Positions 1 to 64,000 of a DNA stretch of 64,000 bases are shown here, piece after piece. The DNA comes from Phycisphaerae bacterium. Its GTDB lineage: Bacteria > Planctomycetota > Phycisphaerae > UBA1845 > UTPLA1. Position 1 is the first letter of the stretch. Each line of letters opens with the position of its first letter. The translations under genes and the position numbers were made by a program. The DNA lies in NCBI GenBank assembly GCA_019636475.1, contig JAHBXN010000001.1:62001-126000 (forward strand). The letters are read 5' to 3'. The notes below the pieces were generated by a model. That model ran no database searches. It saw nothing but the letters and a program-made list of their open reading frames with translations, and was not told the DNA's origin.

Positions 1-450
1 GCGATCCTGGAATACAAACCCGATGGTGTGCTGATCGGCAATGGACCAGGCGATCCGGCTGCCGTGTCACAGACCATCGAAACGATACGGCGTTTGATTG
101 GCCGGGTCCCCATCTTCGGAATATGTCTCGGGCATCAGTTGATCGCCCTGGCGATGGGCGCGGAAACCTATAAGCTCAAGTTCGGCCATCACGGCTCCAA
201 CCATCCGGTGTTGAATCTCGACACGGGTCGCGTCGAGATCACCAGTCAGAATCACGGGTTCGCGGTCGAATTGCAAAGCCTCCAGCGGAAAGGCGGGCGT
301 CCTACGCATGTGAACCTCTATGATCGGAGCCTCGAAGGCTTCGAGCACGTCGATCATCCGTTGTTCGCGGTGCAGTATCACCCGGAGTCCGCGCCCGGCC
401 CGCACGATTCGACTTACCTGTTCGAGAAGTTCGCCGCTCAGTTGGGATGA
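1..450 (+). CDS. carA: Carbamoyl-phosphate synthase small subunit, C-terminal part
   Basis: The reading frame is open from base 1, so the gene starts upstream of the window. What remains is most of the class I glutamine amidotransferase domain, which hydrolyses glutamine and passes ammonia to the large subunit (CarB) for arginine and pyrimidine synthesis. The nucleophile motif FGICLGHQ (Cys in the middle) and the catalytic His-Glu pair in [12 protein letters not shown] are both intact. The stretch [14 protein letters not shown] is typical of CarA and separates it from GuaA, PabA and TrpG. The N-terminal CarA domain lies outside the window. No carB follows, so the two subunits are not adjacent on this side. 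Confidence 0.95.
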
Positions 451-690
451 TGATCCGCCTCGCTTTTGGAGCGATCCGATCCGGCGTGGCCAGGCCGCCC
501 CATTCGCCGACATCGAACCCGTATCATTGACATCCGGAATCGGTTCAACCAATTCGCGACTCGTGGTAGGCTAGACAAACGACTCACGGAAACCGATTCC
601 AGAAAACATGCAGTCCGAATGACGTGGTCGTTCGTGCTAATCATGATGAATACGCGCGGAGCCGCCGCAGCCTCAAAGGAGAAAGTTCGT

Positions 691-1845
691 ATGAACCCAT
701 TTCGACGTTCGTTTGCCATCGTCATCGTTGTCGCCTGTGTCCCGTTGCTTCTTGGTCAGACCTGCGGCATCGACATGAACGGGAACAATAACAACAACAA
801 CACGAACGGAAACAACAACAACAATCAGAACGACAATTCCCAGTCCGCCGACATCTTCAGAATCTATGGCGATGGATCAGCCGGGGCAAAAGTCGTCTCG
901 AGCGACGAGAACTGGAACACGCCCGCCAACCGGCAGGTCAATCTGAATTTCACCGACCTCACCATCAATCAGGGTGTCACGCTGATCGTCCCCAGCGGAA
1001 TGGTCATTCGCTGCAAAGGCCAATTCACGAACTACGGCACCCTGTTCGTCAGGCCCGCGGCTGAAGGCGGATTCAGCGGACGGACCGGACCCGGCGGACC
1101 CAATTTTGCAACGACTTCGGCTCCTGCTGCCATCGGAATCGCCACCGGGCCAGCCCAGGCCGGTGACATCGGCGATTCAACGGTTGCGCGCCGGGCCGGG
1201 CGCGGCGGCGATGGACTCAGCGAGTTCGAAGCGAGACTGGTGCTGAATCCCGGAACGCGGGCGGGCGGAGGTGGCGCTGTCGGCGGAATGGATACGGATG
1301 CCGATGGCGTCAGTCTCAACAGCGGCGCAGATGGCGGCGGTTCGGTCGTGATTATCGCGCAAGGCAAGATTCTCAATGCCGGTGCAATTCAAGCAGAGGG
1401 CGAAAGCGGAAACAAGGCGTCCGGCAACGATCTCGGCGGCGGCGGTGGCGGCGGCGTCGTGGTACTCGCCTCAGTCGAATCGGTCTCCAACACGGGAACA
1501 ATCTCGGTCCGCGGCGGTGACGGCGAGGATTCGGACTCGAATAACGGACCCAGCGGCGGCGGCGGCGGCGGAGTGATTCACCTCATTTCACCTGTGATCG
1601 ATAATGAAGCCGGATCGGATGGCCTACTGGTCGACGGCGGGGCCGCCGGCGACGATTCCGCGCAGATCACTGAAAATGCCATGCGTTATGCCGGGGGCGG
1701 TGGCGGAGCCTCAGCGGGCGCCGGCGGAGCTGGCGGAAGCATTCCGGACGGCGCCGGACCGGTCTTCCCCGATTCGGCCGATTCCGGAGCCAACGGCTTT
1801 GCGTTCATGACCGAGCTAAACCCCCAACTGCTCATTCGATTTTGA
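691..1845 (+). CDS. Secreted glycine-rich protein of unknown function
   Basis: 384 residues. The ATG at 691 is chosen because an AAAGGAG ribosome site lies about 9 bases upstream and a hydrophobic signal segment follows at once (residues 8-24). A Cys close to the end of the signal (after LLLGQT) could be lipidated, but the lipobox is poor. Next comes an Asn-rich linker (about residues 30-50) with runs of five Asn. The rest is a Gly-rich region with many GGGGG runs alternating with short hydrophobic strands such as VVVLAS and VIHLIS, which suggests a repetitive beta-structured surface protein. I recognise no family. It stands alone between carA and a kinase. A TTGACA hexamer at 527-532 could be a -35 element, but no good -10 follows it. 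Confidence 0.75.
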   Translation: MNPFRRSFAIVIVVACVPLLLGQTCGIDMNGNNNNNNTNGNNNNNQNDNSQSADIFRIYGDGSAGAKVVSSDENWNTPANRQVNLNFTDLTINQGVTLIVPSGMVIRCKGQFTNYGTLFVRPAAEGGFSGRTGPGGPNFATTSAPAAIGIATGPAQAGDIGDSTVARRAGRGGDGLSEFEARLVLNPGTRAGGGGAVGGMDTDADGVSLNSGADGGGSVVIIAQGKILNAGAIQAEGESGNKASGNDLGGGGGGGVVVLASVESVSNTGTISVRGGDGEDSDSNNGPSGGGGGGVIHLISPVIDNEAGSDGLLVDGGAAGDDSAQITENAMRYAGGGGGASAGAGGAGGSIPDGAGPVFPDSADSGANGFAFMTELNPQLLIRF

Positions 1846-2165
1846 ACGGACGCGCCGGCGATTGGGTTGTGATGGGCCCAAGCCGCGGGTCCGTGGATGC
1901 CAAGTCCCAGAATCTCGTTGTTGCCACAGCCCAATCTTCGTTTCGGCCGTTCCGAGATTTCCGGTTGACCATCCTATGTCCGGTTGTCAATGATTCCCCC
2001 GTTCGCGGTTTGAAATAAGCCCATGTTCGCCCATAGGCTTAAGGTAGAGGCACCGCATCTTCAGCCAACGATTGAAGTCCTCTAAATCGCGACGGATCGA
2101 TTCACCAGAGAAACGCCCCGGGGACAGCATGCGGAGGAATCCTCGATCGAGTTCGTTGACAGCCT
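1846..2165 (+). other. Intergenic region, no gene seen
   Basis: About 320 bases between the glycine-rich protein and the Ser/Thr kinase. I found no open frame with a ribosome site, no tRNA and no clear intrinsic terminator. A GGAGG at about 2133-2137 is too far from the kinase ATG at 2166 to serve it, so that start has no obvious ribosome site. Confidence 0.5.
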
Positions 2166-3443
2166 ATGGCGCATGAGCAGTCCGATCCGAATCAGAAGTC
2201 GGCCAGCCTGAGCGATACGCAACTCGCGCGGGCAGCGGTGGATGCGCGTTTTGCCACCGAACACGAGATTCAGGCGTGTGTCGCCAAGCGAGACAAACTC
2301 CGCGAACAGGGCCGCGAAGTAAAGCTCGCGGACATCATGCTCAAAGCCGGCTTCATCACCCCTTCGCAGATCCGGCGTTTGAACAATCCGTCAGAAGACA
2401 CGGGCAGCCAGACCTTCATGCACCTGCCCGGCTTCCAGATCAAGCAGAAGATCGGCGCCGGAGCGATGGCCAGCGTCTATAAGGCCAAGCAGCTTTCGCT
2501 CGACCGCATCGTCGCGATCAAGATTCTCCCGAAGAAACTCAGCGAGGATCCCGAATTCGTCGAACGCTTCTACAAGGAGGGAAAGGCGGCGGCGAAGCTT
2601 AATCATGCCAACATTGTGCAGGCAATCGATGTCGGCGAGTATTCGGGCTATCACTACTTTGTCATGGAGTTTGTCGACGGCGAGACCGTCTATGACGAGT
2701 TGATACGCAATCGGGTCTATTCGGAATCCGATGCACTGAACGTCATCATACAGATCGCCAAGGCGCTCGATCATGCCCACGAAAAGGGTCTCATACACCG
2801 CGATGTGAAGCCCAAGAATATCATGATCACCAAGGACAAGGTCGCGAAGTTGGCGGACATGGGACTGGCCCGCCTGGCCGACGACGTCGCTGCCGCCGAA
2901 GCCGAGAAAGGTCGTGCCTTCGGAACGCCCTACTACATCTCACCGGAGCAGATTCGAGGCGTCGCGGATGTCGATTCACGCGCCGATATCTACTCACTCG
3001 GGGCGACGCTCTATCACATGGTGACCGGAAAGGTGCCGTTCGACGGCTCAACGCCGGCGTCAATCATGCAGAAGCACCTGAAGCAGCCACTCATCCCGCC
3101 GGACCACCTGAATAAATCGCTCTCGACGGGTCTGGCGGAAGTTGTCGAGCGGATGATGGCGAAAGATCGCAATCTGCGATACCGCTCAACGAAGGATTTA
3201 TTGATCGATCTCGAGCGCGTTCGAGAAGGAAAGTCGCCCTTGCAGGCGCGAAGCGCGTTCAGCGAAGAAATTCTGGAGAGCCTGACCGATGGCAGTCGCG
3301 AGGAGATCACCGAAATTTCTCGTTCGCGAGGCGGCGGAACGTTGGCAGTCCAGACCGTCTATCCGCCGTGGCTCGTGGCCGTCGCGGTCATTCAGCTCGC
3401 GCTCATTGTCGTATTGGTAGTACTGCTAACGCTGCTTCGATGA
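2166..3443 (+). CDS. Membrane-anchored Ser/Thr protein kinase (Hanks type)
   Basis: 425 residues. Residues 14-75 form a helical N-terminal module common in planctomycete kinases. The kinase domain runs from about 90 to 355: glycine loop IGAGAMASVYK (97-107), catalytic Lys119 in VAIK, HRDVKPKNIM (211-220) with the catalytic Asp, DMG (231-233) in place of DFG, and GTPYYISPEQ (253-262) as the activation and P+1 loop. All residues needed for activity are present. A single membrane segment at about 400-424 closes the protein, so the kinase should face the cytoplasm on a C-terminal anchor without an extracellular sensor domain. Substrate unknown. The ATG at 2166 has no good ribosome site nearby, so the exact start is less certain than the family. 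Confidence 0.92.
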   Translation: MAHEQSDPNQKSASLSDTQLARAAVDARFATEHEIQACVAKRDKLREQGREVKLADIMLKAGFITPSQIRRLNNPSEDTGSQTFMHLPGFQIKQKIGAGAMASVYKAKQLSLDRIVAIKILPKKLSEDPEFVERFYKEGKAAAKLNHANIVQAIDVGEYSGYHYFVMEFVDGETVYDELIRNRVYSESDALNVIIQIAKALDHAHEKGLIHRDVKPKNIMITKDKVAKLADMGLARLADDVAAAEAEKGRAFGTPYYISPEQIRGVADVDSRADIYSLGATLYHMVTGKVPFDGSTPASIMQKHLKQPLIPPDHLNKSLSTGLAEVVERMMAKDRNLRYRSTKDLLIDLERVREGKSPLQARSAFSEEILESLTDGSREEITEISRSRGGGTLAVQTVYPPWLVAVAVIQLALIVVLVVLLTLLR

Positions 3444-3576
3444 TCGATCGGCCGAATCTGCCGTCCGCCTCAAGGAATCTCCATCCGCGCGCTTCGCCGT
3501 GCAGTCTAAGTCCGGCCAATCGACCTTCGAATTTCACGGCACCGCCACCGCGCCGTCATCCCGCAACTTTTTAATA

Positions 3577-3623
3577 AATTAGGGAGATTCCCGAGTAGCA
3601 TTCCCTAATTCATGTGGTATATT
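3577..3623 (+). promoter_or_regulatory. Perfect 9-bp inverted repeat next to a TATATT hexamer
   Basis: AATTAGGGA (3577-3585) and TCCCTAATT (3602-3610) are perfect inverted copies separated by 16 bases. A TATATT hexamer at 3618-3623 follows 7 bases later and could be the -10 of the sigma-factor gene; the matching -35 position (about 3595-3600) would fall inside the repeat. The geometry fits an operator for a dimeric regulator. A terminator for the upstream kinase gene is less likely because no T run follows. Confidence 0.4.
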
Positions 3624-3641
3624 CTCTATTGCCGCAAACAC

Positions 3642-3802
3642 AAGGAGGTGTCGGTCCAACTCTTCCGAACCGAGGCAAGGATGCCTCGGACGAATCTACC
3701 CATCTCGTGCCGCCGCTTTCTACGTTGGCCAGCCATCGCTCGCTTGGGGTCTACCCGTCGGACATCGGCGTGGGCCTCCCGATTGAACAACGGAGTGTTC
3801 AA
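3642..3802 (+). promoter_or_regulatory. Structured 5' leader; ribosome site in a hairpin loop
   Basis: The leader of the sigma-factor gene holds at least two hairpins. CCGAGGC (3670-3676) pairs with GCCTCGG (3683-3689) over a 6-base loop. Directly before the gene, TTGAACA (3783-3789) pairs perfectly with TGTTCAA (3796-3802), and the 6-base loop ACGGAG carries the GGAG that would bind the ribosome for the ATG at 3805. A second strong ribosome-like site, AAGGAGGTG at 3642-3650, has no start codon at the right distance. No known riboswitch class was recognised. Confidence 0.45.
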
Positions 3803-3804
3803 AC

Positions 3805-4578
3805 ATGAAGAACCCGCGCCGAGACGTCACCGCCATGTGGAAGGACTACCTCGCCTCACAGTCCATTCCGATGCGAAACAAACTTGTCGAACACTACCGT
3901 CCGCTCGTCCACATGATGGCAGCGCGGCTTGCACAGAAACTGCCGGCGCAAGTCAGCTATGACGAAATCTGCTCGGCCGGGTATGACGGCCTGCTCGAAG
4001 CCGTCCAGGCGTATGACCCCAGCCACAAAGCCAAGTTTGAAACATTCTGCCAGCAGCGGATTCATGGCGCAGTGATGGACTGGCTCCGGACACTTGACGG
4101 GCAGTCCCGCACGGTGCGCAGCTTCGAAAAGCAGCGCATGACCCGCAAGGAACTTCTTGATTCGTCCCTCGGCCGTCCGCCGACTGACGATGAGTTGGCC
4201 TTCGGCATGGGAATGACACTCGAGCGCTACACGGAGCTTTCGCGGCTCTCGCGCGTCGGCCACGAGGTACACCTCTCGGCCGTTCAGAGCGACGACGACA
4301 GCCAGCATCGCGGTTCGCCGGGCGGCTGGGACATCAAGGACGCGCGGGCTGCCGACCCATCGCATCGCGTCTCGCGCGACATGCTCACGGACTACATCAC
4401 CAAGGGCCTCAACCGCGAAGAGCGCCTGGTGCTCGTCCTCTACTACACCGAAGGCCTCACCATGGCCGAAATCGGTCTCGTGCTCGATCTTTCCGAATCG
4501 CGGGTCAGCCAGATTCATAAGGATGTCATTGCACGACTACGCCGGCGTTTTAAGGAGCAGGCTGAAATGGTCGCGTAA
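3805..4578 (+). CDS. RNA polymerase sigma factor, FliA/WhiG type
   Basis: 257 residues, the usual size of sigma-28-type factors. Region 2 (about residues 20-95) contains LVHMMAARLAQKLP and the core-binding and promoter-melting stretch around DEICSAGYDGLLEAVQAYDP. Region 3 follows (SFEKQRMTRKELLDSSLGRPPTDDELA), and region 4 has the helix-turn-helix EGLTMAEIGLVLDLSESRVSQIH near the C-terminus. No flagellar genes are seen in the window, so a role in motility is not implied; WhiG-like factors can control other programmes. The ribosome site sits in a hairpin loop, which suggests translational control. No anti-sigma gene is adjacent. The next gene is convergent. Confidence 0.93.
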   Translation: MKNPRRDVTAMWKDYLASQSIPMRNKLVEHYRPLVHMMAARLAQKLPAQVSYDEICSAGYDGLLEAVQAYDPSHKAKFETFCQQRIHGAVMDWLRTLDGQSRTVRSFEKQRMTRKELLDSSLGRPPTDDELAFGMGMTLERYTELSRLSRVGHEVHLSAVQSDDDSQHRGSPGGWDIKDARAADPSHRVSRDMLTDYITKGLNREERLVLVLYYTEGLTMAEIGLVLDLSESRVSQIHKDVIARLRRRFKEQAEMVA

Positions 4579-4755
4579 CAATCGGCGCGATTCTTCAGCC
4601 CTGTTTTGCCTGAATTGCACGTGGAAAGCCGGAGAGTCGTCTCGACGATTCAAACGGAGAGGTCTGCGCGGGGCGCTTATTACCCATGTCGGCGGCGCGG
4701 CGGTCGAATCGCAGAGCGGCAGGTGAACGGAATCCCACGGCAATCTGGCACGCGA

Positions 4756-5853
4756 TTAGTTCGCGTTCGCGCGGGCGAGCAGGCAGAGATTGACCAGCTC
4801 CGAGCGGAGCCGGCTTAACTGCTCAGTAGGCGCTTTGCGCGAGATGGCGAGTTCCAATTGGCCGGCGGCAGCCGAGATCGGATCGAATCCGTAGCAGCCG
4901 GCTTCACCCTTCAGGCCGCGAACGATCCTGCCAAGCGCGTCACTGTCGGCATTCAAATCGGCCTCGCGAATTGACTTCACTTTGTCAGCCAGCGAACTGA
5001 CAAACTCAGCCAGCAGCGGAGCAATCGTTGGATCACCTGCCATCGTACTGAGGATCGGTTCGGATCGAAGGGATTGCAGCAGGCTGGCAAACGCCTCGCG
5101 CGTGCAGGGCTTCGGCAGATATCGATCAAATCCGGCCTCGAGGCAGCGTTGTTTGTCCGCTTCCTCGGTCAGTGCCGTAAGCGCCACGACTTTGCCCGAA
5201 TAGCCGATCTCCCGAAGCTGGCGAAAGGCATCGAATCCCGTGACACGTGGCATTTCGATGTCCATCAGAATCAGATCGAAGGGCTTGTCGCCGATCTGCT
5301 GCAGCACCTCATCCCCATCCGAAGCATGCACCACCTCGCAGTGAAGCCCCTTCAATATGAGCGTCGTCGCGCGGGCGATAAACGGATTGTCTTCGACCAG
5401 GAGAACGCGATTCTTCACGGCCTCGAAGGTGAACTGCGATGAATCGATTTGCGTATCGAATCGAATTCTCACATCGTGCAACGAGCCCTGCACATGCTCA
5501 CAGCGTTCGACTTTCGCCTCGAGATCCGCCCAGCTTCCGTGAAGCGTGTTCAATCTCACGCAGCATCGCGTGCCGGGGTGAAGAAATCCGCCATGGAGAA
5601 AATTCAATCCATTCGGCCCGATTCGACGCGGTACGATCGCGAAAATCACCGGTGTCACGGCTCCGGCCGCCTTCACATGCAGGGTGCATCCGGCCTGACG
5701 AAATCGAAACGACTCGCCATCGGCTCGGCGACCCGCATCATTAAAGGCAGATCCATCGAGCCGGGCGAGAATTTCTTCCAGGGTGTTTTCTTCGAGTCGA
5801 ATCGTCCGAACGGGCTTGCTATCGACCGATCCAGACATCGTCGCAGTAAACAT
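4756..5853 (-). CDS. Response regulator with PilZ-like, REC and degenerate Hpt domains
   Basis: 365 residues. Residues 45-135 look like a PilZ domain, but the c-di-GMP motifs are imperfect: Arg76-Arg77 are present, while the usual D/N-x-S-x-x-G reads N-F-L-H-G-G. Residues 149-260 are a complete receiver domain with the acidic pair in LLVEDN, phospho-acceptor Asp198 (LILMDIEMP), Thr226 in ALTAL and Lys248 in LPKP. Residues 275-360 resemble a histidine phosphotransfer domain (VRGLKGEAGCYGF), but Arg312 sits where the phosphorylated His belongs, so it probably cannot relay phosphate. Output may be by protein contact. It is convergent with the sigma-factor gene and no histidine kinase is adjacent. 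Start chosen at the first ATG. Confidence 0.82.
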   Translation of the reverse strand: MFTATMSGSVDSKPVRTIRLEENTLEEILARLDGSAFNDAGRRADGESFRFRQAGCTLHVKAAGAVTPVIFAIVPRRIGPNGLNFLHGGFLHPGTRCCVRLNTLHGSWADLEAKVERCEHVQGSLHDVRIRFDTQIDSSQFTFEAVKNRVLLVEDNPFIARATTLILKGLHCEVVHASDGDEVLQQIGDKPFDLILMDIEMPRVTGFDAFRQLREIGYSGKVVALTALTEEADKQRCLEAGFDRYLPKPCTREAFASLLQSLRSEPILSTMAGDPTIAPLLAEFVSSLADKVKSIREADLNADSDALGRIVRGLKGEAGCYGFDPISAAAGQLELAISRKAPTEQLSRLRSELVNLCLLARANAN

Positions 5854-6455
5854 GGTGTACCCCCGAATTCGATATTCGAACCCGCCAGCCTCGCCGCTCC
5901 CTAACGCGACGGACGCGAGTTGGTATCGGCTGTGAATCTCACTCCCATGACTCCTACAAGATAAGAAACGACTAAGTTGATGCGCCTAAGGAATTTCCGA
6001 ACACTAAATCAGTCTCGAACGTCTCCGTCGTGAACGGTTCAGTCGAATCGACTCAGGGGTTTTTTACCCCTCTTTGCGTCCGAGTTCGTCGAAGGAAAAA
6101 CCGGAATTCCATGACGCTTACTCTTCGATTCCATGACGAGCGCACTGCGCCAATCGGAGATCAAGCGTGTCTGCGTTAACGAATTCGGTTCACGGGAATG
6201 GAAAATGCGAATCCGGACCAGCCGAGCAATGGAAGGTCCCGACGGCCGCCTCGCATTTAATGCACCCGTTATCGGATTGGGGGGCAAGCAGACAGATCGC
6301 TCAATACCCGAGACTTCGTTCAGGCGCCAGCAATGTGCCGTGTACGGTTATCGGCGGGCTGGCTTATTTCCGGGCCTACAGTTCTCTCGCCGGCTGGATT
6401 CCTGACGTGAAACTGAGCAGCCGGCCGCAACGGCTCGACAACATTGAGCGGAGTT
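5854..6455. other. 602-base intergenic region with one small hairpin
   Basis: Lies upstream of the response regulator and downstream of the HisH-like gene, both on the minus strand. The plus strand has a long open frame across it that runs on into the HisH-like gene, but it has arginine-rich shadow composition and no ribosome site. AGGGGT (6055-6060) and ACCCCT (6066-6071) form a 6-bp stem with a five-T loop. I could support no gene here. Confidence 0.45.
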
Positions 6456-7085
6456 TCAGCGGGGAACGTACCGAACGAAGTTCTCCAGGAGCGTTCGCCC
6501 GGCCGCCTCACTCCGCTCCGGTAGAAACTGAGTTCCGAATACCTCGCCCCGTCGGACGACCGCACAGAATTCCAGCCCGTGGTTCGCCGTTGCCGAGACC
6601 ATTCGCCGATCGAGCGGTTCGCCGAAGAGCGAGTGATCAAAGTAAAAATAATCACCGGAAGTCAGCCTCTCCATCAGTGGAGAGGACTCCTCCCAGAAGA
6701 CCTGATTCCAGCCTTGGTGCGTCGAAGAGAAGTGGCGAGCGGCCGGGTGGTTTCCGAACTCGAAGGGTGCGGCCCGACCGTGAACGACGCCCAGGCCCGC
6801 GTGCTGCGAATCGCCGTGAATCACGTCAAACAGGAGGTGCATCGCGGATGACACTGCCAGCACCGGACAGCCCGCGTCGATGGCCGTCAGCAATGGTCCG
6901 ATGAGGCCGCCATCCCGAATCGATGCCAACGCCCGGCGTTCGGACCGGACATGCGGCAGGACGATTCGATCCGATCGAAGCAGCGCGTCCGCTGATGCCG
7001 CGGAGATAACATCGGCGTCCAGCGTCTTCAGCGATGCATGGATACCGGCCGACTCGAATCCATCCAGTTCGAACAAAGCGAGCAT
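6456..7085 (-). CDS. HisH-like glutamine amidotransferase fold with lost catalytic residues
   Basis: 209 residues from the ATG at 7085, preferred over the ATG at 7100 because GAGGTG lies 7 bases upstream. Landmarks of the HisH family (glutaminase of imidazole glycerol phosphate synthase) are clear: GLGVVHGRAAPF, HQGWNQVFW (HisH has HMGWN) and YFYFDHSLF. The active site is altered. Where HisH has GICLGMQ, this protein has AVSSAMH, so the nucleophilic Cys is Ser. Where HisH has FHPEKS, this has FLPERS, so the catalytic His is Leu. It is very unlikely to hydrolyse glutamine. No his gene is adjacent; its neighbour is an OmpA-type lipoprotein gene. It could be a scaffold or binding protein built on the HisH fold. 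Confidence 0.8.
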   Translation of the reverse strand: MLALFELDGFESAGIHASLKTLDADVISAASADALLRSDRIVLPHVRSERRALASIRDGGLIGPLLTAIDAGCPVLAVSSAMHLLFDVIHGDSQHAGLGVVHGRAAPFEFGNHPAARHFSSTHQGWNQVFWEESSPLMERLTSGDYFYFDHSLFGEPLDRRMVSATANHGLEFCAVVRRGEVFGTQFLPERSEAAGRTLLENFVRYVPR

Positions 7086-7129
7086 GACTCTGCACCTCAT
7101 TCACACAGGGGCGACAGCCTGCCGTAAAC

Positions 7130-7164
7130 GCGGCAAGCCCGGTTTGACGTCCCGGGCTTGCCGC
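7130..7164 (-). terminator. 13-bp perfect hairpin downstream of the OmpA-type gene
   Basis: GCGGCAAGCCCGG (7130-7142) pairs perfectly with 7152-7164 over a 9-base loop. It lies 25 bases beyond the stop of the OmpA-type gene. On the minus strand only a short GTTTAC follows, so it is a weak intrinsic terminator or a structure protecting the mRNA 3' end. Confidence 0.6.
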
Positions 7165-7188
7165 ATAATCTGATCCGCTGGGGGCGCG

Positions 7189-7893
7189 TCAGTCCGCGTC
7201 GTAACCGCGCGCTTCAGAATTGTCGATGATGCCGCTTGACCGCTTTACGGCATAGAATTCCACCCGGCGATTCTGGGCCTTGCCGGAAGTGGTGTTGCCG
7301 ACCTTCGGTCGATACTCGCTGCAGTTCGCCTGCACGAGATTTTCATTCGGAATGCCAAGATCACGCATCGATCGCACCACGGTCAGCGAGCGGGCCGCAC
7401 CAAGCTCCCAGTTGTCCTTCCACTTGCTCTTGCGAATCGGTTCGTTGTCCGTATGGCCGAAGACGTAGATATCGCGGTCGTTGTATCGCGAGCGAATGTC
7501 CGACGCGATCTTCGCGAGCGTCGACTTGCCCTGTGCCGTGAGTTCGGCACGACCCGATGCGAACAGCACATTGCCGGGAACTGAAATCATGTCGAACGAG
7601 GGCATCGTCACCCAGCCGTCGGCATTCTTGGCAACCTTGTCGCCGCCCGCGCGCATCTTCGCGATTTCCCGACTGAGTTCGTCGATTGACATGCGCGCTT
7701 CGTTCTCGCGAACAAGGGCGTCATTGAGCTGACGCTCGCGTTCGCCGAGTTCGCCTTTCAACTGCTGATTCTCCGCGGTCAGATCGGCGATTTTCTGGTC
7801 CTTCGCATCCGGACCGCAGCCGGTTCCGAGTAACGTGAGAGCGAGCGCGAGCGTGGTGATCGGGGTGACGACCCTGTGTGTCATCCGTGCCAT
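7189..7893 (-). CDS. OmpA-family peptidoglycan-binding lipoprotein (MotB/Pal-like)
   Basis: 234 residues from the ATG at 7893, which has GGAGG 8 bases upstream; the in-frame ATG at 7908 overlaps that ribosome site and is rejected. The signal peptide ends near GTGC, a loose lipobox, so the protein is probably lipidated on that Cys. Residues about 30-80 form a charged coiled coil (AENQQLKGELGERERQLND). The C-terminal OmpA domain has the conserved NVLFASGRAELT start, FGHTDNEPI with the diaminopimelate-binding Asp, and NRRVEF with its Arg. It should tether the outer envelope to peptidoglycan. A strong hairpin follows the gene. Confidence 0.9.
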   Translation of the reverse strand: MARMTHRVVTPITTLALALTLLGTGCGPDAKDQKIADLTAENQQLKGELGERERQLNDALVRENEARMSIDELSREIAKMRAGGDKVAKNADGWVTMPSFDMISVPGNVLFASGRAELTAQGKSTLAKIASDIRSRYNDRDIYVFGHTDNEPIRKSKWKDNWELGAARSLTVVRSMRDLGIPNENLVQANCSEYRPKVGNTTSGKAQNRRVEFYAVKRSSGIIDNSEARGYDAD

Positions 7894-8113
7894 GGCTGAA
7901 TCCTCCATCGTTGAAACATGCGCCGAATCGGTCGCATGCGCCGTGTACAGGCCGTTATTTGGTTGTCAAACTTCTTGCAGAGAAATAGCAGAAATTGCGC
8001 CTCAGGTCAACGGTTCAGGCGATTATTGCGCCGCTTCTGAGCACAACCTTGTGATTTGTTTCGCGTCGAACGATCACCCATGAGCCATTCTGACGCGGCT
8101 CATCAGCCGACTC

Positions 8114-9655
8114 TCAAATCGCCGCCGGCACACCGGCGAGAATTGACAACAGCATCGTGCCGATGGGCTCGAAGAATCGCAGCAGATCAGCATGAAGCCA
8201 GAGCGTCGCAAAAGCCCCCATCGCCAGCCAGGGGCCGAATGGAACCGCCCGGCTCGACTTCCAGAATGACATCGCCAGAACGCCGATGATCGCCAACAGC
8301 GCGGCGAGGAAGAACCCGAATACCAACCCCCACACCCCCATCACCGCGCCCATCGCAGCCATGATGAATATGTCACCGGAGCCGTATGCCTCCTTGCCGA
8401 AACCCAATGTCCCTGCGATGCGGACAAACCACCCGAACGCCGCCGCCCACACGAGCGAACCCAATGCCGTCAGCGCGCCGGCCGCAGCCCGGCCTGTCGC
8501 ACTGAACGCGAGGCTGTCGCCAAGAAAGTCGGACCAGTCCGAACCGAGCCGCCCCGTTTGTCTCAAGTAAAGAAACACGCCGAGCCCGGCGATGACTGCC
8601 GGCAACAGCGACCTGGCCTCTCCCATGGCGACGCGGCGCGCAGTCAAACGCTCCGCCTCGATTTCCTCGATGATCTGTCGATCCGATTCTCGATGAATGA
8701 CCGACGCGAAAAGCAGGATCGCCATGAGCAGGCCCAAGCCGAGGAGTCCACGCTCCGTCGGTGCCGGAACGAGACCGGTCAGGCCGATGTGCGGCCATAC
8801 GATCAGCCAGATCGCATACCCCAGCACGACCAAAACCATCAGAAACACCGGCATAGGATTAAATGGAGTGTTCTCGGCATTCAGGTCGGTCGGCGCATCG
8901 GAAACGTCCTCGGCCTCTTCACCGGCCGATGTCGAGTCGGGATTGACGTCAGCGGCCGCTCGCGCACCAAGACTCGCCTGCGTCGCCAGTGTCTCCCACA
9001 GCCACCACGAAACGCCCATTGCAGACGCGATCAGTGCGAATGGCGCCGAGAGGACGCCGGTCGGGGGCGTCGCAGGCTGGACGCCGAGCCCGGATCGAAG
9101 CACGAGAGGCGAACCGGGCCGCGACGCTGAGTGGACGGCGTTTTCCGCGACATGATTCCCGAGCGGATCCGCCGTCACGAACCAGACCGCCGTCAGACAG
9201 ACGCCGACGAACATGCCGAAAACAAGTACCCTGACATCCACGGCGTAGGATTCGATATCCATCGCCGCGATTGCCAACAAAACCGCGAAGAGGGAGATGA
9301 ATCCGAACGCGGCCGGCCAATCCGATTCCGGATCGCCAATCAAAGGCCAGACTTTGCCAATGAACATCGCATCCACGACCGCGACGAAAAGGAACGCGGC
9401 GACGGCCTCGACGATCGGATAGACGATTCCGATCGGCGCGGAGCAATCGCGGCAACGACCGCGCAACCACAGCCAACCAAGAATCGGAATATTGTCACGG
9501 AACCTGATGCGGGATTGGCAGTGCGGGCAGAAAGACCATCGCGGCTCAGAGACTGACAAGCCGCGCGGTAAGCGAAAAATGACAACATTCAGGAAGCTGC
9601 CGACAATCGCGCCGAAGACCGCCGCAGCGATAACCCAAATCGTGGAGATCGCCAC
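8114..9655 (-). CDS. Type 4 prepilin peptidase / N-methyltransferase (A24), enlarged
   Basis: 513 residues from a GTG at 9655 with GGGAGG 7 bases upstream; this start gives the normal N-terminal membrane segment followed by GSFLNVVIFRLPRG. The zinc-binding CPHC...CRDC of the methyltransferase loop is present (residues about 42-70). The two catalytic Asp of the peptidase are in AAMDIESY and in GSGDIFIM. PilD enzymes are usually about 250-290 residues; here the catalytic Asp are separated by a large insertion with extra membrane segments and an acidic loop (GEEAEDVSDAPTD). It lies 23 bases after aroK. A second, small A24 peptidase (TadV) occurs in the Tad locus, so this one probably processes the other prepilins, such as the one at 32519-33406. 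Confidence 0.88.
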   Translation of the reverse strand: MAISTIWVIAAAVFGAIVGSFLNVVIFRLPRGLSVSEPRWSFCPHCQSRIRFRDNIPILGWLWLRGRCRDCSAPIGIVYPIVEAVAAFLFVAVVDAMFIGKVWPLIGDPESDWPAAFGFISLFAVLLAIAAMDIESYAVDVRVLVFGMFVGVCLTAVWFVTADPLGNHVAENAVHSASRPGSPLVLRSGLGVQPATPPTGVLSAPFALIASAMGVSWWLWETLATQASLGARAAADVNPDSTSAGEEAEDVSDAPTDLNAENTPFNPMPVFLMVLVVLGYAIWLIVWPHIGLTGLVPAPTERGLLGLGLLMAILLFASVIHRESDRQIIEEIEAERLTARRVAMGEARSLLPAVIAGLGVFLYLRQTGRLGSDWSDFLGDSLAFSATGRAAAGALTALGSLVWAAAFGWFVRIAGTLGFGKEAYGSGDIFIMAAMGAVMGVWGLVFGFFLAALLAIIGVLAMSFWKSSRAVPFGPWLAMGAFATLWLHADLLRFFEPIGTMLLSILAGVPAAI

Positions 9656-9678
9656 GCGATCGCCTCCCTGCGACGTGC

Positions 9679-10212
9679 TCAGTAGGCATGAGCGTCGTTG
9701 GCTTCGTACCAAAGCTCGATGGCTTCGACGACTTCGGACACGGACAAGGTCTCCGTATCGATGACGTGACTTGCGGCGGACTCATAGATCGGCTCACGCT
9801 GGAGCAGGATTGCCTCCAGTTCCGCCAGGCCACCCGACGACGTGAGGTTCGGCCGGTTGTAGATCGTGTGAGGATCCTTGCTGACCCGCGACCAGAGGAC
9901 CGCCGCCGGCGCCCGCAGCCAGACAACCTTGCCGACCCGCCGCACGAGACTCAACGTCTCAGGATCGGTCAAGGCTCCGCCACCCAGCGCGATCACATGG
10001 TCCTTGAGCTTCTTGATCTTTAGGAATGCCTCGCGCTCGCGCCGGCGAAAACCAGACTCGCCTTCGGTCGCGAAAATTTCGCGGATGCTCTTGCCCGCAT
10101 CCTCAACGATGCGTGCATCGAGATCGACAAACTCCATCTTGAGGCGCCGGGCCACCGATGGGCCGACCGTTGACTTTCCGCTGCCACGACTCCCGACGAG
10201 TATGATATTCAC
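9679..10212 (-). CDS. aroK: Shikimate kinase
   Basis: 177 residues, normal size. Phosphorylates shikimate at O3 with ATP. Walker A is GSRGSGKST (residues 8-16), the shikimate-binding Asp is in VDLDARI, the FRRREREAF stretch carries the conserved Arg, and ALGGGAL is the glycine loop that contacts shikimate. The lid region reads NRPNL. Its ATG overlaps the TGA of the metallophosphoesterase gene by four bases, so the two are probably translationally coupled. The bifunctional aroDE gene, which supplies its substrate, lies two genes upstream in the same direction. Confidence 0.95.
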   Translation of the reverse strand: MNIILVGSRGSGKSTVGPSVARRLKMEFVDLDARIVEDAGKSIREIFATEGESGFRRREREAFLKIKKLKDHVIALGGGALTDPETLSLVRRVGKVVWLRAPAAVLWSRVSKDPHTIYNRPNLTSSGGLAELEAILLQREPIYESAASHVIDTETLSVSEVVEAIELWYEANDAHAY

Positions 10213-11063
10213 GCGTGTTGTCCGTGTTCGCGTTTTGTGACTCGCCCCCCGGACACGTCGATCTCAAGGACGGCGTAGCACACCGCCTTGGTCATCTGAC
10301 CGGCATTCACGCAGAGCGACTTGCCGATCATCTCGCAGAATTCACCGGTCACCCGCGGGGACTCGTGAATATGGCCATGCAACGAAAGCAATGGAACATG
10401 CCGCTCAATCGCGGCCCGAATCGAACGCGAGCCAAACGACTGATTCCGAAACGATTGATCCAGCTTCGAGTTAAAAGGCGGAGCATGCGCGACAAAAACC
10501 CATGGCTCCGACGGGACATGGAGCGTGGCCATGTCGTCCTGAATGGTCGGCTGACCATCAAAGATCATCCGCGCGCCATGCTGCACCGGCCGGTTGAATT
10601 GGTGATTCCATCGCGCTCCGCCGATAAATGGCGGCGTGTCGCCCGGCATATCCAGCCGTTCAAAATCCTTGACATACCAGGGGGTCGGCGGCGTGTAGGA
10701 ATAGCCGACGAAATGCAGTCCATCCACGGCATGCGACTCAGTGGACGTGAGAATCCGAACAAGCCCGTCCGCTTCAAGTTCCTTCATCGCGATGGGACTG
10801 CTGCCCCAATCGTGATTTCCAAAAATAACAAAGACTTCCTTCGGATTGGCCCGTTGACGAAGGTCGCTGACAAACTTGCGGAACTGCCCCCGAACGAATG
10901 CCGCCTGCCCGTGGCCGAGCGATTCCGGGTCGGTCGCGCTGTCATCGGGCAGGAGATCGCCTCCCAGCACGATCACATCCGGCCGGATGGTCTCCGCAGC
11001 CGCCAGAAAGCGCGCGTACAGGGTGAGACTTCCGTGTAGGTCAGACGTATGGAGCAACCTCAT
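10209..11063 (-). CDS. Calcineurin-like metallophosphoesterase
   Basis: 284 residues. All five metal-binding blocks are visible: TSDLHG at the N-terminus, VLGGDLL, FGNHDW, VAHAPP and HGHIHESP. A cytoplasmic binuclear phosphoesterase is the safe call; the substrate cannot be told from sequence. It overlaps aroK by four bases and follows aroDE after a 193-base gap. A link to aromatic amino acid synthesis is only positional. Confidence 0.9.
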   Translation of the reverse strand: MRLLHTSDLHGSLTLYARFLAAAETIRPDVIVLGGDLLPDDSATDPESLGHGQAAFVRGQFRKFVSDLRQRANPKEVFVIFGNHDWGSSPIAMKELEADGLVRILTSTESHAVDGLHFVGYSYTPPTPWYVKDFERLDMPGDTPPFIGGARWNHQFNRPVQHGARMIFDGQPTIQDDMATLHVPSEPWVFVAHAPPFNSKLDQSFRNQSFGSRSIRAAIERHVPLLSLHGHIHESPRVTGEFCEMIGKSLCVNAGQMTKAVCYAVLEIDVSGGRVTKREHGQHA

Positions 11064-11256
11064 CGGTCTTGCGTTGCCTCTGCACGCCCGGGGGGCAGGC
11101 CGGGCGGTTGATGGTCAATTGGTGGCATCTTGTCCGCAACCGTCCTCTCGGTCAATCGTTGTCGCCATGGCACCCAACGTCAGCCGATCGCGGCAAACAC
11201 CCATACGGACTCCGCCCCATCTCAGGAGCCCTACGCGCAGCCTCCCGTTTCGGATC

Positions 11257-12888
11257 TCATCGGTCGATTTCGGCGGCCGCCCTGCTGCGAATTTCCCTGT
11301 CAATAATCGCCTTTGCGGTCATTTCGTGAAAAACCGATCGGGCAACGTCTTCCCCGGTCCAGATTGTGAATTGGGCCACCGCCTGATGCGCGAAGAGATC
11401 CGCACCGCTGATGACCCGACAACCTGCTTGGGCCGCCTCCCGCAGCAACCTAGTTTGCAGTGGAAAGTAGATACTGTCAAAGACCATCCGCCCTCCCCGC
11501 AAAGCCGCCGGGGACACGGGTGACTGATCGGTCAGCGGGTGCATTCCGATCGGCGTGCAGTTCAGTATCAGATCGCAGGAAACTCGATCACGCTCGGGCC
11601 AGGCGCAGACCGAACAGCCGAATCGATCGGCGATCGCTCGGGCGCTGGGTTCGTTGCGCCCGGCGATCGTCACCCGCGCTCCCGCTTTCGAAAGCGCGTA
11701 GGCCGCCGCCCTTGCCATGCCGCCGGAGCCAAGCACGAGGGCGCTCAGTCCGGCCGGCAGTTGCTCTGTGCCGAGCGCATCCGACACGGCGCCCGTCACC
11801 GCGGCGCTGTCGGTGTTCCAGCCTTCGACCACCCCATCGGGACAGAGCTTCAGCGTATTGACCGCGCCGCATTCCCGCGACGCCTCGTCCATCAGCCGGC
11901 CGCGTTCGTTCACGAATCGCCACGCGTTTTCCTTGTGCGGAATCGTCACACTGAAACCCCGAAAATCCAGCCAGGGCCGTGCGAGAACCTCGACCATGAA
12001 CGCCTTGAACGATTCCGGGCCGGCGGTCACGCGAATCGGAACGTACACCGCGTCCCGCCCCGTCCGATCAAACGCCGCATTCTGCACATCGGGGCTGATG
12101 GAATGCCCGATCGGATCGCCGAGAACCCCGTAAAGATGCGTCGCCGAACCGATTCGGCTCCATCGAAAGCCGTCCCGCAATTCGCGAATCGTCAGTTGGC
12201 CCGGCGCGGTTTCATCGCCATGCCGCAGCGACGCGAACGTCGCAAATGCCCCGAATTTTCGACACAGAATCCGCGACAAGCGGCCGTCCTCGCCCATGCA
12301 GACCGTGATCGCCGGTCGCGGGCTGAGTCGCAGCAGTTCGAACGCCTCAAAGTTGTCACGGACGGATCGCGCCCGCCATGCCAGCTTGGGCACATCGCAG
12401 GCTTCCTCCTCGCACATCCGCACCAGATCGGCCTGTAGCGAGGCCGGCCTGCCCTTGTCGTCATGCCTGGAGAGAATCAATTTGCGGCGACTCCCGCCTT
12501 CGATCATTTCGACACCGCCGGTCTGCGAAACGACATCCGCCCGACGCATGGCGGCGGTTGCGATGCGGCGGCTCTCCTCGGATCGCTCCCACGTCGCAAT
12601 CTCCACGTCGATGTAGTCGAACGTCGGCCCCAGTTCGTCGAGTCGTGCCATGCGTGCGGCATCAGTCGCGGAATCGCCGCCGCCTTCCGCCGGACTGCGA
12701 TAGGTCAGGATGATTGGCGGTCCATCGGTGAATGCGGCGCGCAATCCGCGGATGTCCTCGTCCGTCAGGTCGGGCATCAGATCAAGCCGAAGTTCAATCA
12801 TGTCAGCGCCGGCCTCGATCGCAGCCGTCATGTCCGCGCGGACTGCGTCGGCTGATTCGCCTGACAATGATACGATGATCAGACTCAT
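11257..12888 (-). CDS. aroDE: Bifunctional 3-dehydroquinate dehydratase (type I) / shikimate dehydrogenase
   Basis: 543 residues, the sum of two enzymes. The N-terminal half (about 1-225) is a type I dehydroquinase: IELRLDLM, catalytic His in LILSRHDDKG and Schiff-base Lys in VPKLAW. The C-terminal half (about 250-543) is shikimate dehydrogenase: YGVLGDPIGHSISP, catalytic Lys in IPHKENAW, NTDSAAV, and the NADP loop GSGGMARAAA. Together they turn 3-dehydroquinate into shikimate. The fusion is also known in plants, chlamydiae and planctomycetes. The ATG at 12888 has GGAG 5 bases upstream. It lies 32 bases after the SGNH-like gene and probably shares its promoter. Confidence 0.94.
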   Translation of the reverse strand: MSLIIVSLSGESADAVRADMTAAIEAGADMIELRLDLMPDLTDEDIRGLRAAFTDGPPIILTYRSPAEGGGDSATDAARMARLDELGPTFDYIDVEIATWERSEESRRIATAAMRRADVVSQTGGVEMIEGGSRRKLILSRHDDKGRPASLQADLVRMCEEEACDVPKLAWRARSVRDNFEAFELLRLSPRPAITVCMGEDGRLSRILCRKFGAFATFASLRHGDETAPGQLTIRELRDGFRWSRIGSATHLYGVLGDPIGHSISPDVQNAAFDRTGRDAVYVPIRVTAGPESFKAFMVEVLARPWLDFRGFSVTIPHKENAWRFVNERGRLMDEASRECGAVNTLKLCPDGVVEGWNTDSAAVTGAVSDALGTEQLPAGLSALVLGSGGMARAAAYALSKAGARVTIAGRNEPSARAIADRFGCSVCAWPERDRVSCDLILNCTPIGMHPLTDQSPVSPAALRGGRMVFDSIYFPLQTRLLREAAQAGCRVISGADLFAHQAVAQFTIWTGEDVARSVFHEMTAKAIIDREIRSRAAAEIDR

Positions 12889-12920
12889 TTCACTCCGATC
12901 TCGCCGCCTCGCGCGGGACG

Positions 12921-14162
12921 TCAGTCATCAGCCGGCCGCGATTCAGCCTTGAAATACCCTTCACCCTCGAGGATTCGCAACAGCGCCCTGGCCACAAGGC
13001 GATGCCCCGCCGGCGTCCAATGGGGATCGTCGTCGAATGACAACGGAAACTCCGTCGCGTTCTTGAAGTCGTCGTAGAGCGAATAGACCGGGAACGCCAC
13101 CCGTTCCTTCAGTTCGCCCAGCCAGACGAACGGCTCCATCACATAGGGCCCGAGGACCTCGTATCGGATGCTCTCCCAGTTCCTGGACGATTCGCGGCTG
13201 GAATACTGATAGGTGCGAGGAAACATGAACAGGATAAACCGGCAGCCCAACTCCTCCCGGCAGATGCGCTCTGTTTCCATCAGGTTCCGGGCCGTTTCCT
13301 CCATCAAATCACGGTTCTGCGACAACGGACGGCTCGTAATGAAAAAGCGATCCTTCGGCACCAGTTCCTGCCGACTCAGCGCGGAATCGATCCACTCGCG
13401 CAGGCGAAACCGCCGTCGAAGCTCCTCCACCCAGTGCGCCGCGCCGAGTTGTTGGATCATGAATTCCGCCGGGGGGGTTCCGACATTTTCCAGACCCATT
13501 CGCCGTCGCAGATCGTCGTGAAAATCGGTCATGTCGAGGCAATAGATCACGAGATCGGGCTTGTACTTCGGCCCGACTTCGCGAAGGACGCGCGACGTGA
13601 TGATCGGCGAGGAGGACGTCCAGCCAAAATTGACCGTGCGAAGCCGACGTTCGGGAAATTTTTCACCGGCCAGTTTTTCCAGTTGATTCGGAAAAGTCTC
13701 GTCGCTGTCGTCCAGCAACTCGCCATAACAGAACGAGTCGCCGATGCAGATGACATTGAAGGTGTCGGCCGAAAAGTCGGTCGCCTCGTACCGGCATCGG
13801 ATGCCGTCGGAATTCACCCACGGATACGCATGCGGCTGCATCCGATGCTCCACATCCGGCGAATGTGTCTGCGAAAGCCGCCAGCGAATGACCCGGGCAC
13901 CGACCCATTCAAATGCCAGCAGGGACAAAACGGAGCTGATAAGCAGTGCAATGATCCGTGCATCGCGCCGATAAAGAATCTGATAGATCAGCCAGACAAG
14001 AATCCCGATGGCCAGCGTGGTCAGCACGTCGGTAAAGGCCAGCGCGACGGCGACATAAATCACGGCGATGGCGAATCGGTCCCAAGACGCGCGCGGCGTT
14101 TTTCGCAATCTTGCGGCGAATGTCGGAAACACCCGCTCCACGGCTGCAAGGAGTCCACCCAT
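12921..14162 (-). CDS. Membrane-anchored SGNH/GDSL-type hydrolase-like protein
   Basis: 413 residues from the ATG at 14162. Three or so hydrophobic segments fill residues about 20-95 (IAVIYVAVALAFTDVLTTLA and beyond). The outer domain starts near CIGDSFCYGELLDD, matching the GDS block with its Ser nucleophile, and ends with DDDPHWTPAGHRLVA, the Asp-x-x-His block. A role in adding or removing acyl groups on envelope glycans is likely by family, but the substrate is unknown. The likely promoter overlaps the start codon region, so the mRNA may have no leader. It heads the aroDE-phosphoesterase-aroK-pilD group and follows tadC by 117 bases. Confidence 0.72.
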   Translation of the reverse strand: MGGLLAAVERVFPTFAARLRKTPRASWDRFAIAVIYVAVALAFTDVLTTLAIGILVWLIYQILYRRDARIIALLISSVLSLLAFEWVGARVIRWRLSQTHSPDVEHRMQPHAYPWVNSDGIRCRYEATDFSADTFNVICIGDSFCYGELLDDSDETFPNQLEKLAGEKFPERRLRTVNFGWTSSSPIITSRVLREVGPKYKPDLVIYCLDMTDFHDDLRRRMGLENVGTPPAEFMIQQLGAAHWVEELRRRFRLREWIDSALSRQELVPKDRFFITSRPLSQNRDLMEETARNLMETERICREELGCRFILFMFPRTYQYSSRESSRNWESIRYEVLGPYVMEPFVWLGELKERVAFPVYSLYDDFKNATEFPLSFDDDPHWTPAGHRLVARALLRILEGEGYFKAESRPADD

Positions 14163-14169
14163 CGGCGCA

Positions 14170-14198
14170 ATTATAGGATGAATCCGATGGCCGCGCAA
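14170..14198 (-). promoter_or_regulatory. Promoter with a perfect TATAAT, possible leaderless start
   Basis: On the minus strand TATAAT occupies 14175-14170 and TTGCGC lies at 14198-14193, a 17-base spacer. Transcription would begin about 14163-14161, at the ATG of the SGNH-like gene, so the message could be leaderless. Confidence 0.5.
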
Positions 14199-14278
14199 CC
14201 GAACCCGGTCCCGCGGTCGCCGCAAGCCATGCGATCGATGCCGCCCGCCGCGGCACACCTTGAATCACACCATGAAGT

Positions 14279-15226
14279 TTATTTGCTCAGCGCTCCGCCG
14301 GACTGGAATGTATCCATCAATTGCACGGCGGCCGGCCCGGCAAGAACGATGAAAATCGTCGGGAAGATGAACAGAATCAAAGGCAGCAGCAATTTCACGG
14401 CTGTCTTCTGCGCCCGTTCCTCCGCCCGCTGGCGGCGTTTGGTGCGCAACGACTCGGCCTGTGTTCGAAGTGCCTTGGATATGCTGGTTCCGAGCTTTTC
14501 GGCCTGTGCGATCGTCGCGACGAGGGCCTTCATTTCCACGACCGCGCTTCTCTCGGCCATCTTGCCCAGGGCCTCCGCGCGTTGCACGCCCATCTGGGTT
14601 TCGACGCACGCGATGTGAAACTCCTCCGCCAGCGCGATATAGACATTCCGCATCTCGTCACTGACGCGAAGCAGCGCAGCATCCAGTCCGAGCCCGGCCT
14701 CGACGCCGACGACCATGAGGTCCAGGGCATCCGGCAAGCCGTTGCGAATCTGCTCGGCCCGCTTGCCGACCGTGATGCTCAACCAGAGATTCGGGAGCAT
14801 GAATCCGAGTCCCGCGGCGAAGACCGACTGCCCGAGAATGGCCATGGTATCCTTGCCGCTTTCGATGCCGAGGAACGCCCCGATCGCGCCGCAGGCGACG
14901 AATCCCGCCGTCTTGCTGGCGAGAAACAGGCTGGCCGCGGCCTCTCGCCGGAATCCGGCCTGGGCCAGTTTGGCGCGGAGGTTCGTCTGCTCCTCGCTTT
15001 TCATCGGCATGACGGGCTTGGAGAGGAAAGGCGCCGCCTTTTCGAAGACGCTGCTCTTCGCCTTGTCGCGCGCCCGGGCCTGAAGGGTTTTGACGTCGTC
15101 TTCCTTGCTGAGGCCCGCGGTGCGGCGACGGACCACTTCGCTCTCCTCCTGCCTGTTGGGCATGAGGGAATAGACGATCATCGTCACCGCCACGACCGTC
15201 AGCGCACCGAGAATGTAGATTTCCAT
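14279..15226 (-). CDS. tadC: Tad pilus inner-membrane platform protein TadC
   Basis: 315 residues. Hydrophobic segments near the N-terminus, in the middle (FVACGAIGAFLGI, FAAGLGFMLPNLWLSI) and at the C-terminus (LLLPLILFIFPTIFIVLAGPA) enclose a type II secretion F domain with GLPDALDLMVVGVEAGLGLDAAL and EKLGTSISKALRTQ. This is the normal TadC layout. With TadB it forms the membrane platform driven by the TadA ATPase. It lies 61 bases downstream of tadB and is the last gene of the Tad set. Confidence 0.92.
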   Translation of the reverse strand: MEIYILGALTVVAVTMIVYSLMPNRQEESEVVRRRTAGLSKEDDVKTLQARARDKAKSSVFEKAAPFLSKPVMPMKSEEQTNLRAKLAQAGFRREAAASLFLASKTAGFVACGAIGAFLGIESGKDTMAILGQSVFAAGLGFMLPNLWLSITVGKRAEQIRNGLPDALDLMVVGVEAGLGLDAALLRVSDEMRNVYIALAEEFHIACVETQMGVQRAEALGKMAERSAVVEMKALVATIAQAEKLGTSISKALRTQAESLRTKRRQRAEERAQKTAVKLLLPLILFIFPTIFIVLAGPAAVQLMDTFQSGGALSK

Positions 15227-15287
15227 GATTCCGCTCCGCGATTGCCCTGCGGCGCTGTTTGCCGCCGGATTTCGATTCAGTTCCGCA

Positions 15288-16307
15288 TTACACCTTGATG
15301 TTCACGATCTTCTGGATCATCGCCAGGCCGAGCAACTGCATGACCGCGCCCGTGATGAGCATGTAATTGCCGATTTCCGTCGAGAGCAGCTTGTCGGCGT
15401 AGTTCGGGTTCACGACCAGTTCGAGCACAAATACGACGATCGGCAGCGCGAGGAGCACCCATCCGGACAACCGGCCTTCCGCGGTGAGCGCCTTCACCAT
15501 TCCGAAGAGCTTGATGCGTTCGCGAATGACGCCGCTGATGTTGTCGAGCACTTCGGCGAGGTCGCCGCCTGTCTGCCGCTGGATGCACACAGCGGTCACG
15601 AAGAAATTGACGTCCATCATTCCGATCCGCTTCGCCATGCCCTTCAGGGCGTCCTCGATCTTGATACCGAGGTTCTGCTCATGAAAGACTCGGGCGAATT
15701 CAGAGCGAACCGGATCGCTGAGCTGCTGACTGATGACCAGCACGGCGTTCGGGAGCGAATGGCCTGCGCGGAGCGCCTGACTCATGAGTTCGAACACGTC
15801 GGGCAACTGATTCAGGAACCGGTTAAGGCGGATCTTCCGCATGATGAACACGACGAGCAGCGGCAGGAGCACCAGACCGAGCGCGACGCTGATCGAGATC
15901 CAAAGCTCCTGCTTCAGGAAATAGCAGGCGATGTAGCCGCACGCGCCCAGGCCGGTCAGATTGATGAGCACGGAGGTCGCGCTGAAATGCACGTTTGCCT
16001 GGTCGAGCATTCGCTGGAGCGCGCCAATGACGCTGAGCTTGGACAGCGCGCCGGCGATCAGGCTTTCGGCTTCCTTCTTCTGTCGCAGAATCGATGCCTT
16101 GACCGCTTTTTCCGCGTTTGAATCTCCGTCAAAGCCGGACTTCTCTCGGAGACGATCCTGTACGCGTTTGACGTCCGGTTTGCGCAAATCCCGCACGAGG
16201 CTGAAAATCGCGTAGGTAAGCATGATCGACCCGACGAGCGGCAGAACGTACAACATGATCTGCGAGGAAATGTCGGGATCCGCTGCGAGAATCAGGTTCG
16301 CAAACAT
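15288..16307 (-). CDS. tadB: Tad pilus inner-membrane platform protein TadB
   Basis: 339 residues. Starts with a membrane segment (IMLYVLPLVGSIMLTYAIFSLV), then a cytoplasmic loop, two central segments, a T2SSF domain with LNQLPDVFELMSQALRAGHSLPNAV and RQTGGDLAEVLDNISGVIRER, and a C-terminal hydrophobic pair. It pairs with TadC. GGGAG lies 10 bases before the ATG. It sits 144 bases downstream of the ATPase gene in the expected order tadA-tadB-tadC. Confidence 0.93.
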   Translation of the reverse strand: MFANLILAADPDISSQIMLYVLPLVGSIMLTYAIFSLVRDLRKPDVKRVQDRLREKSGFDGDSNAEKAVKASILRQKKEAESLIAGALSKLSVIGALQRMLDQANVHFSATSVLINLTGLGACGYIACYFLKQELWISISVALGLVLLPLLVVFIMRKIRLNRFLNQLPDVFELMSQALRAGHSLPNAVLVISQQLSDPVRSEFARVFHEQNLGIKIEDALKGMAKRIGMMDVNFFVTAVCIQRQTGGDLAEVLDNISGVIRERIKLFGMVKALTAEGRLSGWVLLALPIVVFVLELVVNPNYADKLLSTEIGNYMLITGAVMQLLGLAMIQKIVNIKV

Positions 16308-16451
16308 GAAGCGTTGTCTCCCATTCGCCGCTTACGCACCGCAATCGCCACTGCACTCGAGCCGGTTCACCCGACCGGCCGCGTTCCATGCAGTTGGCGA
16401 ATACAGTCACACGCAAGCGGCCGACACACCGTCCCCCGAGAGGCTGCGGCA

Positions 16452-17894
16452 TTACAGTGTCGGCGAGTCCTTATAAAGCACGCGTCGCTCGAAGATCGAC
16501 GGATCGAGATCGACGCCGGAATACTTGAGGCGATCGAGGAATCCCGGGCGCAGGCCGGTCGCGATGAACTGGCCATACGCCTTGCCGAGGCTGTCGATTC
16601 CGAGCTGCTCGAATTTAAAGATTTCCTGGATTGTGACCGCATCGCCTTCCATGCCCTGCACTTCGGCAATGCACATCACCTTTCGGGGACCGCCCGTCAG
16701 GCGGTTTGCATTGACGAGCAGATGAATCGCGCTGGCGAACTGCTGCCGTATCGCTTTGACCGGCAGATCGTAACCAGCCATCATCACCATGGTTTCGACG
16801 CGCTGGACGGCGTCGCGAACGCTGTTGGCGTGAATCGTCGTCAGCGAACCATCGTGGCCGGTGTTCATTGCCTGCAACATGTCGAGCGTTTCCGGGCCTC
16901 GGCACTCACCCACGACGATTCTGTCGGGGCGCATGCGCAGGGAGTTGATGAGCAGATCGCGGATGGCGACCTGTCCTTTGCCCTCGATATTCGGAGGTCT
17001 CGTTTCAAGCCGTACGATGTGCGGCTGACGCAGTTGAAGTTCCGCGGCGTCCTCGATGGTCACGATTCGCTCGGTATCGGGAATAAACGACGAGAGATTG
17101 TTCAGCAGGGTCGTCTTACCTGAACCCGTGCCGCCGACGATCAGAATGTTCATGTGGGAGATGACGCAGGCGCGCAGAAAGTCAACCATCTCCTTGGTGA
17201 TTGAGCCGAACTTGAGATAGTCATCCCATGTGATCGGATCGGTACCGAACCGCCGAATTGACATGGAAGGGCCGTCGATCGCCAGGGGTGGAATGACCGC
17301 GTTGACGCGGGAACCGTCCTTAAGCCGGGCGTCGACCATCGGCGAGACTTCGTCGCAACGACGTCCGATCGACGACACAATCTTGTCGATGACGTGCAGC
17401 AGGTGCGAATTGTCCTTGAAGGTCACCTGCGACAGCTGGAGCCGACCTTTGCGTTCGACATAGACCTGCTTGGGTCCGTTGATGAGAATGTCGCTGACAT
17501 GCGGATCGGCCAGCAGCGCCTCGAGCGGCCCGAGCCCGAAAGTTTCGTTGAGAATCTCGGTGACGAGCCGCTGTCGCTCGCTGAAGTTCAGCAGGACGTT
17601 TTCCTCTTCGCAGAGGTTGACAATGACCTGCCGGACTTCCTCCTTGACCTCGTCGCCCTTGCGCCGGCCGATCTCGGCCAGGTCGAGCGTGTCAACCAGC
17701 TTCTTGTGAATGCGCGTCTTGAGTGCGTAGAACTCATCGGACTTATCCGCGCCGGCCTTGCCGCCCGGGCGCGGCACGACGGCCGTCGCCTTCAATGCGA
17801 CGTCGGATGATGGAGTAGAAGCGGTGCCGTCACCGGATTCGGCGGTCGGACTCTTGGGAACTTTCAAAGTGGGAATCTTGGACTTACCGAACAT
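16452..17894 (-). CDS. tadA: Tad pilus assembly ATPase TadA/CpaF
   Basis: 480 residues from the ATG at 17894, chosen over the ATG at 17927 because AGGAGG lies 10 bases upstream. A low-complexity start (about 1-70) is followed by the N-terminal domain and the type II/IV secretion ATPase core: Walker [14 protein letters not shown], Asp box [10 protein letters not shown], Walker B region [12 protein letters not shown], and His box TTIHANS. It powers extension, and possibly retraction, of Flp pili from the cytoplasmic side. Located between tadZ and tadB. Confidence 0.95.
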
Positions 17895-18229
17895 GCGCGC
17901 GAATCCTCCTCGAAGGCTCGTTCTCACACGGAAGCAGGCTGAATTTCCCCGGTGTCATCCAAAACATACAATCCAAGCCCGTTCCGCGCGTCCGCAGTTG
18001 GATCACTCCGGACACATTCACTGACCATCGAAATGCCCGCGAGATAACGGACGGCTGTCCGAATCCATATCACGAGCGCTCGGCATGGCGTTACCGGCCG
18101 TGATTTCACGCGCGGCAGATCACGACGCACCGAGTCCGGTCATACATCGGTTGTTTCATCGAGGAGGTTTGGCGTGGAGTTTGGCGCGCGCGTCCGTAAA
18201 ATCGCCGGCGCTTCGGATCGACAAAACGG
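17895..18229 (-). other. 335-base gap between tadZ and tadA, no gene seen
   Basis: No open frame with a ribosome site other than that of tadA, no clear promoter and no perfect long hairpin were found. It may only be an untranslated spacer in the Tad transcript. Confidence 0.4.
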
Positions 18230-19465
18230 CTACACGGATGCCGCCGCGGCGCCGGCCTTGGCGCCGCTGCCGGGTTTTCCGCCGAAGATCCGCCCGAGCA
18301 GCCCGCCCTTGTTCTTTGGATCGCCATTGGTGAATTTTTCGGGCGAGTGAATCCGCTGGGCCAATTCGTGTATTTCCTGCCGAATCTTCGATCGCTCGGC
18401 ATACAACTTGAGAGGCTGTCCGATATTGATGCTCGAGCTGATGACTTTCCAGTCGTCGGAGATCGCCGCGAACATCGGGCGATTCAATATCGACTCGACC
18501 TGTTCCACGTCCAAATGGGCCGACTCTCGTCCGAGCCGGTTCACCAGGAACGAAATCCGCTCGGGATTGAACCCTTGAGCGCTCAGCTCCTGAACCATTC
18601 GATCCGTATTGCGAACGCTGGTCACGAGCAATTGCAGCAGCATGAAATTGAAGTCGGCCGCGTCCAGCACCGCGCGGCCGCCCGGATCGTGCCGTGTCGG
18701 ACCGTCGACGACGACATATGCGCACAAAGACTGGAGGCTGGTGAAAACATTTGCGCAGTGAGCCGCGGTGATCATCTCGGCCTGGGCGAACGAGTGCGGC
18801 CGCCGCAAGACATAGACACCGGACTCATGCTTGATCAAAGCCCGCAGGACCATTTCCGGATCCAACTCCTCGGGCGTCGAACACAGATCGGCGACGGTGT
18901 ATTGTCCCTGGACGTCCAACAGCGTGGCAACGTGACCGAATCGGAAATCGAGATCGACGACCACGACGCGTTCGTCGGGACCGACGATGTCCGCCAGTTC
19001 CACACCGAGGTTTGTTGCGATGGTCGTGCAGCCGACGCCGCCGGCGCTTCCCATCATGGATATCAACTTGCCGGGTTCCTTCTTTCCGGGATTGGCGGAG
19101 ATGATTCGAGAGACCGCGGCCTGAAGTTCGTCGAGGTTGAGCGGTTTTAGCAGATACTCCTTCACGCCCGATTTCATGGCCCGAAGCACAACTTCCCCGT
19201 CGGACTGTCTGCTGATCGCGAAAATGGGCAGATCGCTGCGCGCCTCTCGCAATTGTCGAAGGCACTCGAGGACGACGGCGGGATTCGGATCCAGATCAGC
19301 GAGGAGCAGATCGCAAGGGAACTGCATCACGGCCTGCGGCAACAGGCTGGGTTCGTCGAGTTCGGCGACAATTCTGAAATAGGGCAGGGAGGTGAGCGAG
19401 CGGCGCAGTTCCGGTGCCTCGGACTCGTTCGACGTGAATACGATCGTTCGTACGGTCTGCGCCAT
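18230..19465 (-). CDS. tadZ: Pilus localisation protein TadZ/CpaE (receiver-like plus ParA-like ATPase)
   Basis: 411 residues. The N-terminal part (about 8-125) has a receiver-like fold (LLLADLDPNPAVV in place of the phospho-acceptor block, then LKPLNLDEL). The C-terminal part is a ParA/MinD-like ATPase with an atypical Walker A, MMGSAGGVGCTTIATNL, which lacks the usual Lys before Thr as in many TadZ proteins, and VVVDLDFRFG as Walker A'/B block. TadZ places the Tad machine at its site in the cell. The tail after about 375 is Lys/Gly/Ala-rich and ends in an Ala-rich stretch. Confidence 0.9.
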   Translation of the reverse strand: MAQTVRTIVFTSNESEAPELRRSLTSLPYFRIVAELDEPSLLPQAVMQFPCDLLLADLDPNPAVVLECLRQLREARSDLPIFAISRQSDGEVVLRAMKSGVKEYLLKPLNLDELQAAVSRIISANPGKKEPGKLISMMGSAGGVGCTTIATNLGVELADIVGPDERVVVVDLDFRFGHVATLLDVQGQYTVADLCSTPEELDPEMVLRALIKHESGVYVLRRPHSFAQAEMITAAHCANVFTSLQSLCAYVVVDGPTRHDPGGRAVLDAADFNFMLLQLLVTSVRNTDRMVQELSAQGFNPERISFLVNRLGRESAHLDVEQVESILNRPMFAAISDDWKVISSSINIGQPLKLYAERSKIRQEIHELAQRIHSPEKFTNGDPKNKGGLLGRIFGGKPGSGAKAGAAAASV

Positions 19466-19648
19466 GGTGGTCCAAGAGCGGTGTCACGATTCCCGGAATC
19501 ACGAAACCCAGCCGCAGTCGGCCGGGCCGCAAGACGTTCGCCCGTCCTGCCGAACGTCCGGGAACCTTCTCCGAACTTCCTTTCCCGGAGATACGAACGT
19601 CGGGAAAACGGAGCCGGAAGTATCGACGCTCCGAACCCCTTATCGGCC

Positions 19649-19682
19649 GCCGCGACCGGCTGCTTGATCAGCCGGTCGCGGC
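19649..19682 (-). promoter_or_regulatory. 14-bp perfect hairpin between the tadG-like gene and tadZ
   Basis: Bases 19649-19662 pair perfectly with 19669-19682 over a 6-base loop. The stem is very GC-rich and no T run follows on the minus strand. It lies about 20 bases after the stop of the VWA gene, so it could be a 3' end stabiliser or partial terminator that lowers expression of tadZ and the genes behind it. Confidence 0.55.
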
Positions 19683-19702
19683 ATACCGAAGGATTAATCA
19701 GG

Positions 19703-21631
19703 TTATTGGATCAAGCGGACCGGTCGCTTTCCACCCAGTTCCTTGAAAATCTGCTTGAGTTGGTTGATGTACAGCGGCTGGTTCCCGTTCGAAGGATCCG
19801 GTGAGTTATCGGCGTAGTAGTAGTGGTTCGCCGACGTGGCCGTGTCCGACAGCAATTCGTCGTCGACGTCACCGCCGACACCCACGGTGTAGATTGTAAT
19901 TCCCTTGGACTTGGCCAGGTCCGCTCGATCAGCGACCCAACTCAACGCGCCGGACGAGTTATTGCCGGTGACTGATCCGTTCTGAGCCACGTTGGGCTTG
20001 CCGTCCGTAAGGAGGATCATGACTTTCGACGCGGCGGTGCGAGCACGATTGCTCGTGAGTTCCTGGATACCCCGGTCGAGGCCTGCGCCGATGTTGGTGT
20101 AAGGCGTGTCGTGGCCGGCCTGGTACTTCCTCAATTCATCGGGGATTTCCTGGAGCTTGTCCTCCAGGCTTTCTCCCAGACCTGGAACGCACAGATCCAT
20201 CCGATGCTGACCATACTGAGCGAAGGTTTCCAGCGATACATGATCCTGCGTCTCGAGGTAGATGAGCTCATCGATCATGGTCTGGACGGCGTTCTTAACG
20301 GAGAACAGCGGCTCTTCCGGGGTGTTCTTCAGCTCGGGCGTCTCGGAATTCGACTCCTGACTCTCCAGGAGGAAGTTGACGAATGTCTTGATTCCGTACC
20401 GGTGAACGAGGCTGGAGTCCGTGACGGCCATCTGGGTTGACGTCGATCGGACGTAGTCGATGTAGGCATCCCATGAACCGGAGTTGAATGGATAGGCGAC
20501 GGTGTGCGTCAATTCGCCTGAATCGACCTTGGTGTCACCGTTGCCGGTGCCGGTGTACTTGCCGCCACTCATGCCGCTCTTCCAGCCGGCCAATCCAAGC
20601 AGGACGCGCACGCGACGCTTGAAGTGATTGGTGTCGCTGTCGTAGGTGCTTGACAGGAGTGCCGTCCTTTCGGCAGCGGAGTATCCGGCCTCCGTCAGAT
20701 TCGCGATGACGTCGGCGTCAGTCGTTGTGCTGCTGCGCGGAATCCGATAAAGCCCCGAATCGCTGGCCGCGTTGTAGGAACCCAGCACGATCGGGTCGCC
20801 GAAGCTCGTCATCCAGCCCCATCGAGGTCCCTTGGGATTCAGGCTTCCACCCGACGGCTCTTCACCGGCGTCGGGATGTCCACCGGCGGCCTGCGGCTTG
20901 CCGGCGCCGTTTGACGGCTGGTTGTCCCCGGCGGCGCAGGTCGATGCAGGCGCGGAGGGATTGGCCCCATTCTTCACACCGGGCTTGCCCTTGGCGACGG
21001 GCAGAGCAAGCCAGATTTCCTTGAGGTTGATCTGGACGCCATCGATATAACCTGCTTTTTCGGAAGCGAATCGCTTGTGGTGGCGAAGCTCGCTGTCGTC
21101 GTTCATTGAGCCGGACAGGTCAACGACCATCGCGATATCGCGAGGCACGAGCATCGCGACCGCGCTGGCCTGAAGGCGCGCGCCCGTCATGCCGAAGGTC
21201 TTGGCGAAAAGGAGCGACACGGGCCCGTCACTGACGGTCTGATCGCGTTTGAGGTGAACGCGAACAGAATCGAACGGCAGTTCACCCTCGTGGAATTCAT
21301 ACCGATTGCCGATCAACTCCGCGTGACCAAAGGTCACGTCCGCATCGACCAGGTCGGCATCCTCGCCCATGACATTATTGAACTTGGCGAACTTTTTCGC
21401 TTCGGCAGTTGCCAGTCCGGTCGCGTTTTCGGTCGCTCCGAGCTGGGATGCGGCGGCCAGCGCCGCTGCATCGGCTGCGCTTTGGAGTTCCTGCTTGGCG
21501 CTGTACATCAAGCCTGTATCGATCGCGAGTGCCGCGACGCCCAGGCCCACTGTTCCGCCAAACAACACCGTCTGTATCATGACGGCTCCGCGCCGTCTGC
21601 GTCCCTTACCCCACCAGTTGCGCAAGAACAT
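19703..21631 (-). CDS. TadG-like pilus protein with von Willebrand factor A domain
   Basis: 642 residues from the ATG at 21631, preceded by a GGGGGG ribosome-like site; the in-frame ATG at 21718 would put 29 residues before the Arg-rich start. Residues about 10-45 match the TadE/TadG N-terminus (RRGAVMIQTVLFGGTVGLGVAALAIDTG, shown here in outline), followed by QELQSAADAAALAAA. A VWA domain begins at VVDLSGSMNDD, the metal-binding MIDAS motif, and returns after a large insertion at MILLTDGKPNV. Such proteins are thought to act in minor pilus assembly or adhesion. The long insertion within the VWA domain is Gly/Pro/Ser-rich at first and unrecognised. Confidence 0.87.
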   Translation of the reverse strand: MFLRNWWGKGRRRRGAVMIQTVLFGGTVGLGVAALAIDTGLMYSAKQELQSAADAAALAAASQLGATENATGLATAEAKKFAKFNNVMGEDADLVDADVTFGHAELIGNRYEFHEGELPFDSVRVHLKRDQTVSDGPVSLLFAKTFGMTGARLQASAVAMLVPRDIAMVVDLSGSMNDDSELRHHKRFASEKAGYIDGVQINLKEIWLALPVAKGKPGVKNGANPSAPASTCAAGDNQPSNGAGKPQAAGGHPDAGEEPSGGSLNPKGPRWGWMTSFGDPIVLGSYNAASDSGLYRIPRSSTTTDADVIANLTEAGYSAAERTALLSSTYDSDTNHFKRRVRVLLGLAGWKSGMSGGKYTGTGNGDTKVDSGELTHTVAYPFNSGSWDAYIDYVRSTSTQMAVTDSSLVHRYGIKTFVNFLLESQESNSETPELKNTPEEPLFSVKNAVQTMIDELIYLETQDHVSLETFAQYGQHRMDLCVPGLGESLEDKLQEIPDELRKYQAGHDTPYTNIGAGLDRGIQELTSNRARTAASKVMILLTDGKPNVAQNGSVTGNNSSGALSWVADRADLAKSKGITIYTVGVGGDVDDELLSDTATSANHYYYADNSPDPSNGNQPLYINQLKQIFKELGGKRPVRLIQ

Positions 21632-21766
21632 GGTCGATCCCCCCAATAAACTCCCGAAAGCCGATGCGGGTCGCATGCCCTTCGCGGCTCTCAAGTTCTC
21701 CCAAGCCGACCGAATCACGAGCCTGACCCGATGTCAAACTCGCGAACGGCGAAATCAAGCCTCCTC

Positions 21767-23500
21767 TTACTTCTCCTCAAAATCCGCCAGACCCCACGGA
21801 CCCCGCAACGCGAATTGCGACGTCGGCCAGCGGCTCGTGCCGCCCGGGCGAGTCTTGACCGGATATCTTTCCCGGGGCACTTCATCGGATTCCGAGCGCG
21901 CCAGCGGCTGGCCTTCGAGCTTCTGCAATCCGAACAGCTCGAAATCCGTGGGCTCCGTCATGAGACTGCCCGGCGGCGGCGGAACCTGCTGCGGATCGAG
22001 CGGCTCCACAAGCTGCGGCGTGACGAGCACGACCAGTTCCGTCATCGATCGCTCATAAGCCGTCGAACTGAACATCGCGCCAAGCACGGGTAAATCGCCC
22101 AGGCCGGGAATCTTCGATGCGTTCGCTCGAATCCGATCATTCAGCAGGCCGGCGATGGCAAAGGTCTGGCCATTTCCGCATTCAATTGTCGATTCCACGC
22201 GACGCGTCGTGAAGGTGAACAGCGGGAATCCGCCGACAACGGTTGTCGTTGGGACCGCTTCACTTACTTCGCTCATGACGTGCAGTCGAATGATCTGCCC
22301 ATTCAGGATGGTGGGCGTAAAGCCGAGGCGTACGCCGAATTCCCTGTATTCCACCGTGATCGCTCCCGCGCTGGCGCCGGCCTGCGCCACGGGAATCGGC
22401 ACTTCACCGCCGGCAAGGAACGAAGCGGTCTGCCCGCTGATCGCGACGAGATTCGGTTCGGCCAAGGTCCGGGCGAGGCCGTTTTCCCTGAGAGCGTTCA
22501 GGAAGACCTGAAACTCAGCCTTGGGAAACCCGAAGGTGATGTTGGTGTTCGGGCCGTTTCCGACGCCCGCCACGCCGTACAACTGCTGGCCGGTCAGTAC
22601 ATTCGCCAGGCCGCTGCTGCTGAAGACGGTGGGATTGATATTCGCAACATTGTTCGCGAAGAAGAAGTCGCGCGACCAATCCGAAGCGCCGACCGCCCAG
22701 TTGACGCCGAGCTGCCGGCTGGCTTCCTTGTTCACTTCCGCGACGACGACTCGCAACATCGTCTGCTGAACGCCCGCGACCGTCAGATTGCTGCGCACTT
22801 CGCCGCCCTGGACCAGGCCGGCCATTCCGACGATTTTCGCCGCGGTGTCTGCGTCGGGAACAGTGCCTGTCAGCATGATGACACCGTTGACGCTTCGAGC
22901 TTCGATTCGACTGGTCGGCGCATTCGATGCGATGAACGATGTCAGCGCGCTCATGTCCAGTTCAACATCGATATGGAATGTCTTCTGCTGATCGCCGAAT
23001 CGAAGCAGTAGCTGGGTCGATCCGTATGTTTTGCCGCTCACGACGATACGCGTCGGTGAGACCAGGTAGAAATCCGCGATGTTCGGATCCGCGACTTGAA
23101 CGCCGTCAGCCTTCTGCTTGAGGTTGATCACCGCGGTCGAGTTCCTCGAGACGCGGACTCGTTCGGCGTTTTCGCGGTCCACGTGGACGGACTCAATGAA
23201 ACTGTCTGCCGACGCCGGTTCGGGATTCGACCGAACGGACGTGGAATCGCCGCCCCGGAGTGCGGTCGCCGCATCGTCGTTGGCCTGCGCGATCGACGTG
23301 GGGCGATTGGCCGCCATTCCGGCGTCCGGATCACTTTTCGCCGGCGGATCACCGGCGAAGACCGCGCTGGAGAATCCAAGACAAAGGACGCTCAGCGTGG
23401 CCGCCAGCCGCGCCGGACCGACGACACGGGTCGTCTCCGTTCGACGGAGTCCAATCCGGTCGACGCGATCCCGCTGAAATGCACTCGGGTACAGGTTCAT
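21767..23500 (-). CDS. cpaC: Tad pilus outer-membrane secretin CpaC/RcpA
   Basis: 577 residues. Signal peptide at about 20-50. The N-terminal pilus and BON-like domains include VADPNIADFYLVSPTRIVVSG and the GVIMLTGTVPDAD block; the C-terminal secretin core contains VNKEASRQLGVNWAVG, EPNLVAISGQTASFLAGGEVPIPV and the final VPILGAMFSS-like strand (LPVLGAMFSSTAY). It should form the ring through which the Flp pilus leaves the cell. Its ATG overlaps the stop of cpaB by four bases. Confidence 0.93.
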   Translation of the reverse strand: MNLYPSAFQRDRVDRIGLRRTETTRVVGPARLAATLSVLCLGFSSAVFAGDPPAKSDPDAGMAANRPTSIAQANDDAATALRGGDSTSVRSNPEPASADSFIESVHVDRENAERVRVSRNSTAVINLKQKADGVQVADPNIADFYLVSPTRIVVSGKTYGSTQLLLRFGDQQKTFHIDVELDMSALTSFIASNAPTSRIEARSVNGVIMLTGTVPDADTAAKIVGMAGLVQGGEVRSNLTVAGVQQTMLRVVVAEVNKEASRQLGVNWAVGASDWSRDFFFANNVANINPTVFSSSGLANVLTGQQLYGVAGVGNGPNTNITFGFPKAEFQVFLNALRENGLARTLAEPNLVAISGQTASFLAGGEVPIPVAQAGASAGAITVEYREFGVRLGFTPTILNGQIIRLHVMSEVSEAVPTTTVVGGFPLFTFTTRRVESTIECGNGQTFAIAGLLNDRIRANASKIPGLGDLPVLGAMFSSTAYERSMTELVVLVTPQLVEPLDPQQVPPPPGSLMTEPTDFELFGLQKLEGQPLARSESDEVPRERYPVKTRPGGTSRWPTSQFALRGPWGLADFEEK

Positions 23501-24483
23501 TCAATCGTCTCCGTTCCGTGTTCAATCGCTTCCACAGCGTCACCGGGCATCGTGCCTGCCGCGGGTTGAGGTTCGTGCGTGCCCGGCGCCGCCTGGACCG
23601 TGCCGCCTTCCCCCATCGGAATTCGTCGAACGCCGCCGCGTTCGTCGAAGACCAATTGCTCGACCGCGCCGCCACGCCGAAGTTCAACGACATGGGTCTT
23701 CGGTGGTTCGACCTTTGCGACTTTCACCTGCTTCTTGGGCTTGGCGGGTTTAGCCGGCGCTTCCTGTTGTTCAAGCATCTTCGTCAACATCTTTGCGAAG
23801 AACGAATCTCCCGGATCGGACTCCGCTCCGCGCAGCGCGATTCGGATTCCGCCTTTTGTCGTCCCGATCGCGGCATTGAGTTTCTGAACATCTTCGGGAG
23901 CCAGGAACAGCGTGACCGTCTTTGCAAGCTGCGGTCCGCCCTTGCTTTTTCCACCTTCCGGCGCACCGGTGTTGAGGGACTGGCCCACCGCACCGACTTC
24001 GACGTTCGAGAGCACCAATCGGGACGTGGTGCCGCCGTCGTTTGTCCGAATGACCGTGGATACGTCCACGCGGCTGCCGGGAGTAATGAACCCTGATACC
24101 GATGTTTCCTCCGTCACCTTCACGCTCACCGCCCGATGTCCCGGCGGAATCTGAGCGCTCAGACCCGGCAGCGCGCCAGGCGGCGCGAGCATCGCCCGGG
24201 TGACGGGAATGCCAGCCGGGATCTGCATTTTCGTGACTCGGCCGACCAGGGACTTCTGGTCCTTAAAAGCATCGGCCGGTACGAGGCTCATCGGCACCTG
24301 CTTGGTGGTGAGCATGTTCTCGGTGATCGCCATCGCGGCATCGATGGACCTCGCTGCCATGTAGACGGTGGCCTTGTCTTCCTGGGCGCCTTTCGCCTTC
24401 TGGACCATGTCGAGCCCCATCTTGATTGCGAAGAAGCCGACTGCTAAGCCGATGACCAGCGGAATCAGTGTCTTGGGTTTCAT
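23497..24483 (-). CDS. cpaB: Flp pilus assembly protein CpaB/RcpC
   Basis: 328 residues. Single N-terminal membrane segment (LIPLVIGLAVGFFAIKMGLDMV), then a SAF domain (VYMAARSIDAAMAITENML, KQVPMSLVP, IPAGIPVTRAML) and the RcpC domain (IPPGHRAVSVKVTEETSVSGFITPGSRVDV in outline). It acts in the periplasm with the secretin. The last 90 residues are Lys/Pro-rich and then unique, longer than many homologues. Translationally coupled to the secretin gene by overlap. Confidence 0.92.
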   Translation of the reverse strand: MKPKTLIPLVIGLAVGFFAIKMGLDMVQKAKGAQEDKATVYMAARSIDAAMAITENMLTTKQVPMSLVPADAFKDQKSLVGRVTKMQIPAGIPVTRAMLAPPGALPGLSAQIPPGHRAVSVKVTEETSVSGFITPGSRVDVSTVIRTNDGGTTSRLVLSNVEVGAVGQSLNTGAPEGGKSKGGPQLAKTVTLFLAPEDVQKLNAAIGTTKGGIRIALRGAESDPGDSFFAKMLTKMLEQQEAPAKPAKPKKQVKVAKVEPPKTHVVELRRGGAVEQLVFDERGGVRRIPMGEGGTVQAAPGTHEPQPAAGTMPGDAVEAIEHGTETIE

Positions 24484-24557
24484 TGTCTTAAACCTCTAGC
24501 TGCCAAAGTCAGTGAAAACAGACCCGACTTGCCCCCCATGGCAAGACGCGAATCACA

Positions 24558-25004
24558 TCACGGAGCGACGCCGGTACCGGACGGATCGACCGATACACCT
24601 TCACGTCGCATGGTGGTTGTTGAACCAATGTCGAAAGAGCCGCCACCGAGCAGGCTGCCGGTGAAGCTCACGCGATTAAGCGGAATGGAGACCGAGACCC
24701 AAACCTCCGTGTCGGAGGGGCCCAGCGAGGCGACGTTGCTGTCCACCTCATAGCCATCCAGACCGACCGACTCCATCGCGGCATCGACCGCGAAATTGAC
24801 GTCGCTCATGGTGCCGCCCGGCAGCGAGGCGGCGCGAGCGCCCTCGCGGGACGCCATGGTCACGGTCTGCCGGACGAGAAAGGCGTAACCCACTTCCATC
24901 ATTCCAAGCATCGCCACGACCAGAACCGGCGCGACGACCGCCGTCTCGACCACCGCCGCCGCCCGTCGAAGGTGTTTCGTTCGTTTTCTCATTCCCAGTC
25001 TCAT
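24558..25004 (-). CDS. tadE: TadE-like minor pilin
   Basis: 148 residues from the ATG at 25004, which has a run of seven G about 6 bases upstream; the ATG at 25019 overlaps that run. A basic start (RKRTKHLRR) is followed by the pseudopilin-like segment AAAVVETAVVAPVLVVAMLGMMEVGYAF and TVTMASREGARAAS, the classic TadE block. Pseudopilins of this class are cut by TadV. It starts 19 bases after tadV. Confidence 0.9.
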   Translation of the reverse strand: MRLGMRKRTKHLRRAAAVVETAVVAPVLVVAMLGMMEVGYAFLVRQTVTMASREGARAASLPGGTMSDVNFAVDAAMESVGLDGYEVDSNVASLGPSDTEVWVSVSIPLNRVSFTGSLLGGGSFDIGSTTTMRREGVSVDPSGTGVAP

Positions 25005-25022
25005 TGCAGTCCCCCCCAACCA

Positions 25023-25562
25023 TTAGAAGTTCGTAAACAGCACGCACAGTGTTCCGAGTGTCAAAGGTATGGCGTATGGCATCTTCCCGCTGGACTGGCT
25101 GAGTTCGCGGACCGAGCCGAACTCGCTGAACGCGGTCTGCACCGAGCCGACCTTTCGCATTACGATGCCGAGATTCAAATACGTCTGCATCCAACGTTTC
25201 TGACAGGCGATCATGCCCACGGCCAGGACGCCGCCGAACACACCGCCAAACAGCAGTGATTGAACGGTCAGAGACGGCCCCATCCATGCACCGATCGCCG
25301 CCATGAACTTGACATCTCCCGCGCCCATCGCCCGAATCGCCCACAACAAGAAGAGGGCTCCGAATCCCACGGCCGCCCCACCCACCGACATGGCCAGCCC
25401 GCTCAAGCCACCGAGCCAGCAATGGACGGCGACGCCCGCGGCGAAGATCGAGGCGTTGAGCCAGTTTGGCACGCGATGACGCCGGTAGTCGTTCCAGCTC
25501 GCAAAGAGCATTGCCGGAACGAGCGCCGCCAGCACCGCCTGTTCAAACCCGCCAAGATTCAT
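25023..25562 (-). CDS. tadV: Flp prepilin peptidase TadV/CpaA
   Basis: 179 residues from the ATG at 25562 (AAGGTG upstream); earlier in-frame starts would add a non-hydrophobic arginine-rich stretch. A small A24 aspartic peptidase without the zinc-binding methyltransferase loop. The first catalytic Asp is in FASWNDYRRHRVPNW and the second in AMGAGDVKFMAAIGA. Several membrane segments. It should process the Flp pilin encoded upstream and the TadE/TadG pseudopilins. Confidence 0.92.
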   Translation of the reverse strand: MNLGGFEQAVLAALVPAMLFASWNDYRRHRVPNWLNASIFAAGVAVHCWLGGLSGLAMSVGGAAVGFGALFLLWAIRAMGAGDVKFMAAIGAWMGPSLTVQSLLFGGVFGGVLAVGMIACQKRWMQTYLNLGIVMRKVGSVQTAFSEFGSVRELSQSSGKMPYAIPLTLGTLCVLFTNF

Positions 25563-26099
25563 ACCCGCACCTTGTTTGCAGCTTCCCCGACCGAACCTGT
25601 TGAAAACTCTCGCATTCAAGTTCTTTTCAGGCAAATCGACCGAGCGGATTTCCAACGATTCGGTTATCTGCCCTTCTGCGAATTCGGCTCGCCGCACCGG
25701 GAAGATGAGTTCGTTGAGCCCGTAACGCGGCAGGACCGCTAACACCGCTATCCGACGCGCGTTTCCGGTCCGCAAACTCGCCGAATGAATTGGCGCCTGC
25801 CCGATCGAACAGATCATGGAATGATCGATTCAACCAGGAGCATGCAGCCGTTTCGCCTCACCGAGCGATTCGGATGGGCTTTCAAGCCGGCAACGCGCCG
25901 GCTGCATGTGCGACCAGGCCCATGCCGTTCGATCCGCGACTTGTGTCAAGTGCGCGGCACGGACCTTCGGAATGAACGCTCGGCGAGCGGGGGTTCGCGC
26001 CCCCGCCCGCCTGCGTTGGATTCGCTTCAACTTTGAGCCGCTCCAGGCTCACTCGTTTGTCGGCCGATCCCTGGCCGACCGGTTCCGCATCAAGCCGAA
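25563..26099 (-). promoter_or_regulatory. Stem-loop cluster between flp and tadV
   Basis: The 537-base space after the pilin gene has no convincing gene but three compact GC-rich stems: 26059-26065 with 26073-26079 (7 bp), 25987-25993 with 26000-26006 (7 bp, GCGGGGG/CCCCCGC) and 25885-25891 with 25897-25903 (7 bp, AGCCGGC/GCCGGCT). None has a T run on the minus strand. They could stabilise the short pilin mRNA or limit read-through into tadV, giving much more pilin than machinery. Confidence 0.5.
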
Positions 26100-26273
26100 T
26101 TACGGCATCGCGGCTTCGATATCGACGAACACGTCAGAGACCTTCTCGCCGAGGGCGCTGATGCCGGCGAGCGAGATCACGATGATCAGTGCCAACATGA
26201 CGGCGTATTCCGTCGCAGTGGCGCCCTCTTCATCGCGAATGAACGACTTGACGCAGTTGATGATCGACTTCAT
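26100..26273 (-). CDS. flp: Flp/Fap-type major pilin
   Basis: 57 residues: a short basic start, then RDEEGATATEYAVMLALIIV and further hydrophobic residues, ending in GEKVSDVFVDIEAAMP. The G-A-T-A-x-E-Y-A pattern is the Flp prepilin processing block: TadV would cut after the Gly, leaving Ala at +1 and Glu near +5 of the mature pilin. AGGAG lies 9 bases upstream of the ATG at 26273. It is the first gene of the Tad locus, with a long leader region before it and a stem-loop cluster after it. Confidence 0.93.
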   Translation of the reverse strand: MKSIINCVKSFIRDEEGATATEYAVMLALIIVISLAGISALGEKVSDVFVDIEAAMP

Positions 26274-26892
26274 AGCTAAGCTCCTTTTCCCGCAGACTCG
26301 GACGCAGCCGCCGTCTGCACGGCGTCGTTGGCGATGTCCAGCCGCCCACGAAGCCCCCCAAAAACCCGTCTCGCCGTTTCGCCGGAGAGACCTGAACGAT
26401 CGACAGCGTCCTTACTGCCGACTCCCTAACCGCAGGGAAATTGCCTCCACCGCCAGGACACTCCGGTCCCACGATGCACGAGGCAGTAAACTCTTTTCAG
26501 GAGAGGCCCGATTGCCGCAACACTCCAAGGGCGGCAATTCCCGGCGGGAACTTTTGTCCCGCACCGTCAAGGTTATGTGCCCCGTGTCATGGAGCGTCAC
26601 AACCCGCACGGTGTCTTCGCCTCTATCCCAGCACTGGGATCGACGAAAGACTAACCAAACATAAGAAACACAAACCGGTCGGGCAAACGAACGACGACGA
26701 TTTTCTTTTTCCAATAGTTCTGATCGGACGAACCCGTGAAAACCCTGCATCGCAACACTGAAAAAAGGCTCAGGCCGATAGTTATCGCGCCTTGGGCGAA
26801 CCTTCTCCGTGCGTCTCAATCGAGCGCAAGTCGGAGCCGCGGCATCGCACGACCAGGGAATAGGAAGGAAGGTGAGTTGTAGAAATTGCTGC
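26274..26892 (-). other. 619-base region upstream of the pilin gene
   Basis: No gene is supported; frames on both strands have shadow composition and no ribosome sites. GCGGGA (26544-26549) and TCCCGC (26557-26562) form a 6-bp stem over a 7-base loop. The region should hold the Tad locus promoter, but I saw no convincing -35/-10 pair, which may mean an alternative sigma factor or activator is used. Confidence 0.4.
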
Positions 26893-27687
26893 TCAGCCCG
26901 GCGATCGGCCGTGTGCCGTCTCTCGGGCACCCAGCCAGACCAGCACGCGCCGTCGAAGCAAAGTGAAAGGACGAAAGACCCGTCGATGCCACGCGATCCA
27001 GAATGGCGCTTTACCGGTCCTTTGGAAGGTCGCCTCATCCAATTGGTCCGGACGCAGCCGGCGCCAATGTTTCATCAAATGATATCGATCCGATTGTTGA
27101 AGGACGCCGAGCATCCATCGGGCCGGCCAGGTCCGCCCGAGCCAGCCGTCAAACTTCCATGAAATCTGGAAATCGATGAGATGTGGCATCCCGTCGTCCC
27201 CGACGAGCACATTCTCGCGTTTCTCCAAATCGACATACGCCATATTCCGTGAGTGAATCTCTCCGAGCAGTTTCTCGAGTCGCGGGAAGAACTCATCGCC
27301 GGGACGATCTTCCCGACCCAGCGGCCGCCCCGGGACATACGCACGCACCAAACCGGTCCGAAGCACCGTACCGAGACACTCCGGAACGCCCTCGCAGCCA
27401 GCGACCGCACGGAGCATTCGACTTTCGCGTTTCATCAACACTAATCCGATGAAAGAGACCGGAATTCCCATGATCGGCGCCTGCCGCCCGATCTTCACGA
27501 CCACTTTTCGCCCGGCCCCTTCGTACAGACCCGTGCCGGCAAAAAAGTCGTGTTTGTAGGTCTGAATATGAATGAACGTCTCGCCGTTCAGAGTGACTTT
27601 GGATGGCAGATCGCGGTGCCCCAGCGCCCGCAACCAGCCCGGGGGGTTTGTCTTGGATACACCGGTGGATTTCCGAGAGTGAGCCAT
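26893..27687 (-). CDS. Lipopolysaccharide-kinase-like protein (Kdo/WaaP or RIO-like fold)
   Basis: 264 residues. The kinase fold is visible in outline: Lys in KVVVKIGR, Glu in MKRESRML, catalytic loop YVDLEKRENVLV (Asp and Asn kept, the HRD His replaced by Tyr) and DFQ in place of DFG. This pattern is seen in bacterial LPS core and Kdo kinases rather than in protein kinases. The C-terminal third is basic (FTLLRRRVLVWLG). It may phosphorylate an envelope sugar. It is transcribed from an AT-rich region holding a perfect TATAAT only about 17 bases before the ATG and has no clear ribosome site. Confidence 0.75.
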   Translation of the reverse strand: MAHSRKSTGVSKTNPPGWLRALGHRDLPSKVTLNGETFIHIQTYKHDFFAGTGLYEGAGRKVVVKIGRQAPIMGIPVSFIGLVLMKRESRMLRAVAGCEGVPECLGTVLRTGLVRAYVPGRPLGREDRPGDEFFPRLEKLLGEIHSRNMAYVDLEKRENVLVGDDGMPHLIDFQISWKFDGWLGRTWPARWMLGVLQQSDRYHLMKHWRRLRPDQLDEATFQRTGKAPFWIAWHRRVFRPFTLLRRRVLVWLGARETAHGRSPG

Positions 27688-27703
27688 AGCGGTATAAAAC
27701 TAT

Positions 27704-27709
27704 ATTATA
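27704..27709 (-). promoter_or_regulatory. TATAAT -10 element for the LPS-kinase-like gene
   Basis: A perfect TATAAT on the minus strand (27709-27704) inside an unusually AT-rich stretch. Transcription would start near 27697, leaving about 10 bases before the ATG at 27687. No good -35 was found at 16-18 bases. Confidence 0.45.
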
Positions 27710-27837
27710 AATGACTTTGTGAATTTTCGAGCCAAAGATTTTTTGGGATTGATCCAACTGAAACTACACCCCGTTCCGTGAAAATTGGTTTCAACGATCC
27801 TATCATAAGGACGCAGGGCGCGCCAGTCAGACAGATC

Positions 27838-27866
27838 TTGACTTGCGACACTGCACGATTTATCGT
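27838..27866 (+). promoter_or_regulatory. Promoter for the Rrf2 regulator gene
   Basis: TTGACT (27838-27843), a 17-base spacer and TATCGT (27861-27866), followed by the ATG at 27897 after about 24 bases of leader containing GAGG. Confidence 0.5.
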
Positions 27867-27896
27867 CCAATGGATAGCTACTGAGGATCAGCGACT

Positions 27897-28334
27897 ATGC
27901 TCCGCAAGAAAACCGCCACGTATGCGCTGCTCGCAATCTACGAGATCGCGCAGCAAAACAACGGATCAAAATCACCCGCCGGGGTGAGGGCCGGCGACAT
28001 AGCCAATAAGCACAATCTGCCGAAAGCGTACGCCGCCAAAATACTGAGCCAGCTCGCCAACGCGGGAATTCTACACTCCGACCGAGGCCCCCGAGGTGGA
28101 TTCCGGCTGAATCGAGCTCCAGAGACCATCTCACTTTATGACGTCTTCGACGGCGTCGGCGCGTTCATTTCCTTTGAAAAACAGGACGAGCATTTCCAGA
28201 GTATGCCTTCCGCCGTCCAGACCACGATGAGCCGAGCCCATGATGACGCACATGTCCGACTCAAGGAACTCTTTGCGGGCACGTCACTGGTTGACCTGCT
28301 CGACAGCCAACTCGCAGTCGCGAGTCACACTTGA
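27897..28334 (+). CDS. Rrf2-family transcriptional regulator
   Basis: 145 residues, normal size. The winged helix-turn-helix is at the N-terminus (KTATYALLAIYEIA, VRAGDIANKHNLPKAYAAKILSQLANAGIL) and the wing RGPRGGFRLNR is the Rrf2 signature. The protein has no Cys at all, so it cannot carry the Fe-S cluster of IscR- or NsrR-type members and must sense something else, or simply bind DNA. Convergent with the hsp20 gene. Target genes are unknown. Confidence 0.9.
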   Translation: MLRKKTATYALLAIYEIAQQNNGSKSPAGVRAGDIANKHNLPKAYAAKILSQLANAGILHSDRGPRGGFRLNRAPETISLYDVFDGVGAFISFEKQDEHFQSMPSAVQTTMSRAHDDAHVRLKELFAGTSLVDLLDSQLAVASHT

Positions 28335-28360
28335 GCGCCGCGGGCATTCGGGTGAGTGTC

Positions 28361-28831
28361 TCAGCCGTGGCGTGAATCTTCCGCCGCGACTTTGACCTTG
28401 CGTCCCATGGCTTCCTGCGCTTTGGAGACTCGGACATACAGCACGCCGTCCTTGAAATTCGCGGAGACCGAATTCTCATCGACTGGCGCATCGAATTCAG
28501 TCCTTCTGCAGAAGCTCCCGAATCGACATTCACGCCGGATGATTCGGTTGCCCTCGGCCACGTTCTCCGGCGCGCGCTTCGTTCCCTTGATCGTCAACGT
28601 CGGCTTCAGGATCGAAACTTCAATGTCGTCCGGAGTGATGCCGGGAATTTCGACGCGAATCAAGTATCCGTCCGTCTGCTCGGTCACGTCCATTCTTGGG
28701 GCCCAGTCCTGACCATCCAGCGGCGCGGTGCTCAGTCCTCCGTGCCACACGCGATCGACGAGCCGATCGAATTCGTTTCGCAACTCCTGGACCGAAAACG
28801 GAATATCTGATGGAAACTGGAAACCGGCCAT
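28361..28831 (-). CDS. Small heat-shock protein, Hsp20/alpha-crystallin family
   Basis: 156 residues from the ATG at 28831, chosen because GGAGG lies 7 bases upstream. The alpha-crystallin domain covers about 45-145: PRMDVTEQTDGYLIRVEIPG, then CRFGSFCRRTEFDAPVD, then ANFKDGVLYVRVSK with the A-x-F-x-x-G-V-L signature. An ATP-independent chaperone that holds unfolding proteins. No CIRCE element or ROSE-type thermosensor was recognised upstream. Confidence 0.93.
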   Translation of the reverse strand: MAGFQFPSDIPFSVQELRNEFDRLVDRVWHGGLSTAPLDGQDWAPRMDVTEQTDGYLIRVEIPGITPDDIEVSILKPTLTIKGTKRAPENVAEGNRIIRRECRFGSFCRRTEFDAPVDENSVSANFKDGVLYVRVSKAQEAMGRKVKVAAEDSRHG

Positions 28832-29484
28832 AGCGAGTCCTCCGATTGTCAACCTTACAACGCTTCGCGATGGCGACCCGACATCGCCCGCGCCAGACGG
28901 TGCACCGCAATCACCATCTTAAATCGTACGGCGTCACAGGACCTAATCCCAATCTCACATCGCATTGCCGACCAGACTTACGCATGACCTCGATCATGGG
29001 ATGAAAGAATCGTGCTCAAAAATGGGGTGCTCTACTCGCATCGGGACCCTTACTTATGGGCTCATTTCCCCATTTCGCTTTCCATCTCGCCACACCTCAA
29101 TGACGCCTTATTATTTCAATAATTCTAACCATCTTCCCTGCAACAGCTTAGAATCAGCGACAACTCATTGCCCCGTTTCGACCCTCAATGTGGCACGAGA
29201 AGTGGTTATATCCCCCAGTGTCAGCCAATTGGCAATATAAGCCAATGGCTTGGAGGCGAAAATTCAGGAGGCCGAGCGGGATTCGTCAGAATCGCACGGA
29301 CTTTGGGAGAGGTTTCGGGCGAAATGGGGAATCTTGCTTTGCCGAATGCTGCCGGGGGGCAGCGCTGCGGGGTCGCGACGACGGGAGACGGCGCGACTCC
29401 GCTTTTCTTTTACACCCATTGCCTCTACGGGATGCCGCACGCACGCACCGATCGAAGGCCGAAAAGCCAACGCTCGTTTTCATG
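28832..29484 (+). other. Intergenic region upstream of the B12-controlled locus
   Basis: About 650 bases, AT-richer than its surroundings up to 29250. No gene is supported; the frames that cross it lack ribosome sites and conserved composition. A dyad TTGGC (29229-29233) / GCCAA (29241-29245) lies in a short cluster of GCCAAT-like words at 29224-29252. Confidence 0.4.
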
Positions 29485-29512
29485 TTGACTTTCCATCCGA
29501 CGACAGTAAATT
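29485..29512 (+). promoter_or_regulatory. Likely promoter of the B12-controlled operon
   Basis: TTGACT (29485-29490), a 16-base spacer and TAAATT (29507-29512). Transcription would start about 29519, some 70 bases before the riboswitch. A TTGACA at 29571-29576 is too close to the riboswitch to serve it. Confidence 0.4.
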
Positions 29513-29589
29513 CCCCGCAACATGCAAACTGCGGGCCTTCCGAGTCCAGATCGGGGTTCCGCAGGTTCGTTTGACAAGTTCATATTGCT

Positions 29590-29777
29590 CGGTGTCGGTC
29601 TCCTGCGTTGGGAGACTCGAAAGGGAAGATGGTGCAAATCCATCGCGGTCCCGCCGCTGTAATCGGGGACGATGGTCGCAAATGCCATTTCTGATCGCTC
29701 GCGTAACTGTTCGCATCGATCGGGGAGAAGGCGCGGCCAATCGGATGATCCGAGAGCCAGAAGACCTGCCGACACCG
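29590..29777 (+). ncRNA. Cobalamin (vitamin B12) riboswitch
   Basis: The class is recognised from its conserved blocks in order: AAAGGGAA (29620-29627), GGTGCAAATCC (29631-29641), GCGGTCCCGCCGCTGTAA (29645-29662) and the B12 box GAGCCAGAAGACCTGCC (29754-29770). The closing stem P1 is a perfect 9 bp: CGGTGTCGG (29590-29598) with CCGACACCG (29769-29777). With adenosyl- or other cobalamins bound, these RNAs normally switch off the genes behind them. An intrinsic terminator lies about 120 bases downstream and a three-gene operon follows. Confidence 0.93.
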
Positions 29778-29899
29778 AAACCAAGTCGCATCGCCTCGGG
29801 ATTACGGGCGAAGTGTCGACGAACGGCCGCCGTCCTGTCGTATTCGCGGTGGCCGCACGGATTGGCTTTCCGTCCAATTCCACCGATCGGCTTCTTCGA

Positions 29900-29934
29900 A
29901 CTCCGAACGTCCGCGGGCGTTGCGGAGTTTTTTT
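29900..29934 (+). terminator. Intrinsic terminator (attenuator) behind the B12 riboswitch
   Basis: ACTCCG-AACG (29900-29909) pairs with CGTT-G-CGGAGT (29918-29928), ten base pairs with one bulged G, followed by seven T (29928-29934). It ends 39 bases before the GTG start of the operon, with no gene between it and the riboswitch. It should act as the transcriptional off-switch when cobalamin is bound. Confidence 0.85.
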
Positions 29935-29973
29935 ATGCGGTGACGAGAGATCGCCGCTGGAAGGAGCACGATT

Positions 29974-30984
29974 GTGCCAATTTCCTGTTTTGCATCGCCT
30001 GAGCTTGCCCTGAATTCTGTCAGAATCCGAGTTGTCCTCGCAACATTGACGATCGCATTGATCGCTCCGGGGGTTGTGTCCGCGTCGCCGTGGGCGACTT
30101 CATGGCAGAGCTACGATCCCGGATCGACGCCTGTATTCGGGTACACCAATCCGGACACCGCACTCGGCATGCCCGAGCGATTCACCGGAGAAAACGAATT
30201 CGGCGGCGCATTCGCCTCCGCCGTGACGATGTTTAACTCCGCCTTCGGGACGGATGAAGTCGTCAGCATCGGTGAGGGTGGGCACCTCACACTGGAACTC
30301 GGCACTCCGGCTACAAACAATCCGAGCAATCCTTACGGCGTCGATCTGATCATCTTCGGCAATGCCGGCTTCACGGACAGCGACTATCCCAACGGCACCA
30401 TCGGCTCACCCGCGTCGCTCTACGGCTTCGGATTCGGGCGCATCGAGCTTTCGGCGGACGGCGTGAATTTTTTTGAGTTACCCGGCTTGAGGGCTGACAC
30501 CCTTTTCCCGACTCAGGGCTACCAGGATGTGGATCCTCTTTCATCGAATCCGGGCAGCATCGAGACCGACTTTTTCAAGCCGGTCAATCCAGCGCTGACC
30601 TTGTCCGACTTCGATGGATTGAGCTATGCGCAAGCCCTGGCACTCTATGACGGCTCGGGCGGCGGCACGCCAATCGACATCGGGCTGGTGGGACTCTCCA
30701 TGGTGACCCATGTGCGTATTCTCGTTGATGACGACTTCAATCCGGGTACATTCCGCTCGGCGGAGATCGACGCGATCACCGTCGTTCCGGAGCCGGCTTC
30801 GGCGGCTTGTCTCCTGGCAGCGGCGGGATGCGTTCTGCTTCGGCGAGGCCAGCGCCGGGGTGCAGCGATCAAGCCCTTCGTCAAGCGAGTTGCGATCGGC
30901 GAGCCAATCAGCGGCGGGATTTTCAGCGCGAATGTTGCCCGGGCCGCCGGGCGACTTCATCATTCGGGGATCACGCCGCGGTGA
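29974..30984 (+). CDS. Secreted PEP-CTERM surface protein under B12 control
   Basis: 336 residues from a GTG at 29974 with AAGGAG 7 bases upstream. Signal peptide at about 17-38 (VVLATLTIALIAPGVVSAS). The body has the pattern of a family of cell-surface proteins I know only by its look: YTNPDTALG, VVSIGEGGHLTLEL, NPYGVDLIIFGNAGF and FGFGRIELSADGVNFFELPG. Near residues 271-292, VPEPAS, a hydrophobic stretch and RRGQRR form an exosortase sorting signal, although about 45 further residues follow it, which is unusual and may be an extension past the original stop. The gene overlaps the next by four bases (GTGA). Placement behind a B12 riboswitch suggests a role in corrinoid capture or in a process replaced when B12 is plentiful. 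Confidence 0.82.
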   Translation: MPISCFASPELALNSVRIRVVLATLTIALIAPGVVSASPWATSWQSYDPGSTPVFGYTNPDTALGMPERFTGENEFGGAFASAVTMFNSAFGTDEVVSIGEGGHLTLELGTPATNNPSNPYGVDLIIFGNAGFTDSDYPNGTIGSPASLYGFGFGRIELSADGVNFFELPGLRADTLFPTQGYQDVDPLSSNPGSIETDFFKPVNPALTLSDFDGLSYAQALALYDGSGGGTPIDIGLVGLSMVTHVRILVDDDFNPGTFRSAEIDAITVVPEPASAACLLAAAGCVLLRRGQRRGAAIKPFVKRVAIGEPISGGIFSANVARAAGRLHHSGITPR

Positions 30985-32522
30985 ACCGAATCATTCGACA
31001 ACTCACGCCGATTGTAATCATCGCGGCAGCGCCGTTTGCTTCAGCCAGCGACTGGCTTCAGCTTGCCGGCGGCGCGCAGCATCGGGGACACGGGACGGCC
31101 GCTCCGGGCGAAATGAGCGCAACAATCTGGATCGCCAATCAGGATTCCACGAGCGCGTCGCTTGTATTCGAGGGGCCTTCCTCACCGGTTGTGTTTGACG
31201 GCCGTGTCTACGCAAATGCCCGCGTCTATTCCGGCTCCAACCATGTTGCGAATCGGATCGTCGCCATCGATGCCGCGACCGGCGCGATTTTGTTCGAGAC
31301 ACCGATTATGCGCGTCTCACAGAATTCGTGGTCATCGCCCGCGGTCGATTCGCAGCATCGCCGCATCCTGATCGGCTCCGGCAATCGTGTCTATGCCATC
31401 GACGCAGATAGCGGCCATATCGACTGGGAGACGCCGCTCCTGCGCAACATTGTCAATGCGTCGGTGGTTGTTACGGACGACGCGGGAATCGGCCGTGCGT
31501 TTATCACTGATTTCGACGGCGCAGGCACAGATGGATCGCTCTACTGCATTAACACGGACGCTTTCGACGGCATTGCAAACCCGTACTTACCTGGAGAGAT
31601 CGTATGGCGCGAACCGATCGGCGGAACGAGCGGCAACTCCCCCGCCTATCTCGATGGCGTCGTGTATGTTTCATCCGTCACCGATCCGGCATCACCCGGA
31701 TTCCCGGGCATCGGACATTTGTATGCCTTTAACGCGGGCGCTGCCGATGGTCAGCGCCTCGTCTGGTCCGTCGGCGTGAGCGAGGGATTCTTCGGCGGCG
31801 TCACGGTCGCGAATGGGTTCGTCTACGCCGCCAGTTACAATTCATTTGGGGGCGCCAACAACTCCACGCTGGTGAAGGTCCGCGCAGCTGATGGCGTCAT
31901 TCAATGGACAACGGCCTGTGAGCGGTCCGATTCGATTCCGATCGTGGATGGAGATCGAATCTACCTGTCTGCGGGCATTCCGGGTTTCGGCAGCACACCC
32001 AAGGTGCAGGCCTTCGTCGACCACGGGACGTCTGCATCGAAGGTGTGGGATACGTACGCGGACACAAATGGAAGCCTCGTGGTCGGTGGATGGACGCATC
32101 AGCCGATCCTGGCTGATGGGATCCTGTACTGCGGACGCATCCCTAGCGGAAACGTGTTCTTCGGCGCGTACACCGAGATGTTCATGTTAAATGTCGGTGT
32201 ATCGCCCAATGATGCGTCGTTCGTCATCGATCATCGAGCCGGATTCGGCAGCAGCCCGGCAATCAGCGATGGACGGCTGTATTCCATCGGGCCGGATGGA
32301 TTGCATGCGATCGCCATGCTGGGTGATGTGTGCGGCGGGGCCGACAACCCGGTTTATGCGGCCGACGGCACGGTGGACGGCGCGGACATTCAATGTTTCG
32401 TTGAGTTGCTGCTGTCAGTCGACCCATCATCGGCTCGGATCGCCATCGCCGATTTCGATGGCGACGGAACGCTGACAGCGAGTGATGCCGCGCTATTCGC
32501 GGATTTCCTGATCGGACAGTGA
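30981..32522 (+). CDS. Secreted PQQ-type beta-propeller with dockerin-like C-terminus, B12-controlled
   Basis: 513 residues from the GTG at 30981, which overlaps the previous stop. Signal peptide about 1-23, probably cut after SAS. Repeated propeller strands: VFDGRVYANARVY, IVAIDAATGAILFETP, VYAIDADSGHIDWETP, LYAFNAGAADGQRLVWSV and LVKVRAADGVIQWTT. It lacks any visible enzyme motif and no PQQ-enzyme residues were recognised, so it is probably a binding protein. The last 65 residues carry two EF-hand-like loops (ADGTVDGADIQCF and DFDGDGTLTASDA), a dockerin-like calcium module typical of planctomycete secreted proteins. Its stop overlaps the start of the next gene. It is a candidate functional counterpart of the corrinoid-binding beta-propeller BtuG. 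Confidence 0.88.
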   Translation: MNRIIRQLTPIVIIAAAPFASASDWLQLAGGAQHRGHGTAAPGEMSATIWIANQDSTSASLVFEGPSSPVVFDGRVYANARVYSGSNHVANRIVAIDAATGAILFETPIMRVSQNSWSSPAVDSQHRRILIGSGNRVYAIDADSGHIDWETPLLRNIVNASVVVTDDAGIGRAFITDFDGAGTDGSLYCINTDAFDGIANPYLPGEIVWREPIGGTSGNSPAYLDGVVYVSSVTDPASPGFPGIGHLYAFNAGAADGQRLVWSVGVSEGFFGGVTVANGFVYAASYNSFGGANNSTLVKVRAADGVIQWTTACERSDSIPIVDGDRIYLSAGIPGFGSTPKVQAFVDHGTSASKVWDTYADTNGSLVVGGWTHQPILADGILYCGRIPSGNVFFGAYTEMFMLNVGVSPNDASFVIDHRAGFGSSPAISDGRLYSIGPDGLHAIAMLGDVCGGADNPVYAADGTVDGADIQCFVELLLSVDPSSARIAIADFDGDGTLTASDAALFADFLIGQ

Positions 32523-33406
32523 TGAACGAATCGAAAAGCAAGGCAGGAAATTCGAAGCGGCGGACGGAGTCGACGTCGGAACGAGAGGCCTACTCCGTCT
32601 CGTCGCGGCGGCGCGGTTTCACGCTGCTTGAATTGCTGGTCGTGATCGGCATTCTTGCCGTTGTCGTGTCGATCCTTCTGCCCGCGCTCTCGTCCGCGCG
32701 TCGATCGGGCATGCGCGCAGCCTGCGGCGCACGGCTCCGGGAACTCGGCCGAGCGCTCGTTATGTATGCCAACGATCACGACGATCGTGCCATTCCACTG
32801 GCATATACTGACATGGCGGTCATCGGCTCGGGACCGGCGGTCTATTGGTGGGGTACGAACGAATCGGGGGCCGTGGACCACGAACGTGGATTTACATGGC
32901 CATATCTGCAGACGATTCCATCACCATCCAGTGTTTTCGAATGTCCGGAACAACCGTGGGGCAGCTATCGTCCGCAAGGCGCCGCGCAAGCCATTACCAG
33001 CACTTACGGTTACAACGGCTATTACCTTTCGCCTTCTCAAACGCCGGGATTCTCTTTTCAAATCGGACATCGCGAATGGAAGACTCTGTCGCGAGTTCGA
33101 GAGGCTTCGCAGGTTTTTGTATTTGCCGACGCCATGATTGACCTGGGCGGCGCACTGCCGCGCAACAGCGCCTTGCTGGACCCGCCGATGCTTTTTGACG
33201 GTGCCGGCTGGACCCTAAATGAGAGTCCGACCACTTCTTTTCGGCATGCCGATCGTGCGCAAGCGGTTCATGCCGACGGGCATGTCGAAGCGTACCGCAG
33301 TCGGCCGGCGTGGCTGACATCGTCGCGATGGCGCATTGGAAGCGTCGGCGTAGAGAACGGCCCGCATTATGTTCCAGACTGGCGGGACTGGATCGCAGCG
33401 CCGTAA
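32519..33406 (+). CDS. Prepilin-like protein with H-x-D-G-type C-terminus, B12-controlled
   Basis: 295 residues. Residues about 30-60 are a type IV prepilin N-terminus: basic residues, RRGFTLLELLVVIGILAVVV with cleavage expected between Gly and Phe, and Glu at +5. The globular part is of the type that is much expanded in planctomycetes, with MYANDHDD, FECPEQ and a final FRHADRAQAVHADGHVE. The start overlaps the stop of the propeller gene (ATGA). The large prepilin peptidase at 8114-9655 could process it. In this operon it may form a pseudopilus-like element that presents or secretes the two other surface proteins; that is inference. Confidence 0.87.
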   Translation: MMNESKSKAGNSKRRTESTSEREAYSVSSRRRGFTLLELLVVIGILAVVVSILLPALSSARRSGMRAACGARLRELGRALVMYANDHDDRAIPLAYTDMAVIGSGPAVYWWGTNESGAVDHERGFTWPYLQTIPSPSSVFECPEQPWGSYRPQGAAQAITSTYGYNGYYLSPSQTPGFSFQIGHREWKTLSRVREASQVFVFADAMIDLGGALPRNSALLDPPMLFDGAGWTLNESPTTSFRHADRAQAVHADGHVEAYRSRPAWLTSSRWRIGSVGVENGPHYVPDWRDWIAAP

Positions 33407-33444
33407 GCGGCGATCGTCGACCCGGCCCCTCATCGAATCGATCG

Positions 33445-33461
33445 GCACCGGACGCCGGTGC
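33445..33461 (+). terminator. Small GC-rich hairpin after the B12-controlled operon
   Basis: GCACCGG (33445-33451) pairs with CCGGTGC (33455-33461) over a 3-base loop, 39 bases after the last stop of the operon. No T run follows, so it is a weak terminator at best. Confidence 0.35.
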
Positions 33462-33571
33462 GCGCCGGTGACCTGATCGACGCCGTTGAATCGAATTGCG
33501 CTGGTGTCGCGCATCGACACGCGAGGCGGCGTTCTTTGTTCGCAACATGAAGGCGGTTATCATGGCGTTGA

Positions 33572-35524
33572 ATGGACGACCACACGCTGGAAAAGCTGGA
33601 GTTTGAGCGAGTTCGCCGCCTGCTGGCGCAGCATGCTCACTGCGCGCTGGGCAAGAGCCTCGCGCTGCGCGTGAAGCCCTCAAAACGGGATTCCCAGGTG
33701 CGAGGCTGGCTCGACCAGGCCCGGCAATTCGAGCGCTTCACCAATCAACGGGGGATGCCACCGTTTGGCGGCGTTCGTGATGTCCGCGAGATGGTGAAAC
33801 GGGCCGTGCCGCCGGCCAAACTGGAACCTGAAGAGTTTGCTGAATTGGCGGCGACGCTGCACGGCGTGGACGCAATCCGGCGATTCTTCGCGGAACCGCC
33901 GAGCGAGGAATTTGATGCCGTGGCGAAAGTCGTGGCACGAATCGGCGACCTTCGGGTAATCGGCGACCGCATCGGACGCATGATCGATCCGCGCGGCCGG
34001 GTGCGCGACGACGCCAGCGAACGACTGAGCCGAATCCGCGGCGAGATCGCCCGCGTGCGCGACGAGACTCGCGAGGCGTTTGATCGGCTGCTACACAATC
34101 CGAACATCGTGAAATACCTCCAGTATGCGAATGCGACGTTTCACGCAGATCGGATGGTATTACCGCTCAAGGCCGAGCAGAAGGGACGCATTCCCGGCAT
34201 CATTCATCGCAGCAGCGACTCCGGCCAGACCCTTTTTGTGGAGCCGGCCGAAGCAGTCGAGTTGAACAATCGGCGAATCTCACTCGTGGCGGATGAAACA
34301 GACGAGATCAATCGAATCCTCTGGGAACTAACGCATCTGGTTCATCTCAATCAGCGGGAAATCCTGAATACGCTCGAAGCGGCAGCGGTAATCGACCTGC
34401 TTTGCGCCAAGATCGGACTGGCCCGCAAGTACAACATGCACATGGTTGAGATCAACGATCAAAACCGAGTGATTCTGCGTCAGGCGCGCAACCCGATTCT
34501 GCTGTCCATGTTCCACCCCGAGGGGACGGGCGGGAATCTTCGACCACCGCCTTCGTCCGGCGGCGACGCGACAGCTTCGCCCGGGCCGGAAGAACGCAGC
34601 GTCGTGCCGATCGATGTGCGTCTGGGTGATGATTTTGACGTGATGATTATCACGGGGCCGAACACCGGGGGTAAGACGGCGGCACTCAAGACTGTCGGCC
34701 TGCTTGCACTCATGGCGCAATCGGGGCTGCCGATTCCAGCGGCGCCGGGGTCGACCCTCCCGGTCTTTCATGGTCTATGGATTGACGTCGGCGACGAACA
34801 GAGCCTTCAGCAGTCGCTCAGCACGTTTAGCGCGCACCTTGCGAGGATTCTCGACATCATCAAACGTGCCAGGCCTTCGACGCTGGTATTGATCGATGAA
34901 ATCGGAGCGGGTACTGATCCGGATGAGGGCGCGGCGATCGGCCGGGCAATCATCGAGCATCTGCTGGAATCCGGATGCCTGGCGATGGTCACGACGCACC
35001 TCGGCGTTCTGAAGGGAATCGGCTACGAAGCTCGCCGCGCGGACAACGCGTCTGTGATGTTCAACATCGAGACGCTGCGTCCGACGTATGAGTTGCGCAT
35101 CGGTGAGCCGGGTAATAGCAATGCGATTGCAATTGCATCCCGGCTGGGGATGCCGAAGAAAATCGTGCAGCGGGCGCAGCGCAGCCTTGCGACGCGGCAG
35201 CGTTCACTTCAACGCGCCATCGCCGGAACACTCGCAACGCGGCGGCAGGCCGAGCGCGCCCGTCGTGACGCGGATCAGGCACGGCAAGATGCCGCACGAC
35301 AGACACTCGCAGCGATGGATCAGGCGAAGGCGCTGGAGGCGGAACGCGAAGCATTCAGGGCGTGGATGGAGAAAATACTCCGCCTTCAGCCCGGTGATGC
35401 TGTGCGGGTCAAGGGGTTTGACGATCCGGGCAAGGTCGCTCGGGTGCGACACGAGCGTCAGCGCGTGGCGGTATCAATCGGCCCGCTTGAAGTCGAGGTT
35501 CCATTAGTGGACCTGATTTTCTAA
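33572..35524 (+). CDS. mutS2: MutS2-family ATPase without Smr domain
   Basis: 650 residues; typical MutS2 has about 780. The middle lever/clamp region includes SRIRGEIARVRDETREAF and HRSSDSGQTLFVEPAEAVELNN (in outline), which is the MutS2 signature. The ATPase has Walker A ITGPNTGGKTAALK, STLVLIDEIGAGTDPDEG as Walker B and TTHLGVLKGIGYE. After a coiled coil (ATRRQAERARRDADQARQDAA) the protein ends in a small beta domain, DAVRVKGFDDPGKVARVRHERQRV, and stops. The C-terminal Smr nuclease domain is missing. MutS2 suppresses homologous recombination and in some bacteria rescues collided ribosomes; without Smr it may only bind. Confidence 0.92.
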   Translation: MDDHTLEKLEFERVRRLLAQHAHCALGKSLALRVKPSKRDSQVRGWLDQARQFERFTNQRGMPPFGGVRDVREMVKRAVPPAKLEPEEFAELAATLHGVDAIRRFFAEPPSEEFDAVAKVVARIGDLRVIGDRIGRMIDPRGRVRDDASERLSRIRGEIARVRDETREAFDRLLHNPNIVKYLQYANATFHADRMVLPLKAEQKGRIPGIIHRSSDSGQTLFVEPAEAVELNNRRISLVADETDEINRILWELTHLVHLNQREILNTLEAAAVIDLLCAKIGLARKYNMHMVEINDQNRVILRQARNPILLSMFHPEGTGGNLRPPPSSGGDATASPGPEERSVVPIDVRLGDDFDVMIITGPNTGGKTAALKTVGLLALMAQSGLPIPAAPGSTLPVFHGLWIDVGDEQSLQQSLSTFSAHLARILDIIKRARPSTLVLIDEIGAGTDPDEGAAIGRAIIEHLLESGCLAMVTTHLGVLKGIGYEARRADNASVMFNIETLRPTYELRIGEPGNSNAIAIASRLGMPKKIVQRAQRSLATRQRSLQRAIAGTLATRRQAERARRDADQARQDAARQTLAAMDQAKALEAEREAFRAWMEKILRLQPGDAVRVKGFDDPGKVARVRHERQRVAVSIGPLEVEVPLVDLIF

Positions 35525-35687
35525 TCCCATCAGGAAAACTCCCTAATCATTACGTCCTAAAACACGGGAAGTCGTGTAGAAATGCACGAATCAACGAGTG
35601 CTTCCGTGTAACGATACACAGGTTCCTCCTGCCAGAGTTGGGGCACTCCGTTACCGGATCAGAAGCGCCGGAGAACTCGTTCTCAGC

Positions 35688-35716
35688 TTGATTTGCTGAC
35701 GCAACCGCACTACCAT
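35688..35716 (+). promoter_or_regulatory. Possible promoter of the surface protein gene
   Basis: TTGATT (35688-35693), 17 bases, TACCAT (35711-35716). The rest of the 287-base space after mutS2 shows no gene. Confidence 0.35.
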
Positions 35717-35769
35717 TGAGCAGAGTGGGGATAGGGGGTTCCATGTTGGGACATCAGTAATCGGGACGG

Positions 35770-35791
35770 CGGCGAAATTGCATTTTCGCCG
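35770..35791 (+). promoter_or_regulatory. Leader hairpin before the surface protein gene
   Basis: CGGCGAAA (35770-35777) pairs perfectly with TTTCGCCG (35784-35791) over a 6-base loop, 20 bases before the ATG. It may protect the mRNA 5' end or set translation. Confidence 0.4.
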
Positions 35792-35811
35792 AACGAGGCT
35801 GGAGAGATCAG

Positions 35812-36543
35812 ATGATTTCATCAATGGGGAGTCTAAGAAGCATGTTGAGAGTTGTTACCGCTGTCGCCGCGCTGGCGATCTTCACTTCATCGGCCGGTGC
35901 GGCCGACATCACCTTTTCCGCAACGGTCGGAACACGATCGGCGTCGGCGAAATTCGCCGTCTCCGGGAGTGACTTGATTGTGACACTCACCAATACGTCG
36001 AACCTGGATGCGATGGTTCCCGTCGACGTGTTGACGGCCGTGTTCTGGAATGTGTCCGGTACGCCGCTCACGCTCACGCGGGTGAGCGCGATTGTTCCGA
36101 ACGGGCACAGCGTGTTTTTCGGCCCGACTGATCCCGGCAACTCGGTCGGCGGCGAATGGGCCTACAAAAGCGGACTTTCGGGCCCAGGCAGCACTTCCTA
36201 CGGAATCAGTTCAGCCGGATTCGGCCTTTTCGCTCCGGGAGATCGCTTCCCTGGAAATGACCTGCAGCCACCGGCGTCCGTCAACGGCCTCGAATACGGA
36301 ATCACAACGGCCGGTGACAATCTGGCGACGGGTAACGCGCCGATGACGGGGGACAACGCCCTCATCAAGAATCAGGTGGTCTTTACGCTGAGCGGCCTGC
36401 CGGCCAACTTTGATCCTTCGACCGCGATCAACAATGTGCTCTTCCAATACGGCACTGATCTGGGTGAGCCGAGAATTCCCGAACCCGCCACTTTGAGTCT
36501 GATGGCTGTCAGTGCGGTCGCGCTTCTGCGCCGCCGACGTTGA
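35812..36543 (+). CDS. Exosortase-dependent (PEP-CTERM) surface protein, XDD-like
   Basis: 243 residues. Signal peptide about 8-30 (VVTAVAALAIFTSSAGAAD). The body begins ITFSATVGTRSASAKFAV and has LIVTLTNTSNLDAMVPVDVLTAVFW, the opening seen in the small XDD-type exosortase surface proteins. The C-terminus is a clean sorting signal: IPEPATLSL, a short hydrophobic helix and RRRR. It should be cut and attached to the surface by an exosortase, none of which is in the window. GGAGAG lies 6 bases before the ATG. A single-gene unit with its own leader hairpin and terminator. Confidence 0.85.
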   Translation: MISSMGSLRSMLRVVTAVAALAIFTSSAGAADITFSATVGTRSASAKFAVSGSDLIVTLTNTSNLDAMVPVDVLTAVFWNVSGTPLTLTRVSAIVPNGHSVFFGPTDPGNSVGGEWAYKSGLSGPGSTSYGISSAGFGLFAPGDRFPGNDLQPPASVNGLEYGITTAGDNLATGNAPMTGDNALIKNQVVFTLSGLPANFDPSTAINNVLFQYGTDLGEPRIPEPATLSLMAVSAVALLRRRR

Positions 36544-36570
36544 TCGCGTCGTTGAAAACCAGGTAATCCC

Positions 36571-36604
36571 AGAAGCCCTGAGGCGAATCTGCCTCGGGGC
36601 TTCT
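36571..36604. terminator. 14-bp terminator hairpin between convergent genes
   Basis: AGAAGCCCTGAGGC (36571-36584) pairs with 36591-36604 (13 Watson-Crick pairs and one G-T) over a 6-base loop. It touches the stop of the minus-strand glycosyltransferase gene and follows the surface protein gene by 27 bases, so it can serve both. Confidence 0.7.
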
Positions 36605-37891
36605 TCATTCGGGGATGCCAAGAATTGTCCGGACCGTCCGTCGCATCGCGTTCTTGAGATCGAAATCACGCCGGGCCCGATCGGCCGCAGCAGTACTGAA
36701 TCGGCGGTAGCGATCCCGGTCGGATATCAGCTTGCAGATGGCATCGGCACAGGCGGACGCATCGTCCCGAGGCACGACGAAGCCGGTTTCTCCATCGATG
36801 ACCGCCTCACGCATTCCGCCGACGTCCGCAACGACGCATGGAATTCCGCGAGCCATCGCCTCGATAACGGCATTGGACATCGATTCACGCCGCGACGGCT
36901 GAACGCAGATATCGACGCCGTCATACATCGCACCGTGCGAATCGACGAAGCCAGCAAAGTTGACTCGACTGGTCAAGCCGCGCTGAATCGCCCGGGACCG
37001 CAACTGCGGAATCAACTCACCATCGCCGAAATAGGTCAGACTCGCGCGCGGATGTCTCGCGGCGACAATTGAGAACGCATCGAGCATGACATCAGCGCCC
37101 TTGGCCTCAGTCACACGGCCGATGCTGGCGATGCGAGTGGGCGTATCGATGATGCAGTCCTGATTGGCGCTGAAACCGCCGTCAGTTTCCCCATTCGGAA
37201 TGACGATCCGGCGATTTGGCGGAAAGCCGTAGCTCGATTCGAACGCATCCGCCACTCGACTGCTGTTATAGATAACAGCGTGCGCGCAGAGCGCGGGTAG
37301 TCGCTTTCGCCAGATCAGTCGGCTTCGCCACGCGCTGGGCAGTGGAATCAAGCGGAACAGCCTTCGCCGCCGGTGCGCCGGGAGTGGCTCGGGCGACTGT
37401 CGTATCGACGTCACTACACGCATACCGAGGCTTCGCGCAGCCAGCAACGAGGCGACAAACGCCGCACCGCCCGCCTGCTGCACGGCGAATACCGTGTCTG
37501 CCCGAGCAGCCCGGAGCCACCGTCTACGATCGAGTATTAACGAGGCACGCAGCCTGTTATCACCGGCGATTCGTTCGTCGATCCATCCGGTATTCTCGAC
37601 GGTGAATCGCCGGGGATGATACGAATCGAGCAGTTCGTGGTAGATGGAACTTCCGGAGTAACCCACGTGGACGTCGGCCCCCGCGTCAAGTAGCGCGCGC
37701 ACGGCGCACAGAAGGTATTTCTCCGCCCCGCCTGTATATGTCCGCTCACCCACTCGAACATGATGCACCGCCAAGACTGCCACTCGCCGTCCTCGGGCTT
37801 CGGGCATTGGCGGAACGATCGGGGAAAGCGCCTGCTCGCACGCGTCGGGTTTCGAGTGGATCGGAATTGGCTGTTGGATCGTTGCGGGCAT
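36605..37891 (-). CDS. Glycosyltransferase, family 4/GT-B fold
   Basis: 428 residues from the ATG at 37891; the region before it in frame is arginine-rich and overlaps the neighbouring gene, so it is excluded, but the ribosome site of this start is weak. The N-terminal domain has HHVRVGERTYTGGAEKYLL, the acceptor-side Gly loop. The C-terminal domain has RIASIGRVTEAKGADVML and RRESMSNAVIEAMARGIPCVVADVGG (in outline), the E-x7-E nucleotide-sugar motif. A retaining enzyme for envelope or exopolysaccharide glycans. It lies 113 bases after a large secreted-protein gene. Confidence 0.9.
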   Translation of the reverse strand: MPATIQQPIPIHSKPDACEQALSPIVPPMPEARGRRVAVLAVHHVRVGERTYTGGAEKYLLCAVRALLDAGADVHVGYSGSSIYHELLDSYHPRRFTVENTGWIDERIAGDNRLRASLILDRRRWLRAARADTVFAVQQAGGAAFVASLLAARSLGMRVVTSIRQSPEPLPAHRRRRLFRLIPLPSAWRSRLIWRKRLPALCAHAVIYNSSRVADAFESSYGFPPNRRIVIPNGETDGGFSANQDCIIDTPTRIASIGRVTEAKGADVMLDAFSIVAARHPRASLTYFGDGELIPQLRSRAIQRGLTSRVNFAGFVDSHGAMYDGVDICVQPSRRESMSNAVIEAMARGIPCVVADVGGMREAVIDGETGFVVPRDDASACADAICKLISDRDRYRRFSTAAADRARRDFDLKNAMRRTVRTILGIPE

Positions 37892-38004
37892 TTCGAAGCG
37901 AAGGCGGCCGATCGGCGCGCGGCATCGCTTCAGACATATCGACCGAACACGAATCAGGAGTGCAGGTCCGAGAACCTCGCCGAAAGAGAGGCGCCCTTCA
38001 TCAA

Positions 38005-40647
38005 TCAACCGACCGGAGCAGCCGGCGGGCCGACCATAAACTCGTCCCATGAATTGGGAATGAACTTCCCAAAGGGCGAAAGGATGTCCTCTTCGTCGAC
38101 CGGAAGCGGCCTCCCGGCGTCGCCGAGACAAACGTCCATGACGAAAACACAGCCGAGAGATGGGACCTCTATCCAGCCAAGCACTCGATCAGCCGCGCCG
38201 GCGTCTGCAAATCGTTGTTTCGCCGAGCTGGATTCTCTCAGGATGACCGTGGCGGCCTCCATCGCCTCCGGCCGAACCAGGAGCAGATCGCGCGGAGCAT
38301 CGGGCGAGCCGCACCGAATCATGGCGAAATTCTCACGCGACCAATCGAGAATATTATTGAGCACAAAGTCCCGTACGCCGTCGTTGAGATAGTCGGCTAC
38401 CGGCCGGTAGTTGGCATCGGCCTTTCTGCCGGTCAGTTCGATGGCGACGTACGAAGCATCCGCACCGGTGGTTCGAATCGCCACCTCGGCGCCGGCGAGA
38501 TCTCGCAGTTCCCTTGCAGTCAATTTCGGGAGCAGACGCCGCGGATCGTCCTTCACATCGGACCACTTGTAATGTATGCCGGAACTGGGCGGAACTTGGC
38601 GCGGAACAACGTCTTTCACCGGCCGTTCGAAGACGCATGCGAGGCCCGGAATCGGCGTTTTCTGATCCGAAACCACGCTCACGGAGAAGCCCCACCCCCG
38701 ATTTTTCTCCGATGGTCGCGACGACACCACGAGCTCAAACTCGTTCCATCCTTCCTCGAGCGTTTCGCGTGTGAAGGCGGTATTGACCAAGTCGCGGCCC
38801 TCAAACTTTCCACCGACGATTGAGGGTGCGGCGATGACGCGTCGACCATTGATGGAGAGCGTTGCACGGTCGTTTCGGCCGAGCCGAATCCAAACGCTTT
38901 GGCGCTGCGGCGAAAAGACCCAGTTAGTGGCCTTGACGGTCGCCGCGCCGGCATCAGGGAATCGCGCAGCCAAATCGATGAAATCTGAAACGCTCACGAT
39001 CGGCGTGGACTTTGCTTCGGACGACTCTATCCAGTCGGTGTCGGCCGTCGCGCCAGGGCCGCGTGGAGTTGTCGGGATTGGGCCCTGAATGCTCCATAGT
39101 TTGAGGTAGGTCGCGGGCGTGGCCTCGTCAGCCGCACATAACCGCCGGAAATCACCCGGAAACAGTTCGTAACGCATCGCAGATCGAAATGCGGACGAGG
39201 CGAAGCGCATCGGCTGGAATCCGCAAGCCAGCGCGCCCGCCGGATCAGGCCAACCGGCCGTCTGCCCCGCCTCGGCGGCAGCGGAATAAAGCAGCGTGTA
39301 CATCGACCGCATGTGGGCAGTAAACGACGAATCGTGATAGAAGGAAGCGATACCCGCGCCATTCGGCCCCACATCGGTGAATCCGATATCCACCTGCTCG
39401 CGATTCTCGCCCTCGATTCGCGGCCGCACACAGAAGACCACATCAAACCACCCGCGCGCCTGAACGAAATCATCCGAGGGCCCGGTGACGCGTCCGAGAT
39501 GCCGTGTCATGGTTCCGGCATCTTCCTGATCGACCTCGAAGAATGTGAAGTTCAGGCGAAAGCAGCCGCGTGACGCCGCACATAACACACGGTCCAGCAC
39601 CGTGAATTGATCTTTGACACGAATCAGCTCCGCCTCATCCAGCGTCTTTGCGCCGCGCGACTTGACGATCACAACGACGGCGTTCCAGACCGACGGACTT
39701 TCCACGTAGGACATTTCGGCGGTGCGATTAAGGTACTGGACGACTTCGAGAAGGTCGCCGCCGGTTCGCTCCCGGGTCTCGCCCCCGCGATACTGACTCT
39801 CGACGTGACTGGGGTCGATGACTCGCGTTTCATCAAATTCGCTGAATGCGGCAGAAGCCAGTCCCGCGCACTGGAGATAGAGGCCCCAGCGGTAGTGCTC
39901 CATAATATTGCCGGACAGTTTATGCGGTCGATTGAGATATTCGATCATCCGCAGCCCGCGCCGAGCGAGCCGACCAAGCGGCGCATCGGATGAGGCCGCA
40001 AGCCTTCCATAGGCGGCGTATGCCGGTGCGATTTCTCCGGAGATCTCATGGCGAAGTGCGCCGAAATAATCCTTCAGTTCGGTCGACTCGACGGAGCTTA
40101 CCAGCCCATCGAGCGGCCCTTCGTAGCCAGCCACCGCCCCTTTGACGACTGTCATGAAATCCGGCATTGCGAGCACGGTGACCGCGACGGCCTCCGCTTC
40201 GCTTCGCAATTCGACTCGAAGTGAGAAATGATCCACCGCAAACGAGGGATTCCGCTTCAGGGTATCGTAACTAATAACGTAGGCGGTGCGTCGCGACGAG
40301 AGGCCCCACTCCGGCAATTCGCGTCCGCCGATGTCGAATTTCATCGACGCCTCGACCTGGCGTCCCGGCTTCGGCGGCGCGTACGGGTCGTAATCATCAT
40401 CGCCGACCAACGGGGCGGGACGAACCGCTTCGACAAATGGCTGTGCCGCAATCAGCACCAGCGACATTGGCGCGGGGCCGGTGGTTGTCTGCGCGAGCGG
40501 AAAGACCACATCGTGCCAACCCCGCTCAATTGCGAAGCTGCCCAAGGGCAGAGCACTGGTTTCTGAATTTCCCGCACCCCGGGCAGATTGCGTTCCCGCG
40601 GCAATGATGAGCATCGAGACGATGATCGCGAGTCTGAGTCCATTCAT
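38005..40647 (-). CDS. Large secreted protein of unknown function
   Basis: 880 residues from the ATG at 40647, preceded by GAAGGG and followed by a good signal peptide (LRLAIIVSMLIIAAGTQSARGAG). I do not recognise the family. A region near residues 630-740 (WIRLGRNDRATLSINGRRV, then EEGWNEFELVVSS) looks like a beta-sandwich carbohydrate-binding fold. Helical stretches around 200-330 resemble TPR-type repeats. It follows the ExbB-ExbD-TPR operon in the same direction after a 175-base gap. Confidence 0.7.
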   Translation of the reverse strand: MNGLRLAIIVSMLIIAAGTQSARGAGNSETSALPLGSFAIERGWHDVVFPLAQTTTGPAPMSLVLIAAQPFVEAVRPAPLVGDDDYDPYAPPKPGRQVEASMKFDIGGRELPEWGLSSRRTAYVISYDTLKRNPSFAVDHFSLRVELRSEAEAVAVTVLAMPDFMTVVKGAVAGYEGPLDGLVSSVESTELKDYFGALRHEISGEIAPAYAAYGRLAASSDAPLGRLARRGLRMIEYLNRPHKLSGNIMEHYRWGLYLQCAGLASAAFSEFDETRVIDPSHVESQYRGGETRERTGGDLLEVVQYLNRTAEMSYVESPSVWNAVVVIVKSRGAKTLDEAELIRVKDQFTVLDRVLCAASRGCFRLNFTFFEVDQEDAGTMTRHLGRVTGPSDDFVQARGWFDVVFCVRPRIEGENREQVDIGFTDVGPNGAGIASFYHDSSFTAHMRSMYTLLYSAAAEAGQTAGWPDPAGALACGFQPMRFASSAFRSAMRYELFPGDFRRLCAADEATPATYLKLWSIQGPIPTTPRGPGATADTDWIESSEAKSTPIVSVSDFIDLAARFPDAGAATVKATNWVFSPQRQSVWIRLGRNDRATLSINGRRVIAAPSIVGGKFEGRDLVNTAFTRETLEEGWNEFELVVSSRPSEKNRGWGFSVSVVSDQKTPIPGLACVFERPVKDVVPRQVPPSSGIHYKWSDVKDDPRRLLPKLTARELRDLAGAEVAIRTTGADASYVAIELTGRKADANYRPVADYLNDGVRDFVLNNILDWSRENFAMIRCGSPDAPRDLLLVRPEAMEAATVILRESSSAKQRFADAGAADRVLGWIEVPSLGCVFVMDVCLGDAGRPLPVDEEDILSPFGKFIPNSWDEFMVGPPAAPVG

Positions 40648-40822
40648 GCCTATGCGCCCTTCCCAATCGGTTTCGCGTGAGTTCAACTTCATTGAAATGA
40701 TGATAGAAGCACTGCGGGGTTGTGCCAAATGCACGCGTTCGTGACGCATGCTCACCTTTGATTTCTCGAACACCGGCCAGAGCCCCCTTCGGATTCAACT
40801 GGACGACCAAGGCTGAAGGACG

Positions 40823-41719
40823 TTACTCGTCTTTCCTTTTTCCGGTGTGCGCTGTCGGATCCTCCAACCATGCGAAATCGTCCTCTGCCGCTTCCGAAGT
40901 TCGGTTTCGGGCAAGCCCGGTCTCACCTGAATCCGCCGACCTCGTGAACCGACGCAGCACGATCCAGATGATGAAGAGTGCGCCAGTTGTTCCGGCGAGC
41001 CATCTGAGCAAGTCGTCCGAAGAAATCGGCGGCCCGGATACTTCCCCACCGGACCGATCGTCTTCCACGTTCAGGTACTTCGAGATGACGAGCGCGCCTG
41101 TCCCGTTCGACCCGCCCACGGTTTGAAACGACCGCACCTTGATGAAGAAGCCTCTCACCGACACGCGCGATCCAACGGGCACTTCACCCGGGTCGTCCGT
41201 CAGAATCACGGTCGTCACCGAACGCGACCCCTTTTCCGCCAATTCAACCTGGAAAAGCCGACCGACGCCCGGCCGATTCGGCACATCGAACCCGTGGGTA
41301 CGCAGAACCTCGCCGCGCAGGAAGAGCAGGTCGCCGCGGTAGTCGCTCGGTCTCTCAAGCAGGTTTCGCCACAACGCAGGTGTCTCGTCTGTCCTGGGCC
41401 GGTATCGATCGAGATCGGCATCGGCCCGAACGAATCGGCAATACCAGTAAAATGCGGGATCGTCGAACGAAAAGACATGGTCGCGAACCGCCGACAGCAG
41501 CCGTCGCCCATGTTCCAAATCGAGAGGTTCGTTTGAGTCGCTTCGTTCGTTATCGTTGCTGACGGCCGGCGAATCGAGCTCCGGAACGGTCGGCTGGGCG
41601 ACCGCCACCTCTACGAACGGCAGTATCGCGCCGAATACATGGCACAGAATCGCCGCGCGAAGCCGTTTGGAACGACTCCACCGAGGAAGGAAACACAACG
41701 GACGCAAACATTGAGTCAT
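40823..41719 (-). CDS. Anchored envelope protein of unknown function
   Basis: 298 residues. Signal or anchor segment at about 20-42 and a second membrane segment at about 240-258 (WLAGTTGALFIIWIVLRRF). Between them lies a small beta-rich domain (LFLRGEVLRTHGF, TTVILTDDPGEVPVGSRVSVRGFF) that may be an OB-fold. The tail is acidic and cytoplasmic if the first segment is cut. The ATG overlaps the stop of the TPR gene by four bases, so it belongs to the ExbB-ExbD operon. Confidence 0.7.
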   Translation of the reverse strand: MTQCLRPLCFLPRWSRSKRLRAAILCHVFGAILPFVEVAVAQPTVPELDSPAVSNDNERSDSNEPLDLEHGRRLLSAVRDHVFSFDDPAFYWYCRFVRADADLDRYRPRTDETPALWRNLLERPSDYRGDLLFLRGEVLRTHGFDVPNRPGVGRLFQVELAEKGSRSVTTVILTDDPGEVPVGSRVSVRGFFIKVRSFQTVGGSNGTGALVISKYLNVEDDRSGGEVSGPPISSDDLLRWLAGTTGALFIIWIVLRRFTRSADSGETGLARNRTSEAAEDDFAWLEDPTAHTGKRKDE

Positions 41720-44457
41720 GTGCCAGATGTCTCAGCGGTCTGGCGTGCCTCGTTGAGTAGTTCCAGGAGCAAGCCCTGCCAGGGCGGACCTCCCAAATCA
41801 GGATGCCATGCCTGCTCGGTCTGGATTCCCTTCATCACCTCCCGGGCTTCGCCACGCCGCAACCGATGACGCAGCCAATGATAGCGGGCTTCCCAATACT
41901 CGGACGGGGCGTTGTTTCGCAACTGTCCATCCTTCAGCAGGCGTTCCCACATCGCCTCAGCCGCGAGAAGCGCCGCATCTCGATCGGACGGCAGTGTCGC
42001 GGCAGCCATGCGCTCCCGCAGCCGCGCCGCCGCGATCAGATAGTTGCCATTCGACGGGTGCTTTGAAATGAGCGATTCCAGTTCCTGCATGGCATCGGCG
42101 TATCGATCGGCCTGGGCAAGCATGTTGGCCAGACTGAAACGCACGACCGAGACATGCCGGGCATATTCCGGCCGTGACGAGATCCAATCCAGTAAGTGCC
42201 GAATTGTCGGCACTGTTTCAGCCGCCATCTTTCGAGCGTCCGACGTTCGCCCGACTTTCGCCAGACGATTCACCTCGGCCTCCATTTCGGCGGCCAGACT
42301 CACCAGGACGGTGCCGAGTTCATCGGTCGAGTTGTTCTTGAGATATTCCTCAAGGACGCGATTGGCTTCCTTGATATCACCCAAAGCCTGAAGGCAGCGA
42401 ATCCGCAATCCCAAGACACGGGGACTGGGCCGGGCTTTCTCAAGCAATTCGAGCGCGCGGCGGTAGCCCCGGACGTCTTCGCTGATGAGCAGCGAACACG
42501 CGGCCAGGCGGGACTCCTCAATCCACGAAGCAATGGTCTGTTGGGGTGGCGCGGTAATTCCGGACGGTCGGCCGGATCCGCCAATAGTGGAAGTCACCGG
42601 TTCAGCGAGTTTCACAAGGTCGTCCATCAACCGGATCCAGCCGTCGACCGCTTCGCGCGCCACATCAATCTGCCGATCGGGTGCGGAATCGCGTGGTAAC
42701 GCCTCGTACAGCCGCTGCCTGCATCGTGCGGCGTTTCGTCGCGCTTGCCAATACTCCGCCGATGATTCCGGAATACGCCCGTAGGCGGCGGCGGCGCGGC
42801 GAAACTCGCCGCCCTCCTCCAGCGACAAGGCCGCAACCCATCGCGCCTCGGCAGCTTCGGGATGAGACGGCATCGCACTGGCAAGCAGATCCGCTGCTTC
42901 GGCAAGCTTCAAGTAATCGTCCCGGGCATGACTCGTCGTCACCAACTGGCGCCAGCAGCGATAGGCGTAGTCGCAGGCGCGTTCCTCAATCGCCCTAGGC
43001 GGCGACTGACGGGCCTCGTCCAGGAAGGTCTCGGCCGCCGCGCGAAGTTCCTTTTGCTGAAAAAGGCAGACGCCCAGATTGAATCTTGCTTCGTGATGAT
43101 GCGACGAGGCATCGGGCCGTTCGAGGAGCAATCGCCACGCCTTCTCGGCATTGGCAAATCGTTCCTCAGACATAGCCTCGGATGCGATGATCAGGATTTC
43201 GACATTCGAGAGCTGCTCGAGCGACCGCTGCCGCCCCGCCAGATCATCAAGATACACCTGCACCATTCGAGGCCAGGCGCCGCCCTTTGCCGCAAGGGAT
43301 TCAAAACCGCTTAGGGCATTTTTCTCTAACGCCTCACGGCGCGGATCCTCCTTCGGCAATGTTCGCGATTCGAGCACATAGGTGCGTGCACGAATGAGCG
43401 GGGCGATTCGCACATAGAACGACGCGCCGGCATCCTGCGGCCGGAGCTTTTCAACTGATCGGCCGGCGAGCCGATCCAACCGGCGGCGAGCATCCTCGAA
43501 CCGTTTTGCGCTAACCAGTGCCTTCGCAAGCTCAAACTCCGCCCGCGACGTCACGGCTAGTGACGCAGTCGAGTCGATCACACGCTCGAGCGCCGCGAGC
43601 GACTCTTGCAGGCGCCCGAGCTCGCGAAGCGCCACTCCCGCCCCAAGCAATGCGGCATACTTCTTGTCGGGATCGTTCGCGGTTCGGGAAGCCTGATCGA
43701 ACGCGGCGAGCGAATCTTCGAGCATCCTCGACCGGGCCGGGTCACTCATCGCCGAAATGGCGGCAAGATACACCTCCGTCCACGCCCGGTTCAGCCGCTG
43801 CTGCTTCAAGAGCAGGGGAATCTGGTCTGCGATTCCCAGCAGCAGATACTGTTCCTCGTTCGTACGAAGGCCGATGTCGAGATCTTCCAGAATCCGACCG
43901 GCCGCCAGATAGTAGTCGCGAGCCTCCTTCAAACGAGATGCCAGTCTATCGGCATCAAACTTAATGCCAGCGGTAATTTCAAACTGATCAAGATCGGCCG
44001 CGACTGAGTAACGCAGAATAAGATCGCCCAACTCGACTCTCCATTGAGCAATATCAAAGGAGCGACGCTCACCGCGCATCCAGCTCGGGTCGGTCGATAA
44101 TTGGATTACCCGACGATACTCTTCGATCGCACGGTTCAACAGCCGCTCTCGCACTTCCGCGGACTTCTCGGTGGCGGCGGCATGGGCAAATGCCCTGGCA
44201 ATGTAGACCCGGTGCATCACGGGCGCGTCGGCCAGCAATTCCTCAACCAGTTCCGGCATATCGCGCTGGATCAGTCCCACGACCAGGCGACGCTGATCGG
44301 AAGGCAGGCTGTCGTCCGGCTCGTCAGCCGCGCGCGCAGCCGAAGCACCAATGAGTAACAATGCAGCGGCCGTGATGGCGCGAAGAAACGGACCGAAGTC
44401 GGGCGTTGCGTGGAATCGCGTCGAACCGCATGAGTCAGGGTTTCGCAGCCTTTGCAT
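41716..44457 (-). CDS. Large secreted TPR-repeat protein
   Basis: 913 residues from the ATG at 44457, which overlaps the stop of exbD as TGATG. The signal peptide lies at about 25-43 (AITAAALLLIGASAARAAD). The rest is almost all helical TPR-like repeats, for example LGAGVALRELGRLQESLAALERVI, HHEARFNLGVCLFQQKELRAAAETF and FSLANMLAQADRYADAMQELESL (in outline). It probably works in the periplasm as a scaffold for the ExbB/ExbD motor complex encoded just upstream. Confidence 0.82.
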   Translation of the reverse strand: MQRLRNPDSCGSTRFHATPDFGPFLRAITAAALLLIGASAARAADEPDDSLPSDQRRLVVGLIQRDMPELVEELLADAPVMHRVYIARAFAHAAATEKSAEVRERLLNRAIEEYRRVIQLSTDPSWMRGERRSFDIAQWRVELGDLILRYSVAADLDQFEITAGIKFDADRLASRLKEARDYYLAAGRILEDLDIGLRTNEEQYLLLGIADQIPLLLKQQRLNRAWTEVYLAAISAMSDPARSRMLEDSLAAFDQASRTANDPDKKYAALLGAGVALRELGRLQESLAALERVIDSTASLAVTSRAEFELAKALVSAKRFEDARRRLDRLAGRSVEKLRPQDAGASFYVRIAPLIRARTYVLESRTLPKEDPRREALEKNALSGFESLAAKGGAWPRMVQVYLDDLAGRQRSLEQLSNVEILIIASEAMSEERFANAEKAWRLLLERPDASSHHHEARFNLGVCLFQQKELRAAAETFLDEARQSPPRAIEERACDYAYRCWRQLVTTSHARDDYLKLAEAADLLASAMPSHPEAAEARWVAALSLEEGGEFRRAAAAYGRIPESSAEYWQARRNAARCRQRLYEALPRDSAPDRQIDVAREAVDGWIRLMDDLVKLAEPVTSTIGGSGRPSGITAPPQQTIASWIEESRLAACSLLISEDVRGYRRALELLEKARPSPRVLGLRIRCLQALGDIKEANRVLEEYLKNNSTDELGTVLVSLAAEMEAEVNRLAKVGRTSDARKMAAETVPTIRHLLDWISSRPEYARHVSVVRFSLANMLAQADRYADAMQELESLISKHPSNGNYLIAAARLRERMAAATLPSDRDAALLAAEAMWERLLKDGQLRNNAPSEYWEARYHWLRHRLRRGEAREVMKGIQTEQAWHPDLGGPPWQGLLLELLNEARQTAETSGT

Positions 44458-44924
44458 CAGTTCACGTCGATCTTCACATTCGGATTCACGGCGAATTGGA
44501 TGTTTCCGAAGCCGGAGCGGACGCAGGCGTCCATCGCAGAGATCACGCACTGATACGGGACTCCCGGTTCGGATCCGATGAGGATGCGCCCCTGCGGATC
44601 CGCGCCAGCCTGAAGGCGTTCATGCAGAAGGGCCGCCAATGCGGCAAACGAATTTTCAGAAAGCTCGCGATCCATCAGGACGATGCGGCATCCCGGTGGC
44701 GATTCCTGCTCCATCAGGACGATCTGGACAATCGGCACGACTGACACCTGCGCGCCGCCGCCGGGGCCGACCTGCGAAGGCAACTCCGTCGGCAGGACGC
44801 CCTCAGACACGGTGACGCTCGTTCCCAGCATGAAGAAAATGAGAATCACCATGACGACGTCAACCATCGACGCGAGATTCGGTGCGTAGCTTGCGGTGAC
44901 AGGGAAACCGCGACGAGGCGTCAT
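44457..44924 (-). CDS. ExbD/TolR-type stator protein (second copy)
   Basis: 155 residues. One N-terminal membrane segment, LASMVDVVMVILIFFML, which holds the Asp expected to carry protons, then a periplasmic domain ending GNIQFAVNPNVKIDV. It overlaps the other exbD by four bases and the TPR gene by one, so all three are coupled. Confidence 0.9.
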   Translation of the reverse strand: MTPRRGFPVTASYAPNLASMVDVVMVILIFFMLGTSVTVSEGVLPTELPSQVGPGGGAQVSVVPIVQIVLMEQESPPGCRIVLMDRELSENSFAALAALLHERLQAGADPQGRILIGSEPGVPYQCVISAMDACVRSGFGNIQFAVNPNVKIDVN

Positions 44925-45367
44925 TGCGAGGTCTCCTCGCGCGGCACGGCGCTGAATGTGACTTTCTGAATTCCCGATTTCGCGCAGCCCAGCATGACCG
45001 CCTGCACATATTTATAGGGCAAACTTCGCTCGGCGCGGATGACGCAGTTCACCTCTCCGCGACGGGCGCGCTCGCGCTGAAGACGCTCAAGCAAACCGGA
45101 GAGCGTTGTCTCCTTTTCCTGCACAAGGTAGATCGCGCCATCGCCGCCGGTCGTTCGGGCATCGCGAATATTGATGACCAGCCGATCGCCGAGTTCCTTT
45201 CGTTCAACGGTTTTCGCGGAGACTGCAAGCGGCAGATCGATCGCACTGTTCTCGTTTTTCACCATCTCGGTTGTCAGCATGAAGAAAACCATCAGGCACA
45301 TGGTCACGTCGACCATTGAAGCCAGGTTGATCTTGACAGGAGTTGGTGGCGGTGGTGCTTTCATCAT
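44921..45367 (-). CDS. ExbD/TolR-type stator protein (first copy)
   Basis: 148 residues. The membrane segment NLASMVDVTMCLMVFFML carries the conserved Asp of ExbD/TolR, and the periplasmic part has RLVINIRDAR and SLPYKYVQAVMLGCAKSGIQKVTF (in outline). The gene starts 13 bases after the ExbB-like gene. Confidence 0.92.
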   Translation of the reverse strand: MMKAPPPPTPVKINLASMVDVTMCLMVFFMLTTEMVKNENSAIDLPLAVSAKTVERKELGDRLVINIRDARTTGGDGAIYLVQEKETTLSGLLERLQRERARRGEVNCVIRAERSLPYKYVQAVMLGCAKSGIQKVTFSAVPREETSQ

Positions 45368-45380
45368 CTCACTGCACTCG

Positions 45381-46280
45381 TCAATCCGCGAGCTGCACGG
45401 GTCCCGGCGGATTCAGCGGAGCCGCTGTGGGGCGCGGTACGGTCGATCCGGGAAGCGACCCTGTGAAAGGCCCGGCGGACACGGGAGCAGCGCCAGCCGG
45501 CGTTACGTTTCCAGCGATCGTCGATGCGCCCCCGGCTGCTGTGCCCGGCACCACCGGAGCCGGTCGGAAATACTCAAGAATATCGACCGACGAGGCATGG
45601 GCGGCGACCGTCAGCGAATCGACACGATTGCGACAGATTCCGAAGAAGAGCATCGACACGATCGCCACGATCAATCCGAGAAAGGTGCTTACGAGCGCAA
45701 GGCTGATTCCGCCGGCAAGATTGTCCGCCCCGTAGGCACCGGATCGCATCCGCTGAAAGGACTCGATCATGCCGATGACTGTGCCGAGCAGACCGAGCAG
45801 CGGGCAGATGTTGCCAATGATGTTCAGGTACTCCACGCGTCTGAACAAGCGGCTGCGCCACGCCATCGCGCGCTCCTCGACCGCCTCCTGCATCGCCTGA
45901 AAGCCGTGCCTTCCGTGTCGAAGGCCGACGGTCAGCACGTCGCCGAACATCGTCCTGCTCTTGCTGAGCTTCTCGATGCATTCCTTGAACTGTCGCCGCT
46001 CCACAAGTTCGCGGGTTTCCCTGACCTCCGCTTCCGAGATCATCGTCGATCGCCGAATCGTGAAGAAATGTTCAAAGATAATGATCGCCGACCAGAGGGA
46101 GATCAGGCCCATCACCGGCCCAAGCCAACCAGCGCCGGTCATCACGATCTGCAGGAAGGATGCCTGCGAATTTGCAGGCGCCTGATCGGCAGCCAGAACC
46201 GGCGTGGCAAACGATGCCACCAGCATCATTCCGGCAAGTGGCAATACGTGTCGGCGACCTGAGTCTGACACACACTTCAT
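45381..46280 (-). CDS. MotA/TolQ/ExbB-family proton channel protein
   Basis: 299 residues. A cleavable signal (LAGMMLVASFATPVLAAD) is followed by a membrane segment, a cytoplasmic helical region (ELVERRQFKECIEKLSKSRTMFG) and the conserved ExbB pair: NIIGNICPLLGLLGTVIGMIESF and ISLALVSTFLGLIVAIVSMLFFG (in outline). The Pro/Ala-rich tail after about 245 is unusual. With the two ExbD proteins it should convert proton-motive force into mechanical work across the periplasm; what it drives is not known. Confidence 0.92.
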   Translation of the reverse strand: MKCVSDSGRRHVLPLAGMMLVASFATPVLAADQAPANSQASFLQIVMTGAGWLGPVMGLISLWSAIIIFEHFFTIRRSTMISEAEVRETRELVERRQFKECIEKLSKSRTMFGDVLTVGLRHGRHGFQAMQEAVEERAMAWRSRLFRRVEYLNIIGNICPLLGLLGTVIGMIESFQRMRSGAYGADNLAGGISLALVSTFLGLIVAIVSMLFFGICRNRVDSLTVAAHASSVDILEYFRPAPVVPGTAAGGASTIAGNVTPAGAAPVSAGPFTGSLPGSTVPRPTAAPLNPPGPVQLAD

Positions 46281-46382
46281 AAGTTACTTCCTCAGTTTTG
46301 CATTAACTATTCGGCATCGATTCGCATTGCCGGCATCATCAGCCTGGCTGCATCGAGCGACCGCGCCTCGCGGCGGACCTGA

Positions 46383-47468
46383 CTATGACCGATTCACATC
46401 GGCCTGCGTTACATGTTTGAAGCTACCGCCGTTGGACTCGGCGATGGACCGCAGCACCCGCTCGCCCTTCCCCATCGTATCGTAAATGAACAGGATCGTG
46501 TTGACGATCGTCCGGTTGCCGCGGTTCCGCTGTTTGATCTGTGCGATAATTTTTTCGTTGTCCTCCCCGAAGTCACCGTCAGACAAGAGGAACATGATGT
46601 CCGGGCGGTATCCGAGCGCCTTGCGAATCGCGTCCAGCGGTTCGGTCTGTCCCTCGGGCACGACGCGTTTGATCGCATCAAACGCCGCACGCTTGTTTTC
46701 GGCTGTTGCCTGACGCAGCCGGGTGGACCATTCGGTTGCCTGGCCTTGATTGAACCAGATTACGTTGAACATCTGATCCGCGTCGAGCGCGCCGATTGCC
46801 CGCATCAGCTCGCGTTGCAGTGACGTGAATGTGTCGCTCATTGAGCCGCTACGGTCCATGACGTAAATGATGGAACGCGCCTGCTGGCCTTTTCCGACGC
46901 CCCACATTCCGCTGATCGGGCCGCCACCGGCCACGTCGCGATCGCCGAGCCCGCTGCCCTGGCCATCGCTCGAGCTCGCGACACCGACCGCGGCTCCCGT
47001 TCCAACAATATCGCCCTGCCTCAACTCCTCCACCGCGATCGAATTCAGGCCTGAACTCCCGACGTCAACGGCCTGAACCTGAAGTGACTTCTCATTCTTG
47101 AGCAGGCTCGACAGGTCCTGGATCACGTCGTCCGGGTCAGACTGCCCCGCTTGCCGAGAGTCCGGACGATCGAGGTTGGCCTTGCCTGGAAAGAGAAAAC
47201 TGCCTGTCTGCTCTGTTGCGGTGGTCTGGGCTACGACACGCGCTGTAAATTCACTGTTCATTCGGCTTGCGCCGACACCGGCCGCCCAACCGCTCAAGCT
47301 CAACAGGAAGACGAATAGCAGATGGCAAAGCAGGCTTAACCCGAATGGGCCGAGGTGATGAACAATTTCGGCTCCGAACGATCTTTCCAGTCCCGTTCCT
47401 GCACGGCGCGGCGCTGAGCGAGCGATGCGTCGTCCAGCCGGGGCAGGTTGGGCTGTTCGGGGGGGCAA
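46383..47468 (-). CDS. Membrane-anchored von Willebrand factor A domain protein
   Basis: 361 residues from a TTG at 47468, chosen because AAGGAG lies 8 bases upstream; the frame is open farther up with no better site. One membrane segment (LLCHLLFVFLLSLSGWAAGV) near residues 45-65 is followed by a Gly-rich linker (QGSGLGDRDVAGGGPISG) and a VWA domain with an intact metal site: YVMDRSGSMSDT, then a Thr-containing region, and LLSDGDFGED. It is upstream of the ExbB-like gene in the same direction (102-base gap) and is probably part of the same envelope machine. Confidence 0.83.
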   Translation of the reverse strand: MPPRTAQPAPAGRRIARSAPRRAGTGLERSFGAEIVHHLGPFGLSLLCHLLFVFLLSLSGWAAGVGASRMNSEFTARVVAQTTATEQTGSFLFPGKANLDRPDSRQAGQSDPDDVIQDLSSLLKNEKSLQVQAVDVGSSGLNSIAVEELRQGDIVGTGAAVGVASSSDGQGSGLGDRDVAGGGPISGMWGVGKGQQARSIIYVMDRSGSMSDTFTSLQRELMRAIGALDADQMFNVIWFNQGQATEWSTRLRQATAENKRAAFDAIKRVVPEGQTEPLDAIRKALGYRPDIMFLLSDGDFGEDNEKIIAQIKQRNRGNRTIVNTILFIYDTMGKGERVLRSIAESNGGSFKHVTQADVNRS

Positions 47469-47684
47469 TTGCGGGGCTCCTTCCACGGTGCGGCGACCGT
47501 GCGACCCGCCGGCGTGTCGCGTGGTATGCAAAAAACGGACGATACCGAATTATATCGGCCAACAGACGTCGTTCAACGAATCCCCCGCTGCGCGTCCAAT
47601 TCCATTCGACCGACGTCGCAGACGTGTCCTGGTCAGAGGCTCGGATGCACTCCAGAGACTCATATCACCACGTCCCGTAAGACT

Positions 47685-47713
47685 TTGACCCCACTCCGCG
47701 CGGATGGTAGGAT
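47685..47713 (+). promoter_or_regulatory. Promoter before the 47.7 kb secreted protein
   Basis: TTGACC (47685-47690), 17 bases, TAGGAT (47708-47713). Transcription would start about 47720, almost on the ATG at 47718, so either the message is leaderless or translation starts at a later ATG. Confidence 0.5.
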
Positions 47714-47717
47714 CTGA

Positions 47718-49133
47718 ATGAGGGGATTCAGGGGAATTTGGTCGTCGCTTGGGCAGTCGCAATTTCGGTTGGTGATCGACCGGAATAGCAGCATGCCTCA
47801 TACCGGACGGGTGACTGCAACCCAGTCGCCATCCCTCGCGTGTTTGAATGAGATCCCGCACCATCGGGGCGGCACTGCGTCCGAGATGACGCGGTGGGCA
47901 TTGCCGGGAAATCGGAGTCGGACCTTGGATCGCGCGATTCGGATTCTCATTTCCGCGCTGTTCTGCACGGGAATCGTGTCCACGGAGACGCTTCGCGCCG
48001 ACGATCTCGATCTTCCCGACGGAACCTCCTCAGTGGAGAAAACGGCCCAGTCGCAAGACACCGGTTCCGCACGTCAGCCCGGCAGGAATGACTCGCGGAC
48101 CGGCTCCGTCAGTCGGGCCTATGAAGCGCTCGACCGCGGTGAAGCGGATGCGGCCGCGGCAATCATTTCCGAGCGCGGGCTGAGCGTTTCCGCCGTCGAC
48201 CGGCATACGATCGAAGGTCGTATATCATTTCTGAAAGGTCGCCTTTCACCCGCGCGACGGTCACTTCAATCGGCCATCAAGCTGGATGCACGCCGGGCAG
48301 ATAATCACTACTGGCTTGGCCGGGTATATCAGTCTGACGGCGCCCATGCACTTGCGGTATCGAGCTTTCAGCGGGCCTACTCGCTGGGACTGGACAGCTG
48401 CGATCTGCACCTGAATTGGGCTCGCTCGCTCGATGCGTCTGATGTCGTGCTTGGAGAGGTGCGCCAAGAGCGCTGGAACACTGAATTTACCGTCACGCCG
48501 TCGATCGGGCAATTCGCATTTGACGGCATCGTCGCTCAGCATGTTCGCGGGCGACCTGATGTTGTGATCGTCGCCCCGCAACGCAGCGCGATCTACCAGA
48601 TCCATAGGGCGATCGCCGCCGATCCGAATCGTGCTGATGCGAAGTGTTTCGCCGGCGCGCTCTGGGCAAAGTTGAATCAGCATCGAATGTCCGTAGAGTT
48701 GATCGAATCGGCGCTTCGAGCGCTGAAGCCGACCGATCGCGCCCGAGGTCATGAAATCCTGGCGACCAGTTCGCTCGCTCTGGGTCGCCTCGATCGGTAT
48801 ATCGAGCATACGAAGGAACACATGCGCCTCTCGGGCGGCATTGATACCGGACGGCTGGCAGCCGCTTACGATGTCGCCGCCGACGAAGCATCGGCCCGCG
48901 GGCAATTGAAAAAGCAGATCGGCTACCTCACATTTGCAGCGGAATTGGACACGACTCCTCAGCGCCTGATTCGACTGGCTGATGCCCTGCTTCTGGCACA
49001 GCGTGCCGAGGACGCCCACCGCTATCTGACGGACGCACTCGAGAAACGACCTTCTCGCGCCGAGCGCGCGGAGATCAATCAGCGCCTCGCAAGGACCAGC
49101 TTCCTCACCGCACCCGAAAGCTCCCCCCCCTGA
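47718..49133 (+). CDS. Secreted TPR-like repeat protein
   Basis: 471 residues from the first ATG. A hydrophobic segment, IRILISALFCTGIVSTETLRAD, lies at about 74-95, so the later ATG at 47886 would give a normal signal peptide and 415 residues; neither start has a clear ribosome site. TPR-like helices follow: SRAYEALDRGEADAAAAII, ADNHYWLGRVYQSDGAHALAVSSFQRAYSLG (in outline) and ADAKCFAGALWAKLNQHRMSVELIESAL. Function unknown. Confidence 0.72.
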   Translation: MRGFRGIWSSLGQSQFRLVIDRNSSMPHTGRVTATQSPSLACLNEIPHHRGGTASEMTRWALPGNRSRTLDRAIRILISALFCTGIVSTETLRADDLDLPDGTSSVEKTAQSQDTGSARQPGRNDSRTGSVSRAYEALDRGEADAAAAIISERGLSVSAVDRHTIEGRISFLKGRLSPARRSLQSAIKLDARRADNHYWLGRVYQSDGAHALAVSSFQRAYSLGLDSCDLHLNWARSLDASDVVLGEVRQERWNTEFTVTPSIGQFAFDGIVAQHVRGRPDVVIVAPQRSAIYQIHRAIAADPNRADAKCFAGALWAKLNQHRMSVELIESALRALKPTDRARGHEILATSSLALGRLDRYIEHTKEHMRLSGGIDTGRLAAAYDVAADEASARGQLKKQIGYLTFAAELDTTPQRLIRLADALLLAQRAEDAHRYLTDALEKRPSRAERAEINQRLARTSFLTAPESSPP

Positions 49134-49168
49134 CCGGATGTCAGCGTGCGGCAGACGATTGAACTTCT

Positions 49169-50083
49169 ATGAATATCGCCCTTGTCACCTGCCGAAAGCT
49201 GCCGGATTGGGAAATCGATGATCGCCCGTTGAAAACGGCGTTCGCAGCCCGCGGCGCGATGACCCTTCATCCCACCTGGGACGACGCATCTTTCGACTGG
49301 ACGTCCTGCGACGCCTGCCTGATCCGAACGACATGGGATTATGTCCCGCGACGAGATGAATTCGTCGAATGGGCCCAGCGGGTTGACAAAGTGACACCCA
49401 TCTTTAACCCGCCGGAGATCGTGCGATGGAACACCCACAAGGGGTATCTCCGCGATCTGGAACTCCGTGGCATCCCGACGATTCCAACGATCTGGCTCAA
49501 GGCGGGCGGCGAGGACTCGCATTGGCGGGAATCAATGGCCGAGCGGGGCTGGAAGCGAGGGTTTCTCAAGCCGGTGATCGGATCCGCGGCCCATGACACC
49601 CTTCGGTTTGACCTTACGCCCGAAGGCACGGCTTCGGCTTCGCAGCACCTCCAGCGTCTTGCCTCCGGCCGCCCCATGATGCTTCAACCCTACCTGTCCC
49701 GGGTTGAGTCCGAAGGCGAATACTCCGTAATCCTGATTGACGGGCAGGTTTCTCACGCGGTCCGAAAGTTCCCGGTACCCGGCGATTACCGCGTCCAGGA
49801 TGATCATGGAGGCAAGGACGAGCCTGCGGACCTTGATGCCGCAGTCCTGACACTTGCACGTCGAATCGTCCAGACGGCGGGAGACTGGGTCAGCCGGCCC
49901 GTCGACAGGCCGCTGCTCTACGCCCGGGTTGACCTGCTCCGCGACGACGAGGGGAATTTCGTGCTGACAGAGCTGGAATTGGTTGAGCCGTCGCTCTTCC
50001 TGCGACACGGTCCCGCGACGGCCGACTGCCTTGCCGATGCATTGCTCAAGCGTCTGGAAGGCCGCAAGTCGTCCGGAGACTGA
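49169..50083 (+). CDS. ATP-grasp ligase, RimK/DcsG-like
   Basis: 304 residues. N-terminal domain with RTTWDYVPRRDEFVEW; the ATP-grasp core has LKPVIGSAAHDTLRF, MMLQPYLSRVESEGEYSVILI, GDYRVQDDHGG and YARVDLLRDDEGNFVLTELELVEPSLFL (in outline), with the metal-binding Glu residues. This group includes DcsG of cycloserine synthesis and glutathione-synthetase-like enzymes; it joins a carboxylate to an amine or thiol using ATP. The substrate is not predictable here, and no partner biosynthesis gene is adjacent. Confidence 0.85.
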   Translation: MNIALVTCRKLPDWEIDDRPLKTAFAARGAMTLHPTWDDASFDWTSCDACLIRTTWDYVPRRDEFVEWAQRVDKVTPIFNPPEIVRWNTHKGYLRDLELRGIPTIPTIWLKAGGEDSHWRESMAERGWKRGFLKPVIGSAAHDTLRFDLTPEGTASASQHLQRLASGRPMMLQPYLSRVESEGEYSVILIDGQVSHAVRKFPVPGDYRVQDDHGGKDEPADLDAAVLTLARRIVQTAGDWVSRPVDRPLLYARVDLLRDDEGNFVLTELELVEPSLFLRHGPATADCLADALLKRLEGRKSSGD

Positions 50084-50104
50084 CCCACCGAACCGCTATC
50101 TGTG

Positions 50105-51919
50105 TTAATCCACGTCACCCATTCCCTGCAATCGCCAGGTTCTCACGATGATTCGCCACTGCGGGTGTCGGAAGGCGGGATCTATCCGATCTTTCCAGGA
50201 AGCAAGTTCATCCTCATGGAAAGTGAGCGGTTCCCCCGCTTCTTCGTAAAATGCCGCTAACAATTGACGAAAAGCTATCCAATCCGTCAGTTCCGCGAAG
50301 CCGGCCGTTTCAAGCGTCATGAGCAAGGTCGGGCGTTCTCCCGTCGCCAGACGATGCGCCATCGCCCGCGGCGTCACCGCGAAGTCGGCATCGGGGGTGC
50401 TCGAGTCGTCCTGCTCCTCGTAACAGGCCAGCCATTCTGACGGATCGGCGCGAAGACTGTCGAACCATGTACGCGGCGTCGCAATCGGAGAAAGCAGATC
50501 CACGGGTTGAATCTGACGCTCGATCGCGCTTCGGTTGGAGTCCGTCGCGCGATGCAGCGCAAAATAGTATCGAGCCGAGGGGTGGGAGCAGACTGCGTCG
50601 GGATATGTTCGATGCCAGTTCTGCTCGTAGAGCCGGCGCGTCACCGATTCAAACGGATCGAGCCATCGCAGGCTCGACCAGTTCCGCTCAGTGGCGTAGT
50701 TCACTGCGCAGCCGATCCAGCCGAGACCCATCGCAATTCCCGCGACCCTTGCTGGCCAATCCCGCTTTGATCCTGCGACGGTCGCGGCGCCGGCGGTTCG
50801 TGCAGTTTCAACATTCAACAGCGCGGCGACAAGAATGCAGAACGGCCCGCTGATGATCATGACATACTTATCAATCAGCGTTCGCGACAGGATGCCTGCC
50901 AGCACCGCCCCGGTCGTAAACAGAAAAAGGATCGCGATGGATCGATGGGAAGCGATGGTTCGTCCGGCACCGACGAGCGCGCGCCACAATGCGACGCCCC
51001 CAGAGGCCGCTGCTACGCCGAACGGCACCCAAACCCAATATGCGGTTGGTCCCGCAAGGTTGCCAGCCAGAAGCGTCATGCCGATCCGGATACTCGATGA
51101 AAGGCACGCCGACACTCCCCCGCCCGTCGGCGGGAAGTGGACGACATGGTGCCAGAATACAGGCACCCACGGTGCATAGAGGACGGCAGCCACCACGCCA
51201 CCGATGGAATGCATCGCCAGCGCGCCGTGATTCGACCTGTCACGAACCATGACGCACAGCCAGATCAGTCCGACCATGACCGGACCGAAGTAGTTTGTAT
51301 AGCAGACCGCGGCGGCCAGGCCTCCCCAGAGCAGTCCACGGCGCAGCGCCTCAGGTCGATGCCACTTCCGGTTGTCAGCCTGGCCCCCATGCACGAACTC
51401 GTCCTGATTCGATGAAGGGACAGGCGGCATGCTTGCCGAATACCGCAGCAATAAAGCCAGAAGCAGAAAGACCAGACTATACCAGCGGCCCGCAAAACCG
51501 AAGAACAAATGGGCGGGATGCAGCGCGGCCAGCAGGAATGCCGTGTCTGCCACCCGCGCATCGAACCATGCCGCCGCCGCTCGGCGAAGGACGAGAATTC
51601 CGGCGAGGAAGAAAAGAATGGACATCCCGCGTAGTGCCAGTGGACTGACGCCGAGGAACCACACCCAGACGTGTTGAATGAGGTAGTAGAACGGGGGATC
51701 GGGGTCGTCGCCGCGCCAGAGGGCCCGCAGCAACTCGGGCAGCGGCACCGCATAAAGGCGACAACTCAGCGCCTCGTCATCGAAAACCGTGAACGTGACG
51801 GCCGCGTGGACCATGAACGCGCCGACAATCAGGCAGACGATCACGATCCCCAACGGCACAATCCGGTGACGGTACTGCCATGAGATTGGCACAAGTTCAG
51901 ATGGGCGTGATTCGGTCAA
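50105..51919 (-). CDS. GT-C membrane glycosyltransferase, PMT/ArnT-like
   Basis: 604 residues from a TTG at 51919; the start is uncertain because no good ribosome site is visible. About eleven membrane segments. The first periplasmic loop has FDDEALSCRLYAV, the acidic pair that marks GT39/GT83 enzymes, and PPFYYLIQHVWVWFLG follows. Such enzymes move a sugar from a polyprenyl-phosphate carrier to a lipid or protein at the outer face of the membrane. The C-terminal 200 residues are soluble. Acceptor unknown. Confidence 0.82.
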   Translation of the reverse strand: MTESRPSELVPISWQYRHRIVPLGIVIVCLIVGAFMVHAAVTFTVFDDEALSCRLYAVPLPELLRALWRGDDPDPPFYYLIQHVWVWFLGVSPLALRGMSILFFLAGILVLRRAAAAWFDARVADTAFLLAALHPAHLFFGFAGRWYSLVFLLLALLLRYSASMPPVPSSNQDEFVHGGQADNRKWHRPEALRRGLLWGGLAAAVCYTNYFGPVMVGLIWLCVMVRDRSNHGALAMHSIGGVVAAVLYAPWVPVFWHHVVHFPPTGGGVSACLSSSIRIGMTLLAGNLAGPTAYWVWVPFGVAAASGGVALWRALVGAGRTIASHRSIAILFLFTTGAVLAGILSRTLIDKYVMIISGPFCILVAALLNVETARTAGAATVAGSKRDWPARVAGIAMGLGWIGCAVNYATERNWSSLRWLDPFESVTRRLYEQNWHRTYPDAVCSHPSARYYFALHRATDSNRSAIERQIQPVDLLSPIATPRTWFDSLRADPSEWLACYEEQDDSSTPDADFAVTPRAMAHRLATGERPTLLMTLETAGFAELTDWIAFRQLLAAFYEEAGEPLTFHEDELASWKDRIDPAFRHPQWRIIVRTWRLQGMGDVD

Positions 51920-51967
51920 ACGGTCGCCGTCTGCTGGTTAACGCTCACGCCGAACCGACCGCAATGA

Positions 51968-53110
51968 TTAGTTCGCCTGAGCGACAGTTCGCTCGCCGCG
52001 GTCCACGAAACGAACCTCCGTGCCAACCGACACGAATTCGGCCAGGCGAAGCACATCCCAGTTCGTCAGGCGGATGCAGCCGTGCGAGCCGGTCTTACCG
52101 ATCAACTCCGGCTCCGGCGTGCCATGAATTCCGTATCCCTTTTTATCGAGGCCGATCCAGCATAGTCCCACCGGATTGCGCGGCCCCGGCGGAATCTCAA
52201 GATTCCGGTCGATCCCTTTCACTTCCGGCCAGCTTTCCGGCTTGAATGTGTATATCGGATTCTTTGTGATGGTTGCCACCTTGCAGATTCCCGCAGGCCG
52301 GTCCTTGGTCTCTCGCGCAATAGAGCAGTGGAACAATCCCACCAGCCGATTCGCGCTATCGAACGCGCGAACAATCTTGTCCTCAAAGTGAACTTCGACA
52401 CGGGCGGCCATCGAGGCGGGCTTGGTCCGCTTCACATTCGGAATGATTACGATATCACCGGCCTTGAGAGATTTCACGTCTTTGCCGACATTGAGCCGCT
52501 CAACCAGTTTCCGGCTGCAATGCCCATGATAGGCCGCAACACATAGAAGCGAATCGAACCCCAATCGAGTCGCCCTTGACTTGGCGATCCAGTCAGCCGG
52601 GCACTCACCCACCTGGGCCACATCGTCAGCCGTCAGTCGGTAGGGTGTGGTGGCCGGTTCGACATCAAACCGAAGTGCAGTTCGGGTCTCTTTGTCCAAT
52701 TCACCGGTTGCAGGCAGTCCATTCACCGATTGAAACGCCTTCAGGCCCATCATCGTCTTGCTTCCGATCAAGCCGTCGATGATCCCCGGTGAAAATCCTG
52801 CTCGATCGAGGGCCGCCTGCAACGCCACGGCTTCGGCTAAACTCATCACGCTTTTCGATTTGGTGACCGGCTTCGGTGTCGTCGACGATCCGGATCGTGA
52901 CGATGTCTTCCCTTTTGACGTCGTTGTCCGCCGGGAATCAGCCGCCGACGTACGAACGCCGGATGTCGCTGCGGACGCCCCCTTTTTGCCAAAATCCTGC
53001 GGCTTCGTGCCTCTCAACAACGCCTGTGCGGATGCGACGCCGGCAAACGGGAAGAGCATCATTATGAGCGTGGCGACAAAAATTGAACGAGCGGCACACC
53101 ATTGCAGCAT
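51968..53110 (-). CDS. L,D-transpeptidase (YkuD) with PG-binding and LysM-like regions
   Basis: 380 residues from the ATG at 53110, preceded by AAGGAA. Signal peptide about 8-28 (SIFVATLIMMLFPFAGVASAQ), a Ser/Thr/Lys-rich linker, a peptidoglycan-binding repeat (LQAALDRAGFSPGIIDGLIG), a LysM-like part (LVERLNVGKDVKSLKAGDIVIIPN in outline), and the YkuD domain with YGIHGTPEP and catalytic SHGCIRLTNWDV (His, Ser and Cys present). It makes 3-3 cross-links or attaches proteins to peptidoglycan, which shows that this organism has a cell wall. Confidence 0.93.
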   Translation of the reverse strand: MLQWCAARSIFVATLIMMLFPFAGVASAQALLRGTKPQDFGKKGASAATSGVRTSAADSRRTTTSKGKTSSRSGSSTTPKPVTKSKSVMSLAEAVALQAALDRAGFSPGIIDGLIGSKTMMGLKAFQSVNGLPATGELDKETRTALRFDVEPATTPYRLTADDVAQVGECPADWIAKSRATRLGFDSLLCVAAYHGHCSRKLVERLNVGKDVKSLKAGDIVIIPNVKRTKPASMAARVEVHFEDKIVRAFDSANRLVGLFHCSIARETKDRPAGICKVATITKNPIYTFKPESWPEVKGIDRNLEIPPGPRNPVGLCWIGLDKKGYGIHGTPEPELIGKTGSHGCIRLTNWDVLRLAEFVSVGTEVRFVDRGERTVAQAN

Positions 53111-53201
53111 ATGCGAATTCCTTCCATGGATTGGGAATACAAGGTCTCCGATCCATTGTATCGGCAGATTGCCCTTCTTGCCCTGACCCATCAAAACGAC
53201 G

Positions 53202-53238
53202 AAGGCGTCCGGCCGATTCTGGGTCGCCCGGACGCCTT
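53202..53238 (-). terminator. Terminator of the 53.3 kb surface protein gene
   Basis: AAGGCGTCCGG (53202-53212) pairs perfectly with 53228-53238 over a 15-base loop. On the minus strand it is followed by GTCGTTTTG, so it can end the message of the upstream gene before the L,D-transpeptidase start. Confidence 0.7.
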
Positions 53239-53316
53239 GTTTTCGTCAGTAAAGGATGCACTCCCCTGCAATTCACTGATTCAATCGGGGCGAACATCGA
53301 GCCTGCCGGCGTCGAG

Positions 53317-54018
53317 TTACCGGCGGCGGCGGCGGTTCGACGCCCGAAGGCTGACGAAACCAAGCGACATTGTCGCCAGGCCGAAGATGCTCAAGATGCC
53401 TTCGGCACATGCGCCGCGCGTGGGAATCGGCGGCACATCGCTGTCTGACGCCGCGATACTGGTGTTCACACGGCAGGTGTAGGTGAACTTGTACGGCTCG
53501 GCGGGATTCTCCTCGTTCTGGAGTTCGCCGCTGCCTTCCCATCGCATCTCCACGTTCCGAGCGCTGCCAACCCGATCGGAGAGCGTTCCTTTGGACTTTG
53601 CCTCGAGCAGGACCGGCGATTCAAACCCGAAGGTGCTCAGGTTGTTCCGAAAGCTGATCTGGTAGACGTCGTTGGTTTCAAAGGTCTTCGACGCGCTGTC
53701 GTAGGTGCCCGATGAAGACGTAATGCGGATGTCCAGCCGTCCCGTACTGATGCCCAGCGGGAGCATCAGGGGATCAATCTGCTGAATGTAGTCAACAAAC
53801 CGCGCCGTGCCGGCCTGCTCGTCGATCTCCAGCTTGTAACGGGTGAAGAATACATTGGATGTCGAATTGATTCCGAGATCGGGAAAAATCAACTGGAAGT
53901 TTGTAACGACTGCGCTGTTTTCAAAGGCGTTCAGTACGACCGGTTCCGCGCTCACCCGGGACGCTGAAAATCCGACTGCGATCGTCGCGCACGCCAGAAT
54001 TGACGAGATCCTCTTCAT
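53317..54018 (-). CDS. Secreted protein with a Cys-containing variant sorting signal
   Basis: 233 residues; AAAGGAG precedes the ATG. Signal peptide about 1-24 (SSILACATIAVGFSASRVSAE). The body is beta-rich and unrecognised. The C-terminus is tripartite like PEP-CTERM proteins: a short motif (PIPTRGACAEG), a hydrophobic helix (ILSIFGLATMSLGFVSL) and a basic end (RASNRRRRR). The usual Pro-Glu-Pro is replaced by a Gly-Ala-Cys-Ala core, closer in idea to the Cys-containing signals processed by other sortase-like transpeptidases. A single-gene unit with its own terminator. Confidence 0.78.
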   Translation of the reverse strand: MKRISSILACATIAVGFSASRVSAEPVVLNAFENSAVVTNFQLIFPDLGINSTSNVFFTRYKLEIDEQAGTARFVDYIQQIDPLMLPLGISTGRLDIRITSSSGTYDSASKTFETNDVYQISFRNNLSTFGFESPVLLEAKSKGTLSDRVGSARNVEMRWEGSGELQNEENPAEPYKFTYTCRVNTSIAASDSDVPPIPTRGACAEGILSIFGLATMSLGFVSLRASNRRRRR

Positions 54019-54178
54019 ACTAATCTGCTCCTTTCAATTTGAGGACTGACGGCCGAGCGATGCGCGGAGTAATGGATTTCGCGAAATCGCCCGGCGGCTC
54101 TGATGATCCGCTATCTAGAAACTAATCTGGACGCGACGCACGCTGCCCAGCATCACCACTTCAATCAAAGTCGCATTG

Positions 54179-55411
54179 TCAACGGACTTTGCGTCCAAAG
54201 CAATACACGGTCCCGTCTTCGTCGCCGATTACCAAATGACCCCGGCCGGCGGCAGGCGACGCGCTGATCGCTGACCCCGTGTCATATTCCCAGACCGATT
54301 CTCCGGTTCGAAGTGACAACGCATACAGCCGACCGTCGGAAGATCCAACAAACACCCGGTCCCGAAGACCGATCGATCCGCCCTTTCGATCCGACTCGCC
54401 GACAGCCGGCCTTGACGTCGGCAATCGGCGGTCAATTGGATCTTCCACGACAATGAGCGGCGACGAATCAACCCGCCCCTGCGTGCGAAACGACCACCTC
54501 GATACGCCTGTCTCGCGATCGAGTGCGTGAACGAACTTATCTCGCCCACCGATCACTACCAAATCGCTTGTGACGGCCGCCGACGAGTGAAAAGGAAACG
54601 AGCGATCAGGATTCTCGTAGACCCAGACCTGTCTTGCCGTTTTCCAGTCGATACACAATACGCGGTTTCCGAGAGTGCCGAAGTAGGCATGATCGCCCCA
54701 GAGTGCCGTGGAGGAGGCGGTCTGGGCGCCCACATCGGCCTCGCGCAATTCGCTGCCGTCTGCTAGCTTGAGCACGCGCAGCCTGCCATCACAACCCCCG
54801 ACGACGACGCACCCGTCGGAAATCCCAAGTGTGCTGTGTACTTGCGCCTCTGTTGTGAACTTCCATAGCGGAGAGCCATCCGCTAATGAAATACAGTACA
54901 CCAAGCCATCGTAAGAGCCAAAGACCACTCGATCGCCACTCGGGTTGGGAGACGATACGATCTCCGTGCCCGTGTCGAAAATCCAACGCTTCGACCCATC
55001 CGACATCCGAATGCAGTGCATGCGACCGAGTTCATCGCCGAACAAGACCGACTCGCCAACCACCGTTGGAGACGACTTGATTGCGGCGGACTCGCTCGTG
55101 GCGTATTTCCATTTCAAACTTCCATTGGCAAGGCGCAAACAGTACAGATTCCCGTTCTCGCAGCCCACATAGACGCTATCGCCGACGATGGCCGCACTGG
55201 ATGTCACCGGCTCGCGCCCCTCGGTGACGAACTTCCAGAGCAATTCGAGTCTCTGCGGCAGCGTCGTGGACGCAACCCCATTGAGCTGCGAATTGCCTCG
55301 GAACATCGGCCAGTCGTCCACCGCATCCGAGGCGGCGGAAGCCGCCGATGTCAAAAGCACGGTCGAGCAGGCAATCGCCGCGCCCCGAACGAACGACGCC
55401 GCGCGATGCAT
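54179..55411 (-). CDS. Secreted PQQ-type beta-propeller protein
   Basis: 410 residues from the ATG at 55411, which gives a signal peptide (FVRGAAIACSTVLLTSAASA); in-frame ATGs farther upstream exist. Propeller strands repeat every 40 residues or so: VYVGCENGNLYCLRLANGSLKWKY, GRMHCIRMSDGSKRW, GLVYCISLADGSPLWKF, KFVHALDRETGVSRWSF and GRLYALSLRTGESVWEY (in outline), about seven blades. It resembles BamB-like outer-membrane scaffold propellers but is not clearly BamB. Function unknown. Confidence 0.87.
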   Translation of the reverse strand: MHRAASFVRGAAIACSTVLLTSAASAASDAVDDWPMFRGNSQLNGVASTTLPQRLELLWKFVTEGREPVTSSAAIVGDSVYVGCENGNLYCLRLANGSLKWKYATSESAAIKSSPTVVGESVLFGDELGRMHCIRMSDGSKRWIFDTGTEIVSSPNPSGDRVVFGSYDGLVYCISLADGSPLWKFTTEAQVHSTLGISDGCVVVGGCDGRLRVLKLADGSELREADVGAQTASSTALWGDHAYFGTLGNRVLCIDWKTARQVWVYENPDRSFPFHSSAAVTSDLVVIGGRDKFVHALDRETGVSRWSFRTQGRVDSSPLIVVEDPIDRRLPTSRPAVGESDRKGGSIGLRDRVFVGSSDGRLYALSLRTGESVWEYDTGSAISASPAAGRGHLVIGDEDGTVYCFGRKVR

Positions 55412-55557
55412 GTCCGCGCGGCAATACCTCGCGAACCCTCGCCGCCAACCAACGACGCCATGCAAACAACAAAATCGCATGAAACCGTAACCGGACACCA
55501 TCAATCCAGATTCGATCGGACGCGCCGCGGCTCAACCGGACACGACTTCGGTCTTCG

Positions 55558-56016
55558 CTAAACGGGCTTGAACTTCAGAACTAACGCGGCGCCGCCGGCC
55601 GCGAGCAGAATTCCAACGAAAAACCGCCAGTCGGGCATGGTTGACGGCGGATGGACCACCATATTCACGCATACGCTCATGATCGGTGCGCCTGCGAAGA
55701 CCAGCGACGGCACAACCCGCGGATCGCCGCCAGTGATAAGTGAGAGAATGATTCCGAGCGCGCCCAATGCGCCCAGTACACCAGCAAAAGTGGAAATGCC
55801 GACCGCTTTGCTCGGAAACGTCAGCGGCTCGGCCTTCATGTAAAGCAAGATACCCGGGACGAGCACGGCAACGAGAAAATAAGCCAGTCCGACGAAGAGA
55901 AACGCGCGGATGGGTCCCTTCGGCGTGCCGAAGGCGAGTTGTCCGCTGTGAATCGTCGGGACATAGGCGCCCCAGAAAATCACCGTGCCGATCACGTACC
56001 ACCACCAAGCCTTCAT
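55558..56016 (-). CDS. Small membrane protein, half-size DMT/EamA-like
   Basis: 152 residues; GAGGTGATGA overlaps the start region. Five hydrophobic segments (VIGTVIFWGAYVPTIHS, AFLFVGLAYFLVAVLVPGILLY, and onwards) as in one half of an EamA drug/metabolite transporter. Half-size members may act as homodimers. Substrate unknown; the assignment rests on topology and general look only. Confidence 0.65.
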   Translation of the reverse strand: MKAWWWYVIGTVIFWGAYVPTIHSGQLAFGTPKGPIRAFLFVGLAYFLVAVLVPGILLYMKAEPLTFPSKAVGISTFAGVLGALGALGIILSLITGGDPRVVPSLVFAGAPIMSVCVNMVVHPPSTMPDWRFFVGILLAAGGAALVLKFKPV

Positions 56017-56057
56017 TCATCACCTCGTTAAAAGCCGCGGTCGTCACAGTGCCAAAT

Positions 56058-56465
56058 TCATGGCACCAGCTTCGACCGAATCTCCTCAGGAATTGCAACG
56101 GACTCAAACTTGTTACCCTGCCACCGACAGCAGACCATTTTTATGCGTCCGCGAGCCGTCCGCGTTCCGCACTTCATAAAGGTCGCTTCATAAGTCATGG
56201 ACTTTTCGCGGACGTCTGTCACCGTCATATGAACATCGACGACATCCTCGAAGTATAGCGGCGCGAAGTACTCGCAACTGACCTGTACGCGCGGCCAACT
56301 TATTTCTATGCCGGCGACATTCTGCATGACGCTCATGCCGAGGGAACGAAGAAATGCGTGCTCCACCTCTTCCATCCAGCGAAAGTAGTTTGAAAAATGC
56401 ATCACTCCCGCGAGATCGGTCTCAGAAAACTGGACTCGCCGCTGGATCAAGAATTCCCTGGCCAT
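56058..56465 (-). CDS. Acyl-CoA thioesterase, 4HBT/YbgC type
   Basis: 135 residues, normal size. Hotdog-fold signature FSETDLAGVMHFSNYFRWMEEVEHAF (in outline) with the catalytic Asp and the following HFSNYF. YbgC-type enzymes release short acyl or hydroxybenzoyl groups from CoA and are sometimes linked to the Tol-Pal system. It starts back to back with the sensor kinase, 274 bases apart. Confidence 0.92.
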   Translation of the reverse strand: MAREFLIQRRVQFSETDLAGVMHFSNYFRWMEEVEHAFLRSLGMSVMQNVAGIEISWPRVQVSCEYFAPLYFEDVVDVHMTVTDVREKSMTYEATFMKCGTRTARGRIKMVCCRWQGNKFESVAIPEEIRSKLVP

Positions 56466-56739
56466 GCTTCGGACTTGCTCCTTTTCATCACCGCTGTCGC
56501 ATCAGCCACACGATTGCCCCACACGCCCCCCAATTGCATCGCCGACGGCGCGATCGCATCAAGGCGGGCGTCACGCATCAGGTCATCCGGTTCGCCGATT
56601 CAGAATGACGGCTGACCGCGGCTGCGACGGCCCGTACTATATCCGATTGCTGAAATGCTGCCGCGCTGACTGTCGGACGATTGTACCACCGCGTCCAGCA
56701 CAGCGACGGTTGCATCAGCGCGAGTCATCCAGGGACCGC

Positions 56740-59169
56740 ATGATGACAGGACGCTACACGCATCGACAGCCACGACCGGGCGTTCTGATCGCTTGCAACG
56801 TCGGCATGCACATGATCATCGTGCTGACCGGTCTGAACAACGCCCTCGCCGAACCGCCGTCGCCCCGGCAGCCCACGAGAAACGTTCTACTGATTCATTC
56901 CGGCCATCCGGATTCCGAGTACACCCGACTTCAGGATGTTGCCATTCGCTCGGCATTGAGCGAGCCGGACCTGGGTCCGATTGTGTATCACGTGGAGTAT
57001 CTGGATCTCGCGCGGCGAGAGGCAACCCCAGAGTACCTTGACCGCCTTCTGAGCCTTTTTGAATTGAAGTATGCGCCCGCGCAAATAGATCTGATTATCA
57101 CAACCGACACACGCGCGGTCAGTTTCCTTGCGGGGCCGGGACGAACACTGCTGCCCGGTACGCCTCTTGTATTCTCAGGACTCATCGCCAATCAGGTGGA
57201 TCTCAGGATCATCGAACGGCCCATGACCGGGGTTATGGAGAATCTCGACATCGGAGACACTGTTCGTGCTGCGACGAAAATTCTGCCGAACTCATCGCGC
57301 CTGGTGGTCATATCGGATCAATCCGGTTCAGGCGTTTCGATTCGCGCATTGGCGAAAGAAGCCGTTCCGCGAGCCGCTCCCAACATTCCGACGCTGTGGA
57401 TCGATGATCTGACGGTGACGGAGATTCTCGATCGCGCCGCGTCGTTCACTTCTGACGAGATCGTCCTTCTGCTTGAACTTCACGATCCCGAGGGTCGCAC
57501 CTATCAACACCCTGATTCGGCCCTCTCGAGACTCTGCCGGATCAGTCGCGCACCGATTTTCGCCTGCTATGACGTGTTTCTTGGCACGGGAATCGTCGGT
57601 GGCAAACTGACGAGCGGCTCCGAACAGGGGCGTGCGGCGGGTAAACTGGCTGCGCGCGTCCTGCGCGGCGAGAAGGCGGGCGCAATTCCAATTGTTCGCG
57701 AAAGTCCGAATCGATACCTGTTCGACTACGCGGCGATGCAGCGATGGTCGATTTTGGAAGATGGCCTGCCCAACGGCAGTCACGTGCGTTTCAGGCCGAA
57801 AAACTTCTTTCGAACCTACCGCAAGTATATTCTGCCGGCGCTGGCCGCGATCGCATTGCAGACCGCCATCATTGTCGCACTCCTGGTCTCTCGCCGACGG
57901 ATTCTGGCGGCGGAACGGGCACTCCGCGAAGAACGCGACCTGCTGAACTCCATCATGGAATTCGCTCCGGCCGGTATCATGCTTTTTTCTGATTCAGGAC
58001 GGCTTACCTATGTCAATCGATGTGCAGCGGACCTGGTCGGGGAAACTCCATCCAGCTTACTCGGCCGACGATTCGATGATCCGGCGTGGCAATTAAGGAA
58101 TCCCGACGGCCGACTTCGGGACCCAGGCGAATACCTGGTAAGTATCGCGATTTGTACGGGCGCGTCGGTATTGAACCGCGAGAGCGAACTGCATCGGAGC
58201 GACGGCACATGCCGTTTCCTCAGCGTTTCGGGAATTCCAATCAAGAACGACTCGGGCAAGCTGCGTTATGTGCTGCTAATGATGGATGACGCAACCGAGC
58301 GACACGTCGCTCAACAGGCGCTGGTACGTTCCAACGAAGAACTGGAAGAGCGCGTGCGGGAGCGCACCTCCGAGTTGATGGAGTCGAACCGGGCTCTACG
58401 GGTTGCCATCCGGGAGCGTGATAACGTTGCTCTCGAGAGCCGTCGACGACAGGATCAACTCGCGCATGTGCAGCGCGTCGCCACGATGGGTGAAATGGCG
58501 ACCGGTCTGGCCCACGAAATCAATCAACCGCTTGCCGCCATTACGACCTACACACAGGGATGCCTTCGCAGGCTGGAAACAAGCGATGCGGATTCGGCCG
58601 GTTTGCTCGGGCCGCTCAGGGAAATTGCCGGGCAGGCACAACGCGCGGCGGAGATCGTCCGCCGGTTGAGAGCCTTTGTCCGCAAGGATCGGCCCGCACT
58701 GACCTCAATCAACGTCAACCAGTTGGCGCTGGAAGCGACGCGAATGCTGAGTGCCGATGCGGCGACACACGGCATTCAGGTCGGCCTTGAATTGGCCGAC
58801 GGAGTTCCGACGATCAATGCCGACCCGATACAGTTTGAGCAGGTGCTGCTGAATCTGATTCGCAACGCGATGGAAGCAGTCAGCCTGCGAGCCGACGAGC
58901 CGAAGCGCGTTTCTGTGCAGACCCGATGGGAGCGGCCGGATCGAGTGCATGTAGAGGTTCGAGACAATGGACCTGGCATCTCCCCGGAGGCGCTGAACAG
59001 ACTTTTCGAACCCTTCCACACCACAAAGCCTGACGGACTCGGCATGGGACTGCCGATCAGTCGATCGATCATCGGAAGTTTCGGCGGCCGGCTGGACTGC
59101 ATCGAGTCGGCGCCGGGGCGGACGGTGTTTCGCATCGTGGTTGATGCGGCGGCTCTTCGCGAACAATGA
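56740..59169 (+). CDS. Sensor histidine kinase with periplasmic-binding-protein-like sensor and PAS domain
   Basis: 809 residues from the ATG at 56740 (AGGGA upstream), which puts a hydrophobic signal segment (GMHMIIVLTGLNNALAE) at the N-terminus. Residues about 40-330 resemble an ABC-transporter substrate-binding fold (NVLLIHSGHPDSEYTRLQ, PLVFSGLIANQVDL, KLTSGSEQGRAAGKLAARVLRGE in outline), a known ligand-sensing module. A membrane segment at about 365-385 is followed by a PAS domain, a coiled coil and the kinase: His592 in GLAHEINQPLAAI, NLIRNAMEAV, DNGPGIS and GLGMGLPIS. The HEINQPL form is typical of DctB/FixL-like kinases. No response regulator is adjacent, so it is an orphan. Confidence 0.9.
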   Translation: MMTGRYTHRQPRPGVLIACNVGMHMIIVLTGLNNALAEPPSPRQPTRNVLLIHSGHPDSEYTRLQDVAIRSALSEPDLGPIVYHVEYLDLARREATPEYLDRLLSLFELKYAPAQIDLIITTDTRAVSFLAGPGRTLLPGTPLVFSGLIANQVDLRIIERPMTGVMENLDIGDTVRAATKILPNSSRLVVISDQSGSGVSIRALAKEAVPRAAPNIPTLWIDDLTVTEILDRAASFTSDEIVLLLELHDPEGRTYQHPDSALSRLCRISRAPIFACYDVFLGTGIVGGKLTSGSEQGRAAGKLAARVLRGEKAGAIPIVRESPNRYLFDYAAMQRWSILEDGLPNGSHVRFRPKNFFRTYRKYILPALAAIALQTAIIVALLVSRRRILAAERALREERDLLNSIMEFAPAGIMLFSDSGRLTYVNRCAADLVGETPSSLLGRRFDDPAWQLRNPDGRLRDPGEYLVSIAICTGASVLNRESELHRSDGTCRFLSVSGIPIKNDSGKLRYVLLMMDDATERHVAQQALVRSNEELEERVRERTSELMESNRALRVAIRERDNVALESRRRQDQLAHVQRVATMGEMATGLAHEINQPLAAITTYTQGCLRRLETSDADSAGLLGPLREIAGQAQRAAEIVRRLRAFVRKDRPALTSINVNQLALEATRMLSADAATHGIQVGLELADGVPTINADPIQFEQVLLNLIRNAMEAVSLRADEPKRVSVQTRWERPDRVHVEVRDNGPGISPEALNRLFEPFHTTKPDGLGMGLPISRSIIGSFGGRLDCIESAPGRTVFRIVVDAAALREQ

Positions 59170-59225
59170 ACAACCCAGTTCTGCCGCGCTCCCGGCGCGC
59201 TTCGATCGCCACGCTTCGCGACGCA

Positions 59226-61196
59226 TCAGCGCCGCGGCTCCTCCAGCGGCGCGGACGACGGTTGCCGACCGTCCTTGATTCGAAAGACGACATACTCTGC
59301 GTTGCGGTTCTGCTGCCAGTCGCCGGGTGGATAGATCAGTTCAGCGAAGTCCCTCGCGGCGGCAAGCTTGGCGGACAGCGGTCGATGGTCGCGATCGCTG
59401 ATCACATAACGGGCGCCGAAGTAATCGCGAATGTCCTCGATGCGGATGTCCAGATCCTCGCGGATTTCCCTGCCGCCAGGGTCCGTGTGCTTGTACTGGG
59501 ATTTGGTCGGGACCTGGCCGCGCGTGATTCGGACGAATCGCTCCCAGAGATCGGGACGCCGGTCGTGCGTGAACTTGGGATCAAGACCGACGATGTAATG
59601 GTTGTACGAGTTGTAATAAAAGTATGTCGGGAAGTCGTCCCAATCGCTCGTGAAGATGATGTCGCCGGGCCGCGAGTCCGCCTTGATGGCGGCCATCATG
59701 GCGCGAATTTCGGCGACGTCGTAGCTGCATTTGTTGATCTTCCGCACTTCCAGCCACATTCCGGAACCGAGGATCAGGCCGAAGATCAGGGCGGCGGCGA
59801 AGAGCGGCGTGAGCCAGAGCGCTTCGCGCGTGCGCCGGGTCATCCGGAAATGATCGCGCAGGCCCGCGACAACGCACGGCAGAGAAACACCGATCAGCAG
59901 CGCCACCCACATGCGCCACGATGCCGCCATCGACAGCATGATTTCGCGCGGCCTGCTCATTCTCCACGCGTTCACGAGTAGCCAGGACACAATGAACAGT
60001 CCGGCCGTCGCCCAGAGCAGGCGCAGCAGCAGCCCGGTCGTGCCCGGCGTGCGTGTGAGGTCGCGGCGAAACCACTGCCGGACGGCATGAAGGCCGGGCT
60101 TTGCCAGGACGGCGGCGCTGACCAGGCAGAAGGCGGGCCAGTATTCGATGAAACGTCTTGCCTTGAGCGTCAGGATCAGAAACGCGAAGTTCAGGAGCAC
60201 CAGCGCCAGCTCGTTGGCCGTCAGCCGCGGCCCGAGCCGCAGCCGGATGACCAGCGAGACGGTCCAGATTCCGAGTATCGGTCCGGCGAACAGGACGAAG
60301 AACCACCAGACGTCGTTGTAAGGCGACCACTCCGTGCCGACCTGAATGTCGGGCGTCAGGCCCGATCCGAAGACCTGCAATCGCAGGAATTCAAACATGT
60401 TGCCGCAATACGGATGAAGCAGAATCGCCGCGATCCAGGCCCCGGCCGTCCCGATCGCGATCTTCCACGGAATCCGGCGATCCTCCGGGAGGCCGAACAG
60501 GCTCGCGACCACAAAGCACGCCACCACGACCGGCGCATACATCACGGCGCCGAGATACAGATGGATGGACAGCGCCGTCACGATCGCGGCGAGAATCCAC
60601 CGGCCGCGAAACATGGACCCGCACAGCAGCAACATGCAGAAGAGGGCCGGACTGATGGCTCGCACGTAGGAGTGCCGCGTGTAGAAATGGATCGGCATCA
60701 GGAAAAACGCCATGACCCACAGGCCGCGCCAGGGCACGCCCTCGCTGCGAAGGATCGCGTGAAAGATCACGACCACCAGCGCAAAATACGTGCAGATCGC
60801 CCACCGCGCGCCGATCAGTTCGTCGCCCAGCAGCCATCGGCTGAAGGCCGTAAAGGGAATGAGCGACACATGAAAGCCATAGTGATGGCTGACGAAGGCG
60901 TCGCCATCCTTCGTGAAGTAGGCGAACTGGAGCCACGGAAATGTCCTGACCAGCCCGACCTCGGGCATCATGACCGCCATCTTGACGTGATAGAACGAGT
61001 CGTTGCCGGGCAGACCCGCTTCCGGCCCCGGCTTCGCGTCCGGGTGGTTCATCAGGAACGCCATGAAGACGTAGCCGATCACGAAGATCGCGGCGGATTC
61101 GACAACGTCCGCGATCCGGCGCGACGGCGAAGCGCCGGACGGCGAACGCGGGAGACCGGCGGCCGCGGAGGGGTTCGACACACAGGGCTCGGTCAT
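59226..61196 (-). CDS. GT-C-type multi-spanning membrane protein (STT3/Wzy-like)
   Basis: 656 residues from the ATG at 61196; earlier in-frame codons give an arginine-rich stretch and are excluded. About a dozen membrane segments. The first outer loop has PGNDSFYHVKMAVMMPEVG, an acidic and aromatic motif placed like the catalytic loop of oligosaccharyltransferases. The C-terminal soluble domain contains GDIIFTSDWDDFPTYFYYNSYNHYIVGLDP (in outline). It may transfer or polymerise glycans on lipid carriers; I cannot identify the exact class. Divergent from valS. Confidence 0.72.
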   Translation of the reverse strand: MTEPCVSNPSAAAGLPRSPSGASPSRRIADVVESAAIFVIGYVFMAFLMNHPDAKPGPEAGLPGNDSFYHVKMAVMMPEVGLVRTFPWLQFAYFTKDGDAFVSHHYGFHVSLIPFTAFSRWLLGDELIGARWAICTYFALVVVIFHAILRSEGVPWRGLWVMAFFLMPIHFYTRHSYVRAISPALFCMLLLCGSMFRGRWILAAIVTALSIHLYLGAVMYAPVVVACFVVASLFGLPEDRRIPWKIAIGTAGAWIAAILLHPYCGNMFEFLRLQVFGSGLTPDIQVGTEWSPYNDVWWFFVLFAGPILGIWTVSLVIRLRLGPRLTANELALVLLNFAFLILTLKARRFIEYWPAFCLVSAAVLAKPGLHAVRQWFRRDLTRTPGTTGLLLRLLWATAGLFIVSWLLVNAWRMSRPREIMLSMAASWRMWVALLIGVSLPCVVAGLRDHFRMTRRTREALWLTPLFAAALIFGLILGSGMWLEVRKINKCSYDVAEIRAMMAAIKADSRPGDIIFTSDWDDFPTYFYYNSYNHYIVGLDPKFTHDRRPDLWERFVRITRGQVPTKSQYKHTDPGGREIREDLDIRIEDIRDYFGARYVISDRDHRPLSAKLAAARDFAELIYPPGDWQQNRNAEYVVFRIKDGRQPSSAPLEEPRR

Positions 61197-61417
61197 GCGG
61201 GATCTCACGAGCACGAGGCGATCCGGCGGCGACACGGCGTCCCGCGCCACCCCACGGCGCGGCACGATACCCGTTTCGATGCGCCGCCGCCATCCCCGGC
61301 CCCTCGCACCGTGGCGAGCCACGGTCGCGGCGCGCGGCTTGCCGCCCACCGGCCCGCCGTTAATAATCGCGGATTCGACTCGGGCAGCCGGCGCCTGGCC
61401 GCCCGCGCGAACACGAT

Positions 61418-64000
61418 ATGGCAAAGACCGACTCAAAATCCTACGACCCGGCGGCGGTCGAGAAGCCGCTCTTCGAATACTGGGAGGGCGCCGGCCACTT
61501 CAAGGCCCAGCCGCGCGGCAGCGCCCCGCCCTTCTGCATGGTCATTCCGCCCCCCAATGTCACCGGAGCGCTCCACCTCGGCCACGCGCTGAACAACACG
61601 CTCCAGGACATCCTCATTCGCCACCGGCGGATGCAGGGTTTCAACACCTTCTGGCTCGTCGGCACCGACCACGCGGGCATTGCCACGCAGGCGACGGTCG
61701 AGAAGACGATCCGCAAGACCGAGGGCAAAAGCCGCCACGATCTGGGCCGCGACGAACTGGTCCGGCGCATCTGGGACTGGAAGGCGAAATACGGCAGCCG
61801 CATCGTCGAGCAATTGAAGCTGATGGGCTGCTCCTGCGACTATTCGCGCGAGCGGTTCACGCTGGACGAGGGCTGCGCGAAGGCGGTGCGCGAGACGTTC
61901 TTCAAGCTCTTTTGCGACGGGCTGATCTACCGCGGCAAGCGGCTGGTGAACTGGGACACGGAGTTGCAGACCGCCGTCGCCGATGACGAGGTGTATCACG
62001 AGACGGTCAAGGGCCATTTTTATCACCTGAAGTACCCGATCGAGAATCCGCCGCCCGGCGGGCCGGCGTTTGTGCACGTCGCCACGACGCGGCCCGAGAC
62101 GATGCTGGGTGACACGGCCGTGGCAGTCCATCCGCGGCCGGATGTCGCGCTGGACAGGGCCGAGGCCGCCCTGCGCGAGAAGCTCAAAAGCGCGCCGGAA
62201 AAAGAAAAAGCGGACCTCGCGGCCCAGATCGACGCGATCATCGAGCGCCGCACGGCGATCCTGCCCGCGCTGCTGAAACTGCGCGACCTGGCCAAGGCCG
62301 GAGCGAAGATACGACTCCCGCTCACGAACCGCATCATCCCGCTCATCCTCGACGAATGGGCGAAGCCGGAACTCGGCAGCGGCTGCGTGAAGATCACCCC
62401 GGCCCACGATGCCAACGACTACGAGGTCTACAAGCGCCACCCCGGGATCGGGATCATCAACGTCCTGACGGCGGACGGCAAAATCGCGGAAGTGGTCGAG
62501 CTGGATGGCAGTGCCAACCCGGCGTCACCCGCGTATGCCGGTCTCAAGTTCGCGACGGCCGGGCGCGAAAAAGTGGTGGCCGACCTCACCGCCGGCGGCT
62601 TCATGGAGAAGATCGAAGACCGCCAGATCGAGATCGGGCATAGCGACCGCAGCAAGTCGATGATCGAGCCGTTTCTCTCGGATCAATGGTTCGTGAAGAT
62701 GGGCGACCTCACCGCCGGGGAGGCGGCCCGCATCAGCCCCGGCCCGTTCCGCGACTATCTGGATGGGCACTCCGATGCGCAGGAATTGCCGGATTCCGCC
62801 GGACAAGGCCCTTCGGCGGCCTCCGGGAGCCCTTCGGCGGCCTCCGGGAGCCCTTCGGCGGCCTCCGGGAGCCCTTCGGCGGCCTCCGGGAGCCCTTCGG
62901 CGGCCCGGCGCAGCCCGCTGCCGGAACAAATAACCCACTTTTCATCGCAAAAAGTGGATGATTTGTCGCAAAACATGTCAGATTCGGCGCAAAACTCAAA
63001 TGATTCGTCGCAAACATTGCAGGATTTGGAACTAAAATCACTGCTTTTGTCACAAAAGCAGGATGATTTGGGACAAAACTCGACCGATTCGGGACAAATG
63101 TCGGCAGATTCGGTGCAAGGTGGCCCTGTGGCGCCGCGCCGCGGTACTGCGGCGCCGCGCCGCGGTACTGCGGCAGCGCGCCGCGGGCCTGCGGAGGAGC
63201 GCCAGGAGGACGCGGCCGCGCAAAAAATGCCCGGCCTGGCCCAGTTCGCCATCGACGCGGTGGCCGATGGCCGCGTCAAGTTTCACCCCGACCGCTACGC
63301 GAAGACCTACATCGACTGGCTCAGCGAAAAGCGCGACTGGTGCATCAGCCGCCAGCTCTGGTGGGGGCACCGGATTCCGGTGTGGACAGGCAGGACTCCC
63401 GCTCAAATCGGCGCTTGGGGTGTTAAGCCGGATAAGCTAAAAAAATTATCCGTCGAGTATTTCATCCCTGATGACATCGTGCCTGAAGTCAAGAATACGA
63501 CGATCCCGGAGACAAGCGGAGATAACGCAGCTCGCACTTGGTTTGTGTGCCTGCGAGGCGAACCCAATGCGGACGACTTGAAGATCCTTGAAGAAGCCGG
63601 CTTCACGGAACGAGACCCCGACGTCCTCGACACGTGGTTCTCCTCGGCGCTCTGGGCGCACTCGACGCTGGGCTGGCCCGAACCGCAGCGGTATGACAAC
63701 CTGCTCGCCACCTTCTACCCAACGAGTGTCTTGTCCACGGCACGCGAAATCATCACGCTCTGGGTCGCCCGCATGGTCATGTTCGGCCTCTACAACCTCG
63801 GAAAAGTGCCCTTCAAGGACGTGGTGATTCACCCGGTCATTCAGGATGGCCAGGGCCGCAAGATGTCGAAGACGCTCGGCAACGGCGTCGACCCGGTCGA
63901 CATCATCGACAAGTACGGCGCGGACGCCCTGCGCTTCACGCTGGCCGAGCTGGCCACCGAGACGCAGGACATCCGCATGCCGGTGACGAAGGAGCGGCAG
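61418..64000 (+). CDS. valS: Valyl-tRNA synthetase, N-terminal 861 residues, with repeat insertions
   Basis: Open from the ATG at 61418 to the window end. Class I synthetase: PPPNVTGALHLGHA with HLGH at 53-56, editing domain VATTRPETMLGDTAVAVHP, DWCISRQLWWGHRIPVW, DPDVLDTWFSSALW and KMSKTLGN (815-818). It charges tRNA-Val and edits misacylated threonine. Between QWFVKM (from about 423) and FAIDAV (from 610), where other ValRS have about 15-20 residues, lie some 185 residues. Most of the excess consists of three tandem arrays with a 7-residue period (465-499, 508-570, 571-598). A second stretch of about 73 residues, between IPVW and ERDPDVLD, has AT-richer codons than its surroundings. The frame stays intact throughout. 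No ribosome site is obvious before the ATG. Confidence 0.95.
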   Translation, partial: MAKTDSKSYDPAAVEKPLFEYWEGAGHFKAQPRGSAPPFCMVIPPPNVTGALHLGHALNNTLQDILIRHRRMQGFNTFWLVGTDHAGIATQATVEKTIRKTEGKSRHDLGRDELVRRIWDWKAKYGSRIVEQLKLMGCSCDYSRERFTLDEGCAKAVRETFFKLFCDGLIYRGKRLVNWDTELQTAVADDEVYHETVKGHFYHLKYPIENPPPGGPAFVHVATTRPETMLGDTAVAVHPRPDVALDRAEAALREKLKSAPEKEKADLAAQIDAIIERRTAILPALLKLRDLAKAGAKIRLPLTNRIIPLILDEWAKPELGSGCVKITPAHDANDYEVYKRHPGIGIINVLTADGKIAEVVELDGSANPASPAYAGLKFATAGREKVVADLTAGGFMEKIEDRQIEIGHSDRSKSMIEPFLSDQWFVKMGDLTAGEAARISPGPFRDYLDGHSDAQELPDSAGQGPSAASGSPSAASGSPSAASGSPSAASGSPSAARRSPLPEQITHFSSQKVDDLSQNMSDSAQNSNDSSQTLQDLELKSLLLSQKQDDLGQNSTDSGQMSADSVQGGPVAPRRGTAAPRRGTAAARRGPAEERQEDAAAQKMPGLAQFAIDAVADGRVKFHPDRYAKTYIDWLSEKRDWCISRQLWWGHRIPVWTGRTPAQIGAWGVKPDKLKKLSVEYFIPDDIVPEVKNTTIPETSGDNAARTWFVCLRGEPNADDLKILEEAGFTERDPDVLDTWFSSALWAHSTLGWPEPQRYDNLLATFYPTSVLSTAREIITLWVARMVMFGLYNLGKVPFKDVVIHPVIQDGQGRKMSKTLGNGVDPVDIIDKYGADALRFTLAELATETQDIRMPVTKERQ
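62810..62914 (+). repeat. 21-bp tandem repeat, 5 units, in valS
   Basis: Five units starting at 62810, 62831, 62852, 62873 and 62894. The first four are identical at the DNA level and encode PSAASGS; the fifth encodes PSAARRS. The identity of the units points to recent expansion. Confidence 0.95.
62939..63127 (+). repeat. 21-bp diverged tandem repeat, 9 units, in valS
   Basis: Units begin at 62939 and then every 21 bases to 63107. They encode D-L/S-x-Q-x-x-x heptads (FSSQKVD, DLSQNMS, DSAQNSN, DSSQTLQ, DLELKSL, LLSQKQD, DLGQNST, DSGQMSA, DSVQGGP). Gln at position 4 is CAA in eight of nine units. The array is clearly AT-richer than the rest of valS. Confidence 0.9.
63128..63211 (+). repeat. 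21-bp GC-rich tandem repeat, 3-4 units, in valS
   Basis: Starts without a gap after the previous array. Units at 63128, 63149 and 63170 encode VAPRRGT, AAPRRGT and AAARRGP; a decayed fourth (63191-63211) encodes AEERQED. Confidence 0.9.

Follow-up and report, generated by a model that had tools for sequence, protein, structure and literature searches.

A proton-channel motor operon with a likely vWA force arm in a Phycisphaerae bacterium

Introduction

The Ton and Tol systems are the textbook routes by which energy reaches the outer membrane. The window studied here, a 64 000-nt stretch of a contig from a Phycisphaerae bacterium, carries ExbB- and ExbD-type motor genes beside genes for a VWA protein and a very large TPR protein, which raises the question of what such a motor acts through and on. 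A first-pass annotation, made from the sequence alone, saw a motor coupled to the TPR protein and an anchored OB-like protein, with the VWA protein before it and a secreted protein behind, and proposed an undescribed surface process. The best explanation, to which we give a probability of about 70%, is that the locus encodes a proton-driven motor whose vWA protein would replace TonB/TolA as its arm, serving envelope upkeep.

The locus

Seven co-directional minus-strand frames were confirmed where the first pass had placed them (VWA, ExbB, two ExbD, a 913-aa TPR protein, an anchored OB protein and an 880-aa secreted protein; Table 1), with Pfam E-values of 2.9e-5 for VWA, 5.7e-28 for ExbB, 1.2e-21 and 3e-18 for the ExbDs and 1.1e-13 for TPR. 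The tight coupling ascribed to these genes can be read in the sequence: an ATGA overlap joins the two exbD genes and a TGATG joins ExbD2 to TPR; by coordinates, the TPR and OB genes overlap by 4 bases. The start codon of the vWA gene is uncertain, its reading frame being open to 47531. Promoter-like sites number 5 across 36500-48200 on both strands, against 2.7 expected. The first pass overlooked two features, the TonB/TolA-type docking motifs of the VWA protein and a co-directional glycosyltransferase gene downstream. Such a group 1 glycosyltransferase is a recurring neighbour within the window's family.

Table 1. Features of the motor locus, in window coordinates
Feature	Position	Strand	Basis
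Promoter-like site upstream of VWA	47549..47576	-	consensus match only
vWA transducer candidate, 361 aa from TTG 47468	46383..47468	-	Pfam VWA; 24-row alignment
vWA membrane helix, S45-X3-H49-X6-L56, fourth motif position (60) Gly	47280..47348	-	
D-box-like strand FTARVVA, vWA residues 74-80, 25 residues past H49	47229..47249	-	
Proton channel subunit of ExbB/TolQ type, 299 aa, with Thr167 and Thr199	45381..46280	-	Pfam, alignment
ExbD1, 148 aa, Asp20 in transpore helix	44921..45367	-	
ExbD2, 155 aa, Asp22 in transpore helix, differs from ExbD1	44457..44924	-	
Large TPR protein of 913 aa (start ATG 44457) with a signal-like segment at its N-terminus	41716..44457	-	
OB-fold protein with a signal-like N-terminus, a membrane helix near the C-terminus and a short tail bearing an invariant DFxW	40823..41719	-	
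Secreted protein, 880 aa	38005..40647	-	
Glycosyltransferase (group 1), downstream, co-directional, outside the claimed motor	36605..38131	-	

Motor subunits

By profile match, ExbB and ExbD are true members of their families. Thr167 and Thr199 of the window's ExbB align with the Thr148/Thr181 ring of E. coli ExbB, and both Thr are kept in all 66 ExbB rows, as is a Ser aligned with the TonB-contact Ser34. Counting against TonB-type docking, the other TonB contact, Trp38, is found in 0/66 rows; Pro190 (41/66) and Glu176 (4/66) are likewise listed against the proposed mechanism. The proton-binding Asp is present in 69/69 ExbD1 and 64/64 ExbD2 rows. These counts follow a length filter that removed L049 and L133 (ExbB) and L036, L058 and L168 (ExbD2); they exclude L066, whose gene is that of L172, and the lone ExbD of L068, and the counted loci contain near-copy rows (L037/L038, L047/L058, L064/L065).

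The vWA protein

The vWA protein has a single hydrophobic segment near its N-terminus, a predicted inner-membrane tether, and a Pfam VWA domain. A Ser-X3-His-X6-Leu helix motif docks TonB/TolA onto ExbB/TolQ (defined in PMC12215075), and the window's protein has S45, H49 and L56; its fourth motif position is Gly where most listed relatives of its family have Thr or Ser. Ser45 and His49 are invariant in the 24 aligned proteins, and S-X3-H falls within the first 140 residues of 24/25 vWA relatives, the 25th (L046) ending at a contig edge. Under a hydrophobicity rule the helix was found in 63/66 vWA rows (L066 and L172 being one gene) versus 4/409 background ORFs, the VWA of the window itself and a PD40 giant being excluded from the background. 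The helix of the window's vWA protein carries no Asp, and its reading as a TolR-like pore helix was rejected for that reason.

A D-box-like strand, by the pattern of PMC10907165, lies 23-26 residues after the His in 13/14 vWA proteins of the window's family and 6/9 of family f4. Overall it occurs in just 21/66 vWA proteins (6.3 expected from shuffles), so that outside these two families the coupling must differ. The metal-binding MIDAS is intact, with D205, S207, S209 and D297 invariant in 24/24 aligned rows. Judged by these motifs, the VWA protein is likely the transducer in place of TonB/TolA and not a mere neighbour of the motor. The coupling of ExbB/ExbD with TPR in the first-pass machine stands, while its placing of the VWA protein before the machine does not.

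Conservation of the module

The order VWA>ExbB>ExbD>ExbD>TPR was found in 43/56 related genomes, a count of co-directional gene order in stretches of <=20 kb and not of significance, the gene-order profiles having been built partly from the same loci. The five-gene order is beyond chance, and the first-pass expectation that relatives would share it is borne out. Among the 13 genomes with the full order missing, five stop at a contig edge (G040, G041, G042, G056, G060), two have the TPR gene elsewhere (G019, G029) and five have no VWA or no TPR match beside the motor (G033, G038, G045, G049, G052); in G003 the ExbD pair is at a contig edge, also with no ExbB or VWA match upstream.

The tandem ExbD pair itself was found in 56/61 genomes of the order, the 61 being the 56 above, the window's own and four without the pair (G012, G044, G053, G057); G030, with its two ExbD separated by 1.3 kb, escaped the tandem-pair rule. 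Of the 61 genomes, 20 have it as their sole ExbD and gave no Plug match. Six more have it as their only ExbD yet possess a Plug protein, so the pair there might also serve a Ton-like role.

In the wider phylum, 8/20 loci had no motor gene near the vWA gene; these loci were hand-picked among the best listed vWA matches, favouring those reaching the N-terminus and leaving out G108 and others. vWA profile matches in 99/119 phylum genomes are mostly to the vWA domain alone and so are uninformative on the motor. TPR profile matches (34/119) are all partial except the window's own, the protein being too diverged to inform.

TPR, OB and secreted proteins

Searching PDB sequences with the TPR protein returned nothing meaningful, and the OB-like and secreted proteins had no Pfam or NCBIfam match. 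The label 'OB-like' proved apt: in a predicted model (P0002), residues 101-223 form a five-stranded barrel with a best Foldseek E of 1.3e-5 and resemble VIA (Z 9.0, rmsd 3.1, 99 aligned). DUF6203 matched 4/11 OB rows (best 0.00082) and was absent from the window's OB protein.

A low-confidence model of the secreted protein (P0001) shows a likeness to GH2/PA14 beta-sandwiches at residues ~500-675. Three kinds of chain scored about equally: an anti-sigma-factor-domain protein (Z 10.7), GH2 sandwiches (Z 10.5) and PA14 chains (Z 9.8, with an rmsd of 3.6 and 146 residues aligned). Pfam gave no PA14 match. One ADAMTS row (residues 317-508) had suggested a metalloprotease, which was rejected because the sequence has no HExxH. 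Both genes are present as first annotated; among the loci fetched they occur only in the window's family, which makes them accessories and not core parts of the machine.

Comparison with known systems

For PVC-group bacteria, PMC12204202 (Mol Biol Evol 2025) describes vWA proteins that bear a TonB-like SHLS helix and are encoded close to tolQ-like, two different tolR-like and TPR genes. It reports vWA force transducers in Planctomycetes, gives their function as unknown, and models the same kind of vWA-motor assembly, in which the helix lies at the outer edge of the motor. The window has the same parts, with one N-terminal SHLS helix, and by sequence its core matches the systems set out there. 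The kind is already described, and the 'undescribed' of the first pass has to be given up. Two differences are that the window's vWA gene comes first, whereas the paper places it after the TPR and motor genes, and that the OB and secreted genes, additions of the window's family, go unmentioned in the paper's vWA account. In a second family there, TPH-vWA, the proton-binding Asp lies in the vWA helix itself and ExbD genes are missing; the window's vWA helix lacks the Asp and is accompanied by two ExbD genes.

The window's system shares with TonB-ExbBD the motor family, Thr ring, Asp, S-X3-H-X6-L helix and D-box-like strand, but has two different ExbD and a vWA domain instead of the TonB C-terminal domain; neither that domain nor a plug domain was found in the genome. 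With Tol-Pal (TolQRA-TolB-Pal-CpoB) it has in common the motor family and a TPR partner, and a gene for a Pal-like OmpA lipoprotein lies elsewhere in the window (7189-7908). It differs in having no TolB by profile and in the vWA domain, which stands in the place of TolA's C-terminal domain.

The gliding motor AglRQS of Myxococcus has one TolQ, two TolR and, in the wider Glt system, the vWA protein CglB, an outer-membrane adhesin. Given the same motor make-up and a vWA partner, the window's motor might pull a vWA adhesion system for surface adhesion or gliding. Gliding is raised as a possibility in PMC12204202, which mentions AglRQS and a gliding-related vWA protein, and the GH2/PA14-like sandwich of the low-confidence secreted model is a fold able to bind sugars. 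We nevertheless consider it unlikely, as the window's vWA protein is predicted to be anchored in the inner membrane and not secreted as an adhesin, and a tandem ExbD pair so widespread in the order is easier to reconcile with housekeeping than with a specialised behaviour.

A second motor in relatives

Related genomes carry a second motor operon, whose S-X3-H helix belongs to a giant protein with a PD40 propeller; no description of it was found in the literature searched. In the ExbB tree the two motor types form separate groups, moderately supported (77/80), and four branches are long, that of L133 being the worst. The D-box pattern occurs in 7/20 of the giants (3.9 expected).

This operon has no vWA match and has a TPR gene in 20/20 control loci, so TPR may be a general partner. 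Some vWA genes, moreover, sit apart from any motor gene. The vWA protein could on these grounds be a folding or assembly factor and no force arm, the motor acting through ExbD on TPR. Against this, an S-X3-H protein follows ExbD in 20/20 control loci, so that second-type motors also come with such a helix, and the Ser and His of vWA are invariant; we regard the folding role as improbable.

A broader reading, offered tentatively and with the odds against it, is that interchangeable motors, each made of an S-X3-H arm plus TPR, fill the Ton/Tol role in Phycisphaera-like planctomycetes, one type with vWA and paired ExbD and the other with a PD40 giant and a single ExbD. As part of it, the second motor's arm would be the C-terminal half of the giant, which also bears the TolB-like PD40 propeller.

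Ton and Tol parts elsewhere in the genome

The first-pass remark that TonB and TolB are lacking extends from the locus to the genome, which is ~95% complete: no match was found to TonB_C (PF03544), TonB_2 (PF13103) or TolB_N (PF04052), TolA having been sought solely through the TonB_C and TonB_2 profiles, nor to Plug (PF07715), so no plug-domain receptor was detected. An ordinary Ton/Tol energy module whose TonB or TolA is encoded elsewhere is therefore very improbable, even with ExbB and ExbD as true family members, and we rejected a hidden TonB/TolA user of this motor. The two operon ExbD are the sole ExbD matches in the genome, and by this profile search the cell seems to have no motor of ExbBD type besides the vWA-linked one. 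There are three OmpA-domain matches, the Pal-like lipoprotein included, none beside the operon. ExbB, TolQ and Tol-Pal were not found in the main texts of PVC essential-gene papers, which thus yielded no essentiality data.

A defence role was also considered. None of the seven proteins had a PADLOC match at 0.001, including to Zorya ZorA/ZorB, and the defence reading was rejected on that basis; ZorA2 in NCBIfam reached an E of only 0.11.

Proposed mechanism

We infer complex formation, a heterodimeric ExbD, proton use, force, partner and process in the following form. An inner-membrane, proton-driven motor of 5:2 type would place an ExbB ring round an ExbD1/ExbD2 pair. The vWA membrane helix would dock on ExbB through its Ser-X3-His face, and the ExbD periplasmic domains would capture the D-box-like strand behind it, a flexible linker taking the vWA domain into the periplasm. 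There its MIDAS face may grip a partner, for which the large TPR protein is the nearest candidate. The pulling probably serves general envelope upkeep or remodelling, as Tol-Pal does, since the module occurs almost throughout the order and its motor is the only one of ExbBD type detected in the window's genome.

Significance

This lineage appears to keep a single ExbBD-type motor paired with a vWA arm, without detectable TonB, TolB or plug-domain receptors. If the tentative reading of interchangeable motors is true, the vWA motor would be an engine peculiar to this order that maintains the outer membrane through a metal-gated grip. The locus makes the question of what the vWA arm pulls on testable in a clear setting, and the conserved Ser-His pair, the Thr ring and the two Asp are targets for point mutants in tractable relatives that have the module.

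The operon and its kind

The window operon consists of seven co-directional genes, encoding a vWA protein, ExbB, ExbD1, ExbD2, a large TPR protein, an OB-like protein and a secreted protein. Pfam matches the vWA protein, ExbB, both ExbD proteins and the TPR protein, and gives nothing for the OB-like and secreted proteins. The first-pass annotation had claimed ATGA and TGATG overlaps, and both are present in the sequence, at the ExbD1/ExbD2 and ExbD2/TPR joints respectively. Elsewhere in the window one protein ends in a sorting tail (PEPATLSLMAVSAVALLRRRR), which we take to be of the PEP-CTERM-like type, and a Pal-like OmpA-domain protein has a lipobox-like start (LGTGCG).

Coordinates of the operon, its neighbors and related features (window positions unless a locus is named)
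Feature	Position	Strand	Remark
vWA	46383-47468	-	operon
ExbB	45381-46280	-	operon
ExbD1	44921-45367	-	operon
ExbD2	44457-44924	-	operon
TPR protein	41716-44457	-	operon
OB-like protein	40826-41719	-	operon
Secreted protein	38005-40647	-	operon
Glycosyltransferase			behind the operon
471-aa TPR protein			in front of the operon, divergent
Protein with sorting tail	35812-36543	+	PEP-CTERM-like
OmpA-domain protein	7189-7908	-	Pal-like
DUF1844 and Lgt	L054:14365-16090		adjoin the vWA gene upstream
Gene between vWA and ExbB	L151:9239-10315		outside families f1 and f4
Gene between vWA and ExbB	L060:5716-6834		outside families f1 and f4

The sequence reading of the first-pass annotation was correct and its envelope machine is real and conserved, but the machine is not undescribed. 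PMC12204202 reports inner-membrane vWA proteins with an SHLS motif, found in Planctomycetes and proposed as force transducers, whose function it states to be unknown. The window core is a further member of that system, agreeing in every feature that could be tested. A difference lies in the vWA gene, downstream of the other genes in the systems that PMC12204202 presents and upstream in the window. The passages of PMC12204202 considered and the listings of open-licence papers searched hold no mention of the OB gene, the secreted gene or the PD40 giant of a second motor (below).

The vWA protein as probable arm

The docking of TonB and TolA onto their motors uses a membrane-helix motif, Ser-X3-His-X6-Leu-X3-Ser, in which TonB Ser16 and His20 contact ExbB Ser34 and Trp38 (PMC12215075). 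In the window vWA protein the motif reads S45-X3-H49-X6-L56, and its fourth position is Gly. Its Ser and His are invariant in a 24-row alignment; the MIDAS residues D205, S207, S209 and D297 are also invariant in the vWA alignment. By a hydrophobicity rule the S-X3-H motif occurs in 63 of 66 vWA rows versus 4 of 409 other ORFs, the latter being 6/411 minus the window's own vWA protein and one PD40 giant.

The TonB D-box pattern is an alternation of hydrophobic and hydrophilic residues followed by two hydrophobic ones (PMC10907165). The window's family has such a strand 23-26 residues past the His in 13 of its 14 proteins, and locus family f4 in 6 of 9. It is mostly absent from more distant vWA families, because overall only 21/66 vWA proteins have it (6.3 expected from shuffles).

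Motor residues

Thr148 and Thr181 (E. coli ExbB numbering) are kept in 66/66 window-type and 21/21 second-type motors, and the ExbD Asp in 69/69 ExbD1 and 64/64 ExbD2 rows; the proton path therefore seems intact, and ExbD1 and ExbD2 both seem active. A Ser aligned to Ser34 is kept in every ExbB row, a correspondence that depends on the alignment, as an alternative one moves that helix by two residues. Among window-type motors Trp38 is kept in 0/66, Pro190 in 41/66 and Glu176 in 4/66, and the contact details appear to be unlike those of E. coli.

A single detected ExbBD-type motor in the window genome

The 4.4 Mb window genome, ~95% complete, has no ExbD match beyond the operon's two, and gave no match to the TonB_C, TonB_2, Plug and TolB_N profiles; as controls, TonB_C, Plug and TolB_N were positive in 3 of 14 genomes and TonB_2 in one of 14. 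The operon is therefore the only ExbBD-type motor detected in this genome, and is without a detectable Ton/Tol partner. One further MotA_ExbB match, on contig C5, lies close to an OmpA-domain match, which suggests MotA-MotB.

Conservation in relatives

The 50 loci recovered from named genomes all bear planctomycete titles, and the window's host is most likely a planctomycete of the Phycisphaera type. Among 61 genomes (the window genome and 60 relatives) ExbD is present in 58, a tandem ExbD pair in 56, and the TPR protein by itself in 38. The tandem pair is the sole ExbD in 26 genomes, in 20 of which no Plug protein was found. The order vWA, ExbB, ExbD1, ExbD2, TPR on a single strand was seen in 43 of 56 genomes; a contig edge cuts five of the other 13. 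Eight of the 50 named loci (L098, L099, L101, L102, L105, L106, L110 and L116) have two tandem vWA genes before ExbB.

Outside the window's family and f4, neither of which has any such case, 31 loci leave more than 600 bases between vWA and ExbB. An ORF of >200 aa lies in 28 of these gaps, 22 of the 28 being similar to at least 10 of the set; Pfam identified the single ORF examined (358 aa) as a TPR protein. In the f4 locus L054, Pfam places DUF1844 immediately before the vWA gene and Lgt (prolipoprotein transferase) next to DUF1844. By size and BLAST similarity L049, L053 and L055 have a like pair in the same place, and L047 the first of the two only.

A wider, hand-picked phylum sample of 20 loci around strong vWA matches has the S-X3-H in 19 vWA proteins. 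ExbB and two ExbD genes lie on the vWA strand in 11 loci, L140 carries ExbB with a single ExbD, and no motor gene was seen in eight, including L128 (a 5.5 kb contig), where a TPR gene precedes vWA. Six planctomycete loci (L124, L126, L129, L130, L136 and L139) have a vWA protein with the S-X3-H segment and no motor gene within ~8 kb; these proteins are possibly arms served by a distant motor.

OB-like and secreted proteins

Among the fetched loci the OB gene and the secreted gene were found only in the window's family, in 11 and 10 respectively of the 15 genomes examined from it; G009 has neither, though its contig continues. The OB-like protein has a predicted OB fold at residues 101-223 (overall pLDDT 72.9) and a C-terminal membrane helix, then a short, presumably cytoplasmic tail, whose Asp-Phe-x-Trp is invariant in 11/11 proteins (window and ten relatives) and is a possible docking motif. 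The secreted protein gave a poor model (pLDDT 65.4), in which residues 500-675 resemble, with tied scores, beta-sandwiches of an anti-sigma-factor-domain protein, GH2 and PA14; the model hints at sugar binding.

A second motor in relatives

An additional ExbD match occurs in 30 of the 56 tandem-pair genomes. We took 20 control loci (L174-L193), 19 from these genomes and the other from G044, a genome lacking the tandem pair. All 20 have a large TPR gene, ExbB and a single ExbD in that order, followed by a gene whose product (truncated in L181) has an internal S-X3-H helix, and none has a vWA match; L068, a chance find, holds a further such operon. This giant, of ~1000-1500 aa, combines a PD40 propeller with the S-X3-H membrane helix, a long linker rich in Pro and Ala, and C-terminal domains, a layout drawn from a Pfam scan of two proteins and inspection of six sequences. 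In both scanned proteins the propeller is N-terminal to the helix and a carboxypeptidase-regulatory-like domain lies close to the end; one also has a squalene-hopene-cyclase-like domain. A strict D-box-like strand occurs in 7/20 giants versus 3.9 expected by shuffling. The second motor, which is absent from the window genome by its ExbD matches, is possibly an undescribed type. Most ExbB/ExbD operons examined in this order thus appear to be accompanied by one S-X3-H protein; this pattern speaks for the vWA protein as arm in the window.

Proposed role

On the best reading, a proton-driven ExbB/ExbD1/ExbD2 motor would pull on the vWA arm, whose periplasmic neighbor would most likely be the large TPR protein. 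We favor a general role in the envelope rather than a specialized behavior, because the module is near-universal in the order and Ton/Tol parts are lacking. Lgt two genes before vWA in L054, with similar ORFs in other f4 loci, hints weakly at a link to lipoproteins or the outer membrane. The window genome offers a clean single-motor case for the vWA-type motor, which yields strict residue-level predictions and whose locus points to a second motor type in relatives.

Follow-up and report, generated by a model that had tools for sequence, protein, structure and literature searches.

Three adjacent 21-bp tandem arrays inside the valyl-tRNA synthetase gene of a Phycisphaerae bacterium

Three arrays with one period in valS

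The valyl-tRNA synthetase (ValRS) gene, valS, of a Phycisphaerae bacterium carries three adjacent tandem arrays that differ in sequence and share a unit length of 21 bp. This raises the question of where such arrays came from, why they have one period, and whether the enzyme uses or tolerates them. The window, that is, the whole stretch of DNA analysed, is 64,000 nucleotides long. The valS gene occupies positions 61418..64000 of its forward strand and runs past the window end; the frame stays open from 61418 up to that end, and the open frame in the full contig amounts to 1216 aa. A model search of the genome revealed one valS, and the other, much weaker matches are read as the IleRS and LeuRS paralogues. 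A second intact valS, which the initial annotation had named as a finding that would speak against its reading, was looked for and not found, and the gene is the sole valS of the genome.

The arrays lie on the + strand between the sequences QWFVKMGDL and PGLAQFAIDAV. Array 1 (62808..62912) consists of four identical units, GCCCTTCGGCGGCCTCCGGGA, and a diverged fifth, encodes the heptad PSAASGS and is a recent expansion. Array 2 (62920..63118) is made up of about 9.5 diverged, AT-richer 21-bp units round the dyad core TTYGTCGCAAAA, with the heptad D-x-x-Q-x-x-x; it contains the palindrome CACTTTTCATCGCAAAAAGTG at 62936-62956 and, as read in the sequence, the 21-bp palindrome CTGCTTTTGTCACAAAAGCAG at 63041..63061. 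Array 3 (63126..63203) has about 3.7 GC-rich units, CTGCGGCGCCGCGCCGCGGTA, and the heptad APRRGTA. TRF reported period 21 at 62808-62905 (100% matches), at 62941-63026 and 63065-63113 (both diverged) and at 63126-63203. Array 2 can be read in register with no indels across 62920-63118, which gives about 5, 9.5 and 3.7 units in the three arrays.

Identity at lag 21 across 62798-63218 was 0.66, compared with about 0.22-0.35 at the neighbouring lags. Against codon shuffles, the lag-21 z reached 16.6 over the full region; arrays 1, 2 and 3 gave 10.2, 7.7 and 7.3, respectively. The three adjacent heptad arrays described in the initial annotation are therefore real. Its account of one near-identical, one diverged and AT-richer, and one GC-rich array also agrees with the measured GC contents of 0.82, 0.43 and 0.85 (0.64 for valS). 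The period is common to the three arrays and the phase is not, the offsets being 133 and 318 bp.

The ValRS loop is an insertion hot spot

By prediction, the insert (62795..63214 of the + strand, ValRS residues 460-599) forms a disordered loop between the exit strand of the editing domain and a helix at residues 607-616. In an AlphaFold2 model built with 30 sequences, pLDDT was below 50 at residues 460-599 and 23-43 over most of them, and the near flanks reached 82-95. A low-confidence helix at 513-549 was the only one in the otherwise disordered insert model. The best PDB match was 1gax, the T. thermophilus ValRS. Alignment placed the insert at residues 364-366 of that enzyme, which has no extra residue there, directly after the strand that returns the editing domain to the catalytic core. 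The position at the editing/catalytic junction, proposed earlier, was thus confirmed.

The same loop was compared in 78 ValRS, namely the present enzyme and its relatives, the nearest of which have about 71-74% ValRS identity. The spacing from QWF to WC was 35-67 residues in 67 of them and 77-337 in the remaining 11, among them the present enzyme. This alignment, which the initial annotation had recommended, revealed that the long inserts are mostly unrelated to one another. The loop is an insertion hot spot that tolerates many unrelated inserts.

In relatives, its occupants include REP palindromes, REPINs and other tandem repeats. Inverted REP pairs were found at loci L024, L028, L064 and L074, single REPs at L018, L046 and L070, GTAG-type palindromes at L093, a REP pair enclosing an 18-bp THNQPH array at L216, and shorter palindromic inserts at, e.g., L110. 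A common linker extension (EEEAARVQTPFL...LPGLAQ) is present in L017, L018, L024, L027 and L028, with inserts exactly at the loop, mostly REP-like. In two species, the loop contains an in-frame, REP-flanked Y1 transposase domain of REP type: L064 (5895-6926, spacing 337 residues) and L074 (5790-6662, 284 residues). Both domains scored above the Pfam Y1_Tnp cut-off, and their match to NCBIfam REP_Tyr_transpos was below the whole-protein cut-off. A third such Y1/RAYT domain was noticed in L213 (G019:C4:135300-140500), in a different ValRS loop and followed by a tandem REP array; in all three planctomycetes, REP sequence surrounds the domain. REPs inside coding regions, including those of tRNA synthetases, are already known (PMC3733652); in the part of the literature covered, no description of an in-frame RAYT in ValRS was found.

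The REPs within the relatives' valS are dispersed families of their host genomes. The sequence CGGGCTTCAGCCCGCG occurs in 35-85 copies in each of five REP-rich genomes, with 1-4 control matches, and GAGCCGCGACCGTNAGGGAGCGG in up to 155 copies in relatives' genomes, with none in controls. The present genome has 0 copies of either. In 1.6 Mb of it, no high-copy palindrome was found, and no 14-mer exceeded 9 copies, masked N runs aside.

Separate from the arrays, ValRS has a hypervariable cassette at 63386..63613 (+), between WWGHRIPVW and DPDVLDTWFSS (D.DVLDTWFSS). The cassette was also seen in the pairs L077/L078, L057/L058, L064/L216 and L117/L123. Orthologues have about 81-87% DNA identity on either side of it, and the similarity is gone exactly there (L077 5892-6149). 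It is common to distant species (L075/L090, E=1.6e-26), its domain is common to 22 of 212 pairs with core identity of at least 70%, and it is nearly missing from L106/L108. This variation resembles domain swapping at the Zn/CP end. In a single-contig genome (L222, G002:C1:2412772-2415299), valS is broken into two frames past the cassette, by either a frameshift or a sequencing error.

Dispersed 21-bp arrays and an unnamed gene family

The present genome was scanned for arrays over 2.4 of its 4.4 Mb. A search for further 21-base arrays in coding regions had been suggested together with the first description of the locus. In the scan, strong 21-bp arrays were found on contig C1 at 357k and on contig C4 at 264k and 106k. 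The first place (C1:357310-358535) has three different arrays beside a member of an unnamed gene family, the second (C4:264340-264533) also lies beside a member of that family, and the third (G000:C4:106436-106665) is a homogenised array just 3' of asnS, the asparaginyl-tRNA synthetase gene. After valS, asnS is the second tRNA-synthetase gene in contact with a 21-bp array. A GGC-type period-21 run was located at C2:199.8k. Besides valS, the strong arrays are mostly in DNA that looks non-coding, and no array of period 20 or 22 was found in the 2.4 Mb scanned.

Coding tandem repeats in the scan had periods of 12, 15, 18, 21 and 36. Since coding DNA favours such multiples of 3, a 21-bp period by itself says little within a gene. 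The non-coding arrays of exactly 21 bp speak against the reading frame as the only reason for the unit length. The initial annotation had offered either a mechanism favouring 21-base units or selection for seven-residue steps. The mechanism gains support from the strong, mostly non-coding period-21 clusters and from the lack of neighbouring periods in the scan, as well as from a period conserved across the phylum upstream of the unnamed family; selection for seven-residue steps is not supported, as discussed below.

The unnamed family encodes proteins of about 225 aa and has five copies in the present genome (G000:C4:263505-264176, C4:55970-56638, C4:252275-252925, C1:357803-358462 and C11:47248-47907). 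By eye, the proteins have a helical N-terminus and an FnIII-like C-terminus. Searches against Pfam, NCBIfam and PDB sequences gave nothing significant, and no DNA-binding fold was recognised. Relatives have multiple copies of the family and many broken or decayed fragments of it; one complete genome has 7 copies. A search of 241 Verrucomicrobiota genomes, run without a positive control, gave no member.

Periodicity in the 750 bp upstream of 32 family genes from 18 genomes was compared with that in 280 control pieces, which were ValRS flanks of relatives, not whole genomes. The strongest lag was 21 or 42 for 23 of the 32 genes and for 34 of the 280 controls. Strong lag-21 signals were obtained for 16/32 genes vs. 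1/280 controls (p=4e-17); with the present genome left out, 13 of 27 genes were strong (p=1e-14), in 10 of 17 other genomes. The arrays lie 120-580 bp before the family start codon, and the unit sequence is different at every family locus. In relatives, 21-bp periodicity was also seen at a few loci outside the family, namely L066, an acidic coding repeat, and L092, a 7-bp repeat. The latter (L092 6180-6263, in valS of another member of Phycisphaerales) is a tandem array of CGAACGACCAACGA encoding heptads in the STLGWPEP loop. Taken together, 21-bp arrays of locus-specific sequence form a dispersed class in the genome and the phylum, usually non-coding and with a strong tendency to lie upstream of the ~225-aa family.

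Two family loci of one complete genome, L301 and L305, lie 0.86 Mb apart and have 84% DNA identity over 1111 bp, with unrelated flanks. The shared 1111 bp starts at the array and stops about 40 bp past the stop codon. The similarity is limited to array and gene, and the two were thus duplicated together, as a unit of ~1.1 kb, in at least one genome.

Many arrays have unit cores with dyad symmetry, e.g., GAACATGTTC, AGTATAAAAAATACT and GACAG..CTGTC (combined p 7e-9), the array regions for this analysis having been picked by eye from periodic stretches. Among the valS arrays, the p value for a dyad core was 0.003 for array 2, 0.24 for array 3 and 0.997 for array 1. Homogenised arrays (valS array 1, asnS and L306) have no dyad. 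Covariation of the arms between array units was negative overall, with low values only in L312 and valS array 1, in the latter because its units are nearly identical. As a result, the palindromes of array 2 come down to two clear ones and the dyad core.

When the valS insert was searched against the genome at the DNA level, 30 bp of array 2 (62927..62956, +), which include CACTTTTCATCGCAAAAAGTG, matched G000:C12:11569-11598 at 29/30 positions (E=8.8e-7). The match falls at the start of array 2 and at the start of the C12 array, a diverged 21-bp array in an intergenic place 3' of another gene. Its lag-21 identity is 0.47 and its lag-42 identity 0.44 against a background of about 0.25 (z 7). This match, the single link of the valS arrays to another array, together with the dyad core, suggests that array 2 most likely belongs to the dispersed class. 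Arrays 1 and 3 had matches elsewhere in the genome no better than chance, and their membership in the same class would follow from period and adjacency only. The idea that the units are high-copy repeats of the present genome was ruled out by genome searches. Within the order, 113 other genomes yielded neither the peptide nor the DNA of array 2; its DNA pattern was not found in 391 other genomes of the phylum, and there were no plasmid matches. No family member lies near valS, or at the asnS-3' and C12 arrays in the stretches read.

Origin of the valS arrays

The valS arrays resemble several known systems in part. REP/REPIN elements with their RAYT (TnpA-REP) (PMC3733652) are likewise short repeated DNA in frame in essential genes, including those of tRNA synthetases, and the same ValRS loop of relatives carries both REPs and RAYT domains. 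Unlike the REPs in the relatives' valS, which are high-copy imperfect palindromes of 20-40 bp, with RAYT domains in L064, L074 and L213, the valS arrays are direct 21-bp tandems of low copy number and locus-specific sequence, and no RAYT was found in the window insert. Intragenic minisatellites (VNTRs) also consist of homogenised in-frame tandem units; here, however, three unrelated units of one period stand side by side, and their counterparts in non-coding DNA are linked with one gene family. Rickettsia palindromic elements are translated repeats in permissive sites of conserved proteins, as are the valS arrays, but they are palindromes that all belong to a single sequence family and are dispersed, whereas each valS array has its own unit. 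Plasmid iterons and phased operator arrays are direct repeats about two helical turns long that precede a gene and have dyad cores. The family arrays share these features; they differ in being chromosomal, at many loci, with a different unit at each and no Rep-like or DNA-binding protein recognised. PARCEL repeats are presumably mobile, tandemly arranged repeats in coding DNA that have dyad symmetry; their amphipathic unit of 25 residues occurs in membrane or unassigned ORFs (PMC2996958). Identity with them was rejected on unit length, the disordered valS unit having 7 residues. Compared with the arrays of the ~225-aa family, the valS arrays have the exact 21-bp period and lack the gene directly downstream, and array 2, unlike arrays 1 and 3, has sequence in common with another array.

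We consider it moderately likely that the three valS arrays are 21-bp tandem arrays of the dispersed class that were inserted into a surface loop of ValRS and are tolerated there. Replication slippage in a permissive valS linker could instead have made all three, the shared period being coincidence plus frame selection. This is rather doubtful: the preference of coding repeats for multiples of 3, local repeats of other period in other ValRS (18 bp in L216, 7 bp in L092) and the lack of relatives of arrays 1 and 3 elsewhere fit slippage, but three adjoining unrelated arrays, all of period 21, the non-coding arrays at other loci and the match of array 2 to an intergenic array do not. It is unlikely that the arrays are DNA-level elements in which phased, iteron- or operator-like sites bind protein every two helical turns and affect a nearby promoter, and which in valS would work as DNA within the gene. 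The distance to the family start codon and the dyad cores, including that of array 2, would suit such sites, whereas the family has no recognised DNA-binding fold, homogenised arrays have no dyad and arm covariation is negative overall. Improbable, too, is a decayed REP or REPIN whose remnant this lineage expanded into arrays. The linker extension common to five relatives with mostly REP-like inserts and the tandem REPs in L064 and L213 point that way; against it stand array sequences that are not REP-like and the absence of both tested REP families and of any high-copy palindrome in the portion of the genome searched.

Selection of the heptads as a protein spacer that would tune editing, whether as a coiled coil or as a flexible tether, is very unlikely, even though the frame is maintained over 400 bp at the editing/catalytic junction. 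In the coiled-coil test, PSAASGS and APRRGTA (arrays 1 and 3) had no hydrophobic a/d positions, with pLDDT below 50, and the model is disordered at low confidence. Relatives have no insert or unrelated, non-heptad sequence at the same site, and the same kind of array exists outside coding DNA. The insert peptide probably has no heptad-specific function. An assembly artefact, of which no sign was found, can be given hardly any credence. Such errors typically arise at tandem repeats and the genome is in 18 contigs, but the arrays are short or diverged, the frame is intact, the contig is 819 kb long and the 421-bp region is unique in the genome. Ordinary reads should span the arrays, as the perfect one measures 98 bp and the other two are imperfect.

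If the arrays are a tolerated insertion, a seed from the dispersed class would have reached the valS loop and survived there, as 21 bp equal seven codons and keep the frame, and the loop lies outside the core. Slippage or unequal crossing-over may then have enlarged and homogenised the arrays, of which array 1 would be the youngest and array 2 the oldest. The insert would be neutral, translated and kept. As a tentative extension, a dispersed module of ~1.1 kb, a 21-bp array with locus-specific dyad units plus the ~225-aa protein, possibly spreads in planctomycete chromosomes and leaves or seeds arrays elsewhere, even in an essential gene. It would be a two-part system of repeat and gene parallel to REP-RAYT and unrelated in sequence. 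The ValRS loop is a landing pad in an essential synthetase for repeats and even for a whole in-frame transposase domain, and a class of 21-bp arrays goes with a gene family that is unnamed and decays fast. The valS and non-coding arrays provide a system for asking how the length of a tandem unit gets fixed, and the array-plus-gene unit, functional or selfish, is easy to search for. At positions 773-824 of the window, we also noticed a 21/27-bp repeat, rich in Asn, close to the N-terminus of an ORF that is Gly-rich and lipoprotein-like.
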